Part shown: piece after piece, positions 1-64,000 of the stretch
Position numbering within the stretch: position 1 is the stretch's first letter
How the letters are laid out: each line of letters begins with the position of its first letter
Assembly (NCBI RefSeq): GCF_012726235.1
Contig: NZ_JAASAH010000015.1
Coordinates: 1-64,000, forward strand
DNA length: 64,000 nt
DNA from: Streptomyces sp. HNM0574
GTDB taxonomy: Bacteria; Actinomycetota; Actinomycetes; Streptomycetales; Streptomycetaceae
Direction of reading: 5' to 3'
The notes under the pieces: generated by a model
Told to the model about the DNA's origin: nothing
The model's input: the letters and a program-made list of their open reading frames with translations, nothing else
The model's database searches: none
Made by a program: the position numbers and the translations under genes

Positions 1-1539
1 CGGGGGGCCCGGCGGCGGGGGCGGACCCGGGGCCGCGGGCGGCGGGCCGGGGGGTGCGGGCACGCCGGAGGCGGCCGGGCCCATGGCGGAGGGGTCGGCC
101 AGCATCGTCGCGGCGTGGTGGACGCCGCCGCCGGACGCGCCGTCGGTTCCGTCAGCCGGAGTCGGGGTGCCCTCGCCGGAGGTGGCGTCGCGGCTGTCGG
201 TGCCGGAGCCGTCCGTGGGGGCGGCCTCGGCGGAACGGGCGTCGCTCTCGTTCACCTGCGCGGCCAGCGCCTCGGCGGAGACCATCTGCGTCGGCACGTA
301 CCCGGCACCCGGCGAACCCGGCACCCCGGGACCCGCGCCACCCGGCCTGGCCCCCGGCGCACCGGGCGCACCCGGCGGCGGCGGAACGGACGGACCGCTG
401 CCCCGCGACGCCTGCGCACCCGGACCACCCGCACCCGGCACCCCGGGCGGCGGGGGCGGCGGCGGAGCACCGGGAACGGCGGCGGGCGGCGGGGGCACGC
501 CCGGACCGGCCGCCGACGGGTCGGCCGGCGTCGTCGCCGCGTGGTGCGCACCGTCGCCGGAGGTGCCGTTCGGGCCGTCCGAAGTGCCGGACGGCTCGGG
601 AGAGTTGGTGCCGGCGACCGGGGACGGGTCGTCCTCGGCGTCCTCGTCCGGGCCCGCGCCGTCCGCGAGCACCGCCGTGCGCGCCTCGGAACGCTCGCTG
701 GGCGGCGGGGGCGGGGTGTCGTCCTCGTCGCTGCCGCTGATCGGCGGCGCGAAGACCGTCGCGGGCGGGTGCTGCGCGTCGAAGGCGGCGCTGCTCGTCG
801 TGTCGGCGGCGTCCCACGGGCTCGGCTCGGCGCCGGAAGCCGACGCGTACCCGTCCGGGGCCGGGGCGTCGGCCGGGGGCGGCGGAGGCGCGGCGGGCAT
901 CGGCGGCGCCCCGGCCGGGAGCACGTCCTCGGGCCCGGGAGCGGCGGAAGTGTCCTCCGCGGACGGCGAGTCGACCGGAACGCCCGCCTCGGTCGGGGCC
1001 TCCGACGAGGAGGCGGCGGCGCCCTCGGCCTCCGCGACCCCCTCCTTGAACGCCTCGAAGGCCTCGATCCCCTCGATGCCCTCGGGCTCCGAATCCGTTG
1101 AACTGCCGGCGCCCGCCGGGCCGTTGGCGTCCGCAGCAGCAGGACCGCCCGCCGGTTCCTGACCACCGCGCTGGTCGGCCGCCTCCTGGAGCCATTCCGG
1201 CGGGGTCAGCAGGAAAGAGGTCGCCTCCAGGTCCACGGGGCGGGCGAACACGCCGCCCTCCGGCTCGGCGGGGGCGGGGGCCGGGCCGTACTCCTCCTCG
1301 TAGCGGCGGATGACCTCGCCGACCGGCAGGGCCGGCCAGAGCGTCATGTCACCGGTGTCGCGCGCGATCACCAGCCGCGTCCGGCCGCCGTCCGTCGTCG
1401 GGCCGTCCTCGCGGTCCTCCGCCCACGCGACGAAGCCGAGATCGAACTCCCGCACCCGCACCTCGCGCCGCTGGAACGCCGTCACCTCGGCGTTCGCCCA
1501 GCGCTCCGCACGCTCCTGCGCCTGTGCGAAGGTCACCAT
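1..1539 (-). CDS. Proline-rich protein with N-terminal YrhB/Imm35-like domain (partial, runs off left edge)
   Basis: The reading frame opens at ATG 1539 (GAGGTGG ribosome site 7 nt upstream) and stays open for 513 codons to base 1, so the C-terminus is outside the window. Residues 1 to about 95 form a compact domain (FDLGFVAWAEDRED, LVIARDTGDMTLWPALPVGE) that resembles the YrhB/Imm35 immunity-type fold; this is a family impression, not a search result. From about residue 120 it is a long low-complexity linker rich in Pro, Ala, Gly and acidic residues. Within it a segment HHAATxxADPSAxGP occurs twice (near 505-545 and 75-125). It lies 23 bp behind the SUKH gene on the same strand, so they are probably co-transcribed. 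In Streptomyces such proteins often end in a SUKH or deaminase-like domain, which cannot be checked here. No signal peptide is visible. Confidence 0.7.
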   Translation of the reverse strand, partial: MVTFAQAQERAERWANAEVTAFQRREVRVREFDLGFVAWAEDREDGPTTDGGRTRLVIARDTGDMTLWPALPVGEVIRRYEEEYGPAPAPAEPEGGVFARPVDLEATSFLLTPPEWLQEAADQRGGQEPAGGPAAADANGPAGAGSSTDSEPEGIEGIEAFEAFKEGVAEAEGAAASSSEAPTEAGVPVDSPSAEDTSAAPGPEDVLPAGAPPMPAAPPPPPADAPAPDGYASASGAEPSPWDAADTTSSAAFDAQHPPATVFAPPISGSDEDDTPPPPPSERSEARTAVLADGAGPDEDAEDDPSPVAGTNSPEPSGTSDGPNGTSGDGAHHAATTPADPSAAGPGVPPPPAAVPGAPPPPPPPGVPGAGGPGAQASRGSGPSVPPPPGAPGAPGARPGGAGPGVPGSPGAGYVPTQMVSAEALAAQVNESDARSAEAAPTDGSGTDSRDATSGEGTPTPADGTDGASGGGVHHAATMLADPSAMGPAASGVPAPPGPPPAAPGPPPPPGPP

Positions 1540-1562
1540 CGTCCGTCCACCTCACACACCGC

Positions 1563-2561
1563 TCACACCTGGACGGCGCGCGCGAAGCCGCCGTCCACCA
1601 TCAGGTTCGCCACGGTCTCCAGCTCGGGCGGATTGCCCGCGAGCCGCAGCAGGAAGTCGTCGAAGTCCGCGCCGCAGGGCCGCAGCAGCAGCTCGACCCG
1701 CTGCCGCACGTCCAGCCCGTCCCGGTCCTTGGCGTCGTCGAACGCGCAGAACCAGACCGAACCCAGCGCCTCGCCCCGCACCTTCACCGCCACCAGGCCG
1801 CCCTGCACGAAACCGACGCCCAGGTAGTCCTTCGTCAGATGGTCACGCAGACACTTGTTCACGTACACCAGGTCGTTCACCGCGGGGTCGTCGCGCACGG
1901 TGAGGAACGGCTGGTCCACCAGCAGCCCCAGCTCCGCGTCCAGCGCCACCCCGCGCGGGGCGCAACCGCCCGCGGCCTTCAGGAAGTCGCGGTACGCGCC
2001 GGGCAGCCGGTAGCCGAGACGTTCCTCCGCGTCCAGCACCGCCTCCTCGCTCACCGCCACCCCGTGCGGCACCTCGAAGTGCACCGGACGCGTCTCCTGC
2101 AACGGCCGCGTGCCGCCCTTGTCGTGGTCCACCGCCGTCGTCGCCAGCCCGCCGTGGTGCCGCAGCAGCGCCTTGACCTCCACCGGGACCAGCTCCATGC
2201 GGCGGCCGCCCGCCACGTGGTGCCACGTCCAGCCGTGCGGGGTGGCCACCGGCGGCAGGTCCGTCCACAGCTCGTGACCCGTCGCGTGCAGGGCCGCGTT
2301 CGCCGACACGTAGTCCGTCAGGCGGAGTTCGTCACCGCCGAAGCCCTCGGGCGGCTCCGCCACCTCGGCCGCCGCGCGCGCGTACGGGGAGAAGTCGGGA
2401 AAGCCCGCCTCGTCCACCCGCACACCCCGCGTGTGCCGGGCCCGGCGCACCGGGTCGGGAAAATTCACCACCTGTCCGGCATAGGCCCGGTTCGGTGGCG
2501 CGGCCGTCCCGCGGCCCGAGGGGCCGGGAGGTGCCTCCGGCCCGAGCCGACCTGACGTCAT
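1563..2561 (-). CDS. SMI1/KNR4 (SUKH) family protein
   Basis: A 332-residue protein from ATG 2561 (AGGGGGC upstream); an in-frame ATG at 2597 lacks a ribosome site. The central part (EERLGYRLPGAYRDFLKAAGGCAP) is the characteristic N-terminal helix-loop of the SUKH/SMI1-KNR4 fold, followed by a strand-rich region typical of these domains. SUKH proteins are known mainly as immunity proteins of nuclease and deaminase toxins, and some act as scaffold or regulatory partners. It is divergent from a YwqJ-type deaminase gene with a SUKH-3 partner and precedes the proline-rich protein, so all four genes look functionally linked. An immunity role is inferred from family and context. Confidence 0.85.
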   Translation of the reverse strand: MTSGRLGPEAPPGPSGRGTAAPPNRAYAGQVVNFPDPVRRARHTRGVRVDEAGFPDFSPYARAAAEVAEPPEGFGGDELRLTDYVSANAALHATGHELWTDLPPVATPHGWTWHHVAGGRRMELVPVEVKALLRHHGGLATTAVDHDKGGTRPLQETRPVHFEVPHGVAVSEEAVLDAEERLGYRLPGAYRDFLKAAGGCAPRGVALDAELGLLVDQPFLTVRDDPAVNDLVYVNKCLRDHLTKDYLGVGFVQGGLVAVKVRGEALGSVWFCAFDDAKDRDGLDVRQRVELLLRPCGADFDDFLLRLAGNPPELETVANLMVDGGFARAVQV

Positions 2562-3020
2562 GGCGGTAGCCCCCTGCTGCATCCGATGGTTCCGCACAGC
2601 CTATGCCGTACGTCATGGGCCGGTCATCGCACCTCGGCAGACCCCACACCCCCTCCGCGAACCCCGCGCCCCACCGTTTCCCGGCGCTCCCGCCTCCGGC
2701 CCAACTCCCGCCCGGAGCACGCCCCACGAGCCCCCGTGAGCGCCGCCCGCACGCCCCCACAACCGGCCGCGCCCCCTCCCGCCCCACGCGCACGCCGTAC
2801 GGGCCCACTTGGGCCCCCGCCACGGAACACCGGCGCCGGTACGGCACGTTCCGGCCCCGCACGGAATCCGTCACGGAGCCGTGACACGACCGGCGGCATG
2901 ATCGACTCGTACCGCACACTGCATACTTGGCCCCGCCCCACGGCAAGTACCGCACACAACCGGCACACACGACACACACCGCACACACGGCAGAAGGGGC
3001 CGCGCGGGGAGGAAGCGCCA
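2562..3020. promoter_or_regulatory. 459-bp divergent intergenic region of the deaminase/SUKH island
   Basis: No gene is supported here. It separates the two divergent operons of the island. Near 2930 a CATACTT element looks like a -10 for the rightward deaminase operon. Between about 2910 and 3000 the motif ACCGCACAC recurs three times within CA-rich sequence, possibly a regulator site. The proposal is by eye only. Confidence 0.35.
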
Positions 3021-3635
3021 ATGAACACCGCACCGCTGGACACCGCACCCGCCGCGCAGTCCCCCGCGCCGGGCAGCATCCCCCACCCCGCCGCGCAGGA
3101 CCCCCGCGTCGGCTGGACCGCGGCCGACGACCAGGCGCCCACCCTCCACCAGCGCCGCGACGGCATCCTGCCCGCGATCGCCGCCGCCCTCTCCGTCCGC
3201 GGCGAGACCCTCACCTGCACCGGCAGCAAGGCCGACCAGCCACCCCCGGCCCACCCCCTCGTGCAGGACTTCCTCGACACCCTCACCGCCGAACGCCGCG
3301 AGCGGTACACCGGACGCTGCGCCGAGACCGTCCTGTTGTCCCGCTTCCTCACCGCCACCGAGGAGGAACGCGCCAACAAGGGCGGCAAAGGCGGCAAGAC
3401 CGGAAAACGCGGCGGCAAGAAACCAGCCAAACCCAAGCCGCTCACCCACAACGAGGCCAAGCGCGCCCTCAAGCACGGGAAGATCACCGCCCGCCACATC
3501 CGCGAGGACGGCGACCCCCTGCACGGCGCCTACGCAGCCCCCTGCCGCTCCTGCACCGCCCTGCTCCACCACTTCGGCGTCCGCGCGGTCGACCCAGGAC
3601 CCCACCCCGAACACCCGCAGGAGGAGACCCGTTGA
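3021..3635 (+). CDS. YwqJ-related putative nucleic acid/nucleotide deaminase
   Basis: A 204-residue protein with a strong ribosome site (GGGGAGGAAG) before ATG 3021. It carries the two zinc signatures of the cytidine-deaminase-like fold in the YwqJ variant: Cys-Ala-Glu at residues 100-102 (RCAETVLLSRFL) and Pro-Cys-x-x-Cys at 174-178 (PCRSCTALLHHFGV). Family members are proposed deaminases of nucleic acids or nucleotides, several of them polymorphic-toxin tips. Unusually, residues 120-140 between the motifs form a lysine/glycine-rich basic stretch (KGGKGGKTGKRGGKK), which suggests nucleic-acid contact. There is no signal peptide or toxin delivery domain. Its stop overlaps the TTG start of the SUKH-3 gene, so the pair is translationally coupled. 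The substrate is unknown. Confidence 0.82.
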   Translation: MNTAPLDTAPAAQSPAPGSIPHPAAQDPRVGWTAADDQAPTLHQRRDGILPAIAAALSVRGETLTCTGSKADQPPPAHPLVQDFLDTLTAERRERYTGRCAETVLLSRFLTATEEERANKGGKGGKTGKRGGKKPAKPKPLTHNEAKRALKHGKITARHIREDGDPLHGAYAAPCRSCTALLHHFGVRAVDPGPHPEHPQEETR

Positions 3636-4138
3636 GCCCGTCCCCCGACCGCAGCTCCACCCGCTTCCCCGTCGCCGTCGACGACGCGCTCAACGCCGCG
3701 GGCTGGCACCCCGGACGCTGGGACATACGGCAGGCCGAGCACTGGGCCGACGTCCTCCGCGAACACACCACCCCCGCCGGCCACACCCACGCCGTCTTCC
3801 CCGCCGCCGTCGAGGTCTGGGCCGAGTTCGGCACCCTCGACATCGCCCCCACGGGCCCCGGCCGCCACATCGCCCCCGTCACGCTCCGCGTCGACCCGCT
3901 GCCCGCGCTGCACGCGGCCCGCACCCTCTCCGACCTCGGACGCACCCTCGGCACCGGCATCTGCCCCCTCGGCACCGAACGCGACAGCCGAGCCCTCGTC
4001 TGCACCGACACCCGCGGCCGCGTCTACAGCATCGACCACACCGGCGACTGGTACCTCGGCCCCGACTTCGACACCGCCCTCTCCGCCCTCATCACCGGCA
4101 ACCAGCCCACCCGGCTCACGCTGCCCGCGGACACCTGA
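3632..4138 (+). CDS. SUKH-3 family immunity-like protein
   Basis: A 168-residue protein read from TTG 3632, which overlaps the deaminase stop by 4 bases (TTGA) and follows AGGAGG at good spacing; no ATG fits as well. The pattern FPVAVDDALNAAGWHPGRW near the N-terminus and the C-terminal RVYSIDHTGDWYLGPDFDTALSALI are typical of SUKH-3 proteins. SUKH-3 members commonly sit next to YwqJ-type deaminases and are presumed to neutralise or bind them. Coupled translation here supports fixed stoichiometry with the deaminase. Immunity function is inferred from family and context. Confidence 0.82.
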   Translation: MSPSPDRSSTRFPVAVDDALNAAGWHPGRWDIRQAEHWADVLREHTTPAGHTHAVFPAAVEVWAEFGTLDIAPTGPGRHIAPVTLRVDPLPALHAARTLSDLGRTLGTGICPLGTERDSRALVCTDTRGRVYSIDHTGDWYLGPDFDTALSALITGNQPTRLTLPADT

Positions 4139-4159
4139 CGGGCGGAGGACGCCCCCGCC

Positions 4160-5605
4160 TCAGCCGCGGTCCGGGATCACCGCCGACACCCGGAACCCCC
4201 CGGCGTCCGTCGCCCCCGAGACGAAACCGCCGCCCAGCGACGTCACCCGCTCCCGCATACCGACCAGACCGTTGCCGCCGCTCGGCAGCCCCGCGTCCCC
4301 GGCACCGGCACCCTCACCCGGCGGCTCGTTCTCCACCTGCACCGCGACCTCGCCCGCACGGTGCGCCAGCCGCACCCGCGCCCGCGCCCCCGCCGCGTGC
4401 TTGTGCACGTTCGTCAACGCCTCCTGCACCACCCGGAACGCCGTCTGCTCCACCGCGGCCGCATAGCACCTCGGCTCCCCCTCCACCGAGAAATCCACCA
4501 CCATCCCCGCCGTACGCGACTGCCCCACCAGCACATCCAGCTCCTCCAGCGAAGGCCCGGCCACCTCACCGTCCCCCTCACCGGCAACCTCCCCCGGAAC
4601 GTCCGCACCCCCGGCCGGACCCCCGGACTGCCCCTCGGCACCGCCCGAAGCCCCCGCACCCCGGCCCGAGGACGACGCCGCGAACTCCGCCAGCCGCGCC
4701 GGAACCTCCGACGCCCCCGACGCACGCCCCCCACCGGACGCACCGGCGCCCTCCGCCTCCGCACCGTCCATCTCGTCCGCCCGCAGCACACCCAGCATCG
4801 TCCGCAGCTCCGACAGCGCCTGCCGCCCCATGTCCCCCACCAGCTGCGCGTTCTTCGACGCCTTCTCCGGGTCCTTCAACGCCACCGCCTGCAACGCCGC
4901 CGCGTGCACCACCATCAACGACACCCGGTGCGCCACCACGTCGTGCATCTCCCGCGCGATCCGGTGCCGCTCCTCACTCCGCGCCCACTCGGCCCGCTCC
5001 TCCGCACGCTCGGCCAGCAGCGCCAGCTCACCCTCCAGCCCCTGCGCCCGCTCCCGCAGCGACTCCACCAGCCGCCGCCGCGCCCCCACGTACAGACCCA
5101 GCAGCACCGGCGGCGCCGACAGACCCAGCGACATCACCACCGACACCAGCGGAATCAGCCACGACGGCGGATCGAAATCCGGGTCCCGCCCCATGCTCTG
5201 ATGCATCCGCACAAAGGTGATCACCAGCGTGCCCACCGCCTGCATCCCCGACAGCAACGCGATGATCCGCCGCGGCACGTCCGAGGCCGCCAGCGAGTAC
5301 AGGCCCACCACGCCGAGCAGGAAACCCATCTCCGTCGGCGTCACCGCGATCGCCACCAGCACCACGGCCACCGGCCAGCGACGCCGCAGCACCAGCACCG
5401 ACCCGACGACCACGCCCAGCACGACCCCGGCCCACACCGGAAGCCCCGCCTCCTCGGCGAAACCCACGCCCTGCCAGCCGCACTCCCCCGCCGACGCCAC
5501 CGCCAGGGAGACATCCAGCGCCGCACCACGCCGCCGCTCCCACCACAGCGGCCCGCCGCCCTCGGCGGCCGCTCCGACGGCCCGGCCATCCCCCGTCTCG
5601 GTCAT
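4160..5605 (-). CDS. NarL-type sensor histidine kinase (orphan)
   Basis: A 481-residue membrane histidine kinase from ATG 5605. Residues about 28-178 contain several hydrophobic segments forming the sensor. A coiled stretch leads to a HisKA_3 dimerisation box with phosphoacceptor His221 (REMHDVVAHRVSLM). The HATPase_c region has the N-box EALTNVHKHA and G-box GNGLVGMRERV. Between them lies an unusual insertion of about 70 residues of Gly/Ala/Ser/Glu low complexity. These kinases normally pair with a LuxR-type response regulator, but none is adjacent: the left neighbour is convergent and the right one divergent. The signal is unknown. Confidence 0.9.
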   Translation of the reverse strand: MTETGDGRAVGAAAEGGGPLWWERRRGAALDVSLAVASAGECGWQGVGFAEEAGLPVWAGVVLGVVVGSVLVLRRRWPVAVVLVAIAVTPTEMGFLLGVVGLYSLAASDVPRRIIALLSGMQAVGTLVITFVRMHQSMGRDPDFDPPSWLIPLVSVVMSLGLSAPPVLLGLYVGARRRLVESLRERAQGLEGELALLAERAEERAEWARSEERHRIAREMHDVVAHRVSLMVVHAAALQAVALKDPEKASKNAQLVGDMGRQALSELRTMLGVLRADEMDGAEAEGAGASGGGRASGASEVPARLAEFAASSSGRGAGASGGAEGQSGGPAGGADVPGEVAGEGDGEVAGPSLEELDVLVGQSRTAGMVVDFSVEGEPRCYAAAVEQTAFRVVQEALTNVHKHAAGARARVRLAHRAGEVAVQVENEPPGEGAGAGDAGLPSGGNGLVGMRERVTSLGGGFVSGATDAGGFRVSAVIPDRG

Positions 5606-5782
5606 ACCGCCCAGCGTACGACCGGCCACGCCACCCCTCTCCGGAGAGGGCCCGAACTCGGCATTCCGCCCCACAAGCAGCTTCGACCCCATTCCGCAGC
5701 GGAACCTCACACATCCCCTCGAACCGGTGAATCGACAGCATTTTCGCACCCACCGGACCTCTGTGCGACGACGCTGTCCCCC

Positions 5783-6646
5783 ATGACCCCCGACGTACCG
5801 GCCCCCGCCGCCCACCACGAAGAACTCCGCGACCGGGCCGTCGCCCTCCGCCGCCAGGGCCTCAGCCGCCGCCGCATCCGCGACCACCTCAAGATCGGCA
5901 ACAACGACCTCCTCAACCGCCTCCTGCGCGGCGAACCCCCACCGGACTGGACCCGCCGCCCCAACGCCAAGGACGCCCAACGCACCCGCGCCCGCGAACT
6001 CCGCCGCGCGGGCCTGACCTACGACGAGATCGAGCTGGAACTCGGCGTCTCGAAGGGCTCCGTCTCCCTCTGGGTCCGCGACCTCCCCAAACCCCCGCCC
6101 CGCCGGGACCGGCAGGAACAGGCCCGCCTCGCGGCCACGAAGCGCTGGGAACACGAGGCGGCCCTCCGCGAGACCGAACGCCGCCGCACCACGGCGGCCG
6201 CCCACGACGAGATCGGCGAACTGACCGACCGCGAGCTCTTCCTGATCGGGGTGGGGCTGTACTGGTCGGAGGGGGCGAAGAGCAAGCCGTACCGGAGGCG
6301 CGAGCGCGTCGTCTTCGTCAACAGCGACCCGGGGATGATCAAGGTCTTCCTGGCCTGGCTGGACCTGCTGGGGGTGGCGCGAGACCGCCTGCGCTTCACG
6401 GTGATGATCCACGAGTACGCGGAGGTCGCGACGGCGGAGGAGTTCTGGGCCCGGGAAGTCGGCATCGACCGGCATCAGTTGCTCAAGACGACATTGAAGA
6501 AGCACAACCCGAAAACGGTGCGCAAGAACACCGGCGAGAACTACCGGGGCTGTCTGACCGTAGGAGTTCTGCAAGGAGCCGATCTGTATCGTCGCATCGA
6601 AGGCTGGTGGTGCGGCATAGTAGGGGCGGCACCTCGACCGGACTGA
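5783..6646 (+). CDS. HTH protein with C-terminal LAGLIDADG-like domain
   Basis: A 287-residue protein from ATG 5783. Two helix-turn-helix units are visible, at residues about 20-45 (RRQGLSRRRIRDHLKIGNNDL) and 68-97 (LRRAGLTYDEIELELGVSKGSVSLWV). A charged helical linker follows, then a C-terminal domain opening with LIGVGLYWSEG at 154-164. This resembles the LAGLIDADG homing-endonuclease fold, as also used non-catalytically by WhiA. The position usually holding Asp is Glu, so nuclease activity is uncertain. The last third of the gene has visibly more A/T in third positions than the first half. It ends 29 bp before a tRNA-Gln gene. Function is not established. Confidence 0.6.
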   Translation: MTPDVPAPAAHHEELRDRAVALRRQGLSRRRIRDHLKIGNNDLLNRLLRGEPPPDWTRRPNAKDAQRTRARELRRAGLTYDEIELELGVSKGSVSLWVRDLPKPPPRRDRQEQARLAATKRWEHEAALRETERRRTTAAAHDEIGELTDRELFLIGVGLYWSEGAKSKPYRRRERVVFVNSDPGMIKVFLAWLDLLGVARDRLRFTVMIHEYAEVATAEEFWAREVGIDRHQLLKTTLKKHNPKTVRKNTGENYRGCLTVGVLQGADLYRRIEGWWCGIVGAAPRPD

Positions 6647-6675
6647 CAAAATGTCCGTTTCGGTCGGCTTTACCA

Positions 6676-6747
6676 TCCCCCGTGGTGTAATGGGCAGCAC
6701 GACTTACTTTGGATAAGTTGGTTCAGGTTCGAGTCCTGGCGGGGGAG
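6676..6747 (+). tRNA. tRNA-Gln (anticodon TTG)
   Basis: A 72-base cloverleaf. The acceptor arms TCCCCCG (6676-6682) and CGGGGGA (6740-6746) pair perfectly with G as discriminator. The anticodon stem ACTTA/TAAGT encloses the loop CTTTGGA, giving anticodon TTG (Gln, CAA). The T-arm GGTTCGAGTCC is canonical. CCA is not fully encoded, as is usual in Streptomyces. Confidence 0.95.
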
Positions 6748-6761
6748 CAGTGCCAAAGTTC

Positions 6762-6790
6762 GGGTCCCGGCTCACACCGAGCCGGGACCC
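6762..6790 (+). terminator. Terminator hairpin after tRNA-Gln
   Basis: A perfect 12-bp stem GGGTCCCGGCTC / GAGCCGGGACCC with the 5-nt loop ACACC begins 15 nt after the tRNA end and is followed by TTCGTCGTT. Confidence 0.85.
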
Positions 6791-6944
6791 TTCGTCGTTC
6801 CCCGGCCCCCCGCGCGCCCCCGTACGCCGGGCGGCTTCGCCGGACGGGCCGGCCGCTCCTCCCGCCCCTCCTCTTCGGGTCGCGACCCCCCGGTATCCTG
6901 CGGGTGTCAGCCCCCCGAACCCCCAGTAGCCGAAGGGCACCCCC

Positions 6945-8426
6945 GTGAGCGCCAATCGCCCGGCAGCCGTCGTCGTACTCGCAGCGGGTGAGGGCACCCG
7001 CATGAAGTCGGCGACTCCGAAGGTTCTGCACGACATCTGCGGCCGTTCCCTGGTCGGTCACGTCGTGGCCGCGTCCCGCACCCTGGACCCCGAGCACCTC
7101 GTGGTCGTCGTCGGTCATGCCCGTGAGCGGGTGACCGCGCATCTCGCCGAGTGCGACGCCCAGGTGCGCACGGCCGTGCAGCACGAGCAGCGCGGTACGG
7201 GCCACGCGGTGCGGACGGCGCTGGAGGAGCTGGCCGGCTCCGGTGCGGCGCTGGACGGCACGGTGATCGTGACGTGCGGTGACACTCCGCTGCTGCGGGG
7301 CGAGACGCTGCGCGCGCTGGCGGAGACGCACGTGCAGGACAAGAACGCGGTGACGGTGCTGACGGCCGAGGTGCCGGACGCGACGGGTTACGGGCGCATC
7401 GTGCGCGACCCGGACAGCGGTGTGGTGACGGCGATCGTGGAGCACAAGGACGCGTCGGACGCGCAGCGGGCGCTCCGTGAGATCAATTCGGGTGTGTTCG
7501 CCTTCGACGGGCGGCTGTTGGCCGAGGCGCTGGGCAAGGTGCGGACGGACAACTCGCAGGGCGAGGAGTACCTGACGGACGTGCTGGGGATTCTGCGCGG
7601 GGCCGGGCACCGGGTGGGTGCTTCGGTGGCGGGGGACCACCGGGAGATCGCGGGGATCAACAACCGTGTGCAGCTGTCCGCGGCGCGGCGGATGCTGAAC
7701 GAGCGTCTGGTCGAGGACGCGATGCTGGCGGGCGTGACGGTGGTGGACCCGGCGTCGACGTGGCTGGACGTGTCGGTGACGTACGAGCCGGACGCGGTGG
7801 TGGAGCCGGGTTCGCAGGTGCTGGGTGCTTCGCATCTGGGCGCCGATTCGGTGGTGGGTCCGCATTCGCGGGTCGAGGACACCGTGGTGGGCGCCGGGGC
7901 GAAGGTGCGCAATTCCGTCACGGAGGGTGCGCGTATCGGTGCGGGGACTTCGGTGGGTCCGTTCGCGTATCTGCGTCCGGGAACGGTGCTGGGTGAGTCG
8001 GCGAAGGCGGGGAGTTTCGTCGAGATCAAGAATGCGGAGATCGGGGACGGTACGAAGGTTCCGCATCTGTCGTATGTGGGTGACGCGTCGATCGGTGAGC
8101 ACAGCAACATCGGTGCGGCTTCGGTGTTCGTGAACTATGACGGTGTGGACAAGCACCGGACGACGATCGGGTCACATTGCCGCACGGGGGCGGACAACAT
8201 GTTTGTGGCTCCGGTCACGGTCGGGGACGGCGCCTACACGGCTGCGGGTTCCGTGATCACGAAGGATGTGCCGGCGGGTTCGCTGGCTGTGGCGCGTGGT
8301 CAGCAGCGCAATATCGCGGGCTGGGTGGCGCGGAAGCGGCCGGGAAGTGCGGCGGCGCAGGCGGCGCAGGGCGCCGGTGAGCAGCGGCCCGAGGGTTCGG
8401 ACGAGGGGCCCGGGCGGGCCGGTTGA
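6945..8426 (+). CDS. glmU: Bifunctional UDP-GlcNAc pyrophosphorylase / glucosamine-1-phosphate acetyltransferase
   Basis: A 493-residue protein from GTG 6945 (GAAGGG 8 nt upstream). The N-terminal nucleotidyltransferase domain has the signature LAAGEGTRMKSATPKVLH near residue 12. The C-terminal half is a left-handed beta-helix of hexapeptide repeats with acetyltransferase residues in NYDGVDKHRTTIGSH. It acetylates glucosamine-1-phosphate and then makes UDP-N-acetylglucosamine for peptidoglycan. The C-terminus ends in an Ala/Gly-rich tail. It is followed by prs, the usual actinobacterial order. A TATCCT element near 6893 may be its -10. Confidence 0.98.
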   Translation: MSANRPAAVVVLAAGEGTRMKSATPKVLHDICGRSLVGHVVAASRTLDPEHLVVVVGHARERVTAHLAECDAQVRTAVQHEQRGTGHAVRTALEELAGSGAALDGTVIVTCGDTPLLRGETLRALAETHVQDKNAVTVLTAEVPDATGYGRIVRDPDSGVVTAIVEHKDASDAQRALREINSGVFAFDGRLLAEALGKVRTDNSQGEEYLTDVLGILRGAGHRVGASVAGDHREIAGINNRVQLSAARRMLNERLVEDAMLAGVTVVDPASTWLDVSVTYEPDAVVEPGSQVLGASHLGADSVVGPHSRVEDTVVGAGAKVRNSVTEGARIGAGTSVGPFAYLRPGTVLGESAKAGSFVEIKNAEIGDGTKVPHLSYVGDASIGEHSNIGAASVFVNYDGVDKHRTTIGSHCRTGADNMFVAPVTVGDGAYTAAGSVITKDVPAGSLAVARGQQRNIAGWVARKRPGSAAAQAAQGAGEQRPEGSDEGPGRAG

Positions 8427-8523
8427 TGGTCTTCGTCTCGTCGCTGGTGGGTACACGGTCCCGCCGGGCGGGGCGTACGGTAAAGAAGCACGGACGCGCA
8501 GCGGAACGCAAGGAGACAGTGCA

Positions 8524-9504
8524 GTGACCGGGATCAAGACGACCGGCGAGAAGAAGCTGATGCTCTTCTCCGGCCGCGCCCACCCCGAATTGGCGGAGGA
8601 GGTCGCAGAGCAGCTGGGTATCGATGTGGTCCCGACCAAGGCCTTCGACTTCGCGAACGGCGAGATCTACGTTCGTTTTCAGGAGTCTGCCCGTGGTGCG
8701 GACTGCTTTTTGATGCAGAGCCACACGGCTCCGATCAATAAGTGGATCATGGAGCAGATCATCATGATCGATGCGCTGAAGCGTGCTTCCGCGCGGAGTA
8801 TCACGGTGATTGTTCCGTTCTACGGATATGCCCGGCAGGACAAGAAGCACCGTGGCCGTGAGCCGATTTCGGCGCGGCTGATGGCGGATCTGCTGAAGAC
8901 GGCGGGTGCGGACCGGATTCTCACGGTGGATCTGCACACGGACCAGATCCAGGGCTTCTTCGACGGCCCGGTGGACCACCTGTTCGCGCTGCCGATCCTG
9001 GCGGACTACGTGGGCGCGAAGGTGGACCGGAACAAGCTGACGGTGGTGTCTCCGGACGCGGGCCGGGTGCGGGTCGCGGACCGCTGGGCGGACCGGCTGG
9101 GTGCTCCGCTGGCGATCGTGCACAAGCGGCGTGACCCGGACGTGGCGAACCAGGTGACGGTGCACGAGGTCGTGGGTGATGTCGAGGGCCGGGTGTGTGT
9201 CCTGGTCGACGACATGATCGACACCGGTGGCACGATCTGCGCCGCGGCGGACGCGCTGTTCGCGAACGGTGCGGAGGACGTCATCGTGACGTCGACGCAC
9301 GGTGTGCTGTCGGGTCCGGCGGCGGACCGGCTGAAGAACTCGAAGGTGAGCGAGTTCGTGTTCACGAATACGCTGCCGACGCCGAACGAGCTGGAGCTGG
9401 ACAAGATCACGGTGCTGTCGATGGCGCCGACGATCGCGCGTGCGGTGCGTGAGGTCTTCGAGGACGGTTCGGTGACGAGCCTGTTCGAGGGCGACGACGC
9501 CTGA
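8524..9504 (+). CDS. prs: Ribose-phosphate pyrophosphokinase
   Basis: A 326-residue protein from GTG 8524 after AAGGAGACA. It converts ribose-5-phosphate and ATP to PRPP for nucleotide, histidine and tryptophan synthesis. Conserved elements include FANGEIYVRFQES near the N-terminus, GYARQDKKHRGREPISA (ATP/flexible loop) and the PRPP-binding loop VCVLVDDMIDTGGTI. Length matches class I enzymes. It lies 97 bp downstream of glmU on the same strand. Confidence 0.98.
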   Translation: MTGIKTTGEKKLMLFSGRAHPELAEEVAEQLGIDVVPTKAFDFANGEIYVRFQESARGADCFLMQSHTAPINKWIMEQIIMIDALKRASARSITVIVPFYGYARQDKKHRGREPISARLMADLLKTAGADRILTVDLHTDQIQGFFDGPVDHLFALPILADYVGAKVDRNKLTVVSPDAGRVRVADRWADRLGAPLAIVHKRRDPDVANQVTVHEVVGDVEGRVCVLVDDMIDTGGTICAAADALFANGAEDVIVTSTHGVLSGPAADRLKNSKVSEFVFTNTLPTPNELELDKITVLSMAPTIARAVREVFEDGSVTSLFEGDDA

Positions 9505-9704
9505 GGCTTCCGCCCGGTTGATCGATTTTTCGGCGGCCTTCCTCGCCGAGTAGACTCATGAGGTCGCTCGGCGAGGGAGGCCGTTCGTGCGTGTATCGCA
9601 CGGCTTTCGGCGTATCCGTTATCGACGCGCGCTCTTCGTAGCTGGTCTGTCGTGGACGGACCGAGTGACACCGCAGTTCGTTTTCTACTACGAGGAGCGC
9701 AGCC
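9505..9704 (+). promoter_or_regulatory. rplY promoter and structured leader
   Basis: A 17-base inverted repeat (9534-9550 with 9567-9583, one G-U type mismatch) encloses a 16-nt loop holding TAGACT (9551-9556), a good -10 hexamer. The repeat could end prs transcription while the loop carries the rplY promoter. A second hairpin CGTGCG-TGTAT-CGCACG follows at 9586-9602. The ribosome site before rplY is GAGGAGCGC. Confidence 0.55.
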
Positions 9705-10292
9705 ATGGCTGACGTCAATCTCACGGCAGAGGTCCGCAAGGAGTTCGGCAAGGGCGCTGCCCGCCGTCTCCGTCGCGAGGACAAGATGCCCGCGGTCATC
9801 TACGGTCACGGCGCCGAGCCGGTCCACGTCGCGCTGCCGCGCTACGACATGATGATGGCCCTGAAGACCCCGAACGTCCTGATCAACCTGGACATCGAGG
9901 GCCGCAAGGAGCTGGTGATCCCGAAGGACGTCCAGCGTGAGGCGATCCGCAGCTTCCTGCTCCACGCGGACCTGCTCGTCGTGAAGAAGGGCGAGAAGGT
10001 CACCGTCGACGTGCCGATCCACGTCGAGGGCGAGCTGGCCCCGGGTCAGCACCTGCTGGAGCACGCGCTGAACACGCTGCCGGTCGAGGCCGAGGCGACG
10101 CACATCCCGGAGACGGTGACGGTTTCCGTCGACGGTCTGGCCGCGGGTGACACGGTCTACGCAAAGGACGTGCAGCTGCCGAAGGGCACGACGCTGGCCG
10201 TCGAGGCCGACGACGTCGTGATCCAGGTTCTGGCCGCGCAGGCCGAGGAGCCGGCTGCCGAGGCCGCCGAGGGCGAGGGTTCCGGGGAGTAA
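9705..10292 (+). CDS. rplY: 50S ribosomal protein L25/general stress protein Ctc
   Basis: A 195-residue protein with an N-terminal L25 domain ([31 protein letters not shown]) that binds 5S rRNA. The C-terminal TL5/CTC beta domain has [31 protein letters not shown]. It ends in an acidic Ala/Glu tail. This long form is the Ctc type found in actinobacteria and Bacillus. The order prs-rplY-pth is conserved. Confidence 0.96.
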
Positions 10293-10422
10293 TTCCCGGC
10301 TTCCGCCGTCGTTTTGTTGCGATTGCCGTCGCGTGCCAGGGGTGCGCGGCGGCAGTCGTGTATGTGTGGGCGTGTGTCCGCGCGTGGGTGCGCGGGCCGG
10401 TGTGGATTGGGGTCTGTGCGGG

Positions 10423-11028
10423 ATGGCTGAGGTGAACGGCGGGGACGCGTCGGGGCCGTGGCTCGTGGTGGGGCTGGGGAATCCGGGTGCGGAGTACGCG
10501 GGGAACCGGCACAACGTGGGTTTCATGGTGACGGATCTGCTGGCGTCGCGGATGGGCGGGAAGTTCAAGACGCACAAGGCGCGGGCGCGGGTGCTGGAGG
10601 GCCGGGTGGGGGCTCCGGGGGTTTCGAGTACGCGGGTGGTGCTGGCGGAGCCGATGTCGTTCATGAATCTGTCGGGCGGTCCGGTGACGGCGCTGCGGGA
10701 CTTCTACAAGGTGCCGCTGGAGCGGATCGTGGTGGTGCATGACGAACTCGACATCGATTACGGGGTGTTGCGGCTGAAGCGGGGCGGCGGGGACAACGGG
10801 CACAACGGTCTGCGGTCGCTGTCGAAGTCGCTGGGCCGGGAGTATTTCCGGGTGCGGTTCGGTGTGGGGCGTCCGCCGGGGCGGATGCCGGTGGCGGATT
10901 ACGTGCTGAAGGATTTCTCGTCGGCGGAGCGGAAGGAACTGGACTACTTCGTGGACCGGGCTGCGGACGCGGTGGAGTCGTTGATCGTGGACGGTCTGGA
11001 GCGGGCGCAGTCGACGTACAACTCGTGA
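10423..11028 (+). CDS. pth: Peptidyl-tRNA hydrolase
   Basis: A 201-residue enzyme that releases peptides from stalled peptidyl-tRNA. The signature [20 protein letters not shown] contains the catalytic His, and [30 protein letters not shown] holds the substrate loop. ATG 10423 is chosen because upstream residues in the longer frame look non-coding; GTG 10432 is an alternative. It is followed by a small membrane-protein gene on the same strand. Confidence 0.96.
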
Positions 11029-11164
11029 GACGGTGCGGGGAGTTCGTGGTCGCGGTGGTGGGTGAACCGGCCGAGAAGGCGTGAAAGCGCCGATAGTGCG
11101 TCATCCCTGGCAAGCGGGATGCGGAGGTTGACCGTCCACTGTTTCTTCACGAAGGATCGCGGAC

Positions 11165-11689
11165 ATGCCATCCCGAACATCCAGCAAGCGCAGCCGTACC
11201 CGACGGGCCGGGGAGGGGCTGTTCGGTGTGCTGTTGCTCGCGAAGGCGCTGCTGATGGCGTTGATCGCGCTGATGCTGGTGTGCGCGGGGCTGTGGACGT
11301 CCTGGCGTGCGGCGGAGCCGGCGATGTTCGGCGAGCGGACGGGGACGGTCCGGATCGAGGACTGCGGCGGTGACGTGTGCACCGGCCGGTACTTCCCCGG
11401 TGACGCGACGGGCGGTGCGCCGCCCGAGGAGCGGCACGAGGTGACGATCGGCGAGTCGGTGTCGGGGCGTCCGGGCGAGACGCTGGAGGTGGCGCTGCGT
11501 CCGGGCACGAACGAGGTGGTCCGCCGGGACATGGCGGGCGTGCTGTACGCCTGGGTGCCGTTCGGTGGTTCGCTGCTGCTGGCCTCGCTGGTGGTGGCGG
11601 GCGGTCTGCGGATGCGGCGTACGGCGTGGTCGATGGGGCTGCTGGGTGCGGCCTCGATGGCGGCGGCCTGGGCGCTGCTGACGTTCTGA
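11165..11689 (+). CDS. Conserved hypothetical membrane protein
   Basis: A 174-residue protein from ATG 11165. After a basic N-terminus there is a transmembrane segment at about residues 19-43 and an extracytoplasmic loop with two Cys (EDCGGDVCTGRYF) that may form a disulfide. Two more hydrophobic segments lie near 132-150 and 155-173. The layout resembles DUF3592-like actinobacterial proteins. No function can be assigned. It ends at a strong bidirectional terminator facing ppc. Confidence 0.75.
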   Translation: MPSRTSSKRSRTRRAGEGLFGVLLLAKALLMALIALMLVCAGLWTSWRAAEPAMFGERTGTVRIEDCGGDVCTGRYFPGDATGGAPPEERHEVTIGESVSGRPGETLEVALRPGTNEVVRRDMAGVLYAWVPFGGSLLLASLVVAGGLRMRRTAWSMGLLGAASMAAAWALLTF

Positions 11690-11733
11690 GCCCGGTGAAG
11701 CGCTCGCGCGCGCACGGGAGTTGAGCCGTGGAT

Positions 11734-11778
11734 GCGGCGGGGCCCCGGGGAGTCGGTGACTCCCCGGGGCCCCGCCGC
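11734..11778. terminator. Bidirectional terminator, 21-bp perfect stem
   Basis: Arms 11734-11754 and 11758-11778 are exactly complementary over 21 bases with a 3-nt loop GGT; TTTTG follows on the + strand. It lies between the convergent membrane-protein and ppc genes and would serve both. Confidence 0.9.
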
Positions 11779-11796
11779 TTTTGCGCGCCGCGCGCG

Positions 11797-14568
<2,772 letters not shown>

Positions 14569-14949
14569 AGGTGCGGCTCCTTGCGGCGTTCTCGGCGTCT
14601 CGGCTTCCCGTCCGGTCCCGGCCGGCGAGGGCAGGTCCGGGCTGTGTACGGGCGGGTCCGAGCGTTTCGGCTCAGCGGCTTGTGGCTCTGCGCAGCATGC
14701 TCCCGGTGCCGCTGCGCTCTGGCGGGTGCGGACCGCGCTGTCCGACGCTTCCCAGGATAGGTCGCCCTGCTCGGGGGCATCGGTGCCGTCCGATGGGTGA
14801 CCACAGTTACGTATCCCCCGAACCCCCCTTGCTACGCGTGTGAGGGCTGCCATACTTACGAAGCCGTAGGTTACGGTCCCGTAGCTCCGCTCGGCTCACG
14901 GCCGTGGCCCGCGAAGATCCGTCCCCCCTCCGTATCGACGAGGAACCCC
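14569..14949 (+). promoter_or_regulatory. ppc/desaturase divergent intergenic region with desaturase promoter
   Basis: 381 bp without a gene. For the desaturase, TTGCTA (14829-14834) and CATACT (14851-14856) sit 16 bp apart as a possible -35/-10 pair. They are overlapped at the 3' side by the tandem palindromes annotated separately. The ppc-proximal half shows nothing else clear. Confidence 0.5.
14857..14883. promoter_or_regulatory. Tandem TACG-N4-CGTA operators of the desaturase-tetR operon
   Basis: Two perfect palindromes of the same form, TACG-AAGC-CGTA (14857-14868) and TACG-GTCC-CGTA (14872-14883), lie 15 bp apart centre to centre. They overlap or follow the probable -10 element. Because the downstream operon encodes a TetR regulator coupled to the desaturase, autoregulatory binding is likely but inferred. 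Confidence 0.65.
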
Positions 14950-15978
14950 ATGACCACAAGCCCGGACTTGCTCGACAGTGCCCGGGAGCCGTCCCCAGGC
15001 GGCGGCTCCGACGGCGCCTCCGACGACAGGCAGAAGCTCCCCGACCCGTCCCAGGTGTCCGCGACGCTGGGCGGCGAGAAGCGCCGCTCCGTCGAACAGA
15101 TCACGCTGCTGCTCTTCATCACCCTCCCGTTCGTGGCGCTGCTGGCCGCGGTGCCGCTGGCGTGGGGCTGGGGCGTGAGCTGGCTGGACCTCGGCCTGAT
15201 GGTGGCGATGTACTTCATCGGCTGCCACGGCATCACCATCGGTTTCCACCGCTACTTCACGCACGGCTCGTTCAAGGCGAAGCGCCCGCTGCGGATCGCG
15301 CTCGCGGTGATGGGCTCGATGGCCGTCGAGGGCCCGCTGGTCCGCTGGGTCGCCGACCACCGCAAGCACCACAAGTTCTCGGACGCGGAGGGCGATCCGC
15401 ACTCGCCGTGGCGGTACGGGGAGACGGTGCCCGCGCTGCTGAAGGGCCTGTGGTGGGCGCACGTCGGCTGGATGTTCGACGAGGAGCAGACCCCGCAGCA
15501 CAAGTACGCGCCCGACCTGGTCAAGGACCCGGTGATCCGCCGCGTCTCGCGGCAGTTCGTGCTGTGGACGGCCGTCTCGCTGCTGCTGCCGCCGCTGGTC
15601 GGCGGGCTGGTGACGATGTCCTGGCAGGGGGCGCTGACGGCGTTCTTCTGGGGCTCGCTGGTGCGGGTCGCGCTGCTGCACCACGTCACGTGGTCGATCA
15701 ACTCGATCTGCCACGCGGTCGGCAAGCGGCCCTTCAAGTCCCGTGACCGCTCGGGCAACGTGTGGTGGCTGGCCGTCCTCTCCTGCGGCGAGTCCTGGCA
15801 CAACCTGCACCACGCGGACCCGACGTGCGCGCGGCACGGCGTCGAGCGCGGGCAGATCGATTCCAGCGCGCGGCTGATCCGCTGGTTCGAGCGCGCGGGC
15901 TGGGCGTACGACGTGCGCTGGCCGAAGGCCTCGCGTATCGACTCCCGCCGCAAGGAGCCCGCGGCCGACGCGGCATGA
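14950..15978 (+). CDS. Membrane acyl-CoA/fatty-acid desaturase
   Basis: A 342-residue di-iron integral membrane desaturase, likely introducing a cis double bond into acyl-CoA (delta-9 family). The three histidine boxes are visible: GFHRYFTH, DHRKHHKFSD and SWHNLHHADP. Four hydrophobic spans occur near residues 55-90 and 190-235. ATG 14950 has GAGGAA upstream. Its stop overlaps the TetR start (ATGA), so the two are coupled. Tandem palindromes in the promoter suggest feedback by the TetR, as for other lipid-sensing regulators next to desaturases. Confidence 0.93.
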   Translation: MTTSPDLLDSAREPSPGGGSDGASDDRQKLPDPSQVSATLGGEKRRSVEQITLLLFITLPFVALLAAVPLAWGWGVSWLDLGLMVAMYFIGCHGITIGFHRYFTHGSFKAKRPLRIALAVMGSMAVEGPLVRWVADHRKHHKFSDAEGDPHSPWRYGETVPALLKGLWWAHVGWMFDEEQTPQHKYAPDLVKDPVIRRVSRQFVLWTAVSLLLPPLVGGLVTMSWQGALTAFFWGSLVRVALLHHVTWSINSICHAVGKRPFKSRDRSGNVWWLAVLSCGESWHNLHHADPTCARHGVERGQIDSSARLIRWFERAGWAYDVRWPKASRIDSRRKEPAADAA

Positions 15979-16649
15979 TGGTGTCCGTGCCGACCGACGA
16001 CAGCAACGCCAACAGCGCGAAGAAGGAAAAGCGTACGCGCCGCCGCATGACCGGCAAGGAGCGGCGGGAACAGCTGCTGGACATCGGCCGCACTCTCTTC
16101 GCCGAACGCGGCTTCGAGGGCACGTCGGTCGAGGAGATCGCGGCGAAGGCCGGGGTCTCGAAGCCGGTGGTGTACGAGCACTTCGGCGGCAAGGAAGGGC
16201 TGTACGCGGTCGTCGTGGACCGTGAGATGCGGCAGCTGCTGGACATGGTGACCGGCGCGCTCACCGGCGGTCACCCGAGGGAGCTGCTGGAGCAGGCCGC
16301 GTTCGCGCTGCTCGACTACATCGAGCAGTACACCGACGGCTTCCGCATCCTCGTCCGCGATTCGCCCGTCGCCCAGTCGACGGGCACCTTCGCCTCGCTG
16401 ATCAGCGACATCGCGACCCAGGTCGAGGACATCCTCGGCCGGGAGTTCAAGTCCCGCGGCTTCGACCCGAAGCTGTCCCCGCTGTACGCGCAGGCCCTGG
16501 TGGGCATGGTCGCCCTCACCGGACAGTGGTGGCTGAACGTCCGCAAGCCCAAGAAGGCCGAGGTCGCCGCGCACCTGGTGAACCTCGCCTGGCACGGCCT
16601 CGACGGCCTCGAGGCCAAACCCCGCCTCATCGGCCACCGCCGCGCCTGA
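15975..16649 (+). CDS. TetR-family regulator coupled to desaturase
   Basis: A 224-residue regulator whose ATG 15975 overlaps the desaturase stop; a second ATG at 15978 is also possible. The HTH lies at about residues 25-70 (RREQLLDIGRTLFAERGFEG ... SKPVVYEHFGGKEGLY). The remainder is an all-helical ligand domain. Position and coupling point to control of fatty-acid unsaturation, probably via the TACG-N4-CGTA sites upstream of the operon. The ligand (acyl-CoA or fatty acid) is inferred from analogous systems. Confidence 0.88.
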   Translation: MMVSVPTDDSNANSAKKEKRTRRRMTGKERREQLLDIGRTLFAERGFEGTSVEEIAAKAGVSKPVVYEHFGGKEGLYAVVVDREMRQLLDMVTGALTGGHPRELLEQAAFALLDYIEQYTDGFRILVRDSPVAQSTGTFASLISDIATQVEDILGREFKSRGFDPKLSPLYAQALVGMVALTGQWWLNVRKPKKAEVAAHLVNLAWHGLDGLEAKPRLIGHRRA

Positions 16650-16661
16650 CCAGGGGGACGG

Positions 16662-16681
16662 GACGGCCGCCTCAGGCCGTC
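16662..16681. terminator. Short hairpin between convergent tetR and antitoxin genes
   Basis: A 7-bp stem GACGGCC / GGCCGTC with a 6-nt loop overlaps the antitoxin stop codon. It is a modest terminator candidate without a T-run. Confidence 0.4.
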
Positions 16682-16983
16682 GCCGTTCCGCGGGGGGACA
16701 TCGCCACGTGCAGGTCGAGCTCCAGGGCGCGGGCCAGCCGGTCCAGCACCGGGATGCTGGGCACCGTCCCGCCCCCCTCGAACCGCGCGACGGCGGACTG
16801 CGTCATCTGCGCCCGCCGTCCCAACTCCTCCTGCGAGAGCCCGAGTTCGAGCCGACGGGTGCGGACGGTGGAGCCGAGCTCGAAGCGGAGCCGCGCGGCC
16901 GCGTACTCCTCCTCGATCTCCGCCGTGATCGGCCGGGCCCGCCGGGCCTCGGCCAGGCCGGTGGTCCTGCGCTTCTCCGTCAC
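16672..16983 (-). CDS. higA: XRE-family antitoxin, HigA-like
   Basis: A 103-residue protein from GTG 16983, which overlaps the toxin stop (GTGA) and follows AGGAGGAACA. The C-terminal half is an XRE helix-turn-helix (LGLSQEELGRRAQMTQSAVARFEGGGTVPSIPVLDRLARAL). The N-terminal region (AEIEEEYAAARLRFELGSTV) is charged and would bind toxin. Toxin-first gene order is the HigBA/Gp49 arrangement. It should repress its own promoter through the palindrome at 17328-17345. Confidence 0.87.
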   Translation of the reverse strand: MTEKRRTTGLAEARRARPITAEIEEEYAAARLRFELGSTVRTRRLELGLSQEELGRRAQMTQSAVARFEGGGTVPSIPVLDRLARALELDLHVAMSPRGTATA

Positions 16984-17330
16984 TGCTGTTCCTCCTCCGC
17001 CGTGTGCCCCTCTGCCTGGCAACGCTTCATGGCCTGCCGCGCCCGCTCCACCTCGGCGAACTCCCGCATCCGCGTCTTGGGGAAGACCGTGAGCAGAACG
17101 ATGCGCCGGTGGGGAGCGATCCAGTACGAGATGCGCATCCGCTGACCGCCGCAGTAGAAGCGCAGTTCACGGAGCTTCCCGTCGAGCTGTCGGGTGTAAG
17201 GCTCTCCCAGGTGAACGCCGTAGGCCTCCAGCAGGTCCAGGTGCATCAGCGCCTGGGCCCAGTGCTTGTCGTCCAGGCTCTCGAGCCATGACGAGACCTC
17301 AGGCTCGAGTTCGACGGTACCCCAGTTCAT
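16980..17330 (-). CDS. higB: RelE/ParE-superfamily toxin, HigB/Gp49-like
   Basis: A 116-residue protein from ATG 17330. The pattern WLESLDDKHWAQALMHLDLLEAYGVHLGEPYTRQLDGKLRELRF ... RISYWIAPHRRIVLLTVFPKTRM is that of phage Gp49-like/HigB toxins, which are ribosome-dependent mRNA endonucleases. It overlaps its antitoxin by 4 bases. The start codon is inside a palindromic operator, and a TAGCGT hexamer 7 nt upstream would give a leaderless message. The longer frame to 17381 would read through the operator and is rejected. Confidence 0.87.
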   Translation of the reverse strand: MNWGTVELEPEVSSWLESLDDKHWAQALMHLDLLEAYGVHLGEPYTRQLDGKLRELRFYCGGQRMRISYWIAPHRRIVLLTVFPKTRMREFAEVERARQAMKRCQAEGHTAEEEQQ

Positions 17331-17345
17331 AGCATTGACGCTATG
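17328..17345. promoter_or_regulatory. Palindromic operator at the higBA start
   Basis: A perfect inverted repeat CATAGC-ATTGAC-GCTATG overlaps the ATG of higB. Its position and symmetry suit binding by the XRE antitoxin, giving autoregulation. Confidence 0.7.
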
Positions 17346-17405
17346 ACCCTGCCGCCTGCCCGGACGGGGAAAAGCCGTCACCTCACCCGAAAGAGGCCAC
17401 CCCCG

Positions 17406-18230
17406 TCACCCCCGCTTCCGCGCCACCGTGAAGATGCGGCGGAAGGGGAACGGGGTGCCGTGGGGGGTGGTGGGGTAGGCGGTGCGGAGGGCGGTGAGGT
17501 AGTCGGCGAGGAAGGCCTCGCGGGTTTCGGGGTCGTCTTCGAGGAGGGTGAGGACGGGGCGGAGGGTGGTGCCCTTGGTCCACTCCAGTACGGCGTCCTC
17601 GCCGGGGAGCAGGTGCAGGTAGGTGGTCTCCCAGGTGTCGACCTCGCAGCCGAGCGGGGCGAGGGTGGCGAAGTAGCCGGCGGGGTCGAGGACGGTGGCG
17701 CGGTGCGGGGCTTCGTCGTGCCGGGTGCCGAGGCGGGCGCGCCAGCGCGGGGAGTCGCGCAGTTCGTCGAGGAGGGTGTGGGAGGCGGCACCGTCGTTGC
17801 CGGGGACCTGGAAGGCGAGGACGCCGCCGGGCGGGAGCGCGTCGATCCAGGCGGGGAAGAGGCGGGGGTGCTCGGGCACCCAGTGGAAGGCCGCGTTGGA
17901 GAAGATCAGGTCGACGGAATCCGTGGCGGGGCGCCAGTCGGCGATGTCGGCCGGGGCGAAGTCGAGGCTGCCGCCGCCGGTGGTGGGTCCCGCGTGGGCG
18001 CGGGCCTCGTCGAGCATGGCGGGTGAGCTGTCGTAGCCGGTGACGCGGGCCGCGGGCCAGCGTTCGACGAGGTGGCGGCTGGGTTCGCCGGGGCCGCAGC
18101 CGAGGTCGGCGACGCGGGGTGCGGGGGCGCCGGGTGGTTCGGGGACGCGGGCGAGGAGGTCGCGGAGGGCGCGGGTGCGGGGTGTGGAGTGACGGAGGTA
18201 CTGCTGCGGATCCCATGCGGAAGTGGTCAC
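17406..18230 (-). CDS. tam: Trans-aconitate 2-methyltransferase
   Basis: A 274-residue class I SAM methyltransferase. Motif I is RVADLGCGPGEPSRHL, with VTGYDSSPAMLDEA, DFAPADIADW and DLIFSNAAFHWV following, and the overall pattern WDPQQYL at the start fits Tam. Tam methylates trans-aconitate, a spontaneous isomer of cis-aconitate that inhibits aconitase. GTG 18230 is preferred because the ATG at 18266 falls inside the operator. It is divergent from a MarR regulator, exactly the tam-tamR arrangement described in S. coelicolor. Confidence 0.9.
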   Translation of the reverse strand: MTTSAWDPQQYLRHSTPRTRALRDLLARVPEPPGAPAPRVADLGCGPGEPSRHLVERWPAARVTGYDSSPAMLDEARAHAGPTTGGGSLDFAPADIADWRPATDSVDLIFSNAAFHWVPEHPRLFPAWIDALPPGGVLAFQVPGNDGAASHTLLDELRDSPRWRARLGTRHDEAPHRATVLDPAGYFATLAPLGCEVDTWETTYLHLLPGEDAVLEWTKGTTLRPVLTLLEDDPETREAFLADYLTALRTAYPTTPHGTPFPFRRIFTVARKRG

Positions 18231-18256
18231 GGGCGCAGAATCTACCCCGGTTTGTC

Positions 18257-18281
18257 TCGACGTCAAGAGACTTCACGTCGA
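18257..18281. promoter_or_regulatory. TamR-type operator between tam and tamR
   Basis: A 25-bp palindrome has arms TCGACGTcAAG and CTTcACGTCGA around AGA, with only one mismatched pair per 11-bp arm. It lies in the 72-bp divergent spacer where TamR is known to bind in S. coelicolor. Confidence 0.8.
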
Positions 18282-18302
18282 CACAACTACTACACTGATC
18301 GC

Positions 18303-18800
18303 ATGGAGGACGAGGTCGACCGACTGGTGGCAGCCTGGCGCCGCGAGCGCCCGGACCTCGACGTGGAACCGTTGGAGGTGCTGAGCCGCGTCAGCAGGCT
18401 CGCGCGCCATCTCGACCGCGCGCGGCGCATCGCCTTCGCCGAGCACAACCTGGAGCCCTGGGAGTTCGACGTGCTCACCGCGCTGCGGCGGGCCGGAGCA
18501 CCGTACCAGCTCTCCCCCGGGCAGCTCCTCACGCAGACCCTCGTCACCTCGGGCACCATGACCAACCGGATCGACCGGCTCGCGAAGAAGGGCCTGGTCG
18601 AGCGGCTGCCCGACCCCAGCGACCGGCGCGGTGTACTGGTACGCCTCACCGACGAGGGCCGGGACCGGGGCGACTCGGCGCTGGCCGGCCTCCTCGACCA
18701 GGAGCGCGCCATCCTCGTCGAGCTCTCCTCCGCGCAGCGCGCCGAACTCGCGGGCCTGCTCCGCCAGTTGACGGCCCCGTTCGACAACATCCCGACGTAG
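18303..18800 (+). CDS. tamR: MarR-family regulator TamR
   Basis: A 165-residue winged-helix MarR protein from ATG 18303. The recognition region is QLLTQTLVTSGTMTNRIDRLAKKGLVERLPDPSDRRGVLVRLTDEG. The charged N-terminal helix (EDEVDRLVAAWRRERPDLDVEPLEVLSRVSRLARHLDRA) is the extra helix of the urate/TamR-like subgroup. In S. coelicolor TamR responds to citrate and aconitates and derepresses tam. Divergent placement and the 25-bp palindrome support the same circuit here. Confidence 0.88.
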   Translation: MEDEVDRLVAAWRRERPDLDVEPLEVLSRVSRLARHLDRARRIAFAEHNLEPWEFDVLTALRRAGAPYQLSPGQLLTQTLVTSGTMTNRIDRLAKKGLVERLPDPSDRRGVLVRLTDEGRDRGDSALAGLLDQERAILVELSSAQRAELAGLLRQLTAPFDNIPT

Positions 18801-18891
18801 CCGGGCGGCCGTCCGCGCCCGCTTCACTCCCGGGTGGACCGGCGGCGCGCGCCATGGCCGCGAGGCGGCGGCGGGGCCTAGCATGCGGCGC

Positions 18892-19659
18892 ATGGACGGG
18901 GCTTGGGGACGTTTCGCGGACCGTACCGTCGTGGTGACCGGGGGCGGGGCCGGGATCGGGGCCGCTGTCGCGCACCGGGTCGCCGACGAGGGCGGGGCGG
19001 TCGTGCTGCTCGACAACGAGGAGGCGGGCGGGCACCGTACGGCGCGGGAGATCACCGCCGCCGGGGGCCGGGCCGCGTGCGTGCTGGGGGACGTGACGGA
19101 CGAGCCCGCCTGGGAGCGGGTGCTGCGGACCGCGCACGACGGGTTCGGCGCCCGCGTCGACGGGCTGGTGAGCAACGCGGCGCTGATGCGGCCGGGGACG
19201 GCGGGCACGCTCTCGCTGCCCGAGTGGGAGGCACAGCTCGGGGTGAACCTCACCGGCGCCTTCCTCGGCTTCCGCGCCTGCCTGGACGACCTGCGCGAGC
19301 GGCGCGGCGCGGTGGTGCTGATGTCCTCGGTGCACGCGCACTTCGGGCTGCCGGGACGGCCCGCGTACGCCGCGACCAAGGCGGGGCTGACCGGGCTCGG
19401 GCGGCAGCTGGCCGTCGAGTACGGGCCGGAGGTACGGGTCAACTGCGTGCTGCCCGGGCCGGTTTGGACCCGGGCCTGGGAGGGCGTCGGCGAGGAGGAC
19501 CGGCGGCGGACGGTCGAGCAGACGGTCGCCGGGCGGCACGGTTCGCCCGAGGAGGTCGCGGGGGCGGTGGCGTTCCTGCTGTCGGCCGACGCGTCCTATG
19601 TGACGGGGCAGGAGCTGGTCGTCGACGGGGGCTGGAGCGTGTACAAGACCTCGGCCTGA
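18892..19659 (+). CDS. SDR-family oxidoreductase
   Basis: A 255-residue classical short-chain dehydrogenase. The NAD(P) motif is TGGGAGIGA, NNAG-like SNAAL follows, the catalytic Ser is in MSSVHAHFG and the pair is YAATK. ATG 18892 lies 7 nt after TAGCAT, a -10 that would make a leaderless transcript; ATG 18883 is also in frame. It converges on a GntR gene beside the beta-galactosidase cluster. A sugar (for example galactose) dehydrogenase role is conceivable but not shown by the sequence. Confidence 0.85.
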   Translation: MDGAWGRFADRTVVVTGGGAGIGAAVAHRVADEGGAVVLLDNEEAGGHRTAREITAAGGRAACVLGDVTDEPAWERVLRTAHDGFGARVDGLVSNAALMRPGTAGTLSLPEWEAQLGVNLTGAFLGFRACLDDLRERRGAVVLMSSVHAHFGLPGRPAYAATKAGLTGLGRQLAVEYGPEVRVNCVLPGPVWTRAWEGVGEEDRRRTVEQTVAGRHGSPEEVAGAVAFLLSADASYVTGQELVVDGGWSVYKTSA

Positions 19660-19668
19660 CGGGCCGGC

Positions 19669-20370
19669 TCAGGGGTCGCGGCGGGTCTCGTCGCGGCGGG
19701 CCTGGGCGAGGAGGCGGCGGACGGCGGACTCGGCGGCCTCGGGGTCACGCGCGCGGACGGCGTCGAGGACGGCGCGGTGCACCGGCACCGGGTCCTCGTG
19801 CGGGGCCGCGTGGACGAGGCGGTCGCGCTGGGCGAGGCCCGCCTCGATGAACAGGTCCATGCGCGCGAGGAGTTCGTTGTGCGAGGCGGCGAACAGGGCG
19901 CGGTGGAAGGCGAGGTCGGCCTCGACGGCGCGGGCCGGGTCGCCGTACGCGGCGGCCATCGCGGCGAGCGCCCCGTCCAGCGCTTCCAGGTCGGCCTCGG
20001 TGCGGCGGAGGGCCGCCGAGCGGGCGCAGGCGGGCTCGACGGCGGCGCGGACCTCGGCGAGGTCGCGGAGGAGGCCGCCGCCGCGTTCCGGTCCGGCGGC
20101 GGCGAACTCCCAGCGCATGACGTCCGCGTCGAGGAGGTTCCAGCGGCCGCGCGGGGTGACGTAGGTGCCGCGGCGCTGCCGGGCGTCGACGAGGCCCTTG
20201 GCGGCGAGGACCTTCAGGGCCTCGCGGAGCGCGGTGAGACTGACGTCGAGTTCGGTCTCCAGGGCGGCGAGGTCGAGGGTGTGGCCCTCCGGCATCCGCC
20301 CCGAGACGATGCGGGTGCCCAGGTCCTCCACGGTCTTGCCGTGCACTCCGCGTCCCCGATAGGCCGCCAT
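19669..20370 (-). CDS. GntR-family (FadR/FCD) transcriptional regulator
   Basis: A 233-residue protein from ATG 20370. The winged HTH (ETELDVSLTALREALKVLAAKGLVDARQRRGTYV) is at about residues 30-70, then an FCD ligand domain with metal-site helices (EADLAFHRALFAASHN). The FCD group includes galactonate/gluconate regulators such as DgoR. It is divergent from the GH42 gene across an AT-rich palindrome. It is the most likely local regulator of the beta-galactosidase/ABC operon, which is inference. Confidence 0.88.
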   Translation of the reverse strand: MAAYRGRGVHGKTVEDLGTRIVSGRMPEGHTLDLAALETELDVSLTALREALKVLAAKGLVDARQRRGTYVTPRGRWNLLDADVMRWEFAAAGPERGGGLLRDLAEVRAAVEPACARSAALRRTEADLEALDGALAAMAAAYGDPARAVEADLAFHRALFAASHNELLARMDLFIEAGLAQRDRLVHAAPHEDPVPVHRAVLDAVRARDPEAAESAVRRLLAQARRDETRRDP

Positions 20371-20488
20371 CCGCCGCGCTCCTCTCCCCGGGGCCGCGCG
20401 GCCGGTGCCGGCGGTTTCCCCTGACGTCTCCGGAACTTCGTCCGGATTTCACCGCTTTCCAGGGGTTCGGCCCGTTACCGCAAGAGGG

Positions 20489-20524
20489 TTGACCCCCGTT
20501 GAACTCATTAATTACTCATTAATG
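20489..20524 (+). promoter_or_regulatory. Promoter and AT-rich operator of the GH42-ABC operon
   Basis: TTGACC at 20489-20494 is a -35 candidate. About 12-18 bp on lies an inverted repeat CATTAAT-TACTC-ATTAATG (20506-20524), followed directly by a further GA that completes TCATTAATGA. ACTCATTAAT is also repeated directly. This A/T island in very GC-rich DNA overlaps the expected -10 and would be an operator for the divergent GntR protein or another regulator. Confidence 0.65.
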
Positions 20525-20568
20525 AATCAAGTCCACGCGTGTTCTTCCCGTCAAGGGGTGTGCGGCAC

Positions 20569-22689
20569 ATGGCAGTTGACCGGAACAGCGACAGTGGCGA
20601 AGCCGTCGGGGACCGCCGGGGACGGGTGTGGAGCCCGGGCACCGGCGGCCTGCTGTACGGCGGTGACTACAACCCCGAGCAGTGGCCCGAGCCGGTGTGG
20701 GCCGAGGACCTGGAGCTGATGCGGGAGGCCGGGGTCTCCATGGTCACGGCCGGGATCTTCTCCTGGGCGAAGGCCGAACCCTCCCCCGGCCGCTACGAGT
20801 TCGGCTGGTTCGACCGCGTCATGGACGGCCTCGCGGGCGCCGGGGTGCGGGTGTGCCTGGCCACGATGACGGCGTCACCGCCGCCGTGGCTGTCGCACGC
20901 GCACCCGGAGACGCTGCCCGTCGACGCCGAGGGCGTCCGGAAGTCGCCGGGCTCGCGGCAGCACTACTGCCCGTCCAGCCCGGTCTACCGGGAGCACGCG
21001 GCGCGGCTGGTGGAGCGGCTGGCGACGCGGTACGCGGACCATCCGGCGCTGGCGATGTGGCACATCGGGAACGAGTACGGCTGCCACACCCGGCAATGCT
21101 TCTGCGAGGTCTCGGCCGCGGAGTTCCGGCGCTGGCTGCGCGAGCGGTACGGCACCGTCGAGGAGCTCAACACGGCCTGGTCGACGGCGTTCTGGTCGCA
21201 GGCGTACGGCTCCTTCGCGCAGGTGCTGCCGCCGCGCGCGGCGCCGACCTTCCCCAACCCCGCGCACCAGCTGGACTACCTGCGGTTCAGCGACGAGGCG
21301 CTGCTCGGCTGCTACCTGACCGAGAAGGCGGTGCTGGACCGGGTCACCCCGCACGTCCCCGTCACCACCAATGTGATGCCGAACCACAAGCCGGTGAACG
21401 CCTTCGCCTGGGCCGCGCACCAGGACGTGCTGTCCCTGGACTACTACCAGGACCCGCACGAGCCGCTGCCCGAGGTGCGCGCCGGGTACACCTTCGACCT
21501 GATGCGCTCGGCCGGCGGCGGCCGCCCCTGGCTGCTGCTGGAGCAGGCGCCAGGCGCGGTCAACTGGCGGCCGCGGAACGGGCCCAAGGCGCCGGGGCTG
21601 ATGCGGCTGTGGAGCTGGCAGGCGGTGGCGCAGGGCGCGGACGCGGTGCTGTTCTTCCAGTGGCGGCAGTCGCTGGGCGGGGCCGAGAAGTACCACTCGG
21701 CGATGGTCCCGCACGGCGGCCGCGACACCCGGATCTTCCGCGAAGTGACCGAGCTGGGCCGGGAGTTGGCGTCCGTCCCGGAGATCGCGGGCAGCCGCTC
21801 GGCGGCGGAGGCGGCGCTGCTGCTCGACTGGGACAGCTGGCGGGCGCTGGAGCTGGCGGCCCGCCCGTCGACGCTGAACCAGACGGAGCTGTCCCTCGGC
21901 CACTACCGGCCGCTGTTCGAGGCGGGCGTGGCCTGCGACGTGCTGCCGCCGGACGCGGACCTGACCGGCCACCGGCTGCTCGTCGCGCCGAACCTGTACC
22001 TGCTGAGCGAGCGGGACGCCGAGCACCTCACCGGGTACGTGACGGGCGGCGGGCACCTGCTCGTCTCGTTCTTCTCCGGCATCGTCGACCCGCACGACCG
22101 CGTGCACCCCGGCGGCCACCCGGGCGTGCTGCGGCGGCTGCTGGGGCTGCGCACGGAGGAGTTCTGGCCGCTGGCCGAGGACGAGCGGGTGACGCTCGAG
22201 GGCCGGGTCAACGGCCGGGCCGACCTGTGGTCGGAGGCCGTCGAGCCGGAGGGCGCCGAGGTGCTGGCCGTCTTCGGCAAGGACCACCCGGCCCTCGCCG
22301 GACGGCCCGCCGTCACCCGCCACCGGGTCGGCGCCGGCACCGTCTGGTACCTGGCGACCCGACCCGAACCGCGCGCCATGCGCGCCCTGATGGACACCGT
22401 ACGGGCGGCCGCGGGCGTCGAGCCGGTGCTCCCCGGGCTGCCCGACGGGGTGCAGGCCACGCGCCGCGAACGGGCCGACGGCTCCGGCGGCTTCCTGTTC
22501 CTGCTCAACCACTCCGGGGCGGCCGCCGAGGTCGCGCTGCCCGAACCGATGACGGACCTGCTGACGCCCGCGCCCGGCGGGCCGCTGCGCGAGGTCCGGC
22601 TGGAGCCGTCCGGAGTGGCCGTCCTGTCCCGGCCCGGCACGGCCCGCGCACGGGACGGCGCACCGGACGGCGGGAGGCGAGGGGCATGA
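20569..22689 (+). CDS. Beta-galactosidase, GH42 family
   Basis: A 706-residue cytoplasmic glycoside hydrolase (no signal peptide). The TIM barrel starts GGDYNPEQWPEPVW. Acid/base Glu169 is in MWHIGNEYG and nucleophile Glu325 in WLLLEQAPG. Cysteines in CHTRQCFC fit the GH42 zinc cluster. A trimerisation beta domain and a short C-terminal domain follow. ATG 20569 is favoured; GTG 20539 is an alternative. It overlaps the lipoprotein gene by ATGA, so hydrolase and importer are one operon. The substrate is probably an imported galacto-oligosaccharide. Confidence 0.94.
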   Translation: MAVDRNSDSGEAVGDRRGRVWSPGTGGLLYGGDYNPEQWPEPVWAEDLELMREAGVSMVTAGIFSWAKAEPSPGRYEFGWFDRVMDGLAGAGVRVCLATMTASPPPWLSHAHPETLPVDAEGVRKSPGSRQHYCPSSPVYREHAARLVERLATRYADHPALAMWHIGNEYGCHTRQCFCEVSAAEFRRWLRERYGTVEELNTAWSTAFWSQAYGSFAQVLPPRAAPTFPNPAHQLDYLRFSDEALLGCYLTEKAVLDRVTPHVPVTTNVMPNHKPVNAFAWAAHQDVLSLDYYQDPHEPLPEVRAGYTFDLMRSAGGGRPWLLLEQAPGAVNWRPRNGPKAPGLMRLWSWQAVAQGADAVLFFQWRQSLGGAEKYHSAMVPHGGRDTRIFREVTELGRELASVPEIAGSRSAAEAALLLDWDSWRALELAARPSTLNQTELSLGHYRPLFEAGVACDVLPPDADLTGHRLLVAPNLYLLSERDAEHLTGYVTGGGHLLVSFFSGIVDPHDRVHPGGHPGVLRRLLGLRTEEFWPLAEDERVTLEGRVNGRADLWSEAVEPEGAEVLAVFGKDHPALAGRPAVTRHRVGAGTVWYLATRPEPRAMRALMDTVRAAAGVEPVLPGLPDGVQATRRERADGSGGFLFLLNHSGAAAEVALPEPMTDLLTPAPGGPLREVRLEPSGVAVLSRPGTARARDGAPDGGRRGA

Positions 22690-24026
22690 CGCTCAGCCGG
22701 AGAAGTGCGCTGCGCGGGGCCGCCGTCGCCGGTTCGGCGCTGGCCGGCGCGGGGCTCGCGGGGTGCGCGGACGTGCCGGGCGCGGCCCGGACGACCCGGC
22801 AGGCGCCGCGTCGCGGGGACGGGCCCGTACGGCTGGTGTTCTGGACCTGGGTGCCGCTGCACCGGGCCGTGAAGCTGTGGAACCGCACCCGGGAGGACAT
22901 CAAGGTCGAGCTCCAGATCATCCCGGCCAACATCAACGGCGGCTACCAGAAGATGCACGCGGCCCTGAAGTCCGGGAACCCGCCGGACCTGGCGCAGGTC
23001 GAGTACTACGAGCTGCCCGCGTTCATGCTGGTCCAGGGCCTGACCGACCTCTCCCGGTACGGCGCCGAGCGGCTGCGGGACGCGTATGTGCCCTGGCAGT
23101 GGGAGCAAGGGGTGTTCGACGGGCGGGTGTTCACGGTGCCGCAGGCCTCGGGCCCGATGGCGATGTTCTACCGCCGGGACCTCCTCGACCGCTGGGACAT
23201 CCCCGTCCCCCGCACCTGGGGCGAGTTCGAGCGGGCCGCGCGGACGGTGAAGCGGCGCGGCGGCGGGGCCAGGCTCACCGCGTTCCCGCCGAACCAGCCG
23301 CAGTGGTTCACCGCGCTGGTGTGGCAGCACGGCGCCCGGTGGATCACGACCGAGGGCGACGAGTGGGTCGTCGACCTGGCGCATCCGGCGGCGCTGGAGG
23401 TCGCCGAGTTCTGGGAGCGGATGGTGCGGGACGGGCTGGTGTCCACGATGGCCGACCAGCAGAGCGGCTGGTACCGCGCACTCCAGACCGGCGAACTGGT
23501 CTCCTGGGTCGGCCCGCAGTGGGGCGACGCGCTGCTGCGCGGCAACACGCCCCGCACGAAGGGCAATTGGCGGGTGGCGCCGATGCCGCGCTGGGAGACC
23601 GGCGCCTCCGGCTCGGGCAACTGGGGCGGCTCCTCGACGGCGGTGCTCCAGGGCAGCCGCCACCCGCGGGAGGCGCTGGAGTTCGCGCACTGGCTGAACA
23701 CCGCGCCGGAGAGCATCGCGCTGCTCACCGAGGCCGGGTACGGCTGGCCCGGCGCGCGGAACGCCGTCGAGGGCACCGGCCTGGACCGTCCCGACCCGTT
23801 CTTCGGCGGCCAGCGCTACAACGAGGTCTTCGCCGCCTCGGACCGGAAGGTCGACACCTCCTGGGCCTGGTCGCCGACGCAGGACCAGCTGTTCTCGCAC
23901 GTCATTGACGCCTTCGGGGCCGCCGTCTCGGAACGCGGCTCGCTGGTGGAGGCGTTGCGCGACTGCCAGGGCCGCGCCGTCGACGACCTGCTCGCCAAGG
24001 GCCTGCGGGCGAGGAGCGCGCGGTGA
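22686..24026 (+). CDS. ABC sugar-binding lipoprotein
   Basis: A 446-residue family-1 extracellular solute-binding protein. The N-terminus has twin arginines (SRRSALRG) and a lipobox LAGC with Cys27, so it is probably a Tat-exported lipoprotein. VRLVFWTWVPLHRAVKLWN, GNPPDLAQVEYYELP and VPQASGPMAMFYRRDLL are typical of CUT1 sugar-binding proteins. It overlaps GH42 upstream and a permease downstream. The ligand is inferred to be a beta-galactoside from the operon. Confidence 0.92.
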   Translation: MTLSRRSALRGAAVAGSALAGAGLAGCADVPGAARTTRQAPRRGDGPVRLVFWTWVPLHRAVKLWNRTREDIKVELQIIPANINGGYQKMHAALKSGNPPDLAQVEYYELPAFMLVQGLTDLSRYGAERLRDAYVPWQWEQGVFDGRVFTVPQASGPMAMFYRRDLLDRWDIPVPRTWGEFERAARTVKRRGGGARLTAFPPNQPQWFTALVWQHGARWITTEGDEWVVDLAHPAALEVAEFWERMVRDGLVSTMADQQSGWYRALQTGELVSWVGPQWGDALLRGNTPRTKGNWRVAPMPRWETGASGSGNWGGSSTAVLQGSRHPREALEFAHWLNTAPESIALLTEAGYGWPGARNAVEGTGLDRPDPFFGGQRYNEVFAASDRKVDTSWAWSPTQDQLFSHVIDAFGAAVSERGSLVEALRDCQGRAVDDLLAKGLRARSAR

Positions 24027-24937
24027 GCGCCCGGCGCCGGTCCGCGCGCCCCGACCGGGCCGCCTGGTGGTTTCTCGGCCCGTTCGTCGCGCTGTTCCTG
24101 CTGACCTTCGCCGCGCCCGTGGTGTACGCCGTCTACCAGTCGCTGCTGACCACCGAGCGGCACGGGCCGCTCGGGCTCGGCGGCGCGAGCACCGGCTTCG
24201 CGGGGCTGGAGAACTACCGGCTGGCGCTGAGCGAGGCCGGGTTCCTGGAGGGCTTCGGCCGGGTGCTGCTGTTCGGCGTCGTGCAGGTGCCGCTGATGCT
24301 GCTGCTGGCGACGGTGCTGGCGCTGCTGCTGGAGCACGTCTCGCGCCGCTGGGCCGGGCTGCTGCGCGCCACCTACTTCCTGCCGTACGGGGTGCCGGGC
24401 GTGATCGCGTCCATCCTGTGGGGCTTCCTCTACATCCCCGGGGTGAGCCCGGTGGTGGAGCTGATGGGCGGGCTGGCCCCGGACTTCCTGGGGCACGGCA
24501 CCGTGCTGTGGTCGATCGCGAACATCGTGATCTGGGAGTTCGCGGGCTACAACATGCTCGTCATCGTCGCCCAACTCCAGTCCGTCCCCCAGGAGTTGTA
24601 CGAGGCGGCGCGGATCGACGGGGCCGGGCCCTGGCAGACGGCGCTGCGGATCAAGCTGCCGCTGATCCGTCCCGCGCTGGTGCTCACCGCTGTGTTCTCG
24701 ATCATCGGGACGCTGCAGCTGTTCTCCGAACCGCTGCTGCTCAAGCCGCTGACGCCGAGCATCAGCACCGCGTACACGCCGAACCTCAGCGCCTACACCG
24801 ACGCCTTCTCCAACAACAACGTCTATCTGGCGGCGGCCAAGTCCGTGCTCCTCGCGTCCGTCGCCTGCGTGCTCTCGTTCGGATTCCTCAGCCTGACCAC
24901 CCGCAAGGACCGCGACAGCCGGAGGCGCAGCCGATGA
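24023..24937 (+). CDS. ABC sugar permease, MalF-type
   Basis: A 304-residue inner-membrane permease from GTG 24023 (GTGA overlap with the binding protein). It has about six hydrophobic spans and the EAA loop EAARIDGAGPWQTALRIKLPLI that contacts the ATPase. It pairs with the MalG-type permease directly downstream. Confidence 0.93.
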   Translation: MSARRRSARPDRAAWWFLGPFVALFLLTFAAPVVYAVYQSLLTTERHGPLGLGGASTGFAGLENYRLALSEAGFLEGFGRVLLFGVVQVPLMLLLATVLALLLEHVSRRWAGLLRATYFLPYGVPGVIASILWGFLYIPGVSPVVELMGGLAPDFLGHGTVLWSIANIVIWEFAGYNMLVIVAQLQSVPQELYEAARIDGAGPWQTALRIKLPLIRPALVLTAVFSIIGTLQLFSEPLLLKPLTPSISTAYTPNLSAYTDAFSNNNVYLAAAKSVLLASVACVLSFGFLSLTTRKDRDSRRRSR

Positions 24938-25863
24938 CGACGACCGCGACCCGGACCCGCGCCGACGACGAGCCCGGCGGCGGCCCCGCCCGCGCGGGGG
25001 CGCCCGCGCAGCGGACCGCGCGCCGCCGCCCGCGCCCCGGACGGGTGCTCATGGCGGGCTTCCTGACGGTGGCCGCCTGCTACTTCCTGCTGCCGGTCTA
25101 CTGGCTCGCGGTGGCCTCCACCAAGAGCACCGACCGGCTCTTCGGCAGCTTCGGGCTCACCCTCTCCGACCCCCAATGGCTGCACAACATCAGCCGGCTG
25201 TTCTCCTACGACAGCGGCATCTACCTGCGCTGGGCCGTCAACTCGCTGCTGTACGCGGGCGTCGGCGCCGTGCTGGCCACGCTGCTGGCGGGCGCGGCCG
25301 GGTTCGCGCTGGCCACCTACCGGTTCCGGGGCCGGGAGGCGGTGTTCAAGGGCATCCTCGCGGGCGTCCTGCTGCCGACGACGGCCCTGGCGCTGCCGCT
25401 GTACCTGCTCTTCGGCAAGCTCGGGCTGACCGACACCTACTGGTCGGTGCTGCTGCCCTCGCTGGTCAGCCCGTTCGGCGCGTACCTGTGCCGGATCTAC
25501 GCGGAGTCGGCGGTGCCCACGACGCTGCTGGAGGCGGCACGGGTGGACGGCGCGGGCGAGGGGCGGATCTTCTTCACACTCGTCCTGCGGATCATGAGCC
25601 CGGCGCTGGTGACGGTGCTGCTGTTCCAGTTCGTGCACATCTGGAACAACTACTTCCTGCCGCTGGTGATGCTCGCCGACGACCGCAAGTACCCCATCAC
25701 CCTCGGCCTCGCGACCTGGCGCACCGCCGCCGACCGGCACCCCGAGCTGTACCAGCTGACCATCGGCGGCGCCTTCGTCTCCGTCGTCCCACTGGCGGTG
25801 GCCATGCTCGTCCTCCAGCGGTACTGGCGCACGGGGCTGACGGAGGGCGGGGTGAAGGAGTAA
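24934..25863 (+). CDS. ABC sugar permease, MalG-type
   Basis: A 309-residue permease from ATG 24934, overlapping its partner by ATGA. A disordered Arg/Ala-rich N-terminus of about 35 residues precedes six membrane spans. The EAA motif is EAARVDGAGEGRIFFTLVLRIM. No ATPase gene follows: the operon ends 14 bp before a convergent regulator. Streptomyces CUT1 importers commonly share the ATPase MsiK, which would be encoded elsewhere. Confidence 0.93.
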   Translation: MTTTATRTRADDEPGGGPARAGAPAQRTARRRPRPGRVLMAGFLTVAACYFLLPVYWLAVASTKSTDRLFGSFGLTLSDPQWLHNISRLFSYDSGIYLRWAVNSLLYAGVGAVLATLLAGAAGFALATYRFRGREAVFKGILAGVLLPTTALALPLYLLFGKLGLTDTYWSVLLPSLVSPFGAYLCRIYAESAVPTTLLEAARVDGAGEGRIFFTLVLRIMSPALVTVLLFQFVHIWNNYFLPLVMLADDRKYPITLGLATWRTAADRHPELYQLTIGGAFVSVVPLAVAMLVLQRYWRTGLTEGGVKE

Positions 25864-25877
25864 CCGGCGGGCGGGGG

Positions 25878-26666
25878 TCAGCGCACGGGCGCCGGGTCGA
25901 GGTCGGCCGGGCCGACGCCCGCGCGGCGGGCCAGCGCGACGGCGGCGAGCGTCGAGTGCACGCCGAGCTTGCCGAGCACGTTCTGCATGTGGGTGCGGAC
26001 GGTGTGCGGGGAGAGGTAGAGCCGCTCGGCGACGGCCTTGCGGCCGAGCCCCGCGACCATGCAGCGCAGCACCTCGCGCTCGCGCGGGGTGAGCGCCTCG
26101 ACGAGGAGTTCGCTCTCGGTGCGGTGCTTGCGGGTCGCGGTGAGCTCGCGCAGGACGTGGGTGAGCAGCGCGGGCGCGAGGTGCGTCTCGTTCCGCAGCA
26201 CGCCGCGGATCACCTGGAGCAGCCGCGAGAGCGAGCAGTCCTTGCCGATCCAGCCGCCCGCACCGGCCTGCAACGCGGCGGCGGCGCGCGCCGCGTCGTC
26301 CCGCTCGGCGAGGACGACGGTGCGCAGCCGGGGGTGCGCCGAGGCGACGCGGGCCAGGAACGGCGCCGGGGCGGCCGCGGGCTCGGCGCCCGAACCGCCC
26401 TCGGCGGGTGCGCCGTTGGGGCCGCCGTTGGCGGGGGCCGTCCCGTTGGCGGCGGGGTCCTGGCCGTCGAGGCCCGCGAGGCCGTCGTCGACGAGGACGA
26501 CGTCGAAGCGGCGGCCGTCCGCCGCCGCCCGGTCCAGCGCACGCAGCGCGGCCGGGACGCTGCCGGCCGCGACGACCTCGACGTCCTGCTCGGCTGCCAG
26601 GGCCGCGGCGAGCGACTCGGCGAAGATGCGGTGGTCGTCGACCACCAGAACCCGGATCCGTGCCAT
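25878..26666 (-). CDS. Orphan NarL/LuxR response regulator with receiver insertion
   Basis: A 262-residue protein from ATG 26666. The receiver keeps the acidic pair D10/D11, phosphoacceptor D60 and lysine K142. A stretch of about 35 Asn/Gly/Ala/Pro residues (about 68-102) is inserted right after the phosphorylation strand, making it longer than the family's usual ~215. The LuxR HTH (LTPREREVLRCMVAGLGRKAVAERLYLSPHTVRTHMQNVLGKLGV) is intact. No kinase is adjacent. It lies between the GH42-ABC operon and galK, but a role in galactose control is only suggested by position. Confidence 0.88.
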   Translation of the reverse strand: MARIRVLVVDDHRIFAESLAAALAAEQDVEVVAAGSVPAALRALDRAAADGRRFDVVLVDDGLAGLDGQDPAANGTAPANGGPNGAPAEGGSGAEPAAAPAPFLARVASAHPRLRTVVLAERDDAARAAAALQAGAGGWIGKDCSLSRLLQVIRGVLRNETHLAPALLTHVLRELTATRKHRTESELLVEALTPREREVLRCMVAGLGRKAVAERLYLSPHTVRTHMQNVLGKLGVHSTLAAVALARRAGVGPADLDPAPVR

Positions 26667-26885
26667 GGAACCCCCTGCGTCGCGGGTACGGCGCCCGGCC
26701 CGGGGGCGGGCCCCGGCCGCGCGGCCGCCGCCGCGCGCGGGACCGACTGCCCCGCTCCGGGCGTCGTACCCGGTGCGCTCTCGCCCCCTGATCGGCGATC
26801 GGCACCGGCCCCCACCGGTGCCGCGCATACGCTTTCTACAGTACGGCCGGCCCCCGGCCACGGGAACAGATTCACCGAACTGCTT

Positions 26886-27027
26886 GGCCCCGATAGGGGC
26901 GCGGGGAACTGCGCGAACAACCACGGCGCACGGGGTGGCCCGGTGACGGCGTTGCGCACCCCGCGCCGTGGCGGGCGCTGCGCTTGCCGGCCCTGCGCCT
27001 TCGCGCAGACCTCCCAAGCGCAGCGCC
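26886..27027 (+). repeat. Intergenic repeat copy A
   Basis: Part of a 365-bp gene-free stretch (26667-27031). About 140 bp beginning GGCCCCGATAGGGGCGCGGG closely match copies B (33553-33700) and C (48832-48992, reversed), including the core CCGGTGACGGC-TTGCGCACC and the end CTCCCAAGC. The rest of the gap, 26667-26885, is the LuxR gene's upstream region with nothing clear. Similar GGGGCGCGGGGAACTGCGCG elements are, from memory, common between Streptomyces genes; their function is unknown. Confidence 0.85.
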
Positions 27028-27031
27028 CGGT

Positions 27032-28249
27032 TCAGCCCGTGCGCCGGGCGCCCCCGCCCGGCACCGCCTCGAAGACGCGCGGCTCCCGGTAGCCCGCCGC
27101 GGCGAACGCCGAGGCGACGGCCGTGCCGACCCGCTCCGCCACCGCGTCCTCGACCAGCACGATCGCCGAGCCGCCGAAGCCGCCGCCGGTCATCCGCGCA
27201 CCCAGCGCCCCCGCCGCGTTCGCGGACTCCACGACGGTGTCCAGCTCGGGGCAGGAGACGGCGAAGTCGTCCCGCAGGGAGGCGTGTCCGGCGGTGAGGA
27301 CGGGGCCGATGGCGCGCGGATCGCCCGCGTCCAGCAGCCGGATCGTCTCCTCGACCCGCCGGTTCTCCGTGACGACGTGCCGCACCAGGCGCCGCACCTC
27401 CGGGTCGTCGAGCCGCGCCAGCGCCTCGTCCAGCCCCTCGTAGGGCACGTCCCGCAGGGCGCGCACGCCGAGCGCGGCGGCCCCCGCCTCGCACCCCGCG
27501 CGCCGCTCCGCGTACGCGCCGGTGCCGAGCGCGTGCTTGACCCGGGTGTCGACGACGAGCAGCCGCAGCCCCCGCGCCGCGAGGTCGAACGGGACCTGGC
27601 GCTGGGTGAGATCGCGGGTGTCGAGGTGCAGGGCGTGGCCCGCGGTGCAGCAGGCGGAGGCCATCTGGTCCATGATGCCGACGGGTACGCCGACGAAGTC
27701 GTTCTCCCCGTGGCGGCAGATCCGGGCGATCTCCTCGGGGGTGAGCTCCAGCGCGTTCAGCTCGTCCAGCGCGAAGGCCGTGGCGACCTCCAGCGCGGCG
27801 GAGGAGGAGAGTCCGGCGCCGACCGGCACCGTCGACTCGATGTGCAGGTCGGCACCGCCGACCCGGTACCCGTGCGCGCGCAGCGACCACAGCACGCCGG
27901 CCGGGTACGCGGCCCAGCCGCCGCGGTCGCCGACCGGGCCGCGCGGCTCCAGCGTGTCCAGGTCGAGCTGGACGACGCCGGAGCCGATCTCCCCGGAGTG
28001 CAGCCGCAGTACGCCGTCGTCGCGGCGTGCGGCGGCGACGCGGCAGGTGTGCGGGAGGGCGAGCGGCATGACGAAACCGTCGTTGTAGTCGGTGTGTTCG
28101 CCGATCAGGTTGACCCGCCCGGGCGCCGCCCAGACGCCGTCGGGCGCGGGCCCGTAGACCTCGCGGAAGCCGTCGGCCGCGCGTGCCGCGTCGACCGCGT
28201 CCGTCGTGTCCCCCGTGCCCGTGCCGCTCGTTCCGCCCGTACCGGTCAT
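27032..28249 (-). CDS. galK: Galactokinase
   Basis: A 405-residue GHMP kinase that phosphorylates alpha-D-galactose with ATP. The galactokinase signature APGRVNLIGEHTDYNDGFVMPLAL, the ATP loop VPVGAGLSSSAALEV and the C-terminal GARMTGGGFGGSAIVLV are present. ATG 28249 overlaps the galE stop by 4 bases; an upstream ATG at 28297 would overlap further. It is the last gene of galT-galE-galK. A Gly/Thr-rich N-terminal tail of about 20 residues is atypical but likely disordered. Confidence 0.96.
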   Translation of the reverse strand: MTGTGGTSGTGTGDTTDAVDAARAADGFREVYGPAPDGVWAAPGRVNLIGEHTDYNDGFVMPLALPHTCRVAAARRDDGVLRLHSGEIGSGVVQLDLDTLEPRGPVGDRGGWAAYPAGVLWSLRAHGYRVGGADLHIESTVPVGAGLSSSAALEVATAFALDELNALELTPEEIARICRHGENDFVGVPVGIMDQMASACCTAGHALHLDTRDLTQRQVPFDLAARGLRLLVVDTRVKHALGTGAYAERRAGCEAGAAALGVRALRDVPYEGLDEALARLDDPEVRRLVRHVVTENRRVEETIRLLDAGDPRAIGPVLTAGHASLRDDFAVSCPELDTVVESANAAGALGARMTGGGFGGSAIVLVEDAVAERVGTAVASAFAAAGYREPRVFEAVPGGGARRTG

Positions 28250-29241
28250 CGCCTCGCTGCTCCCTGCTCCTGGTGTGCCACCTGTGCGAACTGCCACGCG
28301 TCCTCGACGATCCCGGCGAGGCCGGAGCGCGAGGGCTGCCAGCCGAGCCGCTCCCTGGCCCGCTCGGCCGAGGCGACGAGCACGGCGGGGTCGCCGCCGC
28401 GGCGCGGCGCGGTCACCTCGGGGACGGGGTGCCCGGTCACCTTCCGTACGGTGTCGATGACTTCGCGGACGGAGAAGCCGTTGCCGTTGCCGAGGTTGCA
28501 GACGAGGTGCTCACCGCCGGTGGCCGCGTCCAGCGCGAGCAGGTGGGCCTCGGCGAGGTCGGCGACGTGGATGTAGTCGCGGACGCAGGTGCCGTCGGGC
28601 GTCGGGTAGTCCTCGCCGAAGACGGAGACGGACTCGCGGCGGCCCTGCGCGACCTGGAGCACGATCGGGATGAGGTGCGACTCGGGGTCGTGCCGCTCGC
28701 CGAGCACGGTGCCCTCGCGGGAGCGGTAGGCGCCGGCGACGTTGAAGTACCGCAGGGAGGCGGCGGCCAGGCCGTGCGCCCGGCACTCGCCGCCGATCAT
28801 GTGGTCGACGGCGAGCTTGGAGGCGCCGTAGGGGCTGGTCGGCTCGGTCGGGTCGGTCTCCGTGATGGGTGTGCGGACGGGCTCGCCGTAGGTGGCGGCC
28901 GTGGAGGAGAAGACGAGCTTGCGCACCCCGGACTCCCGCATGGCGGCGAGGAGTTCGATGGTGCCGCCGACGTTGTTCCGCCAGTACTTGTCCGGGTCGG
29001 TGACGGACTCGCCGACCTGCGAGTGCGCGGCGAAGTGCAGCACGCCGTCGTAGCTGCCGTCCAGGACGCGGCCCGCCTCCTGGATGCGTCCCTCGACGAA
29101 CTCCGCGCCGGCGGGCACCCCTTCGGCGAAGCCGGTGGACAGGTCGTCCAGAACCGTGACGGTGTGCCCCGCCTCCAGCAGGTGGGCGGCCACGACGCTG
29201 CCCACGTATCCCGCTCCACCGGTCACCAGGTACTTGCTCAT
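28246..29241 (-). CDS. galE: UDP-glucose 4-epimerase
   Basis: A 331-residue extended SDR. The NAD motif TGGAGYVGS lies at the N-terminus and the catalytic YGASKLAVDHM in the middle, with NVAGAYRSREGTVLGERHDPESHLIPIVLQVA typical of GalE. It interconverts UDP-galactose and UDP-glucose. It overlaps galT upstream and galK downstream by 4 bases each, giving a tightly coupled Leloir operon. Confidence 0.96.
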   Translation of the reverse strand: MSKYLVTGGAGYVGSVVAAHLLEAGHTVTVLDDLSTGFAEGVPAGAEFVEGRIQEAGRVLDGSYDGVLHFAAHSQVGESVTDPDKYWRNNVGGTIELLAAMRESGVRKLVFSSTAATYGEPVRTPITETDPTEPTSPYGASKLAVDHMIGGECRAHGLAAASLRYFNVAGAYRSREGTVLGERHDPESHLIPIVLQVAQGRRESVSVFGEDYPTPDGTCVRDYIHVADLAEAHLLALDAATGGEHLVCNLGNGNGFSVREVIDTVRKVTGHPVPEVTAPRRGGDPAVLVASAERARERLGWQPSRSGLAGIVEDAWQFAQVAHQEQGAARR

Positions 29242-30362
29242 GTGCTCGCTACCTCTCGGAGTCGCTGCGCCGCGGCTTCCGGCGGCACGTCGTTGATGAA
29301 TACGTTCATGCCGGATTCGGAACCCGCGAGGAACTTCAGCTTTCCGGAAGTGCGGCGGACGGTGAAGAGCTCGAGGTGCAGCGCGAACTCCTCGCGCGCG
29401 GCGGCCCCCTTGCGCCCCGTGCCGCGGGCCCGGAAGGGCGCCTGGTGCCAGGCCGCGATGTACGGGGTGCGCGGCTCGTGCGGACCGAAGATCCGGTCGA
29501 AGCGGCGCAGGAGTTCCAGGTAGACGCCGGGGAACTCGGCGCGGGCCGCCTCGCTCAGCGCGAGCAGGTCGGGCACCCGGGGCTTGGGGTAGAGGTGCAC
29601 CTCGTACGGCCAGTGCGCGGCGTGCGGGACGAAGGCGACCCAGTGCTCGGCGTCGAGCACGATCCGCTGCCCGTCGGCGATCTCGGAGGCGACGACGTCG
29701 TCGAACAGGTTACGCCCGCCGGTGCGTTCCGCGTACTCGGCGGCGGAGCGCAGCATCCGGGCCGTGCGCGGGGTGGTGAAGGGGTACGCGTAGATCTGAC
29801 CGTGCGGGTGCTGGAGCGTCACGCCGATCTCCTCGCCGCGGTTCTCGAAGCAGAAGACCTGCTCCACGCCGGGGTGCTGGGCGAGTTCGGCGGTGCGGTC
29901 GGTCCAGGCGTCGAGGACGAGGCGGGCCTGTTCCCCGGTGAGGGAGGCGAAGGAGGCGTCGTGGTCGGAGGTGAAGCAGACGACCTCGCAGCGCCCGGCG
30001 CCGGGGCGGTGCGCGAACAGCCCGTGCGGGCCGTCCTCGGTCTGCGGGCCGGGGCCTCCGGTGAAGGAGGGGAAGCGGTTCTCGAAGACGGCGACGTCGT
30101 AGTCCGCCTCGGGGATCTCGCTGAGCCGGCCCTCGCGTGAGGGGCACAGCGGGCACTCGTCGGCCGGCGGGTGGTAGGTGCGGCCCTGCCGGTGCGCGGT
30201 GACGGCGGTCCACTCGGCGAGCAGCGGGTCGTAGCGGATCTCGGAGGCGGTGGAGGTCGCGTCCAGGGGGCGCTGGTCGGGGGCGTCCCGCACCGCGTCG
30301 TCCCGGAGGTCGTAGTAGACGATCTCCCGGCCGTCGGCGAGCCGGTTCGAGGTCTTCTTCAC
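29238..30362 (-). CDS. galT: Galactose-1-phosphate uridylyltransferase
   Basis: A 374-residue HIT-superfamily enzyme. The active-site triad is in VTLQHPHGQIYAYPF, and two zinc-ligand cysteines are in DECPLCPSR. It transfers UMP from UDP-glucose to galactose-1-phosphate. GTG 30362 follows GGGGAG at good spacing and is preferred over ATG 30377. It is first in the galTEK operon, divergent from the sodium symporter gene. S. lividans and S. coelicolor have the same operon. Confidence 0.95.
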   Translation of the reverse strand: MKKTSNRLADGREIVYYDLRDDAVRDAPDQRPLDATSTASEIRYDPLLAEWTAVTAHRQGRTYHPPADECPLCPSREGRLSEIPEADYDVAVFENRFPSFTGGPGPQTEDGPHGLFAHRPGAGRCEVVCFTSDHDASFASLTGEQARLVLDAWTDRTAELAQHPGVEQVFCFENRGEEIGVTLQHPHGQIYAYPFTTPRTARMLRSAAEYAERTGGRNLFDDVVASEIADGQRIVLDAEHWVAFVPHAAHWPYEVHLYPKPRVPDLLALSEAARAEFPGVYLELLRRFDRIFGPHEPRTPYIAAWHQAPFRARGTGRKGAAAREEFALHLELFTVRRTSGKLKFLAGSESGMNVFINDVPPEAAAQRLREVAST

Positions 30363-30629
30363 GTGCGGACTCCCCATGTACGTCAGCTGTACGCCAGCCC
30401 CAGCAGCCTCAACTTCTCAAACATATTCGCACACGATAAATCACGAGCCAACAGCCCTCGGAGTCGTGCGCGGGTCCTAGGTTACATACCGGACATTAAG
30501 CACAATGGGCCCGATCAAGCGCAGAGGATCATCACAATCAAACAAACCTCAGCAACAACTCTCTTCAGAAAGGGACCCTCAGCGAGTAGCTTCACGTCCG
30601 TTCCGATCGCGCAATGAAGCGGGTACTCC
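30363..30629. promoter_or_regulatory. Divergent gal promoter region
   Basis: For galT on the minus strand, TTGGCT (30446-30451) and GAATAT (30423-30428) are spaced 17 bp as -35/-10. On the same strand the string GTTTGATTGTGAT (about 30531-30547) resembles repeats seen at DeoR-type sugar operators. The region is clearly A/T-rich for this genome and serves both galT and the symporter. S. lividans gal has a galactose-inducible promoter at this position. Confidence 0.5.
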
Positions 30630-32300
30630 ATGCTCTATCTGGCCGAAGGGCTTCGGCTCCCCACCAACGGACTCGACTACACAATCCTGGGCATCTACTT
30701 CGTCGTCGTCCTCGGCATCGGCTTCGCGGCCCGCAAGAGCGTGAAGACGAGCCTCGACTTCTTCCTGTCCGGCCGGTCCCTGCCCGCCTGGATCACCGGC
30801 CTGGCGTTCGTCGCGGCGAACCTCGGCGCCACCGAGATCCTCGGCATGGCCGCCAACGGCGCCCAGTACGGCGTCTACACCGTGCACTGGTACTGGATCG
30901 GCGCCATCCCGGCCATGGTCTTCCTCGGCCTGGTGATGATGCCCTTCTACTACGGCTCGAAGGTGCGCTCCGTACCGGAGTTCCTGCTGCACCGCTTCGG
31001 GCCCTCCTCGCACCTGCTGAGCTCGGTCATCTTCGCCGTCTCGGCCGTGCTCATCGCGGGCGTGAACCTCTACGCGCTGGCGATCGTGCTGGAGGCGCTG
31101 CTCGGCTGGCCCGAGTGGGTCGCCATCGTCGTCGCGGGCTTCTTCGTGCTCGCGTACATCACGCTCGGCGGGCTCTCCTCGGCGATCTACACCGAGGTGC
31201 TCCAGTTCTTCGTGATCCTCGCCGCGCTGATCCCGCTGACCGTGCTCGGGCTCAAGCGCGTCGGCGGCTGGGACGGGCTCTCGGACAAGCTCACCGACTC
31301 GCAGGGCGCCTCGTTCGTGACCGCCTGGGAGGGCACCGGGATCGGCAGCGACAACCCGCTCGGCGCCAACTGGCTCACCATCGTCCTCGGCCTCGGCTTC
31401 GTCATGAGCTTCGGCTACTGGACGACGAACTTCGCCGAGGTGCAGCGCGCGCTGTCCGCCAAGAACGCCTCGGCCGCCCGCCGTACGCCGCTGATCGCGG
31501 CCTTCCCGAAGATCCTCATCCCCGCGGTCGTGGTCATCCCCGGCCTCACCGCGCTGGTCATGGAACCGGACCTGGGCAAGCCCGGCAGCGGCCTGGACTA
31601 CAACCACGCGATCCCGGTGCTGATGCGCGACCTGCTGCCGAACGGCGTCCTCGGCATCGCCGTGACCGGCCTGATCGCGGCGTTCATGGCGGGCATGGCG
31701 GCGAACATCTCGTCCTTCAACACCGTGTTCACCAACGACATCTGGCGCGCGTACCTGAAGAAGGGCAAGCCCGACGAGCACTACGTGGCGACCGCGCGCT
31801 GGGTCACCGTCATCGGCGTGCTGATCGGCATGGGGACCGCGTTCATCGCGTCCACCTTCGAGAACATCATGAACTACCTGCAGACGCTGTTCTCGTTCTT
31901 CAACGTCCCGCTGTTCGTCGTCTTCATCATCGGCATGTTCTGGAAGAAGACGACCCCGGCCGCCGGCTTCTGGGGGCTGCTCTCCGGCACCGTCGCGGCG
32001 ATGATCAACTACTTCTGGTTCTACCAGCAGGGCGTCATCGAGATCCCCAGCGACCAGGGCGCCAACTTCGTCTCGTCCATCGTGGCGTTCGTCGTCGGCG
32101 GCGTCGTGATGGTCGCGGTCACCTTCGTCACCAAGCCGAAGCCCGTGGAATCGCTGGCCGGACTGGTCTACGGGACGGTCTCGCCCGGACTGGCCGAACC
32201 GCCCGCCGAGGGCGACGACGCCTGGTACCGCAAGCCGGCGCTGCTCGGCTGGGGCGCGATCGTCCTGGCGGCCCTCTGCTACATCCCCTTCTCCTTCTGA
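30630..32300 (+). CDS. Sodium:solute symporter, probable galactose transporter
   Basis: A 556-residue SSS-family protein with about 14 membrane spans. FFLSGRSLPAWITGLAFVAANLGATEILGMAANGAQYG is the family's sodium-site region, and FMSAF-like ANISSFNTVFTNDIWR follows in the core. It resembles SGLT-type sugar carriers. Divergence from galT and the shared promoter region point to galactose uptake. ATG 30630 follows a weak GAAGCGGG. It is followed 23 bp later by a small membrane protein. Confidence 0.9.
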   Translation: MLYLAEGLRLPTNGLDYTILGIYFVVVLGIGFAARKSVKTSLDFFLSGRSLPAWITGLAFVAANLGATEILGMAANGAQYGVYTVHWYWIGAIPAMVFLGLVMMPFYYGSKVRSVPEFLLHRFGPSSHLLSSVIFAVSAVLIAGVNLYALAIVLEALLGWPEWVAIVVAGFFVLAYITLGGLSSAIYTEVLQFFVILAALIPLTVLGLKRVGGWDGLSDKLTDSQGASFVTAWEGTGIGSDNPLGANWLTIVLGLGFVMSFGYWTTNFAEVQRALSAKNASAARRTPLIAAFPKILIPAVVVIPGLTALVMEPDLGKPGSGLDYNHAIPVLMRDLLPNGVLGIAVTGLIAAFMAGMAANISSFNTVFTNDIWRAYLKKGKPDEHYVATARWVTVIGVLIGMGTAFIASTFENIMNYLQTLFSFFNVPLFVVFIIGMFWKKTTPAAGFWGLLSGTVAAMINYFWFYQQGVIEIPSDQGANFVSSIVAFVVGGVVMVAVTFVTKPKPVESLAGLVYGTVSPGLAEPPAEGDDAWYRKPALLGWGAIVLAALCYIPFSF

Positions 32301-32323
32301 CCAGCGAAGGACACTGATCCACC

Positions 32324-32710
32324 ATGAGCGACAACAACACCCACGGCGGCTCCGCGCAGGGCGGCCGCCCCGAGGAAGAACTCGGCGACCCGTTCGCCGT
32401 CGCCAGAGAAGTCGAGGAACTGGAGCGGAAGTCGGAGACCGCGGCCCGGCTCTTCGACGTACGCCGCATCATCGGCGGCCTGTTCGTGGTCTACGGCCTC
32501 ATCGTCACGATCGCCGGGTTCTTCACGACCGACGCCGACCTGAAGAAGGCCCAGGACGTCAACATCAACCTGTGGACCGGCCTGGCCATGCTCCTGCTCG
32601 GCCTCGTCTTCCTGGTGTGGCTCAAGCTCAGCCCCACCATCCCGCCGCCGCCCGCCGACGAGCCGGCACCGGACGCGGGAGACGGCCCCGCCCCGGGCGG
32701 CGGTGCCTGA
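32324..32710 (+). CDS. Small two-span membrane protein linked to symporter
   Basis: A 128-residue protein from ATG 32324. A hydrophilic N-terminus (to about residue 48) includes a charged helix EVEELERKSETAARLFDVRRI. Two membrane spans lie near 49-67 and 84-103, then a Pro/Gly/Ala-rich tail. It probably shares the symporter message and may be an accessory subunit. No family function is known to me. Confidence 0.75.
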   Translation: MSDNNTHGGSAQGGRPEEELGDPFAVAREVEELERKSETAARLFDVRRIIGGLFVVYGLIVTIAGFFTTDADLKKAQDVNINLWTGLAMLLLGLVFLVWLKLSPTIPPPPADEPAPDAGDGPAPGGGA

Positions 32711-32725
32711 ACCGCGCCCCGCTCC

Positions 32726-32753
32726 GCGCCCGCGCCCACCCGGGCGCGGGCGC
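32726..32753. terminator. Bidirectional terminator
   Basis: A perfect 12-bp stem GCGCCCGCGCCC / GGGCGCGGGCGC with loop ACCC lies between the convergent small membrane-protein and LuxR genes. Confidence 0.8.
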
Positions 32754-32770
32754 GCGTCGTTCCCGCGGGG

Positions 32771-33463
32771 CTACGCCTCCGGGGGGCGGCGCGGCACCGG
32801 GAGGCCCGCGCGCTCCAGCAGGCCGGTGCGGGCCGCCAGGGCCGCGGCCTCCAGGCGCGAGCCGACGTCCAGCTTCATCAGCACCCGCTGCACATGCGTA
32901 CGGGCCGTGCTCGGCGCGATGTCCATGCCCGCCGCGATCAGGCGGGTGTCCTCGCCCTCGGCGACCCGCATCAGCACCTCCGCCTCGCGCGGGGTGAGCA
33001 GCCGCAGCAGGCGCGCGCCCTCGTCGTCCGGCTCGGCGGCCGGATCGAGCAGCTCGGCGAAGGACTCCTGGAGCAACTGCGGTGCCACGGCGGCCTCTCC
33101 GGCCCGCGCCTTCAGCATCGCGCGCTCGACGCCCTCCATCCGCTCGTCGTGCCGTACGTAGCCCGAGGCGCCGGCGGCGAACGCGGCGGCGATGCCGCGC
33201 GGGCTCGGCACCGGGCCCAGCACGACCACCGCGATCTGCGGCTTCTCCCGCTTGATCCGGGCCACCGGGTCGAAGGCGCCCGGCTCCGCCGGGGCCGCCG
33301 TGCCCAGCAGGCACACCTCCGGGGCGCGGCTCAGCACCACCTCGGCCGCGCCCGCGCTGGGCGCGGCGGCGGCCAGCACCCGGTGCCCGCGCAGTTTCAG
33401 TGCCGAGGCCAGCGCCTCGGCGAGCAGACGGTGGTCGTCAACCACCATGAGCCGCACGCCCAT
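32771..33463 (-). CDS. Atypical LuxR-type regulator with degenerate receiver
   Basis: A 230-residue protein from ATG 33463. The receiver has the acidic pair (D9/D10 in MVVDDHR), but the phosphoacceptor strand reads EVCLLGTAAP with Gly54 where Asp is expected. The usual Lys region reads GYVRHDE. Phosphorylation in the normal way is therefore unlikely. The LuxR HTH (LTPREAEVLMRVAEGEDTRLIAAGMDIAPSTARTHVQRVLMKLDV) is intact. It is an orphan with no adjacent kinase, at the end of the galactose block. Confidence 0.87.
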   Translation of the reverse strand: MGVRLMVVDDHRLLAEALASALKLRGHRVLAAAAPSAGAAEVVLSRAPEVCLLGTAAPAEPGAFDPVARIKREKPQIAVVVLGPVPSPRGIAAAFAAGASGYVRHDERMEGVERAMLKARAGEAAVAPQLLQESFAELLDPAAEPDDEGARLLRLLTPREAEVLMRVAEGEDTRLIAAGMDIAPSTARTHVQRVLMKLDVGSRLEAAALAARTGLLERAGLPVPRRPPEA

Positions 33464-33507
33464 TGAGCACCCCCACACACTCCTGTGACCCGGGAAGCTA
33501 CACGCCC

Positions 33508-33700
33508 GAGGGGGCGCGGGGAACTGCGCCCGTCAGGGGCGCGGGGAGGATCGCCCCTCAGGGGCGCGGGGAACTGCGCGAACGGCCACGGCGTACGGGG
33601 CGGTCCGGTGACGGCAGTTGCGCACCCCGCGCCGTGGCGGGCGCTGCGCTTGCCAGCCCTGCGCCTCTGGCGCAGTTCTCCCAAGCGGGGCGGGCCCGCG
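33508..33700 (+). repeat. Intergenic repeat copy B
   Basis: The main unit 33553-33700 aligns with copy A over about 140 bp in the same orientation, sharing CACCCCGCGCCGTGGCGGGC, GCTGCGCTTGCC and CTCCCAAGC. A partial extra unit (GGGGCGCGGGGAACTGCGC, then GGGGCGCGGGGA) precedes it at 33508-33549. It lies between an orphan LuxR gene and the PQQ-like gene. Confidence 0.85.
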
Positions 33701-33719
33701 AAAAGGCGCCCCGCAGGGG

Positions 33720-35459
33720 CTACTTCACCCCGAAGCCCACCGCCAGCTTCGGCTGGGACCCGGCGCGCGGCTCGGACACCAGCTTCTCCTGGAGGAACAG
33801 CTTGCCGTCCTCGAAGAGGATCGGCTGCCGCACCGAGTACGTGCTCAGCGAGAACGCCTGCTCCCCCTGCCCCACCTCGGACTTCGGCATCCGCAGCAGC
33901 GTCTTCTGCGCGCCGGACCCCGGCGTCACGCTGACGATCTCGCCGCCCTGCTGGTAGCCGGGCAGCTTGTACCCGAGCACCTTGCCGTCCTCCACCGTGA
34001 ACGGGACGATCTGCCGGTCCTCCCCGGCCTCGGACTTCCACTTGGTCTTGCCGCTGTCCATGTCGAACGCCATGATCTCGTTCGTCCGGCGGCCCGCCTC
34101 ACCGCTGCCCGCGTGCTCGGTCGTCGAGAGGTACACCTCGTCCTCGCCGACGGCCATGCCGAAGCAGGACTGCACCTCGGTGCCGCAGGGCTTGTTGTAG
34201 CGGTCGCCGAGGGAGATGCGCGCCTTCAGCTTGTGGTCGTCGCCGACGGTCATCACGTCCGTCGGGGTGCTCTCGCCCGCGCCGACGACCACGACGAGCG
34301 GGTCCGTCGAGGCGACCCGTACCGACTGGACGCCCTTCGGGGCCTGGAAGCGGCCCTGGGACTTGCCCGTCGCCGGGTCCAGCTTCTCCACGGTGTACTT
34401 CTGCGAGGAGTCGAAGCTGTGCCCGCACTGGACCACCGCGTACAGCTCCTCGCCGCCCGCGTACCCCTGGTCCTCGCACTGCGCGTCGTCCTTGGCCTTC
34501 CAGATCTGCTGGCCCGAGGAGACCCGGTACCCGGCGGCGCCGCCGATCCAGGCGGTGGCGACGGTGTCCCCGCTGATGGTGACGTTGTCGTTGCTGCGGG
34601 ACGGGCGGTTGGGCAGCGGCTTGTCCCACTCGACCTTGTGGCGGGTCAGGTCGACGAGCACCAGCCGGTCGCAGTTGGCGTCCGAGGCGGTGCTGCCCTT
34701 GGCGACGAGCGCGACCTTGCCGTCGTCCGTCTTCTCCTGCGAGGCCGCGCAGATGCCGCCCTTGAGCGGGATCGTCCACGCCCGCGAGCCGTCGGTGACG
34801 CTGGTGCCGACGATCTCGGTGGCGGAGCTCTTGGCGAAGACGTCGCCGACGAGCCAGCCGCCGGACACGTTGGTCACCTCGCTGACGGTCGGCGCCTTCA
34901 CGTCGATCAGCTGCTCGGCCTCGGCCCCGCCGCCGCCCGTGCCGGTGCCCGAAGTGCCGCCGGTGGCCGTGGTGTTGCCGCCGTCGTCACCGGAGAGGAC
35001 CAGCCAGCCGCCGATACCGACGGCCACCACGAGCACCACGGCGACCGCGATGATCGCCGCGACCTTGGCGCCGCTGTTCCCGCCGCCGGTCTTGCCCGGA
35101 CCGCCGGGGAAGCCCGGCCCCGGCATCCCCGGGTACATGCCGGGCGGCCCGGCCTGCGGGGCGCCGAAGGGCGGGCCCGGCTGCTGGGGCGCCCCGAAGG
35201 CGCCGCCGGGCGGCGGGCCCTGCTGCGGGTAGCCGTACCCGCCGCCCTGCGGGGGCGGCCCCGGCTGCGCGGGCATTCCGGGCTGCGTCGGCTGCGAGTG
35301 CGGCGAACTCCCGGGCTGCGGGGCGCCGGGCTGCTGCGGGTAGCCGTACGACGGGCCGCCGGCGGACGGGTCCTGCGGTCCGCCGAACCCGCCGGGCGGC
35401 GGCTGGTTCGGCGGCTGGTTCGGCGGTTGACCGGGCGGCGGGGGCGGCGGCTGAGTCAT
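33720..35459 (-). CDS. PQQ-like beta-propeller repeat membrane protein
   Basis: A 579-residue protein from ATG 35459. Residues 1 to about 125 are Pro/Gly/Gln-rich and cytoplasmic. A single membrane span (KVAAIIAVAVVLVVAVGIGGWLVL) lies near 132-155. The outer domain carries WD/PQQ-like blades such as SRAWTIPLKGGICAAS, QQIWKAKDDAQ and GKTKWKSEAG. Four or more cysteines in the blades may form disulfides. Similar proteins are common next to Ser/Thr kinases or alone in Streptomyces, with a suspected scaffold role in the envelope. No enzyme motif is seen. Confidence 0.85.
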   Translation of the reverse strand: MTQPPPPPPGQPPNQPPNQPPPGGFGGPQDPSAGGPSYGYPQQPGAPQPGSSPHSQPTQPGMPAQPGPPPQGGGYGYPQQGPPPGGAFGAPQQPGPPFGAPQAGPPGMYPGMPGPGFPGGPGKTGGGNSGAKVAAIIAVAVVLVVAVGIGGWLVLSGDDGGNTTATGGTSGTGTGGGGAEAEQLIDVKAPTVSEVTNVSGGWLVGDVFAKSSATEIVGTSVTDGSRAWTIPLKGGICAASQEKTDDGKVALVAKGSTASDANCDRLVLVDLTRHKVEWDKPLPNRPSRSNDNVTISGDTVATAWIGGAAGYRVSSGQQIWKAKDDAQCEDQGYAGGEELYAVVQCGHSFDSSQKYTVEKLDPATGKSQGRFQAPKGVQSVRVASTDPLVVVVGAGESTPTDVMTVGDDHKLKARISLGDRYNKPCGTEVQSCFGMAVGEDEVYLSTTEHAGSGEAGRRTNEIMAFDMDSGKTKWKSEAGEDRQIVPFTVEDGKVLGYKLPGYQQGGEIVSVTPGSGAQKTLLRMPKSEVGQGEQAFSLSTYSVRQPILFEDGKLFLQEKLVSEPRAGSQPKLAVGFGVK

Positions 35460-35559
35460 GCGGTTCCCTCGTTGACGGCCGGCCGGACGCCCCGTCCCTC
35501 AAACCCCCGTAGGGCGGAGCGAATCGGACATCCAACCCGCCCATGGATGGCTGGTGAAC

Positions 35560-35575
35560 GGTAGTTCTTTCTACC
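35560..35575. promoter_or_regulatory. Small inverted repeat upstream of the PQQ-like gene
   Basis: GGTAG-TTCTTT-CTACC lies in the 246-bp spacer 35460-35705. CGGACATCC also occurs twice nearby (35525 and 35577 area). This is a weak operator candidate with no known regulator. Confidence 0.3.
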
Positions 35576-35705
35576 ACCGGACATCCCGCGCATCGCCCCC
35601 GGTTCCGCACCCCGGACCCCGGCGCCACGCCTCCGGAACGGAGTCGTGGCGGCACGCGGACCTGAGCACGGACCCCGGGGGCCGCCCCGGAAGACCCGCT
35701 ACGCC

Positions 35706-37553
<1,848 letters not shown>

Positions 37554-37599
37554 CTCACTCCTGTACGCGGACCGGTCAGCCCTCCAGGGTAGTCACTCG

Positions 37600-37645
37600 C
37601 CGGGGGCTCCCCTCCCCCGGGAGACCGGAGGAGGGGAGCCCCCGG
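37600..37645 (-). terminator. Terminator of the ybaK-eamA operon
   Basis: Perfect 16-base arms (37600-37615, CCGGGGGCTCCCCTCC, with 37630-37645) surround a 14-nt loop. It lies just after the EamA gene on the minus strand, upstream of the ABC-F gene. Confidence 0.8.
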
Positions 37646-37657
37646 GCGGGACAGCGC

Positions 37658-38509
37658 TCAGCCGCCGTGCAGCATGAGCGCGATACCGCCGACCATGAGC
37701 ACGGAGGCGGCTATCCGCGGGGCGCCGAAGCGCTCCTTGAAGAACAGCGCCCCGATCGCGGCCCCGGCGATGATCGAGGACTCGCGCAGCGCCGCGACCG
37801 GCGCCAGCGGCGCCTTGGTCTGCGCCCACAGCACCAGCCCGTAGGCGAGGACGGACAGCGCGCCGCCGAGCAGTCCGCGCAGTGCCACGGGCCGCAGTTG
37901 CGCGACGATCCGGCCACGGCGCGTGATCAGCGCGTACGCCGGTATGGCGAGCCCCTCCAGCAGCATCAGCCAGGCGATGTACCCGAGCGGCGACCCGGCG
38001 GCGCGGACGCCGATCCCGTCCACCGTGGTGTACGCGGCGATGGCGAGCCCGGTGGCGACGGCGGCGGCCAGCGCGCCCCAGTGCGGGCGGCGGCCGGCGC
38101 CGCGGATGCCCCACAGGGCGACGCCGACGAGCCCGGCGGAGGCCACCGCGACGCCGGCCAGCTGCCAGGCGTCCGGCGTCTCGTGCACGAAGACCGCGGC
38201 GAGGACCGTCACCACCAGCGGGGCGGTGCCCCGCGCGATGGGATACACCTGGCCGAAGTCGCCGAGCCCGAACGAGCGCATCAGCAGCAGCTGGTAGACG
38301 ACGTGCAGCGCGGCGGAGACGAGCAGCGGCGGCCAGGCGGCGGCCGCGGGGAGCGGCGCGAAGCAGGCGAGGACGGCGCCGCAGAGGGTGCCGCCCGCGC
38401 CGACCAGGGTGAACGCGAGCACCTGGTCCTTGATGCCGTGCGCGAGCGCGTTCCACGAGGCGTGCACGACCGCGGCCGTCACGACCGCGGCGACGACCAG
38501 CGGGGTCAC
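37658..38509 (-). CDS. EamA/DMT-family transporter
   Basis: A 283-residue protein from GTG 38509 with about ten membrane spans in two EamA repeats (ASWNALAHGIKDQVLAFTLVG ... and LAIAAYTTVDGIGVRAAG ...). Small-metabolite export is the family's general role and the substrate is unknown. Its start overlaps the YbaK stop (GTGA), so the two are translationally coupled. Confidence 0.9.
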   Translation of the reverse strand: MTPLVVAAVVTAAVVHASWNALAHGIKDQVLAFTLVGAGGTLCGAVLACFAPLPAAAAWPPLLVSAALHVVYQLLLMRSFGLGDFGQVYPIARGTAPLVVTVLAAVFVHETPDAWQLAGVAVASAGLVGVALWGIRGAGRRPHWGALAAAVATGLAIAAYTTVDGIGVRAAGSPLGYIAWLMLLEGLAIPAYALITRRGRIVAQLRPVALRGLLGGALSVLAYGLVLWAQTKAPLAPVAALRESSIIAGAAIGALFFKERFGAPRIAASVLMVGGIALMLHGG

Positions 38510-39051
38510 CGCACCGTCCCGGCGGCCGCGACGCCGGGCTGTCCGTCGCTCAAGTCGCTGGCCCCGGCGGGCCGTTCGCGGACGTCGGCAAGGCCGGCGC
38601 CCGCGTGCCGGACGAGTTCCTCGGGGCCGAGGGGGAAGACGGTGTGCGGGGTGCCGGCGGCCGCCCACACGGTGGTGTGCGCGAGCAGCCCGCGGTCGGC
38701 GAGCACCCGCATCGGGCGCGCGTGCCCGAAGGGCGGCACCCCGCCGATCGCGAACCCGGTGGCCTCCCGCACGAGTTCGGCGTCGGCCCGCCGGACGCGG
38801 CCCGCGCCGAGCTCGGCCCGTACCCGTTCGCGGTCGACGCGGGAGGCGCCGTCCATCAGGACGAGGACGGGTTCACCGTCGGCCTCGAAGATCAACGACT
38901 TGGCGATCTGGCCGAGTTCGCAGCCGACGGCCTCGGCCGCCTGGACCGCGGTGCGGGTGGCCTCGGGGAAGGTGCGGACCTCGACGCCGGCGAGCCCGCG
39001 CTCGGCGAGCGCGGCGGCGAACCGGGGGTGTGCGGGGGATGGCTGTGTCAT
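38506..39051 (-). CDS. YbaK/EbsC-type aminoacyl-tRNA deacylase
   Basis: A 181-residue protein from ATG 39051. The conserved fold is seen in CELGQIAKSLIFEADGEPVLVLMDG with the catalytic Lys in KSL, and ATGFAIGGVPPFGHARP, the substrate loop. YbaK-like proteins hydrolyse mischarged tRNAs such as Cys-tRNA-Pro. It is coupled to the EamA gene. ATG 39099 in the longer frame lacks support. Confidence 0.9.
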   Translation of the reverse strand: MTQPSPAHPRFAAALAERGLAGVEVRTFPEATRTAVQAAEAVGCELGQIAKSLIFEADGEPVLVLMDGASRVDRERVRAELGAGRVRRADAELVREATGFAIGGVPPFGHARPMRVLADRGLLAHTTVWAAAGTPHTVFPLGPEELVRHAGAGLADVRERPAGASDLSDGQPGVAAAGTVR

Positions 39052-39140
39052 GCATCCGACGCTATCCAGCGCCCCGCCGGGCACGCGACGGGATTCCACG
39101 CCGCGGACACCGGCCCGGAACGGGGCGCCGGGAGGGAACG

Positions 39141-39175
39141 ACGACGGCCCCCGGCGGTGTGCCGGGGGCCGTCGT
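39141..39175 (-). terminator. Terminator of the penicillin-binding protein gene
   Basis: A 15-bp perfect stem ACGACGGCCCCCGGC / GCCGGGGGCCGTCGT with loop GGTGT lies 42 bp after the PBP stop on the minus strand. Confidence 0.82.
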
Positions 39176-39216
39176 GCGCGTGGTGTGGGTGGGTGGCCCG
39201 GAGCGGGCCGGGGCCG

Positions 39217-40869
39217 TCAGCTCGCGCCCGCCTCCAGGACCTTGCGGACGATCGGGCCGGCGTTGGTGCCGCCGTGTCCGGCCGCCGGGACGACGGCGGC
39301 CGCGGCCACGTCGTCGCGGTAGGCGGTGAACCAGGCGTTCGGCTTCTTCTGGTTGTCGACCTCGGCCGAGCCGGTCTTGCCGCCGATGTCGCCGCTGAGT
39401 CCGGCCATCGCCTCGGCGGCGGTGCCGCTGGTGGCGGTGAGCTTCATCAGGGACTTCAGGTCACTGGCGACCTTCGGCTTCATGTCGCGCGGCGCCTTGG
39501 CGAGCTCGCGGCCGTCGATCTCCGGGGAGACGATCACGGGCTGCTTGAACGAACCGGACTGGACCGTCGCCGAGACGGAGGCCATCGTCAGCGGGTTCAT
39601 CCGGACGCCGCCCTGGCCGATCAGCGAGGAGGCCATCTGCGCGTCGGACTGGACCGGGATGCTGCCGTCGAAGGTTCCGGTGCCGACCTGCCAGTCGAGG
39701 CCGATGCCGAAGACCTCACGGGCCTCCTTGGTGAGGTCGTCGTCCTTCAGCTTCTTGGCCTGGCTGATGAACGCGGTGTTGCAGGAACGGGCGAAGCTCT
39801 GCGCGAAAGTGCCGTTCTTGATCTCGAACTTGTCGAGGTTCTGGAACTTCCAGCCGCCGTACGTCTCGTACTTGGGGCACGGGTGCGGCTTGCCCGGCGA
39901 GGCGAGGCCCTTGTCGAGCAGCATCGCGCTGGTGACGACCTTCATCGTGGAGCCGGGCGCGTAGCTGCCGCGCAGCGCCGTGTTGAAGGACTTGGCCGGG
40001 GCGTTGGCGACGGCCAGGATCTCGCCCGTGCTGGGCTTGACCGCGACGACCGACCCCTTCTTCTTGGCCTTGACCGCGGCTTCGGCGGTGGTCTGCATCT
40101 TCTTGTCGAGCGTCGTCTTGAGCGTGCCCGGCGTGCCCTTGGAGAGGACCTTCAGGGTGGTGCCGGTGTCCTCGCCCTTGGCGTCGACGATGCGGGTCTC
40201 GACCCCCGGGGTGCCGTCGGTCTTGTCGCCGTACCGCTTGCGCAGGTCGTCGAGGACGCTGCCGAGGTCGGGGTGTTCTTCCTTGGTGATCGGGGAGCCG
40301 TTGCGGTCGACGGCCTTGATGGGCGGGGTGCCCGCTTCACCGGTCTTGACCGACTGGCCGTCCTGGAGCTTCGGGTAGAGCACCGAGGGCTGCCAGTCGA
40401 CGACGGCCTCGCCGGTCTTCTTGTCCCGGACGACCTCCAGGGAGGAGGTGTAGGACCAGGACTGGTGGGACTCGCCGTAGGAGATCTGCGCCGTGGTGTC
40501 GAACGGCACCTTGGCGCCCGAGGCGCTGGACGGCGAGAGCGCGACCTTGACGACGCGGCCCTCGGTACGGAAGTCCTTCAGCGCCTTGGCTGCCTCGGTG
40601 GGGTCGTCGGTCAGCTTCGCCGCCTTGGCGGGACTGCCCGACTCCCACGCGGCGAGGAAGTCCTTCGCCGTGGCGGCGACTTCCTTCTTGCTGGGCGGAC
40701 CGGTCTCCACGGAGTCCTGCTGCACGCCCTCGCCCGCGGTGGTGACGCTGTCGCCACCGCCCGCGCCGCCGTCCTCACTTCCGGTGAGGGCGTACACACC
40801 GAAACCGGTGGCACCGACGACCGCCGCGGCGACGCCGCCGATCACCGCCATCTTCTGACTGTCACGCAT
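39217..40869 (-). CDS. Class B penicillin-binding protein with NTF2-like domain
   Basis: A 550-residue protein from ATG 40869. A membrane anchor lies at residues 8-28. An N-terminal MecA/NTF2-like domain (about 60-165) precedes the dimerisation and transpeptidase domains. Active-site motifs are STMK (Ser307-Lys310), SCN (362-364) and KTGS (498-501). It crosslinks peptidoglycan outside the membrane. Low-affinity PBPs of this architecture occur in several copies in Streptomyces and are mostly non-essential or developmental. Confidence 0.93.
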   Translation of the reverse strand: MRDSQKMAVIGGVAAAVVGATGFGVYALTGSEDGGAGGGDSVTTAGEGVQQDSVETGPPSKKEVAATAKDFLAAWESGSPAKAAKLTDDPTEAAKALKDFRTEGRVVKVALSPSSASGAKVPFDTTAQISYGESHQSWSYTSSLEVVRDKKTGEAVVDWQPSVLYPKLQDGQSVKTGEAGTPPIKAVDRNGSPITKEEHPDLGSVLDDLRKRYGDKTDGTPGVETRIVDAKGEDTGTTLKVLSKGTPGTLKTTLDKKMQTTAEAAVKAKKKGSVVAVKPSTGEILAVANAPAKSFNTALRGSYAPGSTMKVVTSAMLLDKGLASPGKPHPCPKYETYGGWKFQNLDKFEIKNGTFAQSFARSCNTAFISQAKKLKDDDLTKEAREVFGIGLDWQVGTGTFDGSIPVQSDAQMASSLIGQGGVRMNPLTMASVSATVQSGSFKQPVIVSPEIDGRELAKAPRDMKPKVASDLKSLMKLTATSGTAAEAMAGLSGDIGGKTGSAEVDNQKKPNAWFTAYRDDVAAAAVVPAAGHGGTNAGPIVRKVLEAGAS

Positions 40870-41177
40870 CGAAAAACTGCCCCTCCACCCCGCCTCAGCC
40901 ACGCGACCAAGGACTGTTCGAGGCACCCTAGGGCACGAACGTGACGGAACGTGCCCCGGTATGCCCGTTCAGCGGCTTATCGCGGGGATGTGGATTCGAG
41001 GATTCACCGGATCCGGGGGTTTCGGGCCCGGACTGGAACCACAGTGGCAGACGCGTCAACCGGACTGTTCGGTTCCCCCCTTGTCGGGACGAGTTGCGGC
41101 GGGATGGTGTACCTGCGCGCACGCACCGGCGCGAGGAGTGGATCGCCCCAGGTCGGCACGGATGCCCAAGACCCGCC
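40870..41177. other. 308-bp gene-free stretch upstream of the PBP gene
   Basis: It lies upstream of the PBP gene and downstream of pmt's stop, both on the minus strand. I see an inverted repeat AACCG-GACTGTT-CGGTT at 41058-41074 next to TTGACG on the minus strand, which may belong to the PBP promoter. GAACGTG occurs twice near 40936-40952. No gene is supported. Confidence 0.3.
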
Positions 41178-42950
41178 TCAGATCCAGGTGTCGAGCCACA
41201 TCCGTTGTCGCCAGTCGTCCAGCGGCAGGGTGATTCCGGTGTAAATCGGCCAGAAGAACACGAAGTTCCAGATGATGAGCAGCACCAGGACGCCGCTGCC
41301 GACGATCCCCACCGTCCGCCTCCGGTCACCGACCCCCGGCGGACCGGCGAGCGCACCGATCAGCATCGCCAGCGCCAGGCACAGGAACGGCAGGAAGATC
41401 ACGGCGTAGAAGTAGAAGATCGTCCGCTCCTGGTAGAGGAACCAGGGCAGGTACCCGGCGGCGATCCCGCAGAGGATCGCGCCCGCGCGCCAGTCGCGGC
41501 GCGCGATCCACCGGTAGAGCACGTACAGCACCGCGAAGCAGGCCGCCCACCACAGCAACGGCGTGCCCAGCGCGAGGACTTCACGGGCACAGCCCTCGGC
41601 CCGGTCGGTGCACCCGTCCTGGCCCGCCTTCGGGGAGTCGTAGAAGTACGAGACGGGCCTGCCGAGGACGAGCCAGCTCCAGGGGTTGGAGTCGTAGGTG
41701 TGTCCCGAGGTGAGCCCGACGTGGAAGTCGTAGACCTGCGACTCGTAGTGCCACAGGCTGCGCAGCGGTCCGGGCAGCCAGCCCCAGGGGCCCGCGGCGC
41801 CCTGCTTCTCGGCCCAGTCCCGGAAGTAGCCGCCCGAGGTGGCGAACCAGCCCGCCCACGAGGCGACATAGGTGACGACGGACACCACGACCAGCGAGAC
41901 GAACCCGGGCAGCGCGTCCCGCCGCAGCATCGCGAGCGCGGGCCGGGAGGCACCGGCGGTGCGCCGCGCACCCATGTCCCACAGCACGAGCAGGATGCCG
42001 AACGCGGCCAGCACGTACAGCCCGTTCCACTTGGTGGCGCAGGCCAGCCCGAGACAGAGCCCGGCCGCCAGCCGCCAGGGGCGCAGGCCGAACCGGAGCC
42101 GGTCGCCGGTCTCCGCGTCCGGCCGTACCTCGCGGCCGCCGGGCCCGCTGCGGCCCGGGTCCTCGGGCAGGGCGCGCAGGAGTCTGCCGCGTACCCGGTC
42201 CCGGTCGACGAGGAGGCAGCCGAAGGCGGCCAGCACCCAGAACATGACGACGAGGTCGAGCAGCGCGGTGCGGCTCATCACGAAGTGCAGCCCGTCGACG
42301 GCCATCAGGCCGCCGGCGAGGCAGCCGAGGAACGTCGAGCGGAACAACCGCCGTCCGATGCGGCAGAGCATCAGCACCGAGAGGGTGCCGAGCACGGCCA
42401 TCATGAAGCGCCAGCCGAACGGGTTCAGCCCGAACAGGCCCTCCCCCAGGCCGATGATCCACTTCCCGACGGGCGGGTGGACGACGTACGAGCCCTCCGG
42501 CGAGAGCGGGATCGTCTGCGGGTCGCCGAGGATCTGCTCGTTCGCCTTGTCCGGCCAGGTGCCCTCGTAGCCGTACTGCATGAGGGACCAGGCGTCCTTC
42601 GCGTAGTACGTCTCGTCGAATATCACCGCGTGCGGGGAGCCCAGCTGCCAGAACCGCAGCAGGCCCGCGACGAGCGCCACCAGCAGCGGGCCGCCCCAGG
42701 CCGCCCAGCGCGCCAGCCGCGCGCCCGCCTCGGGCGAGAAGCCGAACAGCACACCGATCCGCGGGTCGGGCTTCGGGAAGGACGGCAGCAGCCGCTGCGC
42801 CGTACCCGTACGCGGCCGCTCCTGGTAGCCGAAGCGGCGCAACCGGGCGCGCCAGGACGGCGGTTCGTCCGGTACGTCCGCCGCGCTCGCCCCGCCCGGC
42901 CCGTCGTGCGGCCCCGTCCGCCTGGCTGCCTCGGTCCCACTGCTCGTCAC
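41178..42950 (-). CDS. pmt: Protein O-mannosyltransferase
   Basis: A 590-residue polytopic GT39 enzyme from GTG 42950. The catalytic Asp-Glu pair is in VIFDETYYAKDAWSL on the first extracytoplasmic loop, followed by VHPPVGKWIIGLGE. About ten or more membrane spans follow, and the C-terminus has QRMWLDTWI, as in actinobacterial Pmt. It moves mannose from polyprenyl phosphate mannose to Ser/Thr of exported proteins. In S. coelicolor Pmt (SCO3154) is needed for phage phiC31 infection and normal antibiotic tolerance. It is divergent from rsmI. Confidence 0.95.
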   Translation of the reverse strand: MTSSGTEAARRTGPHDGPGGASAADVPDEPPSWRARLRRFGYQERPRTGTAQRLLPSFPKPDPRIGVLFGFSPEAGARLARWAAWGGPLLVALVAGLLRFWQLGSPHAVIFDETYYAKDAWSLMQYGYEGTWPDKANEQILGDPQTIPLSPEGSYVVHPPVGKWIIGLGEGLFGLNPFGWRFMMAVLGTLSVLMLCRIGRRLFRSTFLGCLAGGLMAVDGLHFVMSRTALLDLVVMFWVLAAFGCLLVDRDRVRGRLLRALPEDPGRSGPGGREVRPDAETGDRLRFGLRPWRLAAGLCLGLACATKWNGLYVLAAFGILLVLWDMGARRTAGASRPALAMLRRDALPGFVSLVVVSVVTYVASWAGWFATSGGYFRDWAEKQGAAGPWGWLPGPLRSLWHYESQVYDFHVGLTSGHTYDSNPWSWLVLGRPVSYFYDSPKAGQDGCTDRAEGCAREVLALGTPLLWWAACFAVLYVLYRWIARRDWRAGAILCGIAAGYLPWFLYQERTIFYFYAVIFLPFLCLALAMLIGALAGPPGVGDRRRTVGIVGSGVLVLLIIWNFVFFWPIYTGITLPLDDWRQRMWLDTWI

Positions 42951-43048
42951 CGGCCCATCTTGACATCCGCCCCACCCGGGGCCGCCCCGCACGCCGTTGA
43001 CGCTCGCCCCGTGCGGACGGGGTGCCGGCGGCTGGGAGGATGGGGCGC

Positions 43049-43891
43049 GTGACAGGGATGCTCGTACTTGCCGGAACGCCCATCGGGGATGTCGAGGACG
43101 CGCCGCCGCGGCTCGCGAAGGAGCTGGAGACGGCGGACATCGTGGCCGCCGAGGACACCCGGCGGCTGAAGCGGCTGACGCAGGCGCTCGGGGTGCGCCC
43201 CGCGGGCCGGATCGTGTCGTACTTCGAGGGCAACGAGGCGGCCCGCACCCCCGAGCTGGCGGAGGCGCTGGCCTCCGGCGCGCGGCTGCTGCTGGTGACC
43301 GACGCGGGCATGCCCTCGGTCTCCGACCCGGGGTACCGGCTGGTCGCGGCGGCCGTGGAGCGGGACGTCCCGATCACGGCCGTGCCGGGGCCCTCCGCCG
43401 TGCTGACGGCGCTGGCGCTGTCCGGGCTGCCGGTCGACCGCTTCTGCTTCGAGGGCTTCCTGCCGCGCAAGCGCGGGGAGCGCCTCTCCCGGCTCGGCGA
43501 GGTCGCCGCCGAGCGGCGCACGCTCGTCTACTTCGAGGCGCCGCACCGGCTCGACGCGACGCTGGAGGCGATGGCCGAGGTCTTCGGCGCGGAGCGCCGG
43601 GCCGCCGTCTGCCGCGAGCTGACGAAGACGTACGAGGAGGTCAAGCGCGGCCCGCTCGGCGAGCTGGCGGCGTGGGCGGCCGAGGGCGTGCGCGGCGAGA
43701 TCACCGTCGTCGTCGAGGGCGCCCCCGAGCCCGACCCCGGTGAGCTGGACGCGACGGAGCTGGCCCGCCGGGTGGCCGTCCGCGAGGAGGCGGGCGAGCG
43801 GCGCAAGGAGGCCATCGCGGAGGTCGCCAAGGACGCCGGCGTCCCGAAGCGGGAGGTCTTCGACGCGGTGGTGGCGTCGAAGAAGGGCTGA
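43049..43891 (+). CDS. rsmI: 16S rRNA (cytidine-1402-2'-O)-methyltransferase
   Basis: A 280-residue tetrapyrrole-methylase-fold enzyme. GTG 43049 follows GGGAGGA; ATG 43040 is too near that site. Conserved strings are LVLAGTPIGDVEDAPPR, AEDTRRLKRL, VTDAGMPSVSDPGYRLV and VPGPSAVLTALALSGLP. It methylates C1402 of 16S rRNA with SAM. It is divergent from pmt, matching the usual Streptomyces order. Confidence 0.95.
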   Translation: MTGMLVLAGTPIGDVEDAPPRLAKELETADIVAAEDTRRLKRLTQALGVRPAGRIVSYFEGNEAARTPELAEALASGARLLLVTDAGMPSVSDPGYRLVAAAVERDVPITAVPGPSAVLTALALSGLPVDRFCFEGFLPRKRGERLSRLGEVAAERRTLVYFEAPHRLDATLEAMAEVFGAERRAAVCRELTKTYEEVKRGPLGELAAWAAEGVRGEITVVVEGAPEPDPGELDATELARRVAVREEAGERRKEAIAEVAKDAGVPKREVFDAVVASKKG

Positions 43892-43912
43892 GCCGGGTTT
43901 TCCCCGCGCTCC

Positions 43913-43942
43913 GGTAAAGGCGGGTAAACCCCGGTAAAGCAG
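43913..43942. repeat. Three tandem decamer repeats GGTAAA
   Basis: GGTAAA begins at 43913, 43923 and 43933, an exact 10-bp period (one helical turn), within the 212-bp spacer before the zinc-ribbon gene. It could be a cooperative regulator site. Confidence 0.6.
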
Positions 43943-44016
43943 TTTCCCGGTACGGCAAAGAACGGGCGCCCAAAAACCTCAGAGAGTCGCTCCCGCACCA
44001 CACAGAGCCAAAACTC

Positions 44017-44031
44017 CGCCAATACTTGGCG
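44017..44031. promoter_or_regulatory. Palindrome upstream of the zinc-ribbon gene
   Basis: A perfect inverted repeat CGCCAA-TAC-TTGGCG contains an AATACT that could be a -10. It lies about 75 bp before the start codon. An operator role is inferred. Confidence 0.5.
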
Positions 44032-44103
44032 CGACCTGGTGCATTCTCCGCCGAAAAGGAGTCCACTGAAAGTGGGCCTCAGGCTCGGATGAGAGGAGCT
44101 GCC

Positions 44104-44403
44104 ATGCACCACGTCAGGACCAGCACGAGGACCACCTTCGACGAGGTCAGCGCCCTGGGGGGCACCGTTCGCGAGGCCTACTCCTTCGCCTGCATGAAAT
44201 GCGGGCACGCCTGGGAGCAGGAATACGAGATAGAGCATCTCGAATACCCGGACGGAAGCCCGCTGTACGTGTACTACGCGGACGGAGAGCGCGTCCGTTC
44301 CCCGCTGAAGCATCCCCGGTGCATGTTCTGCGACGGGCGGGTACTGAGGATCATGCGGGCCGGCCGGGCCTCCGCCGCGATCGCGGCCGAACGCACCGGG
44401 TGA
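44104..44403 (+). CDS. Small zinc-ribbon protein
   Basis: A 99-residue protein from ATG 44104 with GAGAGGAGC upstream. Two Cys pairs, CMKCGH and CMFC, about 44 residues apart would bind one zinc. The segment between them is acidic/aromatic (YEIEHLEYPDGSPLYVYYADGERV). It resembles conserved actinobacterial proteins of unknown role and could be a nucleic-acid or protein adaptor. The elaborate upstream DNA suggests tight regulation. Confidence 0.8.
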   Translation: MHHVRTSTRTTFDEVSALGGTVREAYSFACMKCGHAWEQEYEIEHLEYPDGSPLYVYYADGERVRSPLKHPRCMFCDGRVLRIMRAGRASAAIAAERTG

Positions 44404-44415
44404 CACACCCCCGGC

Positions 44416-44455
44416 GACGGCCGCGAGTGCCCCGAGGGGGGCGCTCGCGGCCGTC
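44416..44455 (+). terminator. Terminator after the zinc-ribbon gene
   Basis: A 12-bp stem GACGGCCGCGAG / CTCGCGGCCGTC, extended inward by further G-C pairs, lies 13 nt after the stop and before tatD. Confidence 0.8.
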
Positions 44456-44478
44456 GTCGTGCCCTCTAGGATCGCGGC

Positions 44479-45300
44479 ATGTCCCGCTCCGACGCCCCCA
44501 AGCCCGCTCCCCCGCTGCCCGAACCGCTGCGGGTGCCGGTCGCCGACTCGCACACCCACCTCGACATGCAGGACACCTCCGTGCCGGAGGCCCTGGAGGC
44601 GGCCGCCTCGGTCGGTGTGACGACGGTCGTGCAGGTCGGCTGCGATCTGGAGCGTTCCCGCTGGGCCGCGCGGACGGCGGCGGAGCACGCCTCGGTGCAC
44701 GCGGCCGTCGCCCTGCACCCCAACGAGGCGCCCCGGGCTCCCGACCTGGACGCGCAGCTGGCCGAGATCGAGAAGCTGGCGGCCCTGCCGCAGGTCCTGG
44801 CCGTCGGCGAGACGGGCCTGGACTACTTCCGCACCGGCGAGGAGGGCATCGCGGAGCAGCAGCGCTCCTTCCGTGAGCACATCGCCATCGCCAAGCGGCT
44901 GGACAAGGCCCTGGTGATCCACGACCGGGACGCGCACGAGGACGTGCTCCGCGTCCTGGCGGAGGAGGGGGCGCCGGAGCGCACCGTCTTCCACTGCTAC
45001 TCGGGGGACGCGGCGATGGCCGAAGTGTGCGCCGCCAAGGGCTACTTCATGTCCTTCGCCGGAAACGTCACGTTCAAGAACGCACAGCCGCTGCGGGACG
45101 CCCTCGCGGTGGCCCCCGCCGAGCTCGTGCTCGTCGAGACGGACGCGCCCTTCCTCACCCCGGCGCCGTACCGCGGGCGGCCGAACGCGCCCTACCTCGT
45201 TCCGGTCACCCTGCGGGCGATGGCCGAGGTAAAGGGGATGCCGGAGGAGGCGCTGTCCGAGCACGTCGCGGCCAACACCGCGCGCGCGTTCGGTTACTGA
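44479..45300 (+). CDS. tatD: TatD-family metal-dependent hydrolase
   Basis: A 273-residue TIM-barrel metallohydrolase. Metal ligands are visible in ADSHTHLDM, GETGLDYFR, VIHDRDAHEDVL, FHCYSGD and VETDAPFLTP. TatD enzymes are 3'-5' DNA exonucleases/D-aminoacyl hydrolases used in repair. It precedes rpfB, rsmA and ispE, as in most actinobacteria. Confidence 0.94.
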   Translation: MSRSDAPKPAPPLPEPLRVPVADSHTHLDMQDTSVPEALEAAASVGVTTVVQVGCDLERSRWAARTAAEHASVHAAVALHPNEAPRAPDLDAQLAEIEKLAALPQVLAVGETGLDYFRTGEEGIAEQQRSFREHIAIAKRLDKALVIHDRDAHEDVLRVLAEEGAPERTVFHCYSGDAAMAEVCAAKGYFMSFAGNVTFKNAQPLRDALAVAPAELVLVETDAPFLTPAPYRGRPNAPYLVPVTLRAMAEVKGMPEEALSEHVAANTARAFGY

Positions 45301-45361
45301 ACGGGCCCCGTACGGCCCTCTCCGGCTCGCGACACGAAACACACCCTGTAATCATCTGACT

Positions 45362-45390
45362 TTGTTTAGTTACCACCGCTCGGCTACAGT
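45362..45390 (+). promoter_or_regulatory. rpfB promoter
   Basis: TTGTTT (45362-45367) and TACAGT (45385-45390) are separated by 17 bp, in an A/T-rich patch 39 bp before the rpfB start. It is a good match to the vegetative (HrdB) consensus. Confidence 0.65.
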
Positions 45391-45428
45391 CCGGCGCGCT
45401 GTCCCATCGGACCTGGGAGTGCGTTGTC

Positions 45429-46790
45429 GTGACTCAGCATCAGGGAAGCCCACGAGGGAACCGGCAGCACGAGCGCCCGGCGCGGGAGACCCCTCCCGAA
45501 CGCCGGGCCGAACGGCCGGGCAGACGCCGTCTCCGCGTGCGGCGGCTGGACCGCGACCGGCGTGACACGGGCGGCGAGCCCGCCAGACCCCGCAGCCTCC
45601 GAAAACCCGAGGCCCCCGCGGCCGACGCGCTGCGGCGCCTCCTCCCCCGCGCCCTCGTCCTCGCCGTCCTCGCGGGCGGGACGACGGCCTACGTGCTGCA
45701 CGACAAGCAGGTCGAGCTCAGCGTCGACGGCGCCCCGAGATCGCTGCACACCTTCGCCGACGACGTGGACGGACTCCTCGCCGAGGAAGGCGTCGAGACC
45801 GGCCACCGCGACATCGTCGCCCCCGGCCGCGAGGCCCGCCTGAACGGCGGCGACCACATCGCCGTACGCCACGGCCGCCCCCTCGTCCTCACCCTCGACG
45901 GGCAGCGCCGCGAGGTGTGGACGACCGCCGGCACCGTCGACGGGGCGCTGCGCCAGCTCGGCGTCCGGGCCCAGGGCGCGTACCTGTCCGTCTCCCGCGC
46001 GGCGCCCATCGGCCGCGAGGGACTCTCGCTGGACGTGCGGACCGAGCGCACCGTCACCCTCGTCGCCGACGGCCGCTCCCGCACCGTCCGCACCAACGCC
46101 GCCACCGTCCGCGGCGCGCTCGCCGAGCACGGGATCTCCCTCGGCGCCGAGGACACCGTCTCGGCCCGGCCCGACAGCTTCCCCCGCGACGGGCAGACGG
46201 TGACCGTCACCCGGGTCGCCACCGAGGAGAAGGTGCGCGAGGAACGCATCGGCTTCCGGCACGTGCGCCGCGAGGACCCGGACCTGGCGCGCGGCACCGA
46301 GGTCGTGGCCCGGAAGGGGAAGCCGGGCCTCCGCCGGGTCACCTACCGGCTGCGGACCGTCGACGGGGTCGCGCAGGAGCCGCGCCGGACCGGTTCCGAG
46401 ACGGTCCGCAGGCCACGCGCCGAGATCGTCGAGGTCGGCACCAGGCCCCGGCCGAAGCCCCCGTCCACCCCCTCGCCCTCGGCGTCCCCGCACAAGCCGG
46501 CCAAGCCGAAGCCCTCCAGGACCGGCTCCGGCAGCGGCCCGTCGAAGGCGGACGGGCTCAACTGGCGGGCGCTCGCGCAGTGCGAGTCCGGGGGCAGACC
46601 GAACGCGGTGGACCCGACCGGCACCTACGGCGGGCTGTACCAGTTCGACCTGCGGACCTGGCGCGGCCTCGGCGGCACCGGACGGCCGCAGGACGCCCCG
46701 CCCGCCGAGCAGACGGCCCGGGCCAAGCAGCTCTACGCGGAACGGGGGGCGAATCCGTGGCCGGTCTGCGGCCGTAAACTGACGCGGTGA
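45429..46790 (+). CDS. rpfB: Resuscitation-promoting factor, RpfB type
   Basis: A 453-residue secreted or anchored muralytic protein from GTG 45429. A basic cytoplasmic tail precedes a membrane segment at about residues 72-90. Three DUF348 ubiquitin-like repeats ([23 protein letters not shown] ..., [23 protein letters not shown] ..., [23 protein letters not shown] ...) and a G5 domain follow. A Pro/Ser/Lys linker leads to the C-terminal Rpf domain ([19 protein letters not shown]) with its catalytic Glu. It cleaves peptidoglycan during germination. Its stop overlaps rsmA by GTGA. Confidence 0.95.
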
Positions 46791-47767
46791 GCAACGCCCC
46801 CTCCCCCGACGATTCCGGCGCCACCGACGAGTCCGGCGCCACCGGTGCGCCGGGCGCCTTGGACGCTTCCCCCGAAGCGCCGGAGGCGCCCGGCGCGGCC
46901 GAGCCCGGCACGGACGCCCTGCTCGGCGCCGCCGACATCCGCGAGCTCGCCGAGGCACTGGGCGTCCGCCCCACCAAGCAGCGGGGGCAGAACTTCGTCA
47001 TCGACGCGAACACCGTCCGCCGCATCGTCCGCGGCGCGGACGTCCGCGCCGACGACTCCGTCGTCGAGATCGGCCCGGGGCTGGGCTCGCTGACGCTGGG
47101 CCTGCTGGAGACGGCCGAGCACGTCACGGCGATCGAGATCGACGACCAGCTGGCGGCCGGCCTCCCCGCCACCGTCGAGGCCCGACTGCCGCACCGCGCC
47201 AGGCACTTCACGCTGGTGCACGCGGACGCCCTGCGCGTCACGCCCGAGGACCTCGGCGAGCGGCGGCCGACGGCACTGGTCGCCAACCTTCCCTACAACG
47301 TGGCCGTTCCGGTGCTGCTGCACATGCTCGCCACCTTCCCCAGCATCGAACGCACCCTCGTCATGGTGCAGTCGGAGGTCGCCGACCGGCTCGCCGCGGC
47401 GCCCGGCTCGAAGGTGTACGGGGTGCCCTCGGTCAAGGCCGCCTGGTACTGCGAGGTGAAGCGGGCCGGGGCGATCGGGCGGAACGTCTTCTGGCCCGCG
47501 CCGAACGTCGACTCCGGCCTGGTCTCGCTGGTGCGCCGGGCCGAGCCGCTGCGGACGGAGGCGAGCCGCGAGGAGGTCTTCGCCGTCGTCGACGCCGCGT
47601 TCGCACAGCGTCGGAAGACGCTGCGGGCCGCGCTCGCCGGGTGGGCCGGCTCGGCGGCGCTCGCCGAGGAGGCGCTGACCGCCGCCGGCATTTCGCCGAA
47701 GGCCCGGGGCGAGGCGCTGACCGTCGAGCAGTTCGCCGCCATCGCGGCGCACAAGCCCCGCGCCTGA
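46787..47767 (+). CDS. rsmA: 16S rRNA dimethyladenosine transferase
   Basis: A 326-residue KsgA methyltransferase that dimethylates A1518/A1519 of 16S r[39 protein letters not shown] (SAM motif I) and the catalytic [15 protein letters not shown] are present. An acidic/Ala/Ser-rich leader of about 45 residues precedes the domain. GTG 46787 overlaps rpfB. The rpfB-rsmA-ispE operon is standard in actinobacteria. Confidence 0.96.
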
Positions 47768-47813
47768 GCACCACAACTCCCCGTCCCCGTAGTCCCGCAG
47801 AGGAGAACGCCGC

Positions 47814-48791
47814 GTGACCGGCAGCACCACCGACGTCAACAGCACCGAGGCGGACGGCGCCTCCGGCGGGATACGGGTGCGCGTGCCCGCGAAGGTCAAC
47901 GTCCAGCTGGCGGTGGGCGGTCTGCGCCCCGACGGCTTCCACGGGCTGGCCAACATCTTCCTCGCCGTCGGCCTGCACGACACCGTCACCGCCTCCCCCT
48001 CGGAGACGGACGGGGTGACGCTCAGCGCCTCGGGGCCGTTCGCCCGCCGCGTCCCGCTGGACGGCACCAACCTCGCGGCCCGGGCCGCACGGCTGCTCGC
48101 CGAACGGCACGGGCTCGGCGAACCGCGGGTCCGCCTGCACATCGCCAAGGACATCCCCATCGCGGGCGGCATGGCGGGCGGCAGCGCCGACGCGGCGGGC
48201 GCGCTCGTGGCCTGCGACGCGCTCTGGGGCACCGGCACGCCCCGCGAGGAACTCCTGGAGATGTGCGCCGAGTTGGGCTCGGACGTGCCGTTCAGCCTGC
48301 TCGGCGGGGCCGCGCTCGGTCAGGGGCGCGGCGAGCTGCTGACGCCGCTGGTGACGGGTGGCGCGTTCCACTGGGTGTTCGCCGTCGCCGACGGCGGGCT
48401 CTCCACCCCGGCCGTCTACCGCGAGTGCGACCGGCTGCGCGAGGAGGAGGGGACGGGTGCGGACGTCGCCGCCGTCCCGGAGCCCGAGCCCTCGGCCGCC
48501 GTCGTCGAGGCGCTGGCCTCCGGGGACGCGCGGGCGCTGGCCGCCGCGCTCACCAACGACCTGCAGGCGGCGGCGGTTTCGCTCCGGCCCGCGCTGGCCG
48601 ACACGCTCGCCGCGGGGACGGCGGCCGGGGCGCTGGCCGGGATCGTCTCCGGGTCCGGGCCGACGTGCGCGTTCCTCACGGGGGACGCGGAGAGTGCGAC
48701 GGCGGTGGCCGAGGCGCTGGTCGCCTCCGGTACCTGCCGCGCGGCGTATCCGGCCACGGGGCCGGCTCCGGGGGCGACACTTCTCGGGTAG
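47814..48791 (+). CDS. ispE: 4-diphosphocytidyl-2-C-methyl-D-erythritol kinase
   Basis: A 325-residue GHMP kinase of the MEP isoprenoid pathway, from GTG 47814 with AGAGGAGAA upstream. Motifs are VRVPAKVNVQLAVGGLRPDGFHGLANIF and the ATP loop KDIPIAGGMAGGSADAAGAL. The C-terminal GSGPTCAFL is also typical. The final residues of the rsmA operon end here, before repeat copy C. Confidence 0.96.
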   Translation: MTGSTTDVNSTEADGASGGIRVRVPAKVNVQLAVGGLRPDGFHGLANIFLAVGLHDTVTASPSETDGVTLSASGPFARRVPLDGTNLAARAARLLAERHGLGEPRVRLHIAKDIPIAGGMAGGSADAAGALVACDALWGTGTPREELLEMCAELGSDVPFSLLGGAALGQGRGELLTPLVTGGAFHWVFAVADGGLSTPAVYRECDRLREEEGTGADVAAVPEPEPSAAVVEALASGDARALAAALTNDLQAAAVSLRPALADTLAAGTAAGALAGIVSGSGPTCAFLTGDAESATAVAEALVASGTCRAAYPATGPAPGATLLG

Positions 48792-48831
48792 GCGCCTTCT
48801 CGGGGTGCGGGTGCGTCGTGGCTCGGGGTTT

Positions 48832-48992
48832 GCGCAGTTCCCCGCGCCCCTGATCGCGGGCCCGCCCCGCTTGGGAGAACTGCACCATAGGCGCAGCGCG
48901 GTCACCCCCGCGCGGGGTGCGCAATGCCGTCACCGGACCACCCCGTACGCCGTGGCCGTTCGCGCCGTTCCCCGCGCCCCCACACAGGGGCG
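48832..48992 (-). repeat. Intergenic repeat copy C (reverse orientation)
   Basis: This occupies half of the 324-bp gene-free stretch 48792-49115. Read on the minus strand it matches copy B almost base for base through the core (GCGCGAACGGCCACGGCGTA, then GGTCCGGTGACGGC) and again at TTCTCCCAAGCGGGGCGGGC. Both ends carry a GGGGCGCGGGGAAC block. From 48993 to 49115 there is only the promoter region of the next gene, including CACGC-A-GCGTG at about 49049. Confidence 0.85.
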
Positions 48993-49115
48993 CGTCGCAC
49001 GGACGGACTTTCCGGGATGGCACGGGGGCGCGGACGATCGTTGACTGTCACGCAGCGTGCTTGACCGCGTGCCATGCGTCCATGGCGCTCGCCCCTAGTT
49101 CCGTGGAGTTCCCGT

Positions 49116-50411
49116 ATGTCCTCCGAACCACGTATTCGCGCCACCGGCGGGGCCGATCCGCTCGTGGCCGACCTGCCCGAAGAGCCCGTCCCGGTCGCGG
49201 AGGCGGAGGCCGTGCCGGACGCGGCGTCCGTCCGCACGCTGCTGTGGACGGCGGCCACCGAGCGGCCGCTCGACGAGGTCGCCTGCCTCGTCGAGCTGCT
49301 GAAGCGCGTCGACGGGTTCCCCAACCCCGGTGACGAGGCGCTGCGGGTGGCGGCGCTCGCGCGTCCGGTCGGCGAGATCCGGCAGTTGATCTCGCTGCTC
49401 AACGAGCCACCGCACACCCCGGATTCCGGCGAGGCCGCGCTGCGCGCCGTCGCCGTCGGCAGGCCGGTGGAGGACGTCGCGCAGCTCGCCGTGCTGCTGA
49501 GCGAGGCGAGGAAGGCGGCGGACGGGGAGGAGGCGGGGAGCGGCATCCCCGGCGTCACCGATCCGGACCGGGAGGCGGACGACACCTTCGACCTCACCGC
49601 CGCCCTGCGCGTCAACGGCCATCCGACGGGACGCCCCGGGCCGGAGAGCGCCAAGTCCCCGCCCGAGCCCGAGGATTCCCCGGACGAGCACCACATCCCG
49701 GAGAGCCGCGCCGGCTTCGGCCCCGAAGCACCGGACGAGGAGAAGGACGAGGACACCGGCCCCGAGCTGACCTGGGGCACGCACCCCCCGGAGCCCGCAG
49801 CCGACCGCACCGCCGAACCGGAGCCGGAGACGGAACCGCGAACGGAGGCGGAACCGGAGGCCCCGTCCGGCGCGGCCCGCCGGACGGCCGTCACCCCGGC
49901 GGCGCTCAGCGACGACCGCTTCTTCGACGCCCTGGGCCGCGGCGGCAGGGCCGGCCGCAGGGACCACGAGGCCCGCGCCGAGGAGAAGGAGTCCCACGGC
50001 CGCGAGCCGGGCGGGGCGCCCCGGTTCGCGCTGCGCTTCTGCACCGCCGTCGCGCTGGCCGTCAGCGGGCTGGCGCATCTGATGGTGAGCCTCTGGCCGG
50101 TGCCGACGGCCTCGCTCGGCACCGCGCTCTCGCTGGCCGTCACCGCCGTGTGCCTGCTGGCCGCGCTCTGGCTGGCGGCGCGGGACACGGTGCCGGCCTG
50201 GCTGCTGGGCACGGCCGTCGCGGTGGGCGTGATCGCGCTCCATCTGCTGTCGCGGGTGGGCGCGTTGGACGTGTTCGCCTCGGCGCAGAGCAGGGTGGCC
50301 GACGCGTCCGCCGTGCTGGCGGTGAGCTTCGCCGCCGTCAGCGTCGTCCTCGCCGGGACGGCCCTGATCCGGCGCCCCCGCCGGCTGGAGACCGCCCCGG
50401 CCGCCGCCTGA
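49116..50411 (+). CDS. Membrane protein with three N-terminal helical repeats
   Basis: A 431-residue protein from ATG 49116 (GTGGAG upstream). Residues about 40-150 hold three related ~37-residue units: RPLDEVACLVELLKR, RPVGEIRQLISLLNE and RPVEDVAQLAVLLSE, each preceded by an Ala-rich helix. An acidic Pro/Glu linker follows to about residue 295. Four to five membrane spans (about 305-425) end the protein. The repeats look like a short alpha-solenoid for protein contact. Streptomyces orthologues are uncharacterised as far as I know. Confidence 0.75.
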   Translation: MSSEPRIRATGGADPLVADLPEEPVPVAEAEAVPDAASVRTLLWTAATERPLDEVACLVELLKRVDGFPNPGDEALRVAALARPVGEIRQLISLLNEPPHTPDSGEAALRAVAVGRPVEDVAQLAVLLSEARKAADGEEAGSGIPGVTDPDREADDTFDLTAALRVNGHPTGRPGPESAKSPPEPEDSPDEHHIPESRAGFGPEAPDEEKDEDTGPELTWGTHPPEPAADRTAEPEPETEPRTEAEPEAPSGAARRTAVTPAALSDDRFFDALGRGGRAGRRDHEARAEEKESHGREPGGAPRFALRFCTAVALAVSGLAHLMVSLWPVPTASLGTALSLAVTAVCLLAALWLAARDTVPAWLLGTAVAVGVIALHLLSRVGALDVFASAQSRVADASAVLAVSFAAVSVVLAGTALIRRPRRLETAPAAA

Positions 50412-50427
50412 CCGGACGGAAACCCAC

Positions 50428-50455
50428 GGAAGGCCCCTCCTCGGAGGGGCCTTCC
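50428..50455. terminator. Bidirectional terminator
   Basis: A 13-base inverted repeat GGAAGGCCCCTCC / GGAGGGGCCTTCC with a 2-nt centre lies between the convergent membrane-protein and SDR genes. Confidence 0.82.
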
Positions 50456-50476
50456 GCTGTGCCGGGGCGCTGCCCG

Positions 50477-51292
50477 TCAGCCGGTGGCGCGGGGCCGGTC
50501 CGGGTGCAGGGCGCGGAAGAGGCCGAGGTTGCCTGAGGTGAGGCCGCCGTCGACGGGCAGTGTGACGCCCGTGATCCAGGCCGCGTCGGCGGAGGCCAGG
50601 AAGGCGACGGCGGCCGCGACGTCCTCGGGCAGGCCCACCCGGCCCAGCGGGTACTGCCCGGCCGCGCGCTCCAAGGCGTCCTCCCGGTCCGCCCAGTTGG
50701 GCGTGCGGACGGTGCCGGGCGCGACGAGGTTGACCCGGACGCCGCGCTCCGCGTTCTGCCCGGCGAGCGTCCGCGTCAGCGAGCCGAGCCCCGCCTTGGC
50801 GGCGCTGTACGCGTGGTTGCCGAAGTCCTGGAGGCCGTTGACGGAGCCGATGCCGACGACGGCCCCGCGCCCGCCCGCCGCCGCCAGGTACGGCATGGCC
50901 GCGCGGGCGCAGCGGAAGGCGCCGCCGAGGGTGATGTCCACATCGCGCCGCCAGTCCTCGTCCGTCTCGTGCTCCAGCAGCTCGGCGTCGCCGTGGCCGG
51001 AGAAGGCGTTGTTGACGAGGACGTCGAGGCCGCCGGAGCGTTCGGCGGCCTCGGTGACGGCCGCGTCGACGGCCCGGCTGTCGCCGACGTCGAGGGTCAG
51101 CGCCTCGGCCCGGCCGCCGTCGGCCCGTACCCGTTCCGCGGCCGCCGTGGCGCGGGCGCCGTCCCGGTCGGTGAGCCACACCCGGGCGCCCTCGCGCGCG
51201 AGCCGCCGCGCGACGGCCTCCCCGATGCCGCGCCCGGCGCCGGTGACGAACGCCGTGTGCCCCTCGAACCGCCCGCCGTCGTATCGCCGCAT
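50477..51292 (-). CDS. SDR-family oxidoreductase
   Basis: A 271-residue classical SDR from ATG 51292. It has TGAGRGIGEAVA, NNAFSG, IGSVNGLQDFG with catalytic Ser and YSAAK. The C-terminus (WITGVTLPVDGGLTSG) is typical. TACGCT ends 6 nt before ATG, suggesting a leaderless transcript. It is divergent from the arylamine N-acetyltransferase gene. The substrate is unknown. Confidence 0.88.
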   Translation of the reverse strand: MRRYDGGRFEGHTAFVTGAGRGIGEAVARRLAREGARVWLTDRDGARATAAAERVRADGGRAEALTLDVGDSRAVDAAVTEAAERSGGLDVLVNNAFSGHGDAELLEHETDEDWRRDVDITLGGAFRCARAAMPYLAAAGGRGAVVGIGSVNGLQDFGNHAYSAAKAGLGSLTRTLAGQNAERGVRVNLVAPGTVRTPNWADREDALERAAGQYPLGRVGLPEDVAAAVAFLASADAAWITGVTLPVDGGLTSGNLGLFRALHPDRPRATG

Positions 51293-51387
51293 CGGCCGAG
51301 CGTAGCGCCGGTCCGCCGGGCCGGGAACAGGGCGAGGGAGCAGGCTGGGAGGGGAATGCGGCGGGCGCGCGAGGTGCTGGAGAGGAC

Positions 51388-52269
51388 ATGGAGCAGCACA
51401 TATGGAGCGGCGACGGGTTCGGCCTGGACGCCTACCTGGACCGGATCGGGTTCGAGGGCGAACGCGCCCCGACGGCACGGACGCTGCGCGCCCTGCACCG
51501 CGCCCACACCCTCTCGCTGCCGTTCGAGAACCTGGAGGTGCTGTTCGGCCGCGAGGTGCCGCTCGATCTCCCGTCGCTGGAGCGGAAGCTGCTGCGCAGC
51601 CCGCGCGGCGGCTACTGCTACGAGCACATCTCGCTGTTCGCCGCCGCGCTGGAACGCCTCGGCTTCGGCGTCACGGCGCTGGCCGGACGCGTCCGCATGG
51701 GCATGGACAAGATCCTGCCGACGACGCACGCGCTGCTCCGCGTGGAGACCGCTCCGGAGGCGGACGGCACCTCCCGGGTGTGGCTGTGCGACGTCGGGTT
51801 CGGCGCGAGTCCGCTCGTCCCGCTCGAACTGGCCGACGGGGCCGAGGAGTCGGAGGGGGACTGGCACTACCGGCTGCGGCACGAGCGGGAGGTCACCCCG
51901 GGCGCCGAGGGCTGGGTGCTCTCCTCCTGGGAGGCGGACAGCGGCAGTTGGCTGGACCGGCACGACTTCACGCTCACCCCGCAGTACCCGGTGGACTTCG
52001 AGGTCGGCAACCACTTCATCGCCACCCACCCGCGCTCCCCGTTCGTCCCCCGCGCCTTCGTGCAGCGGGTCTTCCCCGACCGGCTGCACGTCCTGGACGG
52101 CAACGCGCTGACGGTCTTCCGCCCGGGCGACGGCACCCGCGAGACCCGCGACATCCCGCCCCGGGAGCTGCCCGAGGCGCTCGACGAGCTGTTCGGCATC
52201 CGCCTCGACGGTCCGGACGCCCGTGCCCTGGCGGCGAGTTCGGGCCGCCGCGTCGCCCCGGCGCTCTGA
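51388..52269 (+). CDS. nat: Arylamine N-acetyltransferase
   Basis: A 293-residue NAT. The Cys-His-Asp triad is C77 (RGGYCYEH), H114 (PTTHALL) and D135 (CDVGFG). Other family marks are LSLPFENLEVLFGREVPLD and RFYV-like HDFTLTPQYPVDFEVGNHF. It transfers acetyl from acetyl-CoA to arylamines or hydrazines. ATG 51388 has GGAGAGGAC upstream. It faces a convergent serine hydrolase. Confidence 0.93.
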   Translation: MEQHIWSGDGFGLDAYLDRIGFEGERAPTARTLRALHRAHTLSLPFENLEVLFGREVPLDLPSLERKLLRSPRGGYCYEHISLFAAALERLGFGVTALAGRVRMGMDKILPTTHALLRVETAPEADGTSRVWLCDVGFGASPLVPLELADGAEESEGDWHYRLRHEREVTPGAEGWVLSSWEADSGSWLDRHDFTLTPQYPVDFEVGNHFIATHPRSPFVPRAFVQRVFPDRLHVLDGNALTVFRPGDGTRETRDIPPRELPEALDELFGIRLDGPDARALAASSGRRVAPAL

Positions 52270-52282
52270 GCCGGAGGGCGCG

Positions 52283-53494
52283 TCAGAGGCAGGTGGCCAG
52301 GGCGCGGACGAGGGCCTCGGCGCGCGGGTCGGAGGTGACGGACTGCTGGAGCCCGCCCGTCACGTAGCCGAAGGCGATCCGGGACTCGGGGTCGGCGAAG
52401 CCGAGGGAGCCGCCGCGTCCGGGGTGGCCGAAGGAGCCGGGGCCGAGCATCGGCGCCGAGGGCCCGTGCAGCATGAAGCCGAGCCCGAAGCGGGTGCCGA
52501 CGACCAGGACCCGGTCGGGTCCGGCGGACTCCTCGGAGCGGGCCTGGGTGAGCGTCGCCGGGGTGAACAGCCGCGGCGCCCCGGGCAGCGGGCCGATCAG
52601 CGAGGCGTAGAAGCGGGACAGCCCGCGCGCGGTGGCGACCCCGGCGGAGGAGGGCAACTCGGCCGCGCGGTAGGCCGGATCGTTCTCGTCCGGATGCGGG
52701 GTGATGACGGCGAAGGCGCGCCGGGTCAGCGAGTCCGGGTCGCTCCAGGCCGCCGTCACGGACGGCTTGGGCCGCACCCGCAGACCGGGCCCGGCGGGCG
52801 TCTCGGGGGTGGGCACGTCGTGGACGGGGGCGACGCGTCCGGCGCCCTCGACCTCGGGCGGCAGGCCCATCCACAGGTCGAGCCCGTAGGGGCGGGCGAC
52901 CTCCTCGTCGAACCAGCGGCCGATGGTGCGGCCGGTGGCCCGGCGGACGACCTCGGCCAGCAGCCAGCCGTAGGTCTGCGCGTGGTAGCCGTGCGTGGTG
53001 CCGGGCTCCCAGGCGAGGCCCTGGGCGGCGAGCGCGGCGGGCCCGCTGACGCCGTCGACGGCCTCGGCCGGGGTGAGCGGCACGTCCAGCACGGGCAGTC
53101 CGGCGCGGTGCGAGAGCAGGTGGCGGACGAGGACGCGGTCCTTGCCGTTGGCCTTGAACTCGGGCCAGTAGGTGCCGACCGGCGCGTCCAGGTCGAGGCG
53201 TCCGCGCTGGTGCAGGATGTGCAGCACGGCGGCGGCCGGGCCCTTGGTGGCGGAGCGGACTATGGCGGCGGTGCCGGCGTCCCAGGCGGAGCCGGCGCCC
53301 GTGGTGCCGCCCCACAGGTCGACGACCGGCTCGCCGTCCCGGTGGACGGTCAGCGAGGCGCCGGTGTCCCCGCGCTCCTCGAAGTTCCGGATGAAGGCGT
53401 CCCGGACCGGCTCATAACCGTCCGCCACCGTGCCCTGGACGTCGACCACGTTTCCTTCGCTCCCGCCGTTTTCGGTCTGCTGTGCACCATCCAT
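52283..53494 (-). CDS. Serine beta-lactamase-like hydrolase (class C/EstB type)
   Basis: A 403-residue cytoplasmic-looking enzyme from ATG 53494. The nucleophile motif is SATK (VRSATKGPAAAVLH). The Tyr motif lies in YHAQTYGWLLAEVV. HPGRGGSLGFADPES near the C-terminus corresponds to the third box. Lack of a signal peptide and the EstB-like sequence favour an esterase or peptidase over an antibiotic-degrading lactamase. It is downstream of the sigma-4/zinc-finger gene on the same strand, 85 bp away. Confidence 0.88.
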   Translation of the reverse strand: MDGAQQTENGGSEGNVVDVQGTVADGYEPVRDAFIRNFEERGDTGASLTVHRDGEPVVDLWGGTTGAGSAWDAGTAAIVRSATKGPAAAVLHILHQRGRLDLDAPVGTYWPEFKANGKDRVLVRHLLSHRAGLPVLDVPLTPAEAVDGVSGPAALAAQGLAWEPGTTHGYHAQTYGWLLAEVVRRATGRTIGRWFDEEVARPYGLDLWMGLPPEVEGAGRVAPVHDVPTPETPAGPGLRVRPKPSVTAAWSDPDSLTRRAFAVITPHPDENDPAYRAAELPSSAGVATARGLSRFYASLIGPLPGAPRLFTPATLTQARSEESAGPDRVLVVGTRFGLGFMLHGPSAPMLGPGSFGHPGRGGSLGFADPESRIAFGYVTGGLQQSVTSDPRAEALVRALATCL

Positions 53495-53579
53495 GGTGCT
53501 ACGCGCGGGGGAGCGCCCGAGCGCGGGGGTGGCGGCCACGCGGAAGCCCCGCACCGGGTACGGGAGTTGACGGCGCGGC

Positions 53580-54125
53580 TCAGCCGGGCGGTCGGGCCGG
53601 GGCCGCGCGGGTGCCGAAGCGGAGCGGGCCGAGGACCACGCCGGTGCCGGTCCCGCGCCCGCCCAACGGGCGCAGGCCGGCGCCGTCTTCGGCCGAGGAC
53701 AGCTCCAGCAGCGCGGCGGTGACCGGGATGCGCCGCCCGGCGCGGGCCAGCGCCCGCGCGCGCTCCCGGCAGTCCGCGCAGCCGGCGAGGTGCGCGTCGA
53801 GGGCCTGGGTGGCGCGGACGGAGGCGGCTCCCCTGGCGTACGCGGGCAGCCTGGCCCAGTGCGGCGCGCACGCGGGGCCGAGCGGGGCTCCGGGCTGTTC
53901 CCGCAGGTACGCCTGGCGGACGCCTTCGCGGGCGCGGTGCAGCAGCAGGACCGTCACGTCGGGTCCGGTGCCGAGTCTGCGGCTGATCTCCTCGGCGGAG
54001 GCGCCCTCGATCTCCGCGAGCCACAGGGCCTTCACCTGCTCCTCGGGCATCCGCCGCAGCAGCCGCACCAGCAGCCCCACGCCGCCCGCGCCGCCGGTCC
54101 GGTGATCCGTTCCGTGGTCCGTCAT
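53580..54125 (-). CDS. Sigma-region-4-like protein with C-terminal zinc-finger motif
   Basis: A 181-residue protein from ATG 54125 (AGGAGC upstream). Residues about 18-75 form a sigma-70 region-4 HTH (MPEEQVKALWLAEIEGASAEEISRRLGTGPDVTVLLLHRAREGVRQAYL). There is no region 2, so it cannot be a complete sigma factor. The second half carries HLAGCADCRERAR, the HxxxCxxC of anti-sigma (HC2) zinc fingers. A regulator combining DNA-binding and anti-sigma-like parts is inferred. It is divergent from ssgE across two palindromes. Confidence 0.75.
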   Translation of the reverse strand: MTDHGTDHRTGGAGGVGLLVRLLRRMPEEQVKALWLAEIEGASAEEISRRLGTGPDVTVLLLHRAREGVRQAYLREQPGAPLGPACAPHWARLPAYARGAASVRATQALDAHLAGCADCRERARALARAGRRIPVTAALLELSSAEDGAGLRPLGGRGTGTGVVLGPLRFGTRAAPARPPG

Positions 54126-54198
54126 CGGGGAGCTCCTGTCCGTGAGCACTGATCAAGACCCGTACGTACCGAATGTCCTCTTTGAGAGTGTGGGGGGT

Positions 54199-54218
54199 CA
54201 CAGCCCGATCGGTCTGTG
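54199..54218. promoter_or_regulatory. 20-bp palindrome upstream of ssgE
   Basis: CACAGCCCGATCGGTCTGTG is symmetrical except for one base pair (positions 6 and 15). It lies between the divergent sigma-4/zinc-finger gene and ssgE. Confidence 0.65.
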
Positions 54219-54270
54219 GTGTACCTCACCCCGGCCCCCGCGTGACTCTCCCGGCGCGCCGCACGTCTGT

Positions 54271-54288
54271 CACAGCGAAGGGACTGTG
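54271..54288. promoter_or_regulatory. Second CACAG...CTGTG palindrome upstream of ssgE
   Basis: CACAG-CGAAGGGA-CTGTG lies 26 bp before the ssgE start. It shares both arms with the palindrome at 54199-54218 but has an 8-bp instead of 10-bp spacer. Confidence 0.5.
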
Positions 54289-54313
54289 CGTCCCGACCGC
54301 TTAAGGAGTCACG

Positions 54314-54715
54314 ATGTCCGCAGTCATCGACCACACCGTCTCGGCCCAGCTGCTCGCGGAGCGCCCCCGGACGCTGTCCACGGTGCTCCGCTTCACGACG
54401 TGCGATCCGCTCGCCGTGCAGCTGCGCTTCGCGGCGGACGCGTCGCTGGACGGGACCGAGGTCGTGTGGACCTTCGGGCGGGAGCTGCTGGAGGCGGGCA
54501 CGCACGCGCCCTCCGGCGAGGGCGACGTGCACATCCGGCCCGACGCCCCGGGCCGGACGGTGATCGAGCTGCACTCGCCGCAGGGCGTCGCCGTCCTGGA
54601 GTTCCCCACGGCCGCGCTCCGCCACTTCCTGACCCGCAGCTACGCGGCCGCGCCCGACGGCCAGGGCCACCCGGAACTCGACAGCGCGCTCACGGCCCTG
54701 CTCCGCGGCGTCTGA
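54314..54715 (+). CDS. ssgE: SsgA-like sporulation protein, SsgE
   Basis: A 133-residue SALP from ATG 54314 after AAGGAG. Diagnostic strings are LSTVLRFTTCDPLAVQLRFAAD, VVWTFGRELLEAGTHAPSGEGDVHIRP and VIELHSPQGVAVLEFP. SALPs are confined to sporulating actinomycetes and steer septum placement and spore-wall events. SsgE is linked to spore separation/autolysis in S. coelicolor (SCO3158). Assignment to SsgE rests on its position near pmt and the PBP genes. Confidence 0.88.
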   Translation: MSAVIDHTVSAQLLAERPRTLSTVLRFTTCDPLAVQLRFAADASLDGTEVVWTFGRELLEAGTHAPSGEGDVHIRPDAPGRTVIELHSPQGVAVLEFPTAALRHFLTRSYAAAPDGQGHPELDSALTALLRGV

Positions 54716-54789
54716 CGCCGGCGCCCGGGCTCGCTCCCCGTACCGCGACCGTCACGCACGAGTTGCCGGGCCCCCGGGGGCGCCGAACC

Positions 54790-57700
54790 ATGGGACGGGT
54801 GACGGACCGACGCGCGAGAGACGACCGGCAGGCGGCGCACAGGGACGGACCCGGCTCGTACCTGCGCCAGCCGCACCTCCACGGCGACCTGGTCTGCTTC
54901 GCCGCCGAGGACGACCTGTGGGTCGCCCCGATCTCCCCGCACGGCGGCCCGGACCCCGCACCGGGACCGCTCCAGGCGCGGCGGCTGACCGTCGACCGCA
55001 CCCGCATCGGCTTCCCCCGCTTCTCGCCGGACGGCACCGGCATCGCGTACACGTCCTGGCGCAGCCTCGACCCCGAGGTGTACCTGGTGCCCGTGGACGG
55101 CGGCCCGGCCCGCCGGCTCACCTACTGGGGCGCCACCGACACCCGGGTGTGCGGCTGGACCCCCGAGGGCGACGTGCTGGCCGTCGCCTCGCACGGGCAG
55201 CCGTTCTCGCACTTCACCTGGTCCTACCGGCTGCCCGTCGACGGCAGCCCCGGCAGCCGCCTGCCCTGGGGCCCGGTCTCCGACATCGCCGTCGCCGAGC
55301 TGGAGGGCAAGCGCCGCACCCTGCTGCTGACGGGGACGCCGCCGCACGAGCCCGCCTCGTGGAAGCGGTACCGGGGCGGCGCCACCGGCCGGATGTGGCT
55401 GCACGGCGAGCAGCTGCTGGCCGGTCTCGGCGGGCACCTGGAGTCGGTGATGTTCGTCGGCGCGCGGATCGCGTTCCTCTCCGACCACGAGGGCATCGGC
55501 AACCTGTACTCCTGCCGCCCCGACGGCTCCGACCTGCGACGGCACACCGACCACGACCGCTTCTACGCCCGGCACGCGGCCACCGACGGACGCCGCGTCG
55601 TCTACCAGTGCGCGGGCGAGCTCTGGCTCGTCGACGACTTCGCCGCCGCGGCCGGCCCCCGCCGCCTCGACATCACCCTCGGCGGCGCCCGCACCGGCCG
55701 CCGCCCGTACCAGGTCCCGGCCGCCGCGCACGTCGAGTCGCTCGCCGTGGACGCGACGGGCCGGGCCAGCGCGGTCTGCGTGCGCGGCAGCCTGTACTGG
55801 CTCACCCACCGCGACGGCCCGGCCCGGATCATCGCCGACACCCCGGGCGTCCGGGTGCGGCTGCCGGAGATGCTCGGCGGCACCGGCGCGATCGCGTACG
55901 TCACCGACGCGGAGGGCGAGGACGCCGTCGAGATCGCCGACCTCCCCCGCGCCCTGCGGGCCAGGCCGCCGCGCCGCCTCGCGGCCGGGCGCCTCGGCCG
56001 GGTACGGGAGCTGGTCGCCTCACCGGACGGGGCGACGCTCGCGCTCGCCTCGCACGACGGGCGGCTGCTGCTGCTCGACGCGCGCCCGCCCGGGGACGGC
56101 GGCCCGGCGGAGGGCGAGGACCCCGTCACGGAGCTGATCCGCTCGCTCAACGGCCCGGTGCACGACCTCGCCTTCTCGCCCGACTCGCGCTGGCTGGCGT
56201 GGGCACACCCCGGGGTCGGCCGCTCGCTCAGCCAGATCAAGATCGCGAAGCTGGGTGCGAGCGCGCCCACCCGGCTCACCCAGGTCGCGGGGCCCGGCGA
56301 GGACGCGATGCCCGGGACCGCGACGGCGACCGCCGCCTCCTGCACCGTCCTCGACGTCACCGACGGCCGGTTCGAGGACGAGCAGCCCGTCTTCACCCGC
56401 GACGGCCGCTACCTCGCCTTCCTCTCCTGGCGCGGCTTCGACCCGGTGTACGACGTGCACACCGGCGACCTGTCCTTCCCGCTCGGCTGCCGCCCCTACC
56501 TCGTCCCCCTCTCCTCCGCGACGCCCTCGCCGTTCGCGCTCTCGCCGGAGGGCCGCCCGGCGGCCGGGGGGCTCGACCCGCAGGACGCCGGCCCCGCCGG
56601 GCAGGAGGAGGGCGCGGTGCTGGTGGAGGCGGAGGGGCTGGCGAGCCGGGTGACGCCGTTCCCCGTCACCGCGTCCAAGTACTCCTCGCTGCGGCCCGTC
56701 GCGGGCGGCGGGCTGCTGTGGCTGCGCTACCCGATCTCCGGCGCGCTCGGCGAGACCTTCGCCAACCCGGCCGACACCTCGGGCCGCCCCACCCTGGAAC
56801 ACTTCGACCTGACCAAGGCCAAACGCTCCGAACTGACCGCCGACGCCGACCAGTTCGCCGTCAGCGGCGACGGCAGCCGGATCGTGGTGAGCGCCGAGGG
56901 CGAACTGCGCGCCGTCCCCGCGTACGAGCCGCCGGACGCGGACACCGTCGCGTACATCGACATGCGCCGCATCCTGCACGACGTGGACCCGCCCTCCGAG
57001 TGGCGGCAGGCGTTCGAGGAGGCGGGGCGGCTGATCCGGGCCTACTTCTGGGAGCCCGGCATGTGCGGCATCGACTGGGACGGGGTGCTCGCGCAGTACC
57101 GTCCGCTGGTCGAACGCGTCGCCTCCCCCGACGAGTTCGCCGACCTGCTCCGCGAGGTGCTGGGCGAACTGGGCACCTCGCACGCCTACGTCAGCCCGGC
57201 CCGCCGCAACGAGGGGCCGCCGCACTACCAGCGCCCCATCGGCCTGCTCGGCGCCAACCTCAGCCACAGCCAGGACGGCGAGTGGATCGTCTCCCGCGTC
57301 CTGCCCGGCGACTCCTCCGACTCCAAGGCCCGCTCCCCGCTGGCCGGTTCGGGCATCCGGGAGGGCGCGGTGCTCACCCACGTCGACGGCCGTCCCGTCG
57401 ACCCCGTCACCGGCCCGGGACCGCTGCTCGCGGCGGCGGGCGGCACCACCGTCGAACTCTCCTTCACCCAGCCCGAACCCGGCGCGCGGGACGGGGAATC
57501 GGACGAGGAGAGCGAGGAGGACGAGGAGCCCGCGCCGCGCCCGCCCCGGCCGCAGCGCCGCGTGGCCGTCGTCCCGCTGATCGACGAACGGCCGCTGCGC
57601 TACCAGGACTGGGTGGCCAGACGCCGCCGCGTGGTCCGCGAGATGAGCGGCGGCAAGTGCGGCTACCTGCACATCCCCGACCTGGGCGGCTCCGGCTGGG

Positions 57701-58284
57701 CCCAGTTCAACCGGGACGTGCGGATGGAGGTCTCCCGCCCCGCGCTGATCGTCGACGTACGGGGCAACGCGGGCGGCAACATCAGCGAACTCGTCATCGA
57801 GAAACTGACCCGCACCATCCTCGGCTGGGACCTCACCCGCAACGCCCAGCCCGTCAGCTACACCAGCAACGCGCCGCGCGGCCCGATCGTCGCCCTCGCC
57901 GACGAACTGACCTCCTCCGACGGCGACATGATCACCGCCGCCTTCCGGCTGCTCGGCCTCGGCCCCGTCATCGGGGCGCGCACCTGGGGCGGCGTCGTCG
58001 GGATGACGGGGCGGCACCGGCTGATCGACGGCACCGTGATCACCGTGCCGATGAACGCGGCCTGGTTCGACGCGTACGGCTGGTCCGTGGAGAACCACGG
58101 GGTCTCGCCCGACATCGAGGCGATCCGGACGCCCGTCGACTGGGCCGAGGGCCGCAACGCCGTCCTGCACACCGCGATCAGCACCGCGCTCGACCTGCTG
58201 GAGCGGCACCCGGCGGCCGAACCGCCCGACTACAGCGACGTCCCCGACCGCCGCCGCCCCCACCTGCCACCGCGGCGCCGCTGA
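54790..58284 (+). CDS. Tricorn protease homologue
   Basis: A 1164-residue protease from ATG 54790 (GTG 54799 also possible). The N-terminal half comprises beta-propeller blades (SYLRQPHLHGDLVCFAAEDDLWVAP, RIGFPRFSPDGTGIAYTS). A PDZ domain lies around IGLLGANLSHSQDGEWIVSRVLPGD. The catalytic core has LGTSHAYVS (Ser-His), VDVRGNAGGN, the nucleophile Ser in ADELTSSDGDMITAAF, and Glu in SVENHGVSPD. It is cytoplasmic and degrades proteasome peptides. Length fits the family (about 1070-1170). An acidic insertion (GESDEESEEDEEPAPRPPRP) follows the PDZ region. Confidence 0.94.
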   Translation: MGRVTDRRARDDRQAAHRDGPGSYLRQPHLHGDLVCFAAEDDLWVAPISPHGGPDPAPGPLQARRLTVDRTRIGFPRFSPDGTGIAYTSWRSLDPEVYLVPVDGGPARRLTYWGATDTRVCGWTPEGDVLAVASHGQPFSHFTWSYRLPVDGSPGSRLPWGPVSDIAVAELEGKRRTLLLTGTPPHEPASWKRYRGGATGRMWLHGEQLLAGLGGHLESVMFVGARIAFLSDHEGIGNLYSCRPDGSDLRRHTDHDRFYARHAATDGRRVVYQCAGELWLVDDFAAAAGPRRLDITLGGARTGRRPYQVPAAAHVESLAVDATGRASAVCVRGSLYWLTHRDGPARIIADTPGVRVRLPEMLGGTGAIAYVTDAEGEDAVEIADLPRALRARPPRRLAAGRLGRVRELVASPDGATLALASHDGRLLLLDARPPGDGGPAEGEDPVTELIRSLNGPVHDLAFSPDSRWLAWAHPGVGRSLSQIKIAKLGASAPTRLTQVAGPGEDAMPGTATATAASCTVLDVTDGRFEDEQPVFTRDGRYLAFLSWRGFDPVYDVHTGDLSFPLGCRPYLVPLSSATPSPFALSPEGRPAAGGLDPQDAGPAGQEEGAVLVEAEGLASRVTPFPVTASKYSSLRPVAGGGLLWLRYPISGALGETFANPADTSGRPTLEHFDLTKAKRSELTADADQFAVSGDGSRIVVSAEGELRAVPAYEPPDADTVAYIDMRRILHDVDPPSEWRQAFEEAGRLIRAYFWEPGMCGIDWDGVLAQYRPLVERVASPDEFADLLREVLGELGTSHAYVSPARRNEGPPHYQRPIGLLGANLSHSQDGEWIVSRVLPGDSSDSKARSPLAGSGIREGAVLTHVDGRPVDPVTGPGPLLAAAGGTTVELSFTQPEPGARDGESDEESEEDEEPAPRPPRPQRRVAVVPLIDERPLRYQDWVARRRRVVREMSGGKCGYLHIPDLGGSGWAQFNRDVRMEVSRPALIVDVRGNAGGNISELVIEKLTRTILGWDLTRNAQPVSYTSNAPRGPIVALADELTSSDGDMITAAFRLLGLGPVIGARTWGGVVGMTGRHRLIDGTVITVPMNAAWFDAYGWSVENHGVSPDIEAIRTPVDWAEGRNAVLHTAISTALDLLERHPAAEPPDYSDVPDRRRPHLPPRRR

Positions 58285-58420
58285 CGCCCGGAATGCGAGC
58301 CTCCGGCACCCGTGGCACGGTGGGGAACAGCCCCGCGCGAGGGGTGAGCGGTCCAGGAGGGGAGGGCGCCACCGCGACCGCAACGATCCCCAACGCGGCA
58401 CGCCTTCCCCTCCTTCCGGC

Positions 58421-58533
58421 CCCCGAAAGGGGCGCGGGGAACGGCGCGAACAACCCCGACGGGGGCCGCAGCCGACGACGCACGGACAGGGGCACCCCGA
58501 CAGGGGGCGCGGGGAACGGCGCGAACAACCCCG
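58421..58533 (+). repeat. Intergenic repeat copy D (two short units)
   Basis: The 308-bp gene-free stretch 58285-58592 holds two units that are identical for about 30 nt, at 58429 and 58504: GGGGCGCGGGGAACGGCGCG followed by AACAACCCCG. They are truncated relatives of copies A-C. Nothing else is seen in the stretch. Confidence 0.8.
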
Positions 58534-58592
58534 CACGCACCCGCACCCCGCGACGTACCAAACGGGGCACCCCGGACCGCCAGCGCAGCGCC

Positions 58593-59480
58593 CTACCGCT
58601 TCACGCGGAACCGCTCGTCCGCCGCCCCGCCCGCACCGACGAGCCCGGTGGACGTCCCGTCCGCCTCCAGCCGCGGCGCGAACCTCCGCATCTCCCGCTG
58701 CCCGACCGCCCCGCCGATCACCGACGGCAGGTACCCGCGGATGCCCTGCATCCCCCGCAGCCACCACTGCGCGTACACATGCACCGAGCGCCGCTCGATC
58801 CCGGCCACGATCCGGTCGATGGCGGGCCCCAGCGGATACGTCTTGTTCGCCGGCCAGGGCAGGCTCTTGCGCAGGTCCCGCATCACGTCGTCCTGGTCGG
58901 CCCCGCGCACCATGTCGGTGTCGGTCCACGACAGATAGCCGACGCCGACCCGTACGCCCTTGTAGCCGACCTCGGCCCGCAGGCTGTGCGCGAACGCCTC
59001 GACGCCCGACTTGGAGGCGCAGTACGCCGTCATCATCGGCGCCGGGGTGATCGCCGCCAGCGAGGCGATCTGCAGGAAGTAGCCGCGCGACTCCGCGAGC
59101 ACGGGCAGGAAGGCCCGCCCCGTCACGGCGCCGCCGATCAGGTTCACCTCGATGACCCGCCGCCACGCCACGGGGTCGGAGTCCATGAACGGACCGCCCG
59201 CCGCCACACCGGCGTTGGCGACGACGACGTCGACCTTGCCGAAGTGCTCCTTGACCTCGCCCGCGACCCGCGCCATCGCCTCGTGGTCGGTGACGTCCAC
59301 GTGCCAGTGCGCCGAGTCGGTGTACAGCGAGTCGCTGACCCGCTTCAGCTCCTCCGGTTCCAGACCGAGCAGCGCGATCCGCGCGCCCCGCGCGGACAGC
59401 TTGCGCGCCAGCAACTCACCGACCCCGCGCGCCCCTCCGGTGACGACGGCGACCTGACCCTCAAGGCTCCAGCGGCTCAC
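58593..59480 (-). CDS. SDR-family oxidoreductase of the BVMO operon
   Basis: A 295-residue SDR from GTG 59480, overlapping the hydrolase stop by 4 bases. It has TGGARGVGELLA, VANAGVAAGG, QIASLAAITPAP with catalytic Ser and YCASK. The longer C-terminus (ERRSVHVYAQWWLRGMQGIRGYLPSVIGG) is typical of lipid/steroid-type SDRs beside BVMOs. It probably oxidises an alcohol to the ketone used by the BVMO. Confidence 0.9.
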   Translation of the reverse strand: MSRWSLEGQVAVVTGGARGVGELLARKLSARGARIALLGLEPEELKRVSDSLYTDSAHWHVDVTDHEAMARVAGEVKEHFGKVDVVVANAGVAAGGPFMDSDPVAWRRVIEVNLIGGAVTGRAFLPVLAESRGYFLQIASLAAITPAPMMTAYCASKSGVEAFAHSLRAEVGYKGVRVGVGYLSWTDTDMVRGADQDDVMRDLRKSLPWPANKTYPLGPAIDRIVAGIERRSVHVYAQWWLRGMQGIRGYLPSVIGGAVGQREMRRFAPRLEADGTSTGLVGAGGAADERFRVKR

Positions 59481-60478
59481 GAGTCCTCCTTCTGCTGCGT
59501 TCCGGTCTTCCGCTTCCGGCTCCCCCGCTTCTCCGGCTTCGGCACGCTCCCGGCGTCCGCCGTCAGATGGTCGCGGGCCAGCCCCTTCAGCACGGAGGCC
59601 ACCGCCTCCGGCGCCTCGACGGGTGCCATGTGGCCCAGGCCCGTCAGCGTGTGCAGGCCCGCGCAGTCCGGGAGTTGCTCGGCCAGCTCACGCGCGTGCA
59701 CCTGCGGCGTGAGCCGGTCCTCGGTGCCGATGACGACGGCGGCCGGCGCCGTGAGCGCGCCGACCTTCGCGCCGAGGTCGAGGTGCGCGAGCACCTTGCC
59801 CCAGGCGGCGCGCACCCCGGTCGGGCAGGAGTGCACGATCCGGGCGGTGAAGTCCACCTGCGCGGGCGCCGAACCGGCGCCCATCGTGGCGTACTTGAGC
59901 GCCTTCTTGGTCAGCGGCGAGACGGGCCCGAGCGGCGCGCTCGAACCGAGCACCAGCTTGTGCGCGCGGGCCCGCGCCCCGGGCGTACGGAAGGGCAGCA
60001 CCCGCGCCTCGCTGAGCAGCCGCCGCGCGCCGGTGCTGCACAGCAGGTAGGCGGCCGCGTGCTGCTCCAGCTCGGGGCGTCCGGCGGCGGCCATCAGCGT
60101 CATGCCGCCCATGGAGTGGCCGCCGACGACGGCGCGTTCGCCCGCGGCGAGGGCCGTGCCCAGGACGGCGCACAGGTCGTCGGCGAGCGTGGCCGGGCTG
60201 TACGCCTGCGGCGTCGCGGCGGGCGTACGCCCGTGCCCGCGCTGGTCGTAGGCCACCACGCGGTAGCCGGCGGCGGTGAGTTCGCGGATCACGGGTGCCC
60301 AGAAGGCGATGGAGCAGGTCCAGCCGTGCGCGAGCACGATCGCCGGGTCGCTCTCGTCGCCGAACACCTCGGTGTGGATGCGGACCCCGTCGGCCGAGAC
60401 CGCCGACAGCTCCCGCGTGGGCACCGGAAGCGGAATGCCGCGCCGGGTACCGGCCAGGCTCTGGGTGAGGCGCGCCAT
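59477..60478 (-). CDS. Alpha/beta hydrolase of the BVMO operon
   Basis: A 333-residue hydrolase from ATG 60478. The oxyanion motif is LAHGWTCSIAFW, the nucleophile elbow GGHSMGGMT, the acid in VIGTEDRLTP and the His in TGLGHMAPVEAPEAV. It is likely the esterase that cleaves BVMO-made esters. The C-terminal tail is basic (KPEKRGSRKRKTG). Start and stop each overlap the neighbouring operon genes by 4 bases. Confidence 0.92.
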   Translation of the reverse strand: MARLTQSLAGTRRGIPLPVPTRELSAVSADGVRIHTEVFGDESDPAIVLAHGWTCSIAFWAPVIRELTAAGYRVVAYDQRGHGRTPAATPQAYSPATLADDLCAVLGTALAAGERAVVGGHSMGGMTLMAAAGRPELEQHAAAYLLCSTGARRLLSEARVLPFRTPGARARAHKLVLGSSAPLGPVSPLTKKALKYATMGAGSAPAQVDFTARIVHSCPTGVRAAWGKVLAHLDLGAKVGALTAPAAVVIGTEDRLTPQVHARELAEQLPDCAGLHTLTGLGHMAPVEAPEAVASVLKGLARDHLTADAGSVPKPEKRGSRKRKTGTQQKEDS

Positions 60479-62043
60479 CAGGCCTCCTCCCCCGCGTGGA
60501 ACGCCGAGGCGCCGCTGCCCCGGCCGCTCACGGCCCCTGCCAGGGCCCGGGACCCGTTCGTCCCGCCCGCGCGTATCACGTCGTACTCCTCCAGCCGTAC
60601 TTCCTTGGTGACCTTGCGGAACTCGGCGGTGGTGCCCGGCCAGACGGTCGTGTTGCGGCCGTTGGCGTCGAGGTACCAGCTGTCGCAGCCGGTGTTCCAC
60701 ACGGTGCGCTTCATCCGGTCCTGCACGTGGTCGTTCCAGGCCGTGACGGCCTCGGGGCGCGGGTCGAGGGCGACCTTGCCGCCCAGCGTCTCCAGCTTCT
60801 TCACGTAGTCGACCATGTAGTTCAGCTGGGCCTCGATCATGAGGATCATCGAGCTGTTCCCGAGGCCCGTGTTGGGGCCGATGATGGTCATGAGGTTGGG
60901 GAAGCCCTCGGCGGTGCAGCCGCGCAGCGCCTCCATCCCGCTCGACCACTTCTCCGACAGCCGCGTCCCGTCGGCACCCTTGATCCGGTGCGAGACCGGC
61001 ATGTCGGTGACGTGGAAGCCGGTGCCGAAGATGATCACGTCCACCTCGGCCTCGGTGCCGTCGGCGGCGACGAGGGTGTTGCCGCGGATCTCCTTCAGGC
61101 CCGAGGCGACGACGTCGGTGTTGGGCGCGGCGAGCGCCGGATAGTAGCTGTTGGACAGCAGGATGCGCTTGCAGCCGATGCGGTAGCGCGGGGTCAGCTT
61201 CTCCCGCAGCACCGGGTCCTTCACGGCCCGCTTCATGTGCGCCCGGGCGAGCTTCTCGACCAGGCCCAGCTGGTTCGGCCGCTTGGTGAACGCGCCGACC
61301 TGCAACTCGCGGATCGTCCACAGCAGTTGGCGGCGCGCGTACCGGGTGGCCGGCAGCTTGCCGTGCAGCCACCGCTCCACGCCGCTGATCTCCCGGTCGG
61401 CGCGCGGCATCACCCATGCCGGGGTGCGCTGGAACAGCGTGAGCCGGCCGACCTGCGGCTGGATCGCGGGGACGACCTGGATCGCGGAGGCGCCGGTCCC
61501 GATGACGGCGACGCGCTTGCCGCGCAGGTCGTAGTCGTGGTCCCACTGCGCGGTGTGGAAGACCTTGCCCTCGAAGCCGTCCAGCCCGGGGATGTCGGGC
61601 AGCTTCGGGTCGGACAGCGGACCGGTGGCGGAGACCACGACGTCGGCGGTGAGCCGCCGTCCGTCGGTGATCTCGATCTGCCAGTGCAGCTCCTCCGGGT
61701 CCCAGCTCATCAGCTGCACCTCGGAGTGGAAGCGGATGTGCTGCCGCAGCCCGAAGGTGTCGGTGACCCGCTCCAGGTAGGAGCGGATGTGCTCCTGCCC
61801 GGAGAAGTTCCGCGGCCACTCGGGGTTGGGCGCGAAGGAGAAGGAATACAGGTGTGAGGGCACGTCACAGGCGCACCCGGGATAGGTGTTGTCGTGCCAG
61901 GTGCCGCCGACACCGTCCCGCCGCTCCAGTACGACGAAGTCCGTGATTCCGGCGCGGCGCAGCCGTACGGCAGCCCCCAGGCCGCCGAATCCGGATCCGA
62001 TCACCGCCACCCGTACGTGCTCTTGCTCGCGCTCGGCCGCCAT
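60478..62043 (-). CDS. Baeyer-Villiger flavin monooxygenase
   Basis: A 521-residue class B flavoprotein from ATG 62043 (GGGAGG upstream). FAD motif GSGFGGLGAAVRL, the BVMO fingerprint FEGKVFHTAQWDHD, and NADPH motif GTGASAIQVVPAI are visible. It inserts oxygen next to a ketone using NADPH and O2 to give an ester. It heads a three-gene operon with a hydrolase and an SDR, a typical alcohol-ketone-ester degradation set. The MerR gene is divergent. Confidence 0.94.
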   Translation of the reverse strand: MAAEREQEHVRVAVIGSGFGGLGAAVRLRRAGITDFVVLERRDGVGGTWHDNTYPGCACDVPSHLYSFSFAPNPEWPRNFSGQEHIRSYLERVTDTFGLRQHIRFHSEVQLMSWDPEELHWQIEITDGRRLTADVVVSATGPLSDPKLPDIPGLDGFEGKVFHTAQWDHDYDLRGKRVAVIGTGASAIQVVPAIQPQVGRLTLFQRTPAWVMPRADREISGVERWLHGKLPATRYARRQLLWTIRELQVGAFTKRPNQLGLVEKLARAHMKRAVKDPVLREKLTPRYRIGCKRILLSNSYYPALAAPNTDVVASGLKEIRGNTLVAADGTEAEVDVIIFGTGFHVTDMPVSHRIKGADGTRLSEKWSSGMEALRGCTAEGFPNLMTIIGPNTGLGNSSMILMIEAQLNYMVDYVKKLETLGGKVALDPRPEAVTAWNDHVQDRMKRTVWNTGCDSWYLDANGRNTTVWPGTTAEFRKVTKEVRLEEYDVIRAGGTNGSRALAGAVSGRGSGASAFHAGEEA

Positions 62044-62072
62044 GCCGCCGCCTCCCGAGGGTCTGCCGTCCC

Positions 62073-62100
62073 GCCAGTTATTGCGCCAGTGATTACTGGC
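62073..62100. promoter_or_regulatory. Operator candidate between the BVMO operon and merR
   Basis: A perfect inverted repeat GCCAGT-GATT-ACTGGC (62085-62100) is preceded at one helical turn by the direct half-repeat GCCAGTTATT (62073-62082). It lies 30-57 bp before the BVMO start, a natural binding place for the divergent MerR regulator. Confidence 0.65.
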
Positions 62101-62230
62101 ACGGTGGGAGAGTAAGGCCAGACGGCTACCGGAAGGTAGGGGTTGAACCGAGGAAAGTTACCGCTGGTTGCACCCCGGGCCTCCCGGCAGTACGCACATA
62201 CGACCGACCGCCCTGGATAGGCTCCCTCCC

Positions 62231-63142
62231 GTGCCCGAACCGCCCACGGAACCCAGCGCCGCACCCCACGCCGACGCGGACAGCACCCCCGTCCACCCGC
62301 CCGGCGAGCCCCCGCACGCCCCGGACCAGGACCCGGCCGACGACGCCGGGGACACCCAGGAGGCGGACGGGAAGCGGGAGTTCCGGATGGCCGAGCTCGC
62401 CGAACGCGCCGGCATCACCACCCGCACCCTGCGCTTCTACCGCGAACGCAAGCTGCTCTCCCCGCCCCGCCGCGAGGGCCGCATCGCCTGGTACAACGAG
62501 CACCACCTGGCCCGCCTGCGCACCATCTCGGCACTGCTCGCGCGCGGCCACACCCTGGGCGGCATCCGGGAGTTGCTCCACGCCTTCGAGCACGGGCGCG
62601 ACTCCCGCAGCTCCGCCGAGGCCCTCGGCCTCGACCCCGCACTGATCTCCCCCTTCACCGAGGAGACCCCCGTCCGCCTCACCCCCGAGGCACTCGCCGA
62701 CCACTACGCGGGCGAGGTCACCGTCGACAACCTCGCCACGTCACTCGACATCGGCTATGTCGCCGTCGACGGCGACGAGTTCATCCACGTCAGCCCGCGC
62801 CTGCTGAACGCCTCGGCGGCACTGGTGAAGACCGGCATCCCGCTCTCCGCCGTCCTGGAGGCGGGCCGCACCGTCCGCTCGGCGACGGACTCGATGGCCG
62901 AGGCGTTCACCGAGATCTTCCGCACCCACCTGCTCCCGAAGAAGCTCGCCGACGCCCCCGACGGCCTCGACGCCACCCGCGTCAACGCCCTCCTCGCCGA
63001 ACTCCGCCCCCTGGCCAAGGAGGTCGTCGAGGCCGAACTGGCCCTCGCCCTCGACCGCCACACCCGCACCCACCTCGACACCTGGCTCACCCCGGACAAC
63101 GCCCCCACCCCCGACGAAGCCCCCGACGACGAGCAGCCCTGA
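62231..63142 (+). CDS. MerR-family regulator
   Basis: A 303-residue protein from GTG 62231. TAGGCT ends 7 nt upstream, suggesting a leaderless transcript. About 50 Pro/Asp-rich disordered residues precede the MerR HTH (FRMAELAERAGITTRTLRFYRERKLLSPPRREGRIAWYNEHHLARL). A long helical effector domain without obvious metal cysteines follows. It probably controls the divergent BVMO operon in response to an organic ligand. Confidence 0.88.
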   Translation: MPEPPTEPSAAPHADADSTPVHPPGEPPHAPDQDPADDAGDTQEADGKREFRMAELAERAGITTRTLRFYRERKLLSPPRREGRIAWYNEHHLARLRTISALLARGHTLGGIRELLHAFEHGRDSRSSAEALGLDPALISPFTEETPVRLTPEALADHYAGEVTVDNLATSLDIGYVAVDGDEFIHVSPRLLNASAALVKTGIPLSAVLEAGRTVRSATDSMAEAFTEIFRTHLLPKKLADAPDGLDATRVNALLAELRPLAKEVVEAELALALDRHTRTHLDTWLTPDNAPTPDEAPDDEQP

Positions 63143-63164
63143 CCGGGGAGGTCAGGGCTGCTCG
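63130..63164. terminator. Bidirectional terminator between merR and xthA
   Basis: A perfect 15-bp stem CGAGCAGCCCTGACC / GGTCAGGGCTGCTCG with loop GGGGA includes the merR stop codon and serves both convergent genes. Confidence 0.88.
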
Positions 63165-63189
63165 GAGGGCTCACGCGGAGGCGGGCCCG

Positions 63190-63993
63190 CTACCGCTCGA
63201 AGGTCACCGTCACCGGGGCGTGGTCGCTCCAGCGTTCGTCGTGGGTGGCGGCGCGTTCGACCTCGGCCTTGAGGGCGCGGTCGGCGAGGCCCGGGGTGGC
63301 GACCGCGTAGTCGATCCGCCAGCCCGAGTCGTTGTCGAAGGCCCGGCCCCGGTACGACCACCACGAGTACGGCCCCGCGACCTCGGGGTGCTGCTCGCGC
63401 ACGACGTCGCGGTAGCCGCCGTCCGCGGCGTCGAAGACGCGGGTGAGCCACTCGCGCTCCTCGGGGAGGAAGCCGGAGTTCTTGCGGTTGCCGCGCCAGT
63501 TCTTCAGGTCGGCCTCCTGGTGCGCGATGTTCCAGTCACCGCAGACCAGCACCTCACGCCCGTCGGCGGCCGCCCGCTCCCGCAGCTCCTTCAGGTACGG
63601 CAGGAAGGCCGCCATGAAGCGCTCCTTCTCGTCCTGCCGCTCCGTGCCGACCTCACCGGACGGCAGGTACAGGCTGGCCACCGTCACACCGGGAAGATCG
63701 GCTTCCACGTAGCGGCCCGAGTTCTCGAACTCCTCGACGCCGAAGCCGATCCGCACCCGCTCCGGCTCCCGCCGCGTGAGCAGCGCCACACCGGCCCGGC
63801 CCTTCGCGGCGGCCGGCGCGTACACCGTGTACCAGCCCTCGGGCTCGCGCACCTCGTCCGCGAGCTGGTGGGCCTCGGCGCGCACCTCCTGGAGGCAGAC
63901 CACGTCCGCCTCGGTGGCCGCCAGCCACTCCACGTAGCCCTTCCTGGCCGCGGCGCGCAGGCCGTTCACGTTCACCGTCGTCACCTTGAGCAA
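63190..63993 (-). CDS. xthA: Exodeoxyribonuclease III
   Basis: A 267-residue EEP-fold nuclease for base-excision repair. Motifs are VNVNGLRAA, CLQEVRAE (metal Glu), DWNIAHQEADLKN and WRIDYAVATPGL, then SDHAPV with the catalytic His. TTG 63993 or GTG 63984 could be the start, but both lie within 20 bases of the right edge and no ribosome site is visible, so the true start may be outside the window. It is convergent with merR. Confidence 0.93.
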   Translation of the reverse strand: MLKVTTVNVNGLRAAARKGYVEWLAATEADVVCLQEVRAEAHQLADEVREPEGWYTVYAPAAAKGRAGVALLTRREPERVRIGFGVEEFENSGRYVEADLPGVTVASLYLPSGEVGTERQDEKERFMAAFLPYLKELRERAAADGREVLVCGDWNIAHQEADLKNWRGNRKNSGFLPEEREWLTRVFDAADGGYRDVVREQHPEVAGPYSWWSYRGRAFDNDSGWRIDYAVATPGLADRALKAEVERAATHDERWSDHAPVTVTFER

Positions 63994-64000
63994 GGCGTGC

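Follow-up and report, generated by a model that had tools for sequence, protein, structure and literature searches.

A conserved Crp/GlxR-type box precedes the predicted ECF-type promoter of an SsgD-like gene beside a reduced sigma relative in Streptomyces sp. HNM0574

In Streptomyces coelicolor, the SALP gene ssgD (SCO6722) serves the lateral and spore walls (PMC10771440, PMC4457907), depends on SigE (PMC10771440) and not on the whi genes (PMC4457907), and encodes a protein that builds the thick spore wall (PMC5693915). Spore walls are doubled in thickness in crp mutants (PMC5693915). Streptomyces Crp has the consensus GTG(N)6GNCAC (PMC10033298), and the group I site of BldM is the 16-bp TCACcCgnncGgGTGA (PMC4125116). 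ECF52 sigma factors (SCO4117) combine a sigma domain, a zinc finger, a membrane helix, and a Pro-rich tail (PMC5826349), a layout also described in PMC8999054.

We analyzed a 64,000-nucleotide stretch of DNA from Streptomyces sp. HNM0574 (the window), in which a SALP gene and a gene for a small region-4/zinc-finger protein diverge from a 188-bp spacer (54126-54313). An earlier note had proposed that two palindromes in this spacer (P1 and P2) are operators through which the region-4/zinc-finger protein locally switches the SALP gene, which it named ssgE. The genes and spacer elements are as follows.

52283-53494, minus strand: beta-lactamase-fold esterase gene, a syntenic marker
53580-54125, minus strand: reduced ECF52-like sigma relative (181 aa; region 4 plus zf-HC2)
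53766-53858, minus strand: zf-HC2 domain of this protein (ZAS-type, HX3CX2C; residues 90-120; Pfam PF13490)
53928-54071, minus strand: sigma-70 region 4 domain of this protein (residues 19-66; Pfam PF08281)
54133-54137, minus strand: ribosome-binding site of the reduced sigma gene, AGGAG
54188-54201: upstream Crp-like box, GTGTGGGGGGTCAC, an exact GTG-N6-GNCAC; its right half (TCAC plus AG) is the left arm of P1
54199-54218: P1, a 20-bp palindrome, CACAGCCCGATCGGTCTGTG, in which 9 of 10 positions pair
54216-54229: main conserved Crp-like box, GTGGTGTACCTCAC, GTG-N8-CAC; its left half (CTGTGG) is the right arm of P1
54242-54247, plus strand: predicted -35 element, GTGACT; GGTGACT is conserved in loci L117, L114, and L098
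54264-54269, plus strand: predicted -10 element of apparent ECF type, CGTCTG, after a 16-bp spacer
54271-54288: P2, CACAG-N8-CTGTG, CACAGCGAAGGGACTGTG, with arms matching at 5 of 5 positions, at the predicted transcription start
54303-54308, plus strand: ribosome-binding site of the SALP gene, AAGGAG
54314-54715, plus strand: SsgD-family SALP gene (133 aa)
54793-58284, plus strand: tricorn-like protease gene, a syntenic marker of the ssgD locus

By family models and phylogeny, the SALP gene is SsgD-like and not a certified SsgD. Its product scored 93.8 bits against Pfam SsgA (PF04686; cut-off 25, 6e-27) and 143.2 bits over its full length against NCBIfam SsgD (NF052496), its best and sole SALP match in NCBIfam; on the latter model near relatives scored 175-177 and other family members 171-212. 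The tree placed it inside a 52-row SsgD-family clade (support 99/98) and, on a long terminal branch (0.52), in a subclade of seven (support 96/96) with G507, G350, G043, G073, G138, and G088; four of these six genomes share the tricorn protease and esterase neighbors. The gene resembles S. coelicolor ssgD (SCO6722) in having SsgD as its best named family and in its predicted ECF-like promoter elements, and differs from it in a score of 143 bits, below the curated cut-off of 185, and in belonging to a tricorn-linked subclade. The name ssgE does not agree with either assignment, as far as it could be tested. Three SALPs in total are encoded in the HNM0574 genome.

Gene content around these loci varies. 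The interval between the esterase and SALP genes holds the reduced sigma gene in the studied locus, nothing in G043, and in G507, G350, and G073 an apparent cobalt-type energy-coupling transporter cassette with a CbiM-like start, MHVPDGFI (L134:6400-9300, L135:10000-13000, and L138:11300-14300). In Streptomyces pinistramenti, two SsgD-family genes lie about 3 kb from each other (L002:513-923 and 3989-4402).

Several comparisons of upstream regions show that a conserved box with the features of an operator precedes SsgD-family genes across Streptomyces, and the earlier reading of the spacer as regulatory DNA of an SsgA-like gene is supported. First, when upstream regions were anchored on start codons, GTG[A/G]N6TCAC was found in 45 of the 52 SsgD-family regions, compared to a mean of 0.5 and a maximum of 3 in shuffles, so that conservation of this Crp-type sequence upstream of orthologous genes exceeds chance; seven members have no box within 150 bp. 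Second, the control spacings GTG-N7-CAC and GTG-N9-CAC did not occur upstream of SsgD-family genes, and among other SALPs only 1 of 29 upstream regions contained GTG-N8-CAC. Third, the main box aligned in L117, L114, L098, L093, and L105, and in an ungapped stack its distance from the downstream promoter-like elements was nearly fixed within each subclade. Finally, in G507, G350, and G073, which carry the nearest ssgD relatives, the box persists and an orthologous sigma gene is lacking, so the neighboring protein is an unlikely reader of the box. A draw of 393 Streptomyces genomes yielded no relative with an alignable spacer.

The studied spacer contains two such boxes, an arrangement reached in 0.7% of spacer shuffles and seen elsewhere only in L098, not in other near relatives; the second box lies 28 bp upstream of the main box in the studied spacer and 27 bp upstream in L098. 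The exact form GTG(N)6GNCAC occurs in 25 of the 52 SsgD-family upstream regions. In the studied spacer this strict Crp consensus is matched by the upstream box alone, the less conserved of the two; the main box reads CTCAC, without the G of GNCAC, and conforms to the relaxed GTG-N8-CAC form.

Downstream of the main box, GTGACT-N16-CGTCTG would form an ECF-type promoter for the ssgD-like gene. At the -10 position GCGTCT was present in all five aligned near relatives and ACGTCTG in the studied spacer; a scan of the spacer for sigma-70 promoters and terminators found nothing. The center of the box lies some 20 bp before the predicted -35 element, a position that would suit activation.

The conserved ssgD box is probably bound by Crp. 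The HNM0574 genome encodes a Crp orthologue (64 bits) whose best full-length matches are the actinobacterial Crp-type regulators 3i54, 3d0s, and 4byy, and it contains 103 GTGAN6TCAC sites compared to 25 for the reversed control, a fourfold difference. Like the Streptomyces Crp operator (SCO3571) and the GlxR box of Corynebacterium, GTG(N)8CAC, the box consists of inverted GTG and CAC half-sites 8 bp apart and, as predicted here, stands upstream of a promoter. It differs from the Streptomyces Crp operator in the main box, which has CTCAC instead of GNCAC, and Crp binding at ssgD is putative. We regard it as reasonably probable that a Crp/GlxR-type operator and an ECF-type promoter make up this control region, with Crp tuning ssgD and the neighbor being a reduced sigma relative that is unlikely to read the box. 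Crp-cAMP would then act at the conserved box directly upstream of the ssgD promoter, and in this SsgD-family gene the second box (54188-54201) would precede the main operator (54216-54229).

The same box might instead serve another dimeric regulator whose site resembles that of Crp, such as Rex or a further protein. The GTGA-N6-TCAC core is common to several regulator families, and Rex sites read TGTGAAC..GTTCACA. The inner AAC/GTT of Rex sites is missing from the family consensus GTGAYGCAGGTCAC, which does contain the G found in the Crp motif GTG(N)6GNCAC; this alternative is unlikely, though not negligibly so. For BldM, the TCACC and GGTGA elements of a group I site are also present downstream of the box, but its 16-bp site was not found with proper spacing in the window, and inspection of the spacer showed its TCAC and GTGA halves to be further apart than in the BldM operator.

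The palindromes themselves are real features of the spacer. P1 is the near-perfect 20-bp palindrome described earlier, and both it and P2 lie in the divergent spacer as reported. The claim of a second site with the same arms stands for the arms, whose five positions are identical in P1 and P2, and not for the geometry: the gap is 8 bp in P2 versus 10 bp in P1, which puts the half-sites out of register. CACAG-N6-12-CTGTG occurs twice in 64 kb compared to 0.28 expected, and two occurrences were reached in 2 of 100 shuffles. A 20-bp palindrome of 9/10 quality arose in 0.9% of spacer shuffles and two disjoint same-arm 5-bp sites, with any arm, in 0.17%; the window as a whole has ten 20-bp palindromes that match P1 in quality. 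RNA hairpins at P1 and P2 were no better than those of shuffles.

Conservation of the palindromes in other Streptomyces proved poor. The P1 pattern was found upstream of none of the 52 SsgD-family genes, and an 18-bp palindrome upstream of one (G447). Near orthologues retain the right arm of P1, CTGTGG, within the main box and do not retain the left arm. The arms of P2 were not found in the closest relatives, where the aligned position holds the asymmetric element GCGTCTGnCAnGGCGAAGGGGCAA. Judged by these alignments, P1 is better explained as the outward-facing half-sites of two adjacent GTG-N8-CAC boxes than as a conserved dyad, and P2 is a non-conserved dyad located at the predicted transcription start. 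As originally reported, the palindromes are ordinary.

The G447 palindrome, CACAGAGAGATCTCTGTG, is a perfect 18-bp dyad (L116 about 900-917; L121 about 1895-1912), one arm of which, TCACAG, coincides with the right half of the conserved Crp-like box. No such dyad exists at the sister locus L118, and the case parallels P1.

That an unrelated regulator uses P1, alone or with P2, as an operator specific to this lineage and separate from the Crp-like boxes is improbable. The pairing of P1 at 9 of 10 positions includes an inner CGATCG outside both boxes, as such an operator would have it, but P1 is not kept among near relatives at 57-61% protein identity, and CACAG-N8-10-CTGTG occurs at 8 sites genome-wide versus 5 for a reversed-pattern control, which is no regulon-like enrichment. 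GC3-rich open frames account for four of the six sites outside the spacer, and a repeat array for the remaining two. We therefore rejected a CACAG-CTGTG regulon in the HNM0574 genome, given a count near the control and other sites in frames and repeats. The array, in which the two matches are due to chance, consists of degenerate 26-30-nt repeats of the CCCCGCGCGTGCGGGG type, mostly at 61-nt spacing (L081:1515-2147; contig C15 about 73786-74418); it lies downstream of a decarboxylase-like gene and resembles a decayed CRISPR array.

The divergent neighbor does contain the region 4 and zinc-finger domains noted earlier; it is no ordinary helix-turn-helix repressor and instead appears as a reduced sigma relative. 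Its relatives are full-length proteins that combine region 2 and zf-HC2 with a hydrophobic stretch and a Pro-rich tail, a layout matching ECF52 (SCO4117), and we call them ECF52-like by domain layout, not by ECF classification models. Unlike ECF52, the studied protein keeps region 4 and zf-HC2 without region 2 or the tail: no remnant of region 2 was seen in the frames of the spacer, and the protein ends at 181 aa without a membrane helix or Pro-rich tail. It is about 50% identical to sigma relatives paired with ssgD-family genes and 30-40% identical to widespread paralogues. Codon-position GC of 0.81/0.63/0.94 and zinc-finger His and Cys residues invariant with respect to full-length relatives suggest that it is still a real coding gene. 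At 188 bp, the spacer falls within the range of most relatives (157-239 bp in 22 of 24 measured), so an internal deletion sparing the start region is the simplest account, and we infer that the neighbor descends in this way from a complete ECF sigma factor anchored in the membrane.

Two other homologues with regions 2 and 4 are encoded in the HNM0574 genome (C18:50444-51157 and C32:7982-8752, in open frames of 556 and 791 aa). A split sigma factor with region 2 elsewhere was considered and rejected, as every other homologue found in this genome has both regions.

Comparative data support a genuine evolutionary partnership between the sigma-4/zinc-finger gene and ssgD-family genes. In 25 of the 29 loci examined, the sigma gene and an ssgD-family gene are divergently arranged, and the distance matrices of the sigma and SsgD-family proteins correlate with r = 0.785 (0 of 2000 permutations), a value partly due to common descent of the genomes. 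On its own, sigma region 4 normally binds a -35 element as a monomer and does not recognize a dyad. Binding of P1 and P2 by the neighbor as a local switch of the SALP gene is consistent with this conserved, co-evolving pair, with the improbability of two same-arm dyads in one spacer, and with an intact region-4 helix (VLLLHRAREG), but it is very improbable: the palindromes are missing in nearly all relatives that retain a full sigma gene, the arms of P1 belong to boxes that are conserved where the sigma gene is missing, the half-sites of P1 and P2 are not in the same register, and region 4 would be expected on the -35 element. That the neighbor still works without region 2, its region 4 on the ssgD-like -35 element or the RNA polymerase flap and its zinc finger gating, is doubtful. 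If it does, a sigma factor would have turned into a sigma-derived modulator of its former target, beside a Crp operator.

The comparison shows ssgD-family genes repeatedly paired with membrane-anchored ECF sigma factors, one of which has here been cut to region 4 and a zinc finger. The conserved box suggests that cAMP-Crp directly controls ssgD, a spore-wall gene, throughout Streptomyces; if true, such control would help explain the abnormal spore walls of crp mutants.
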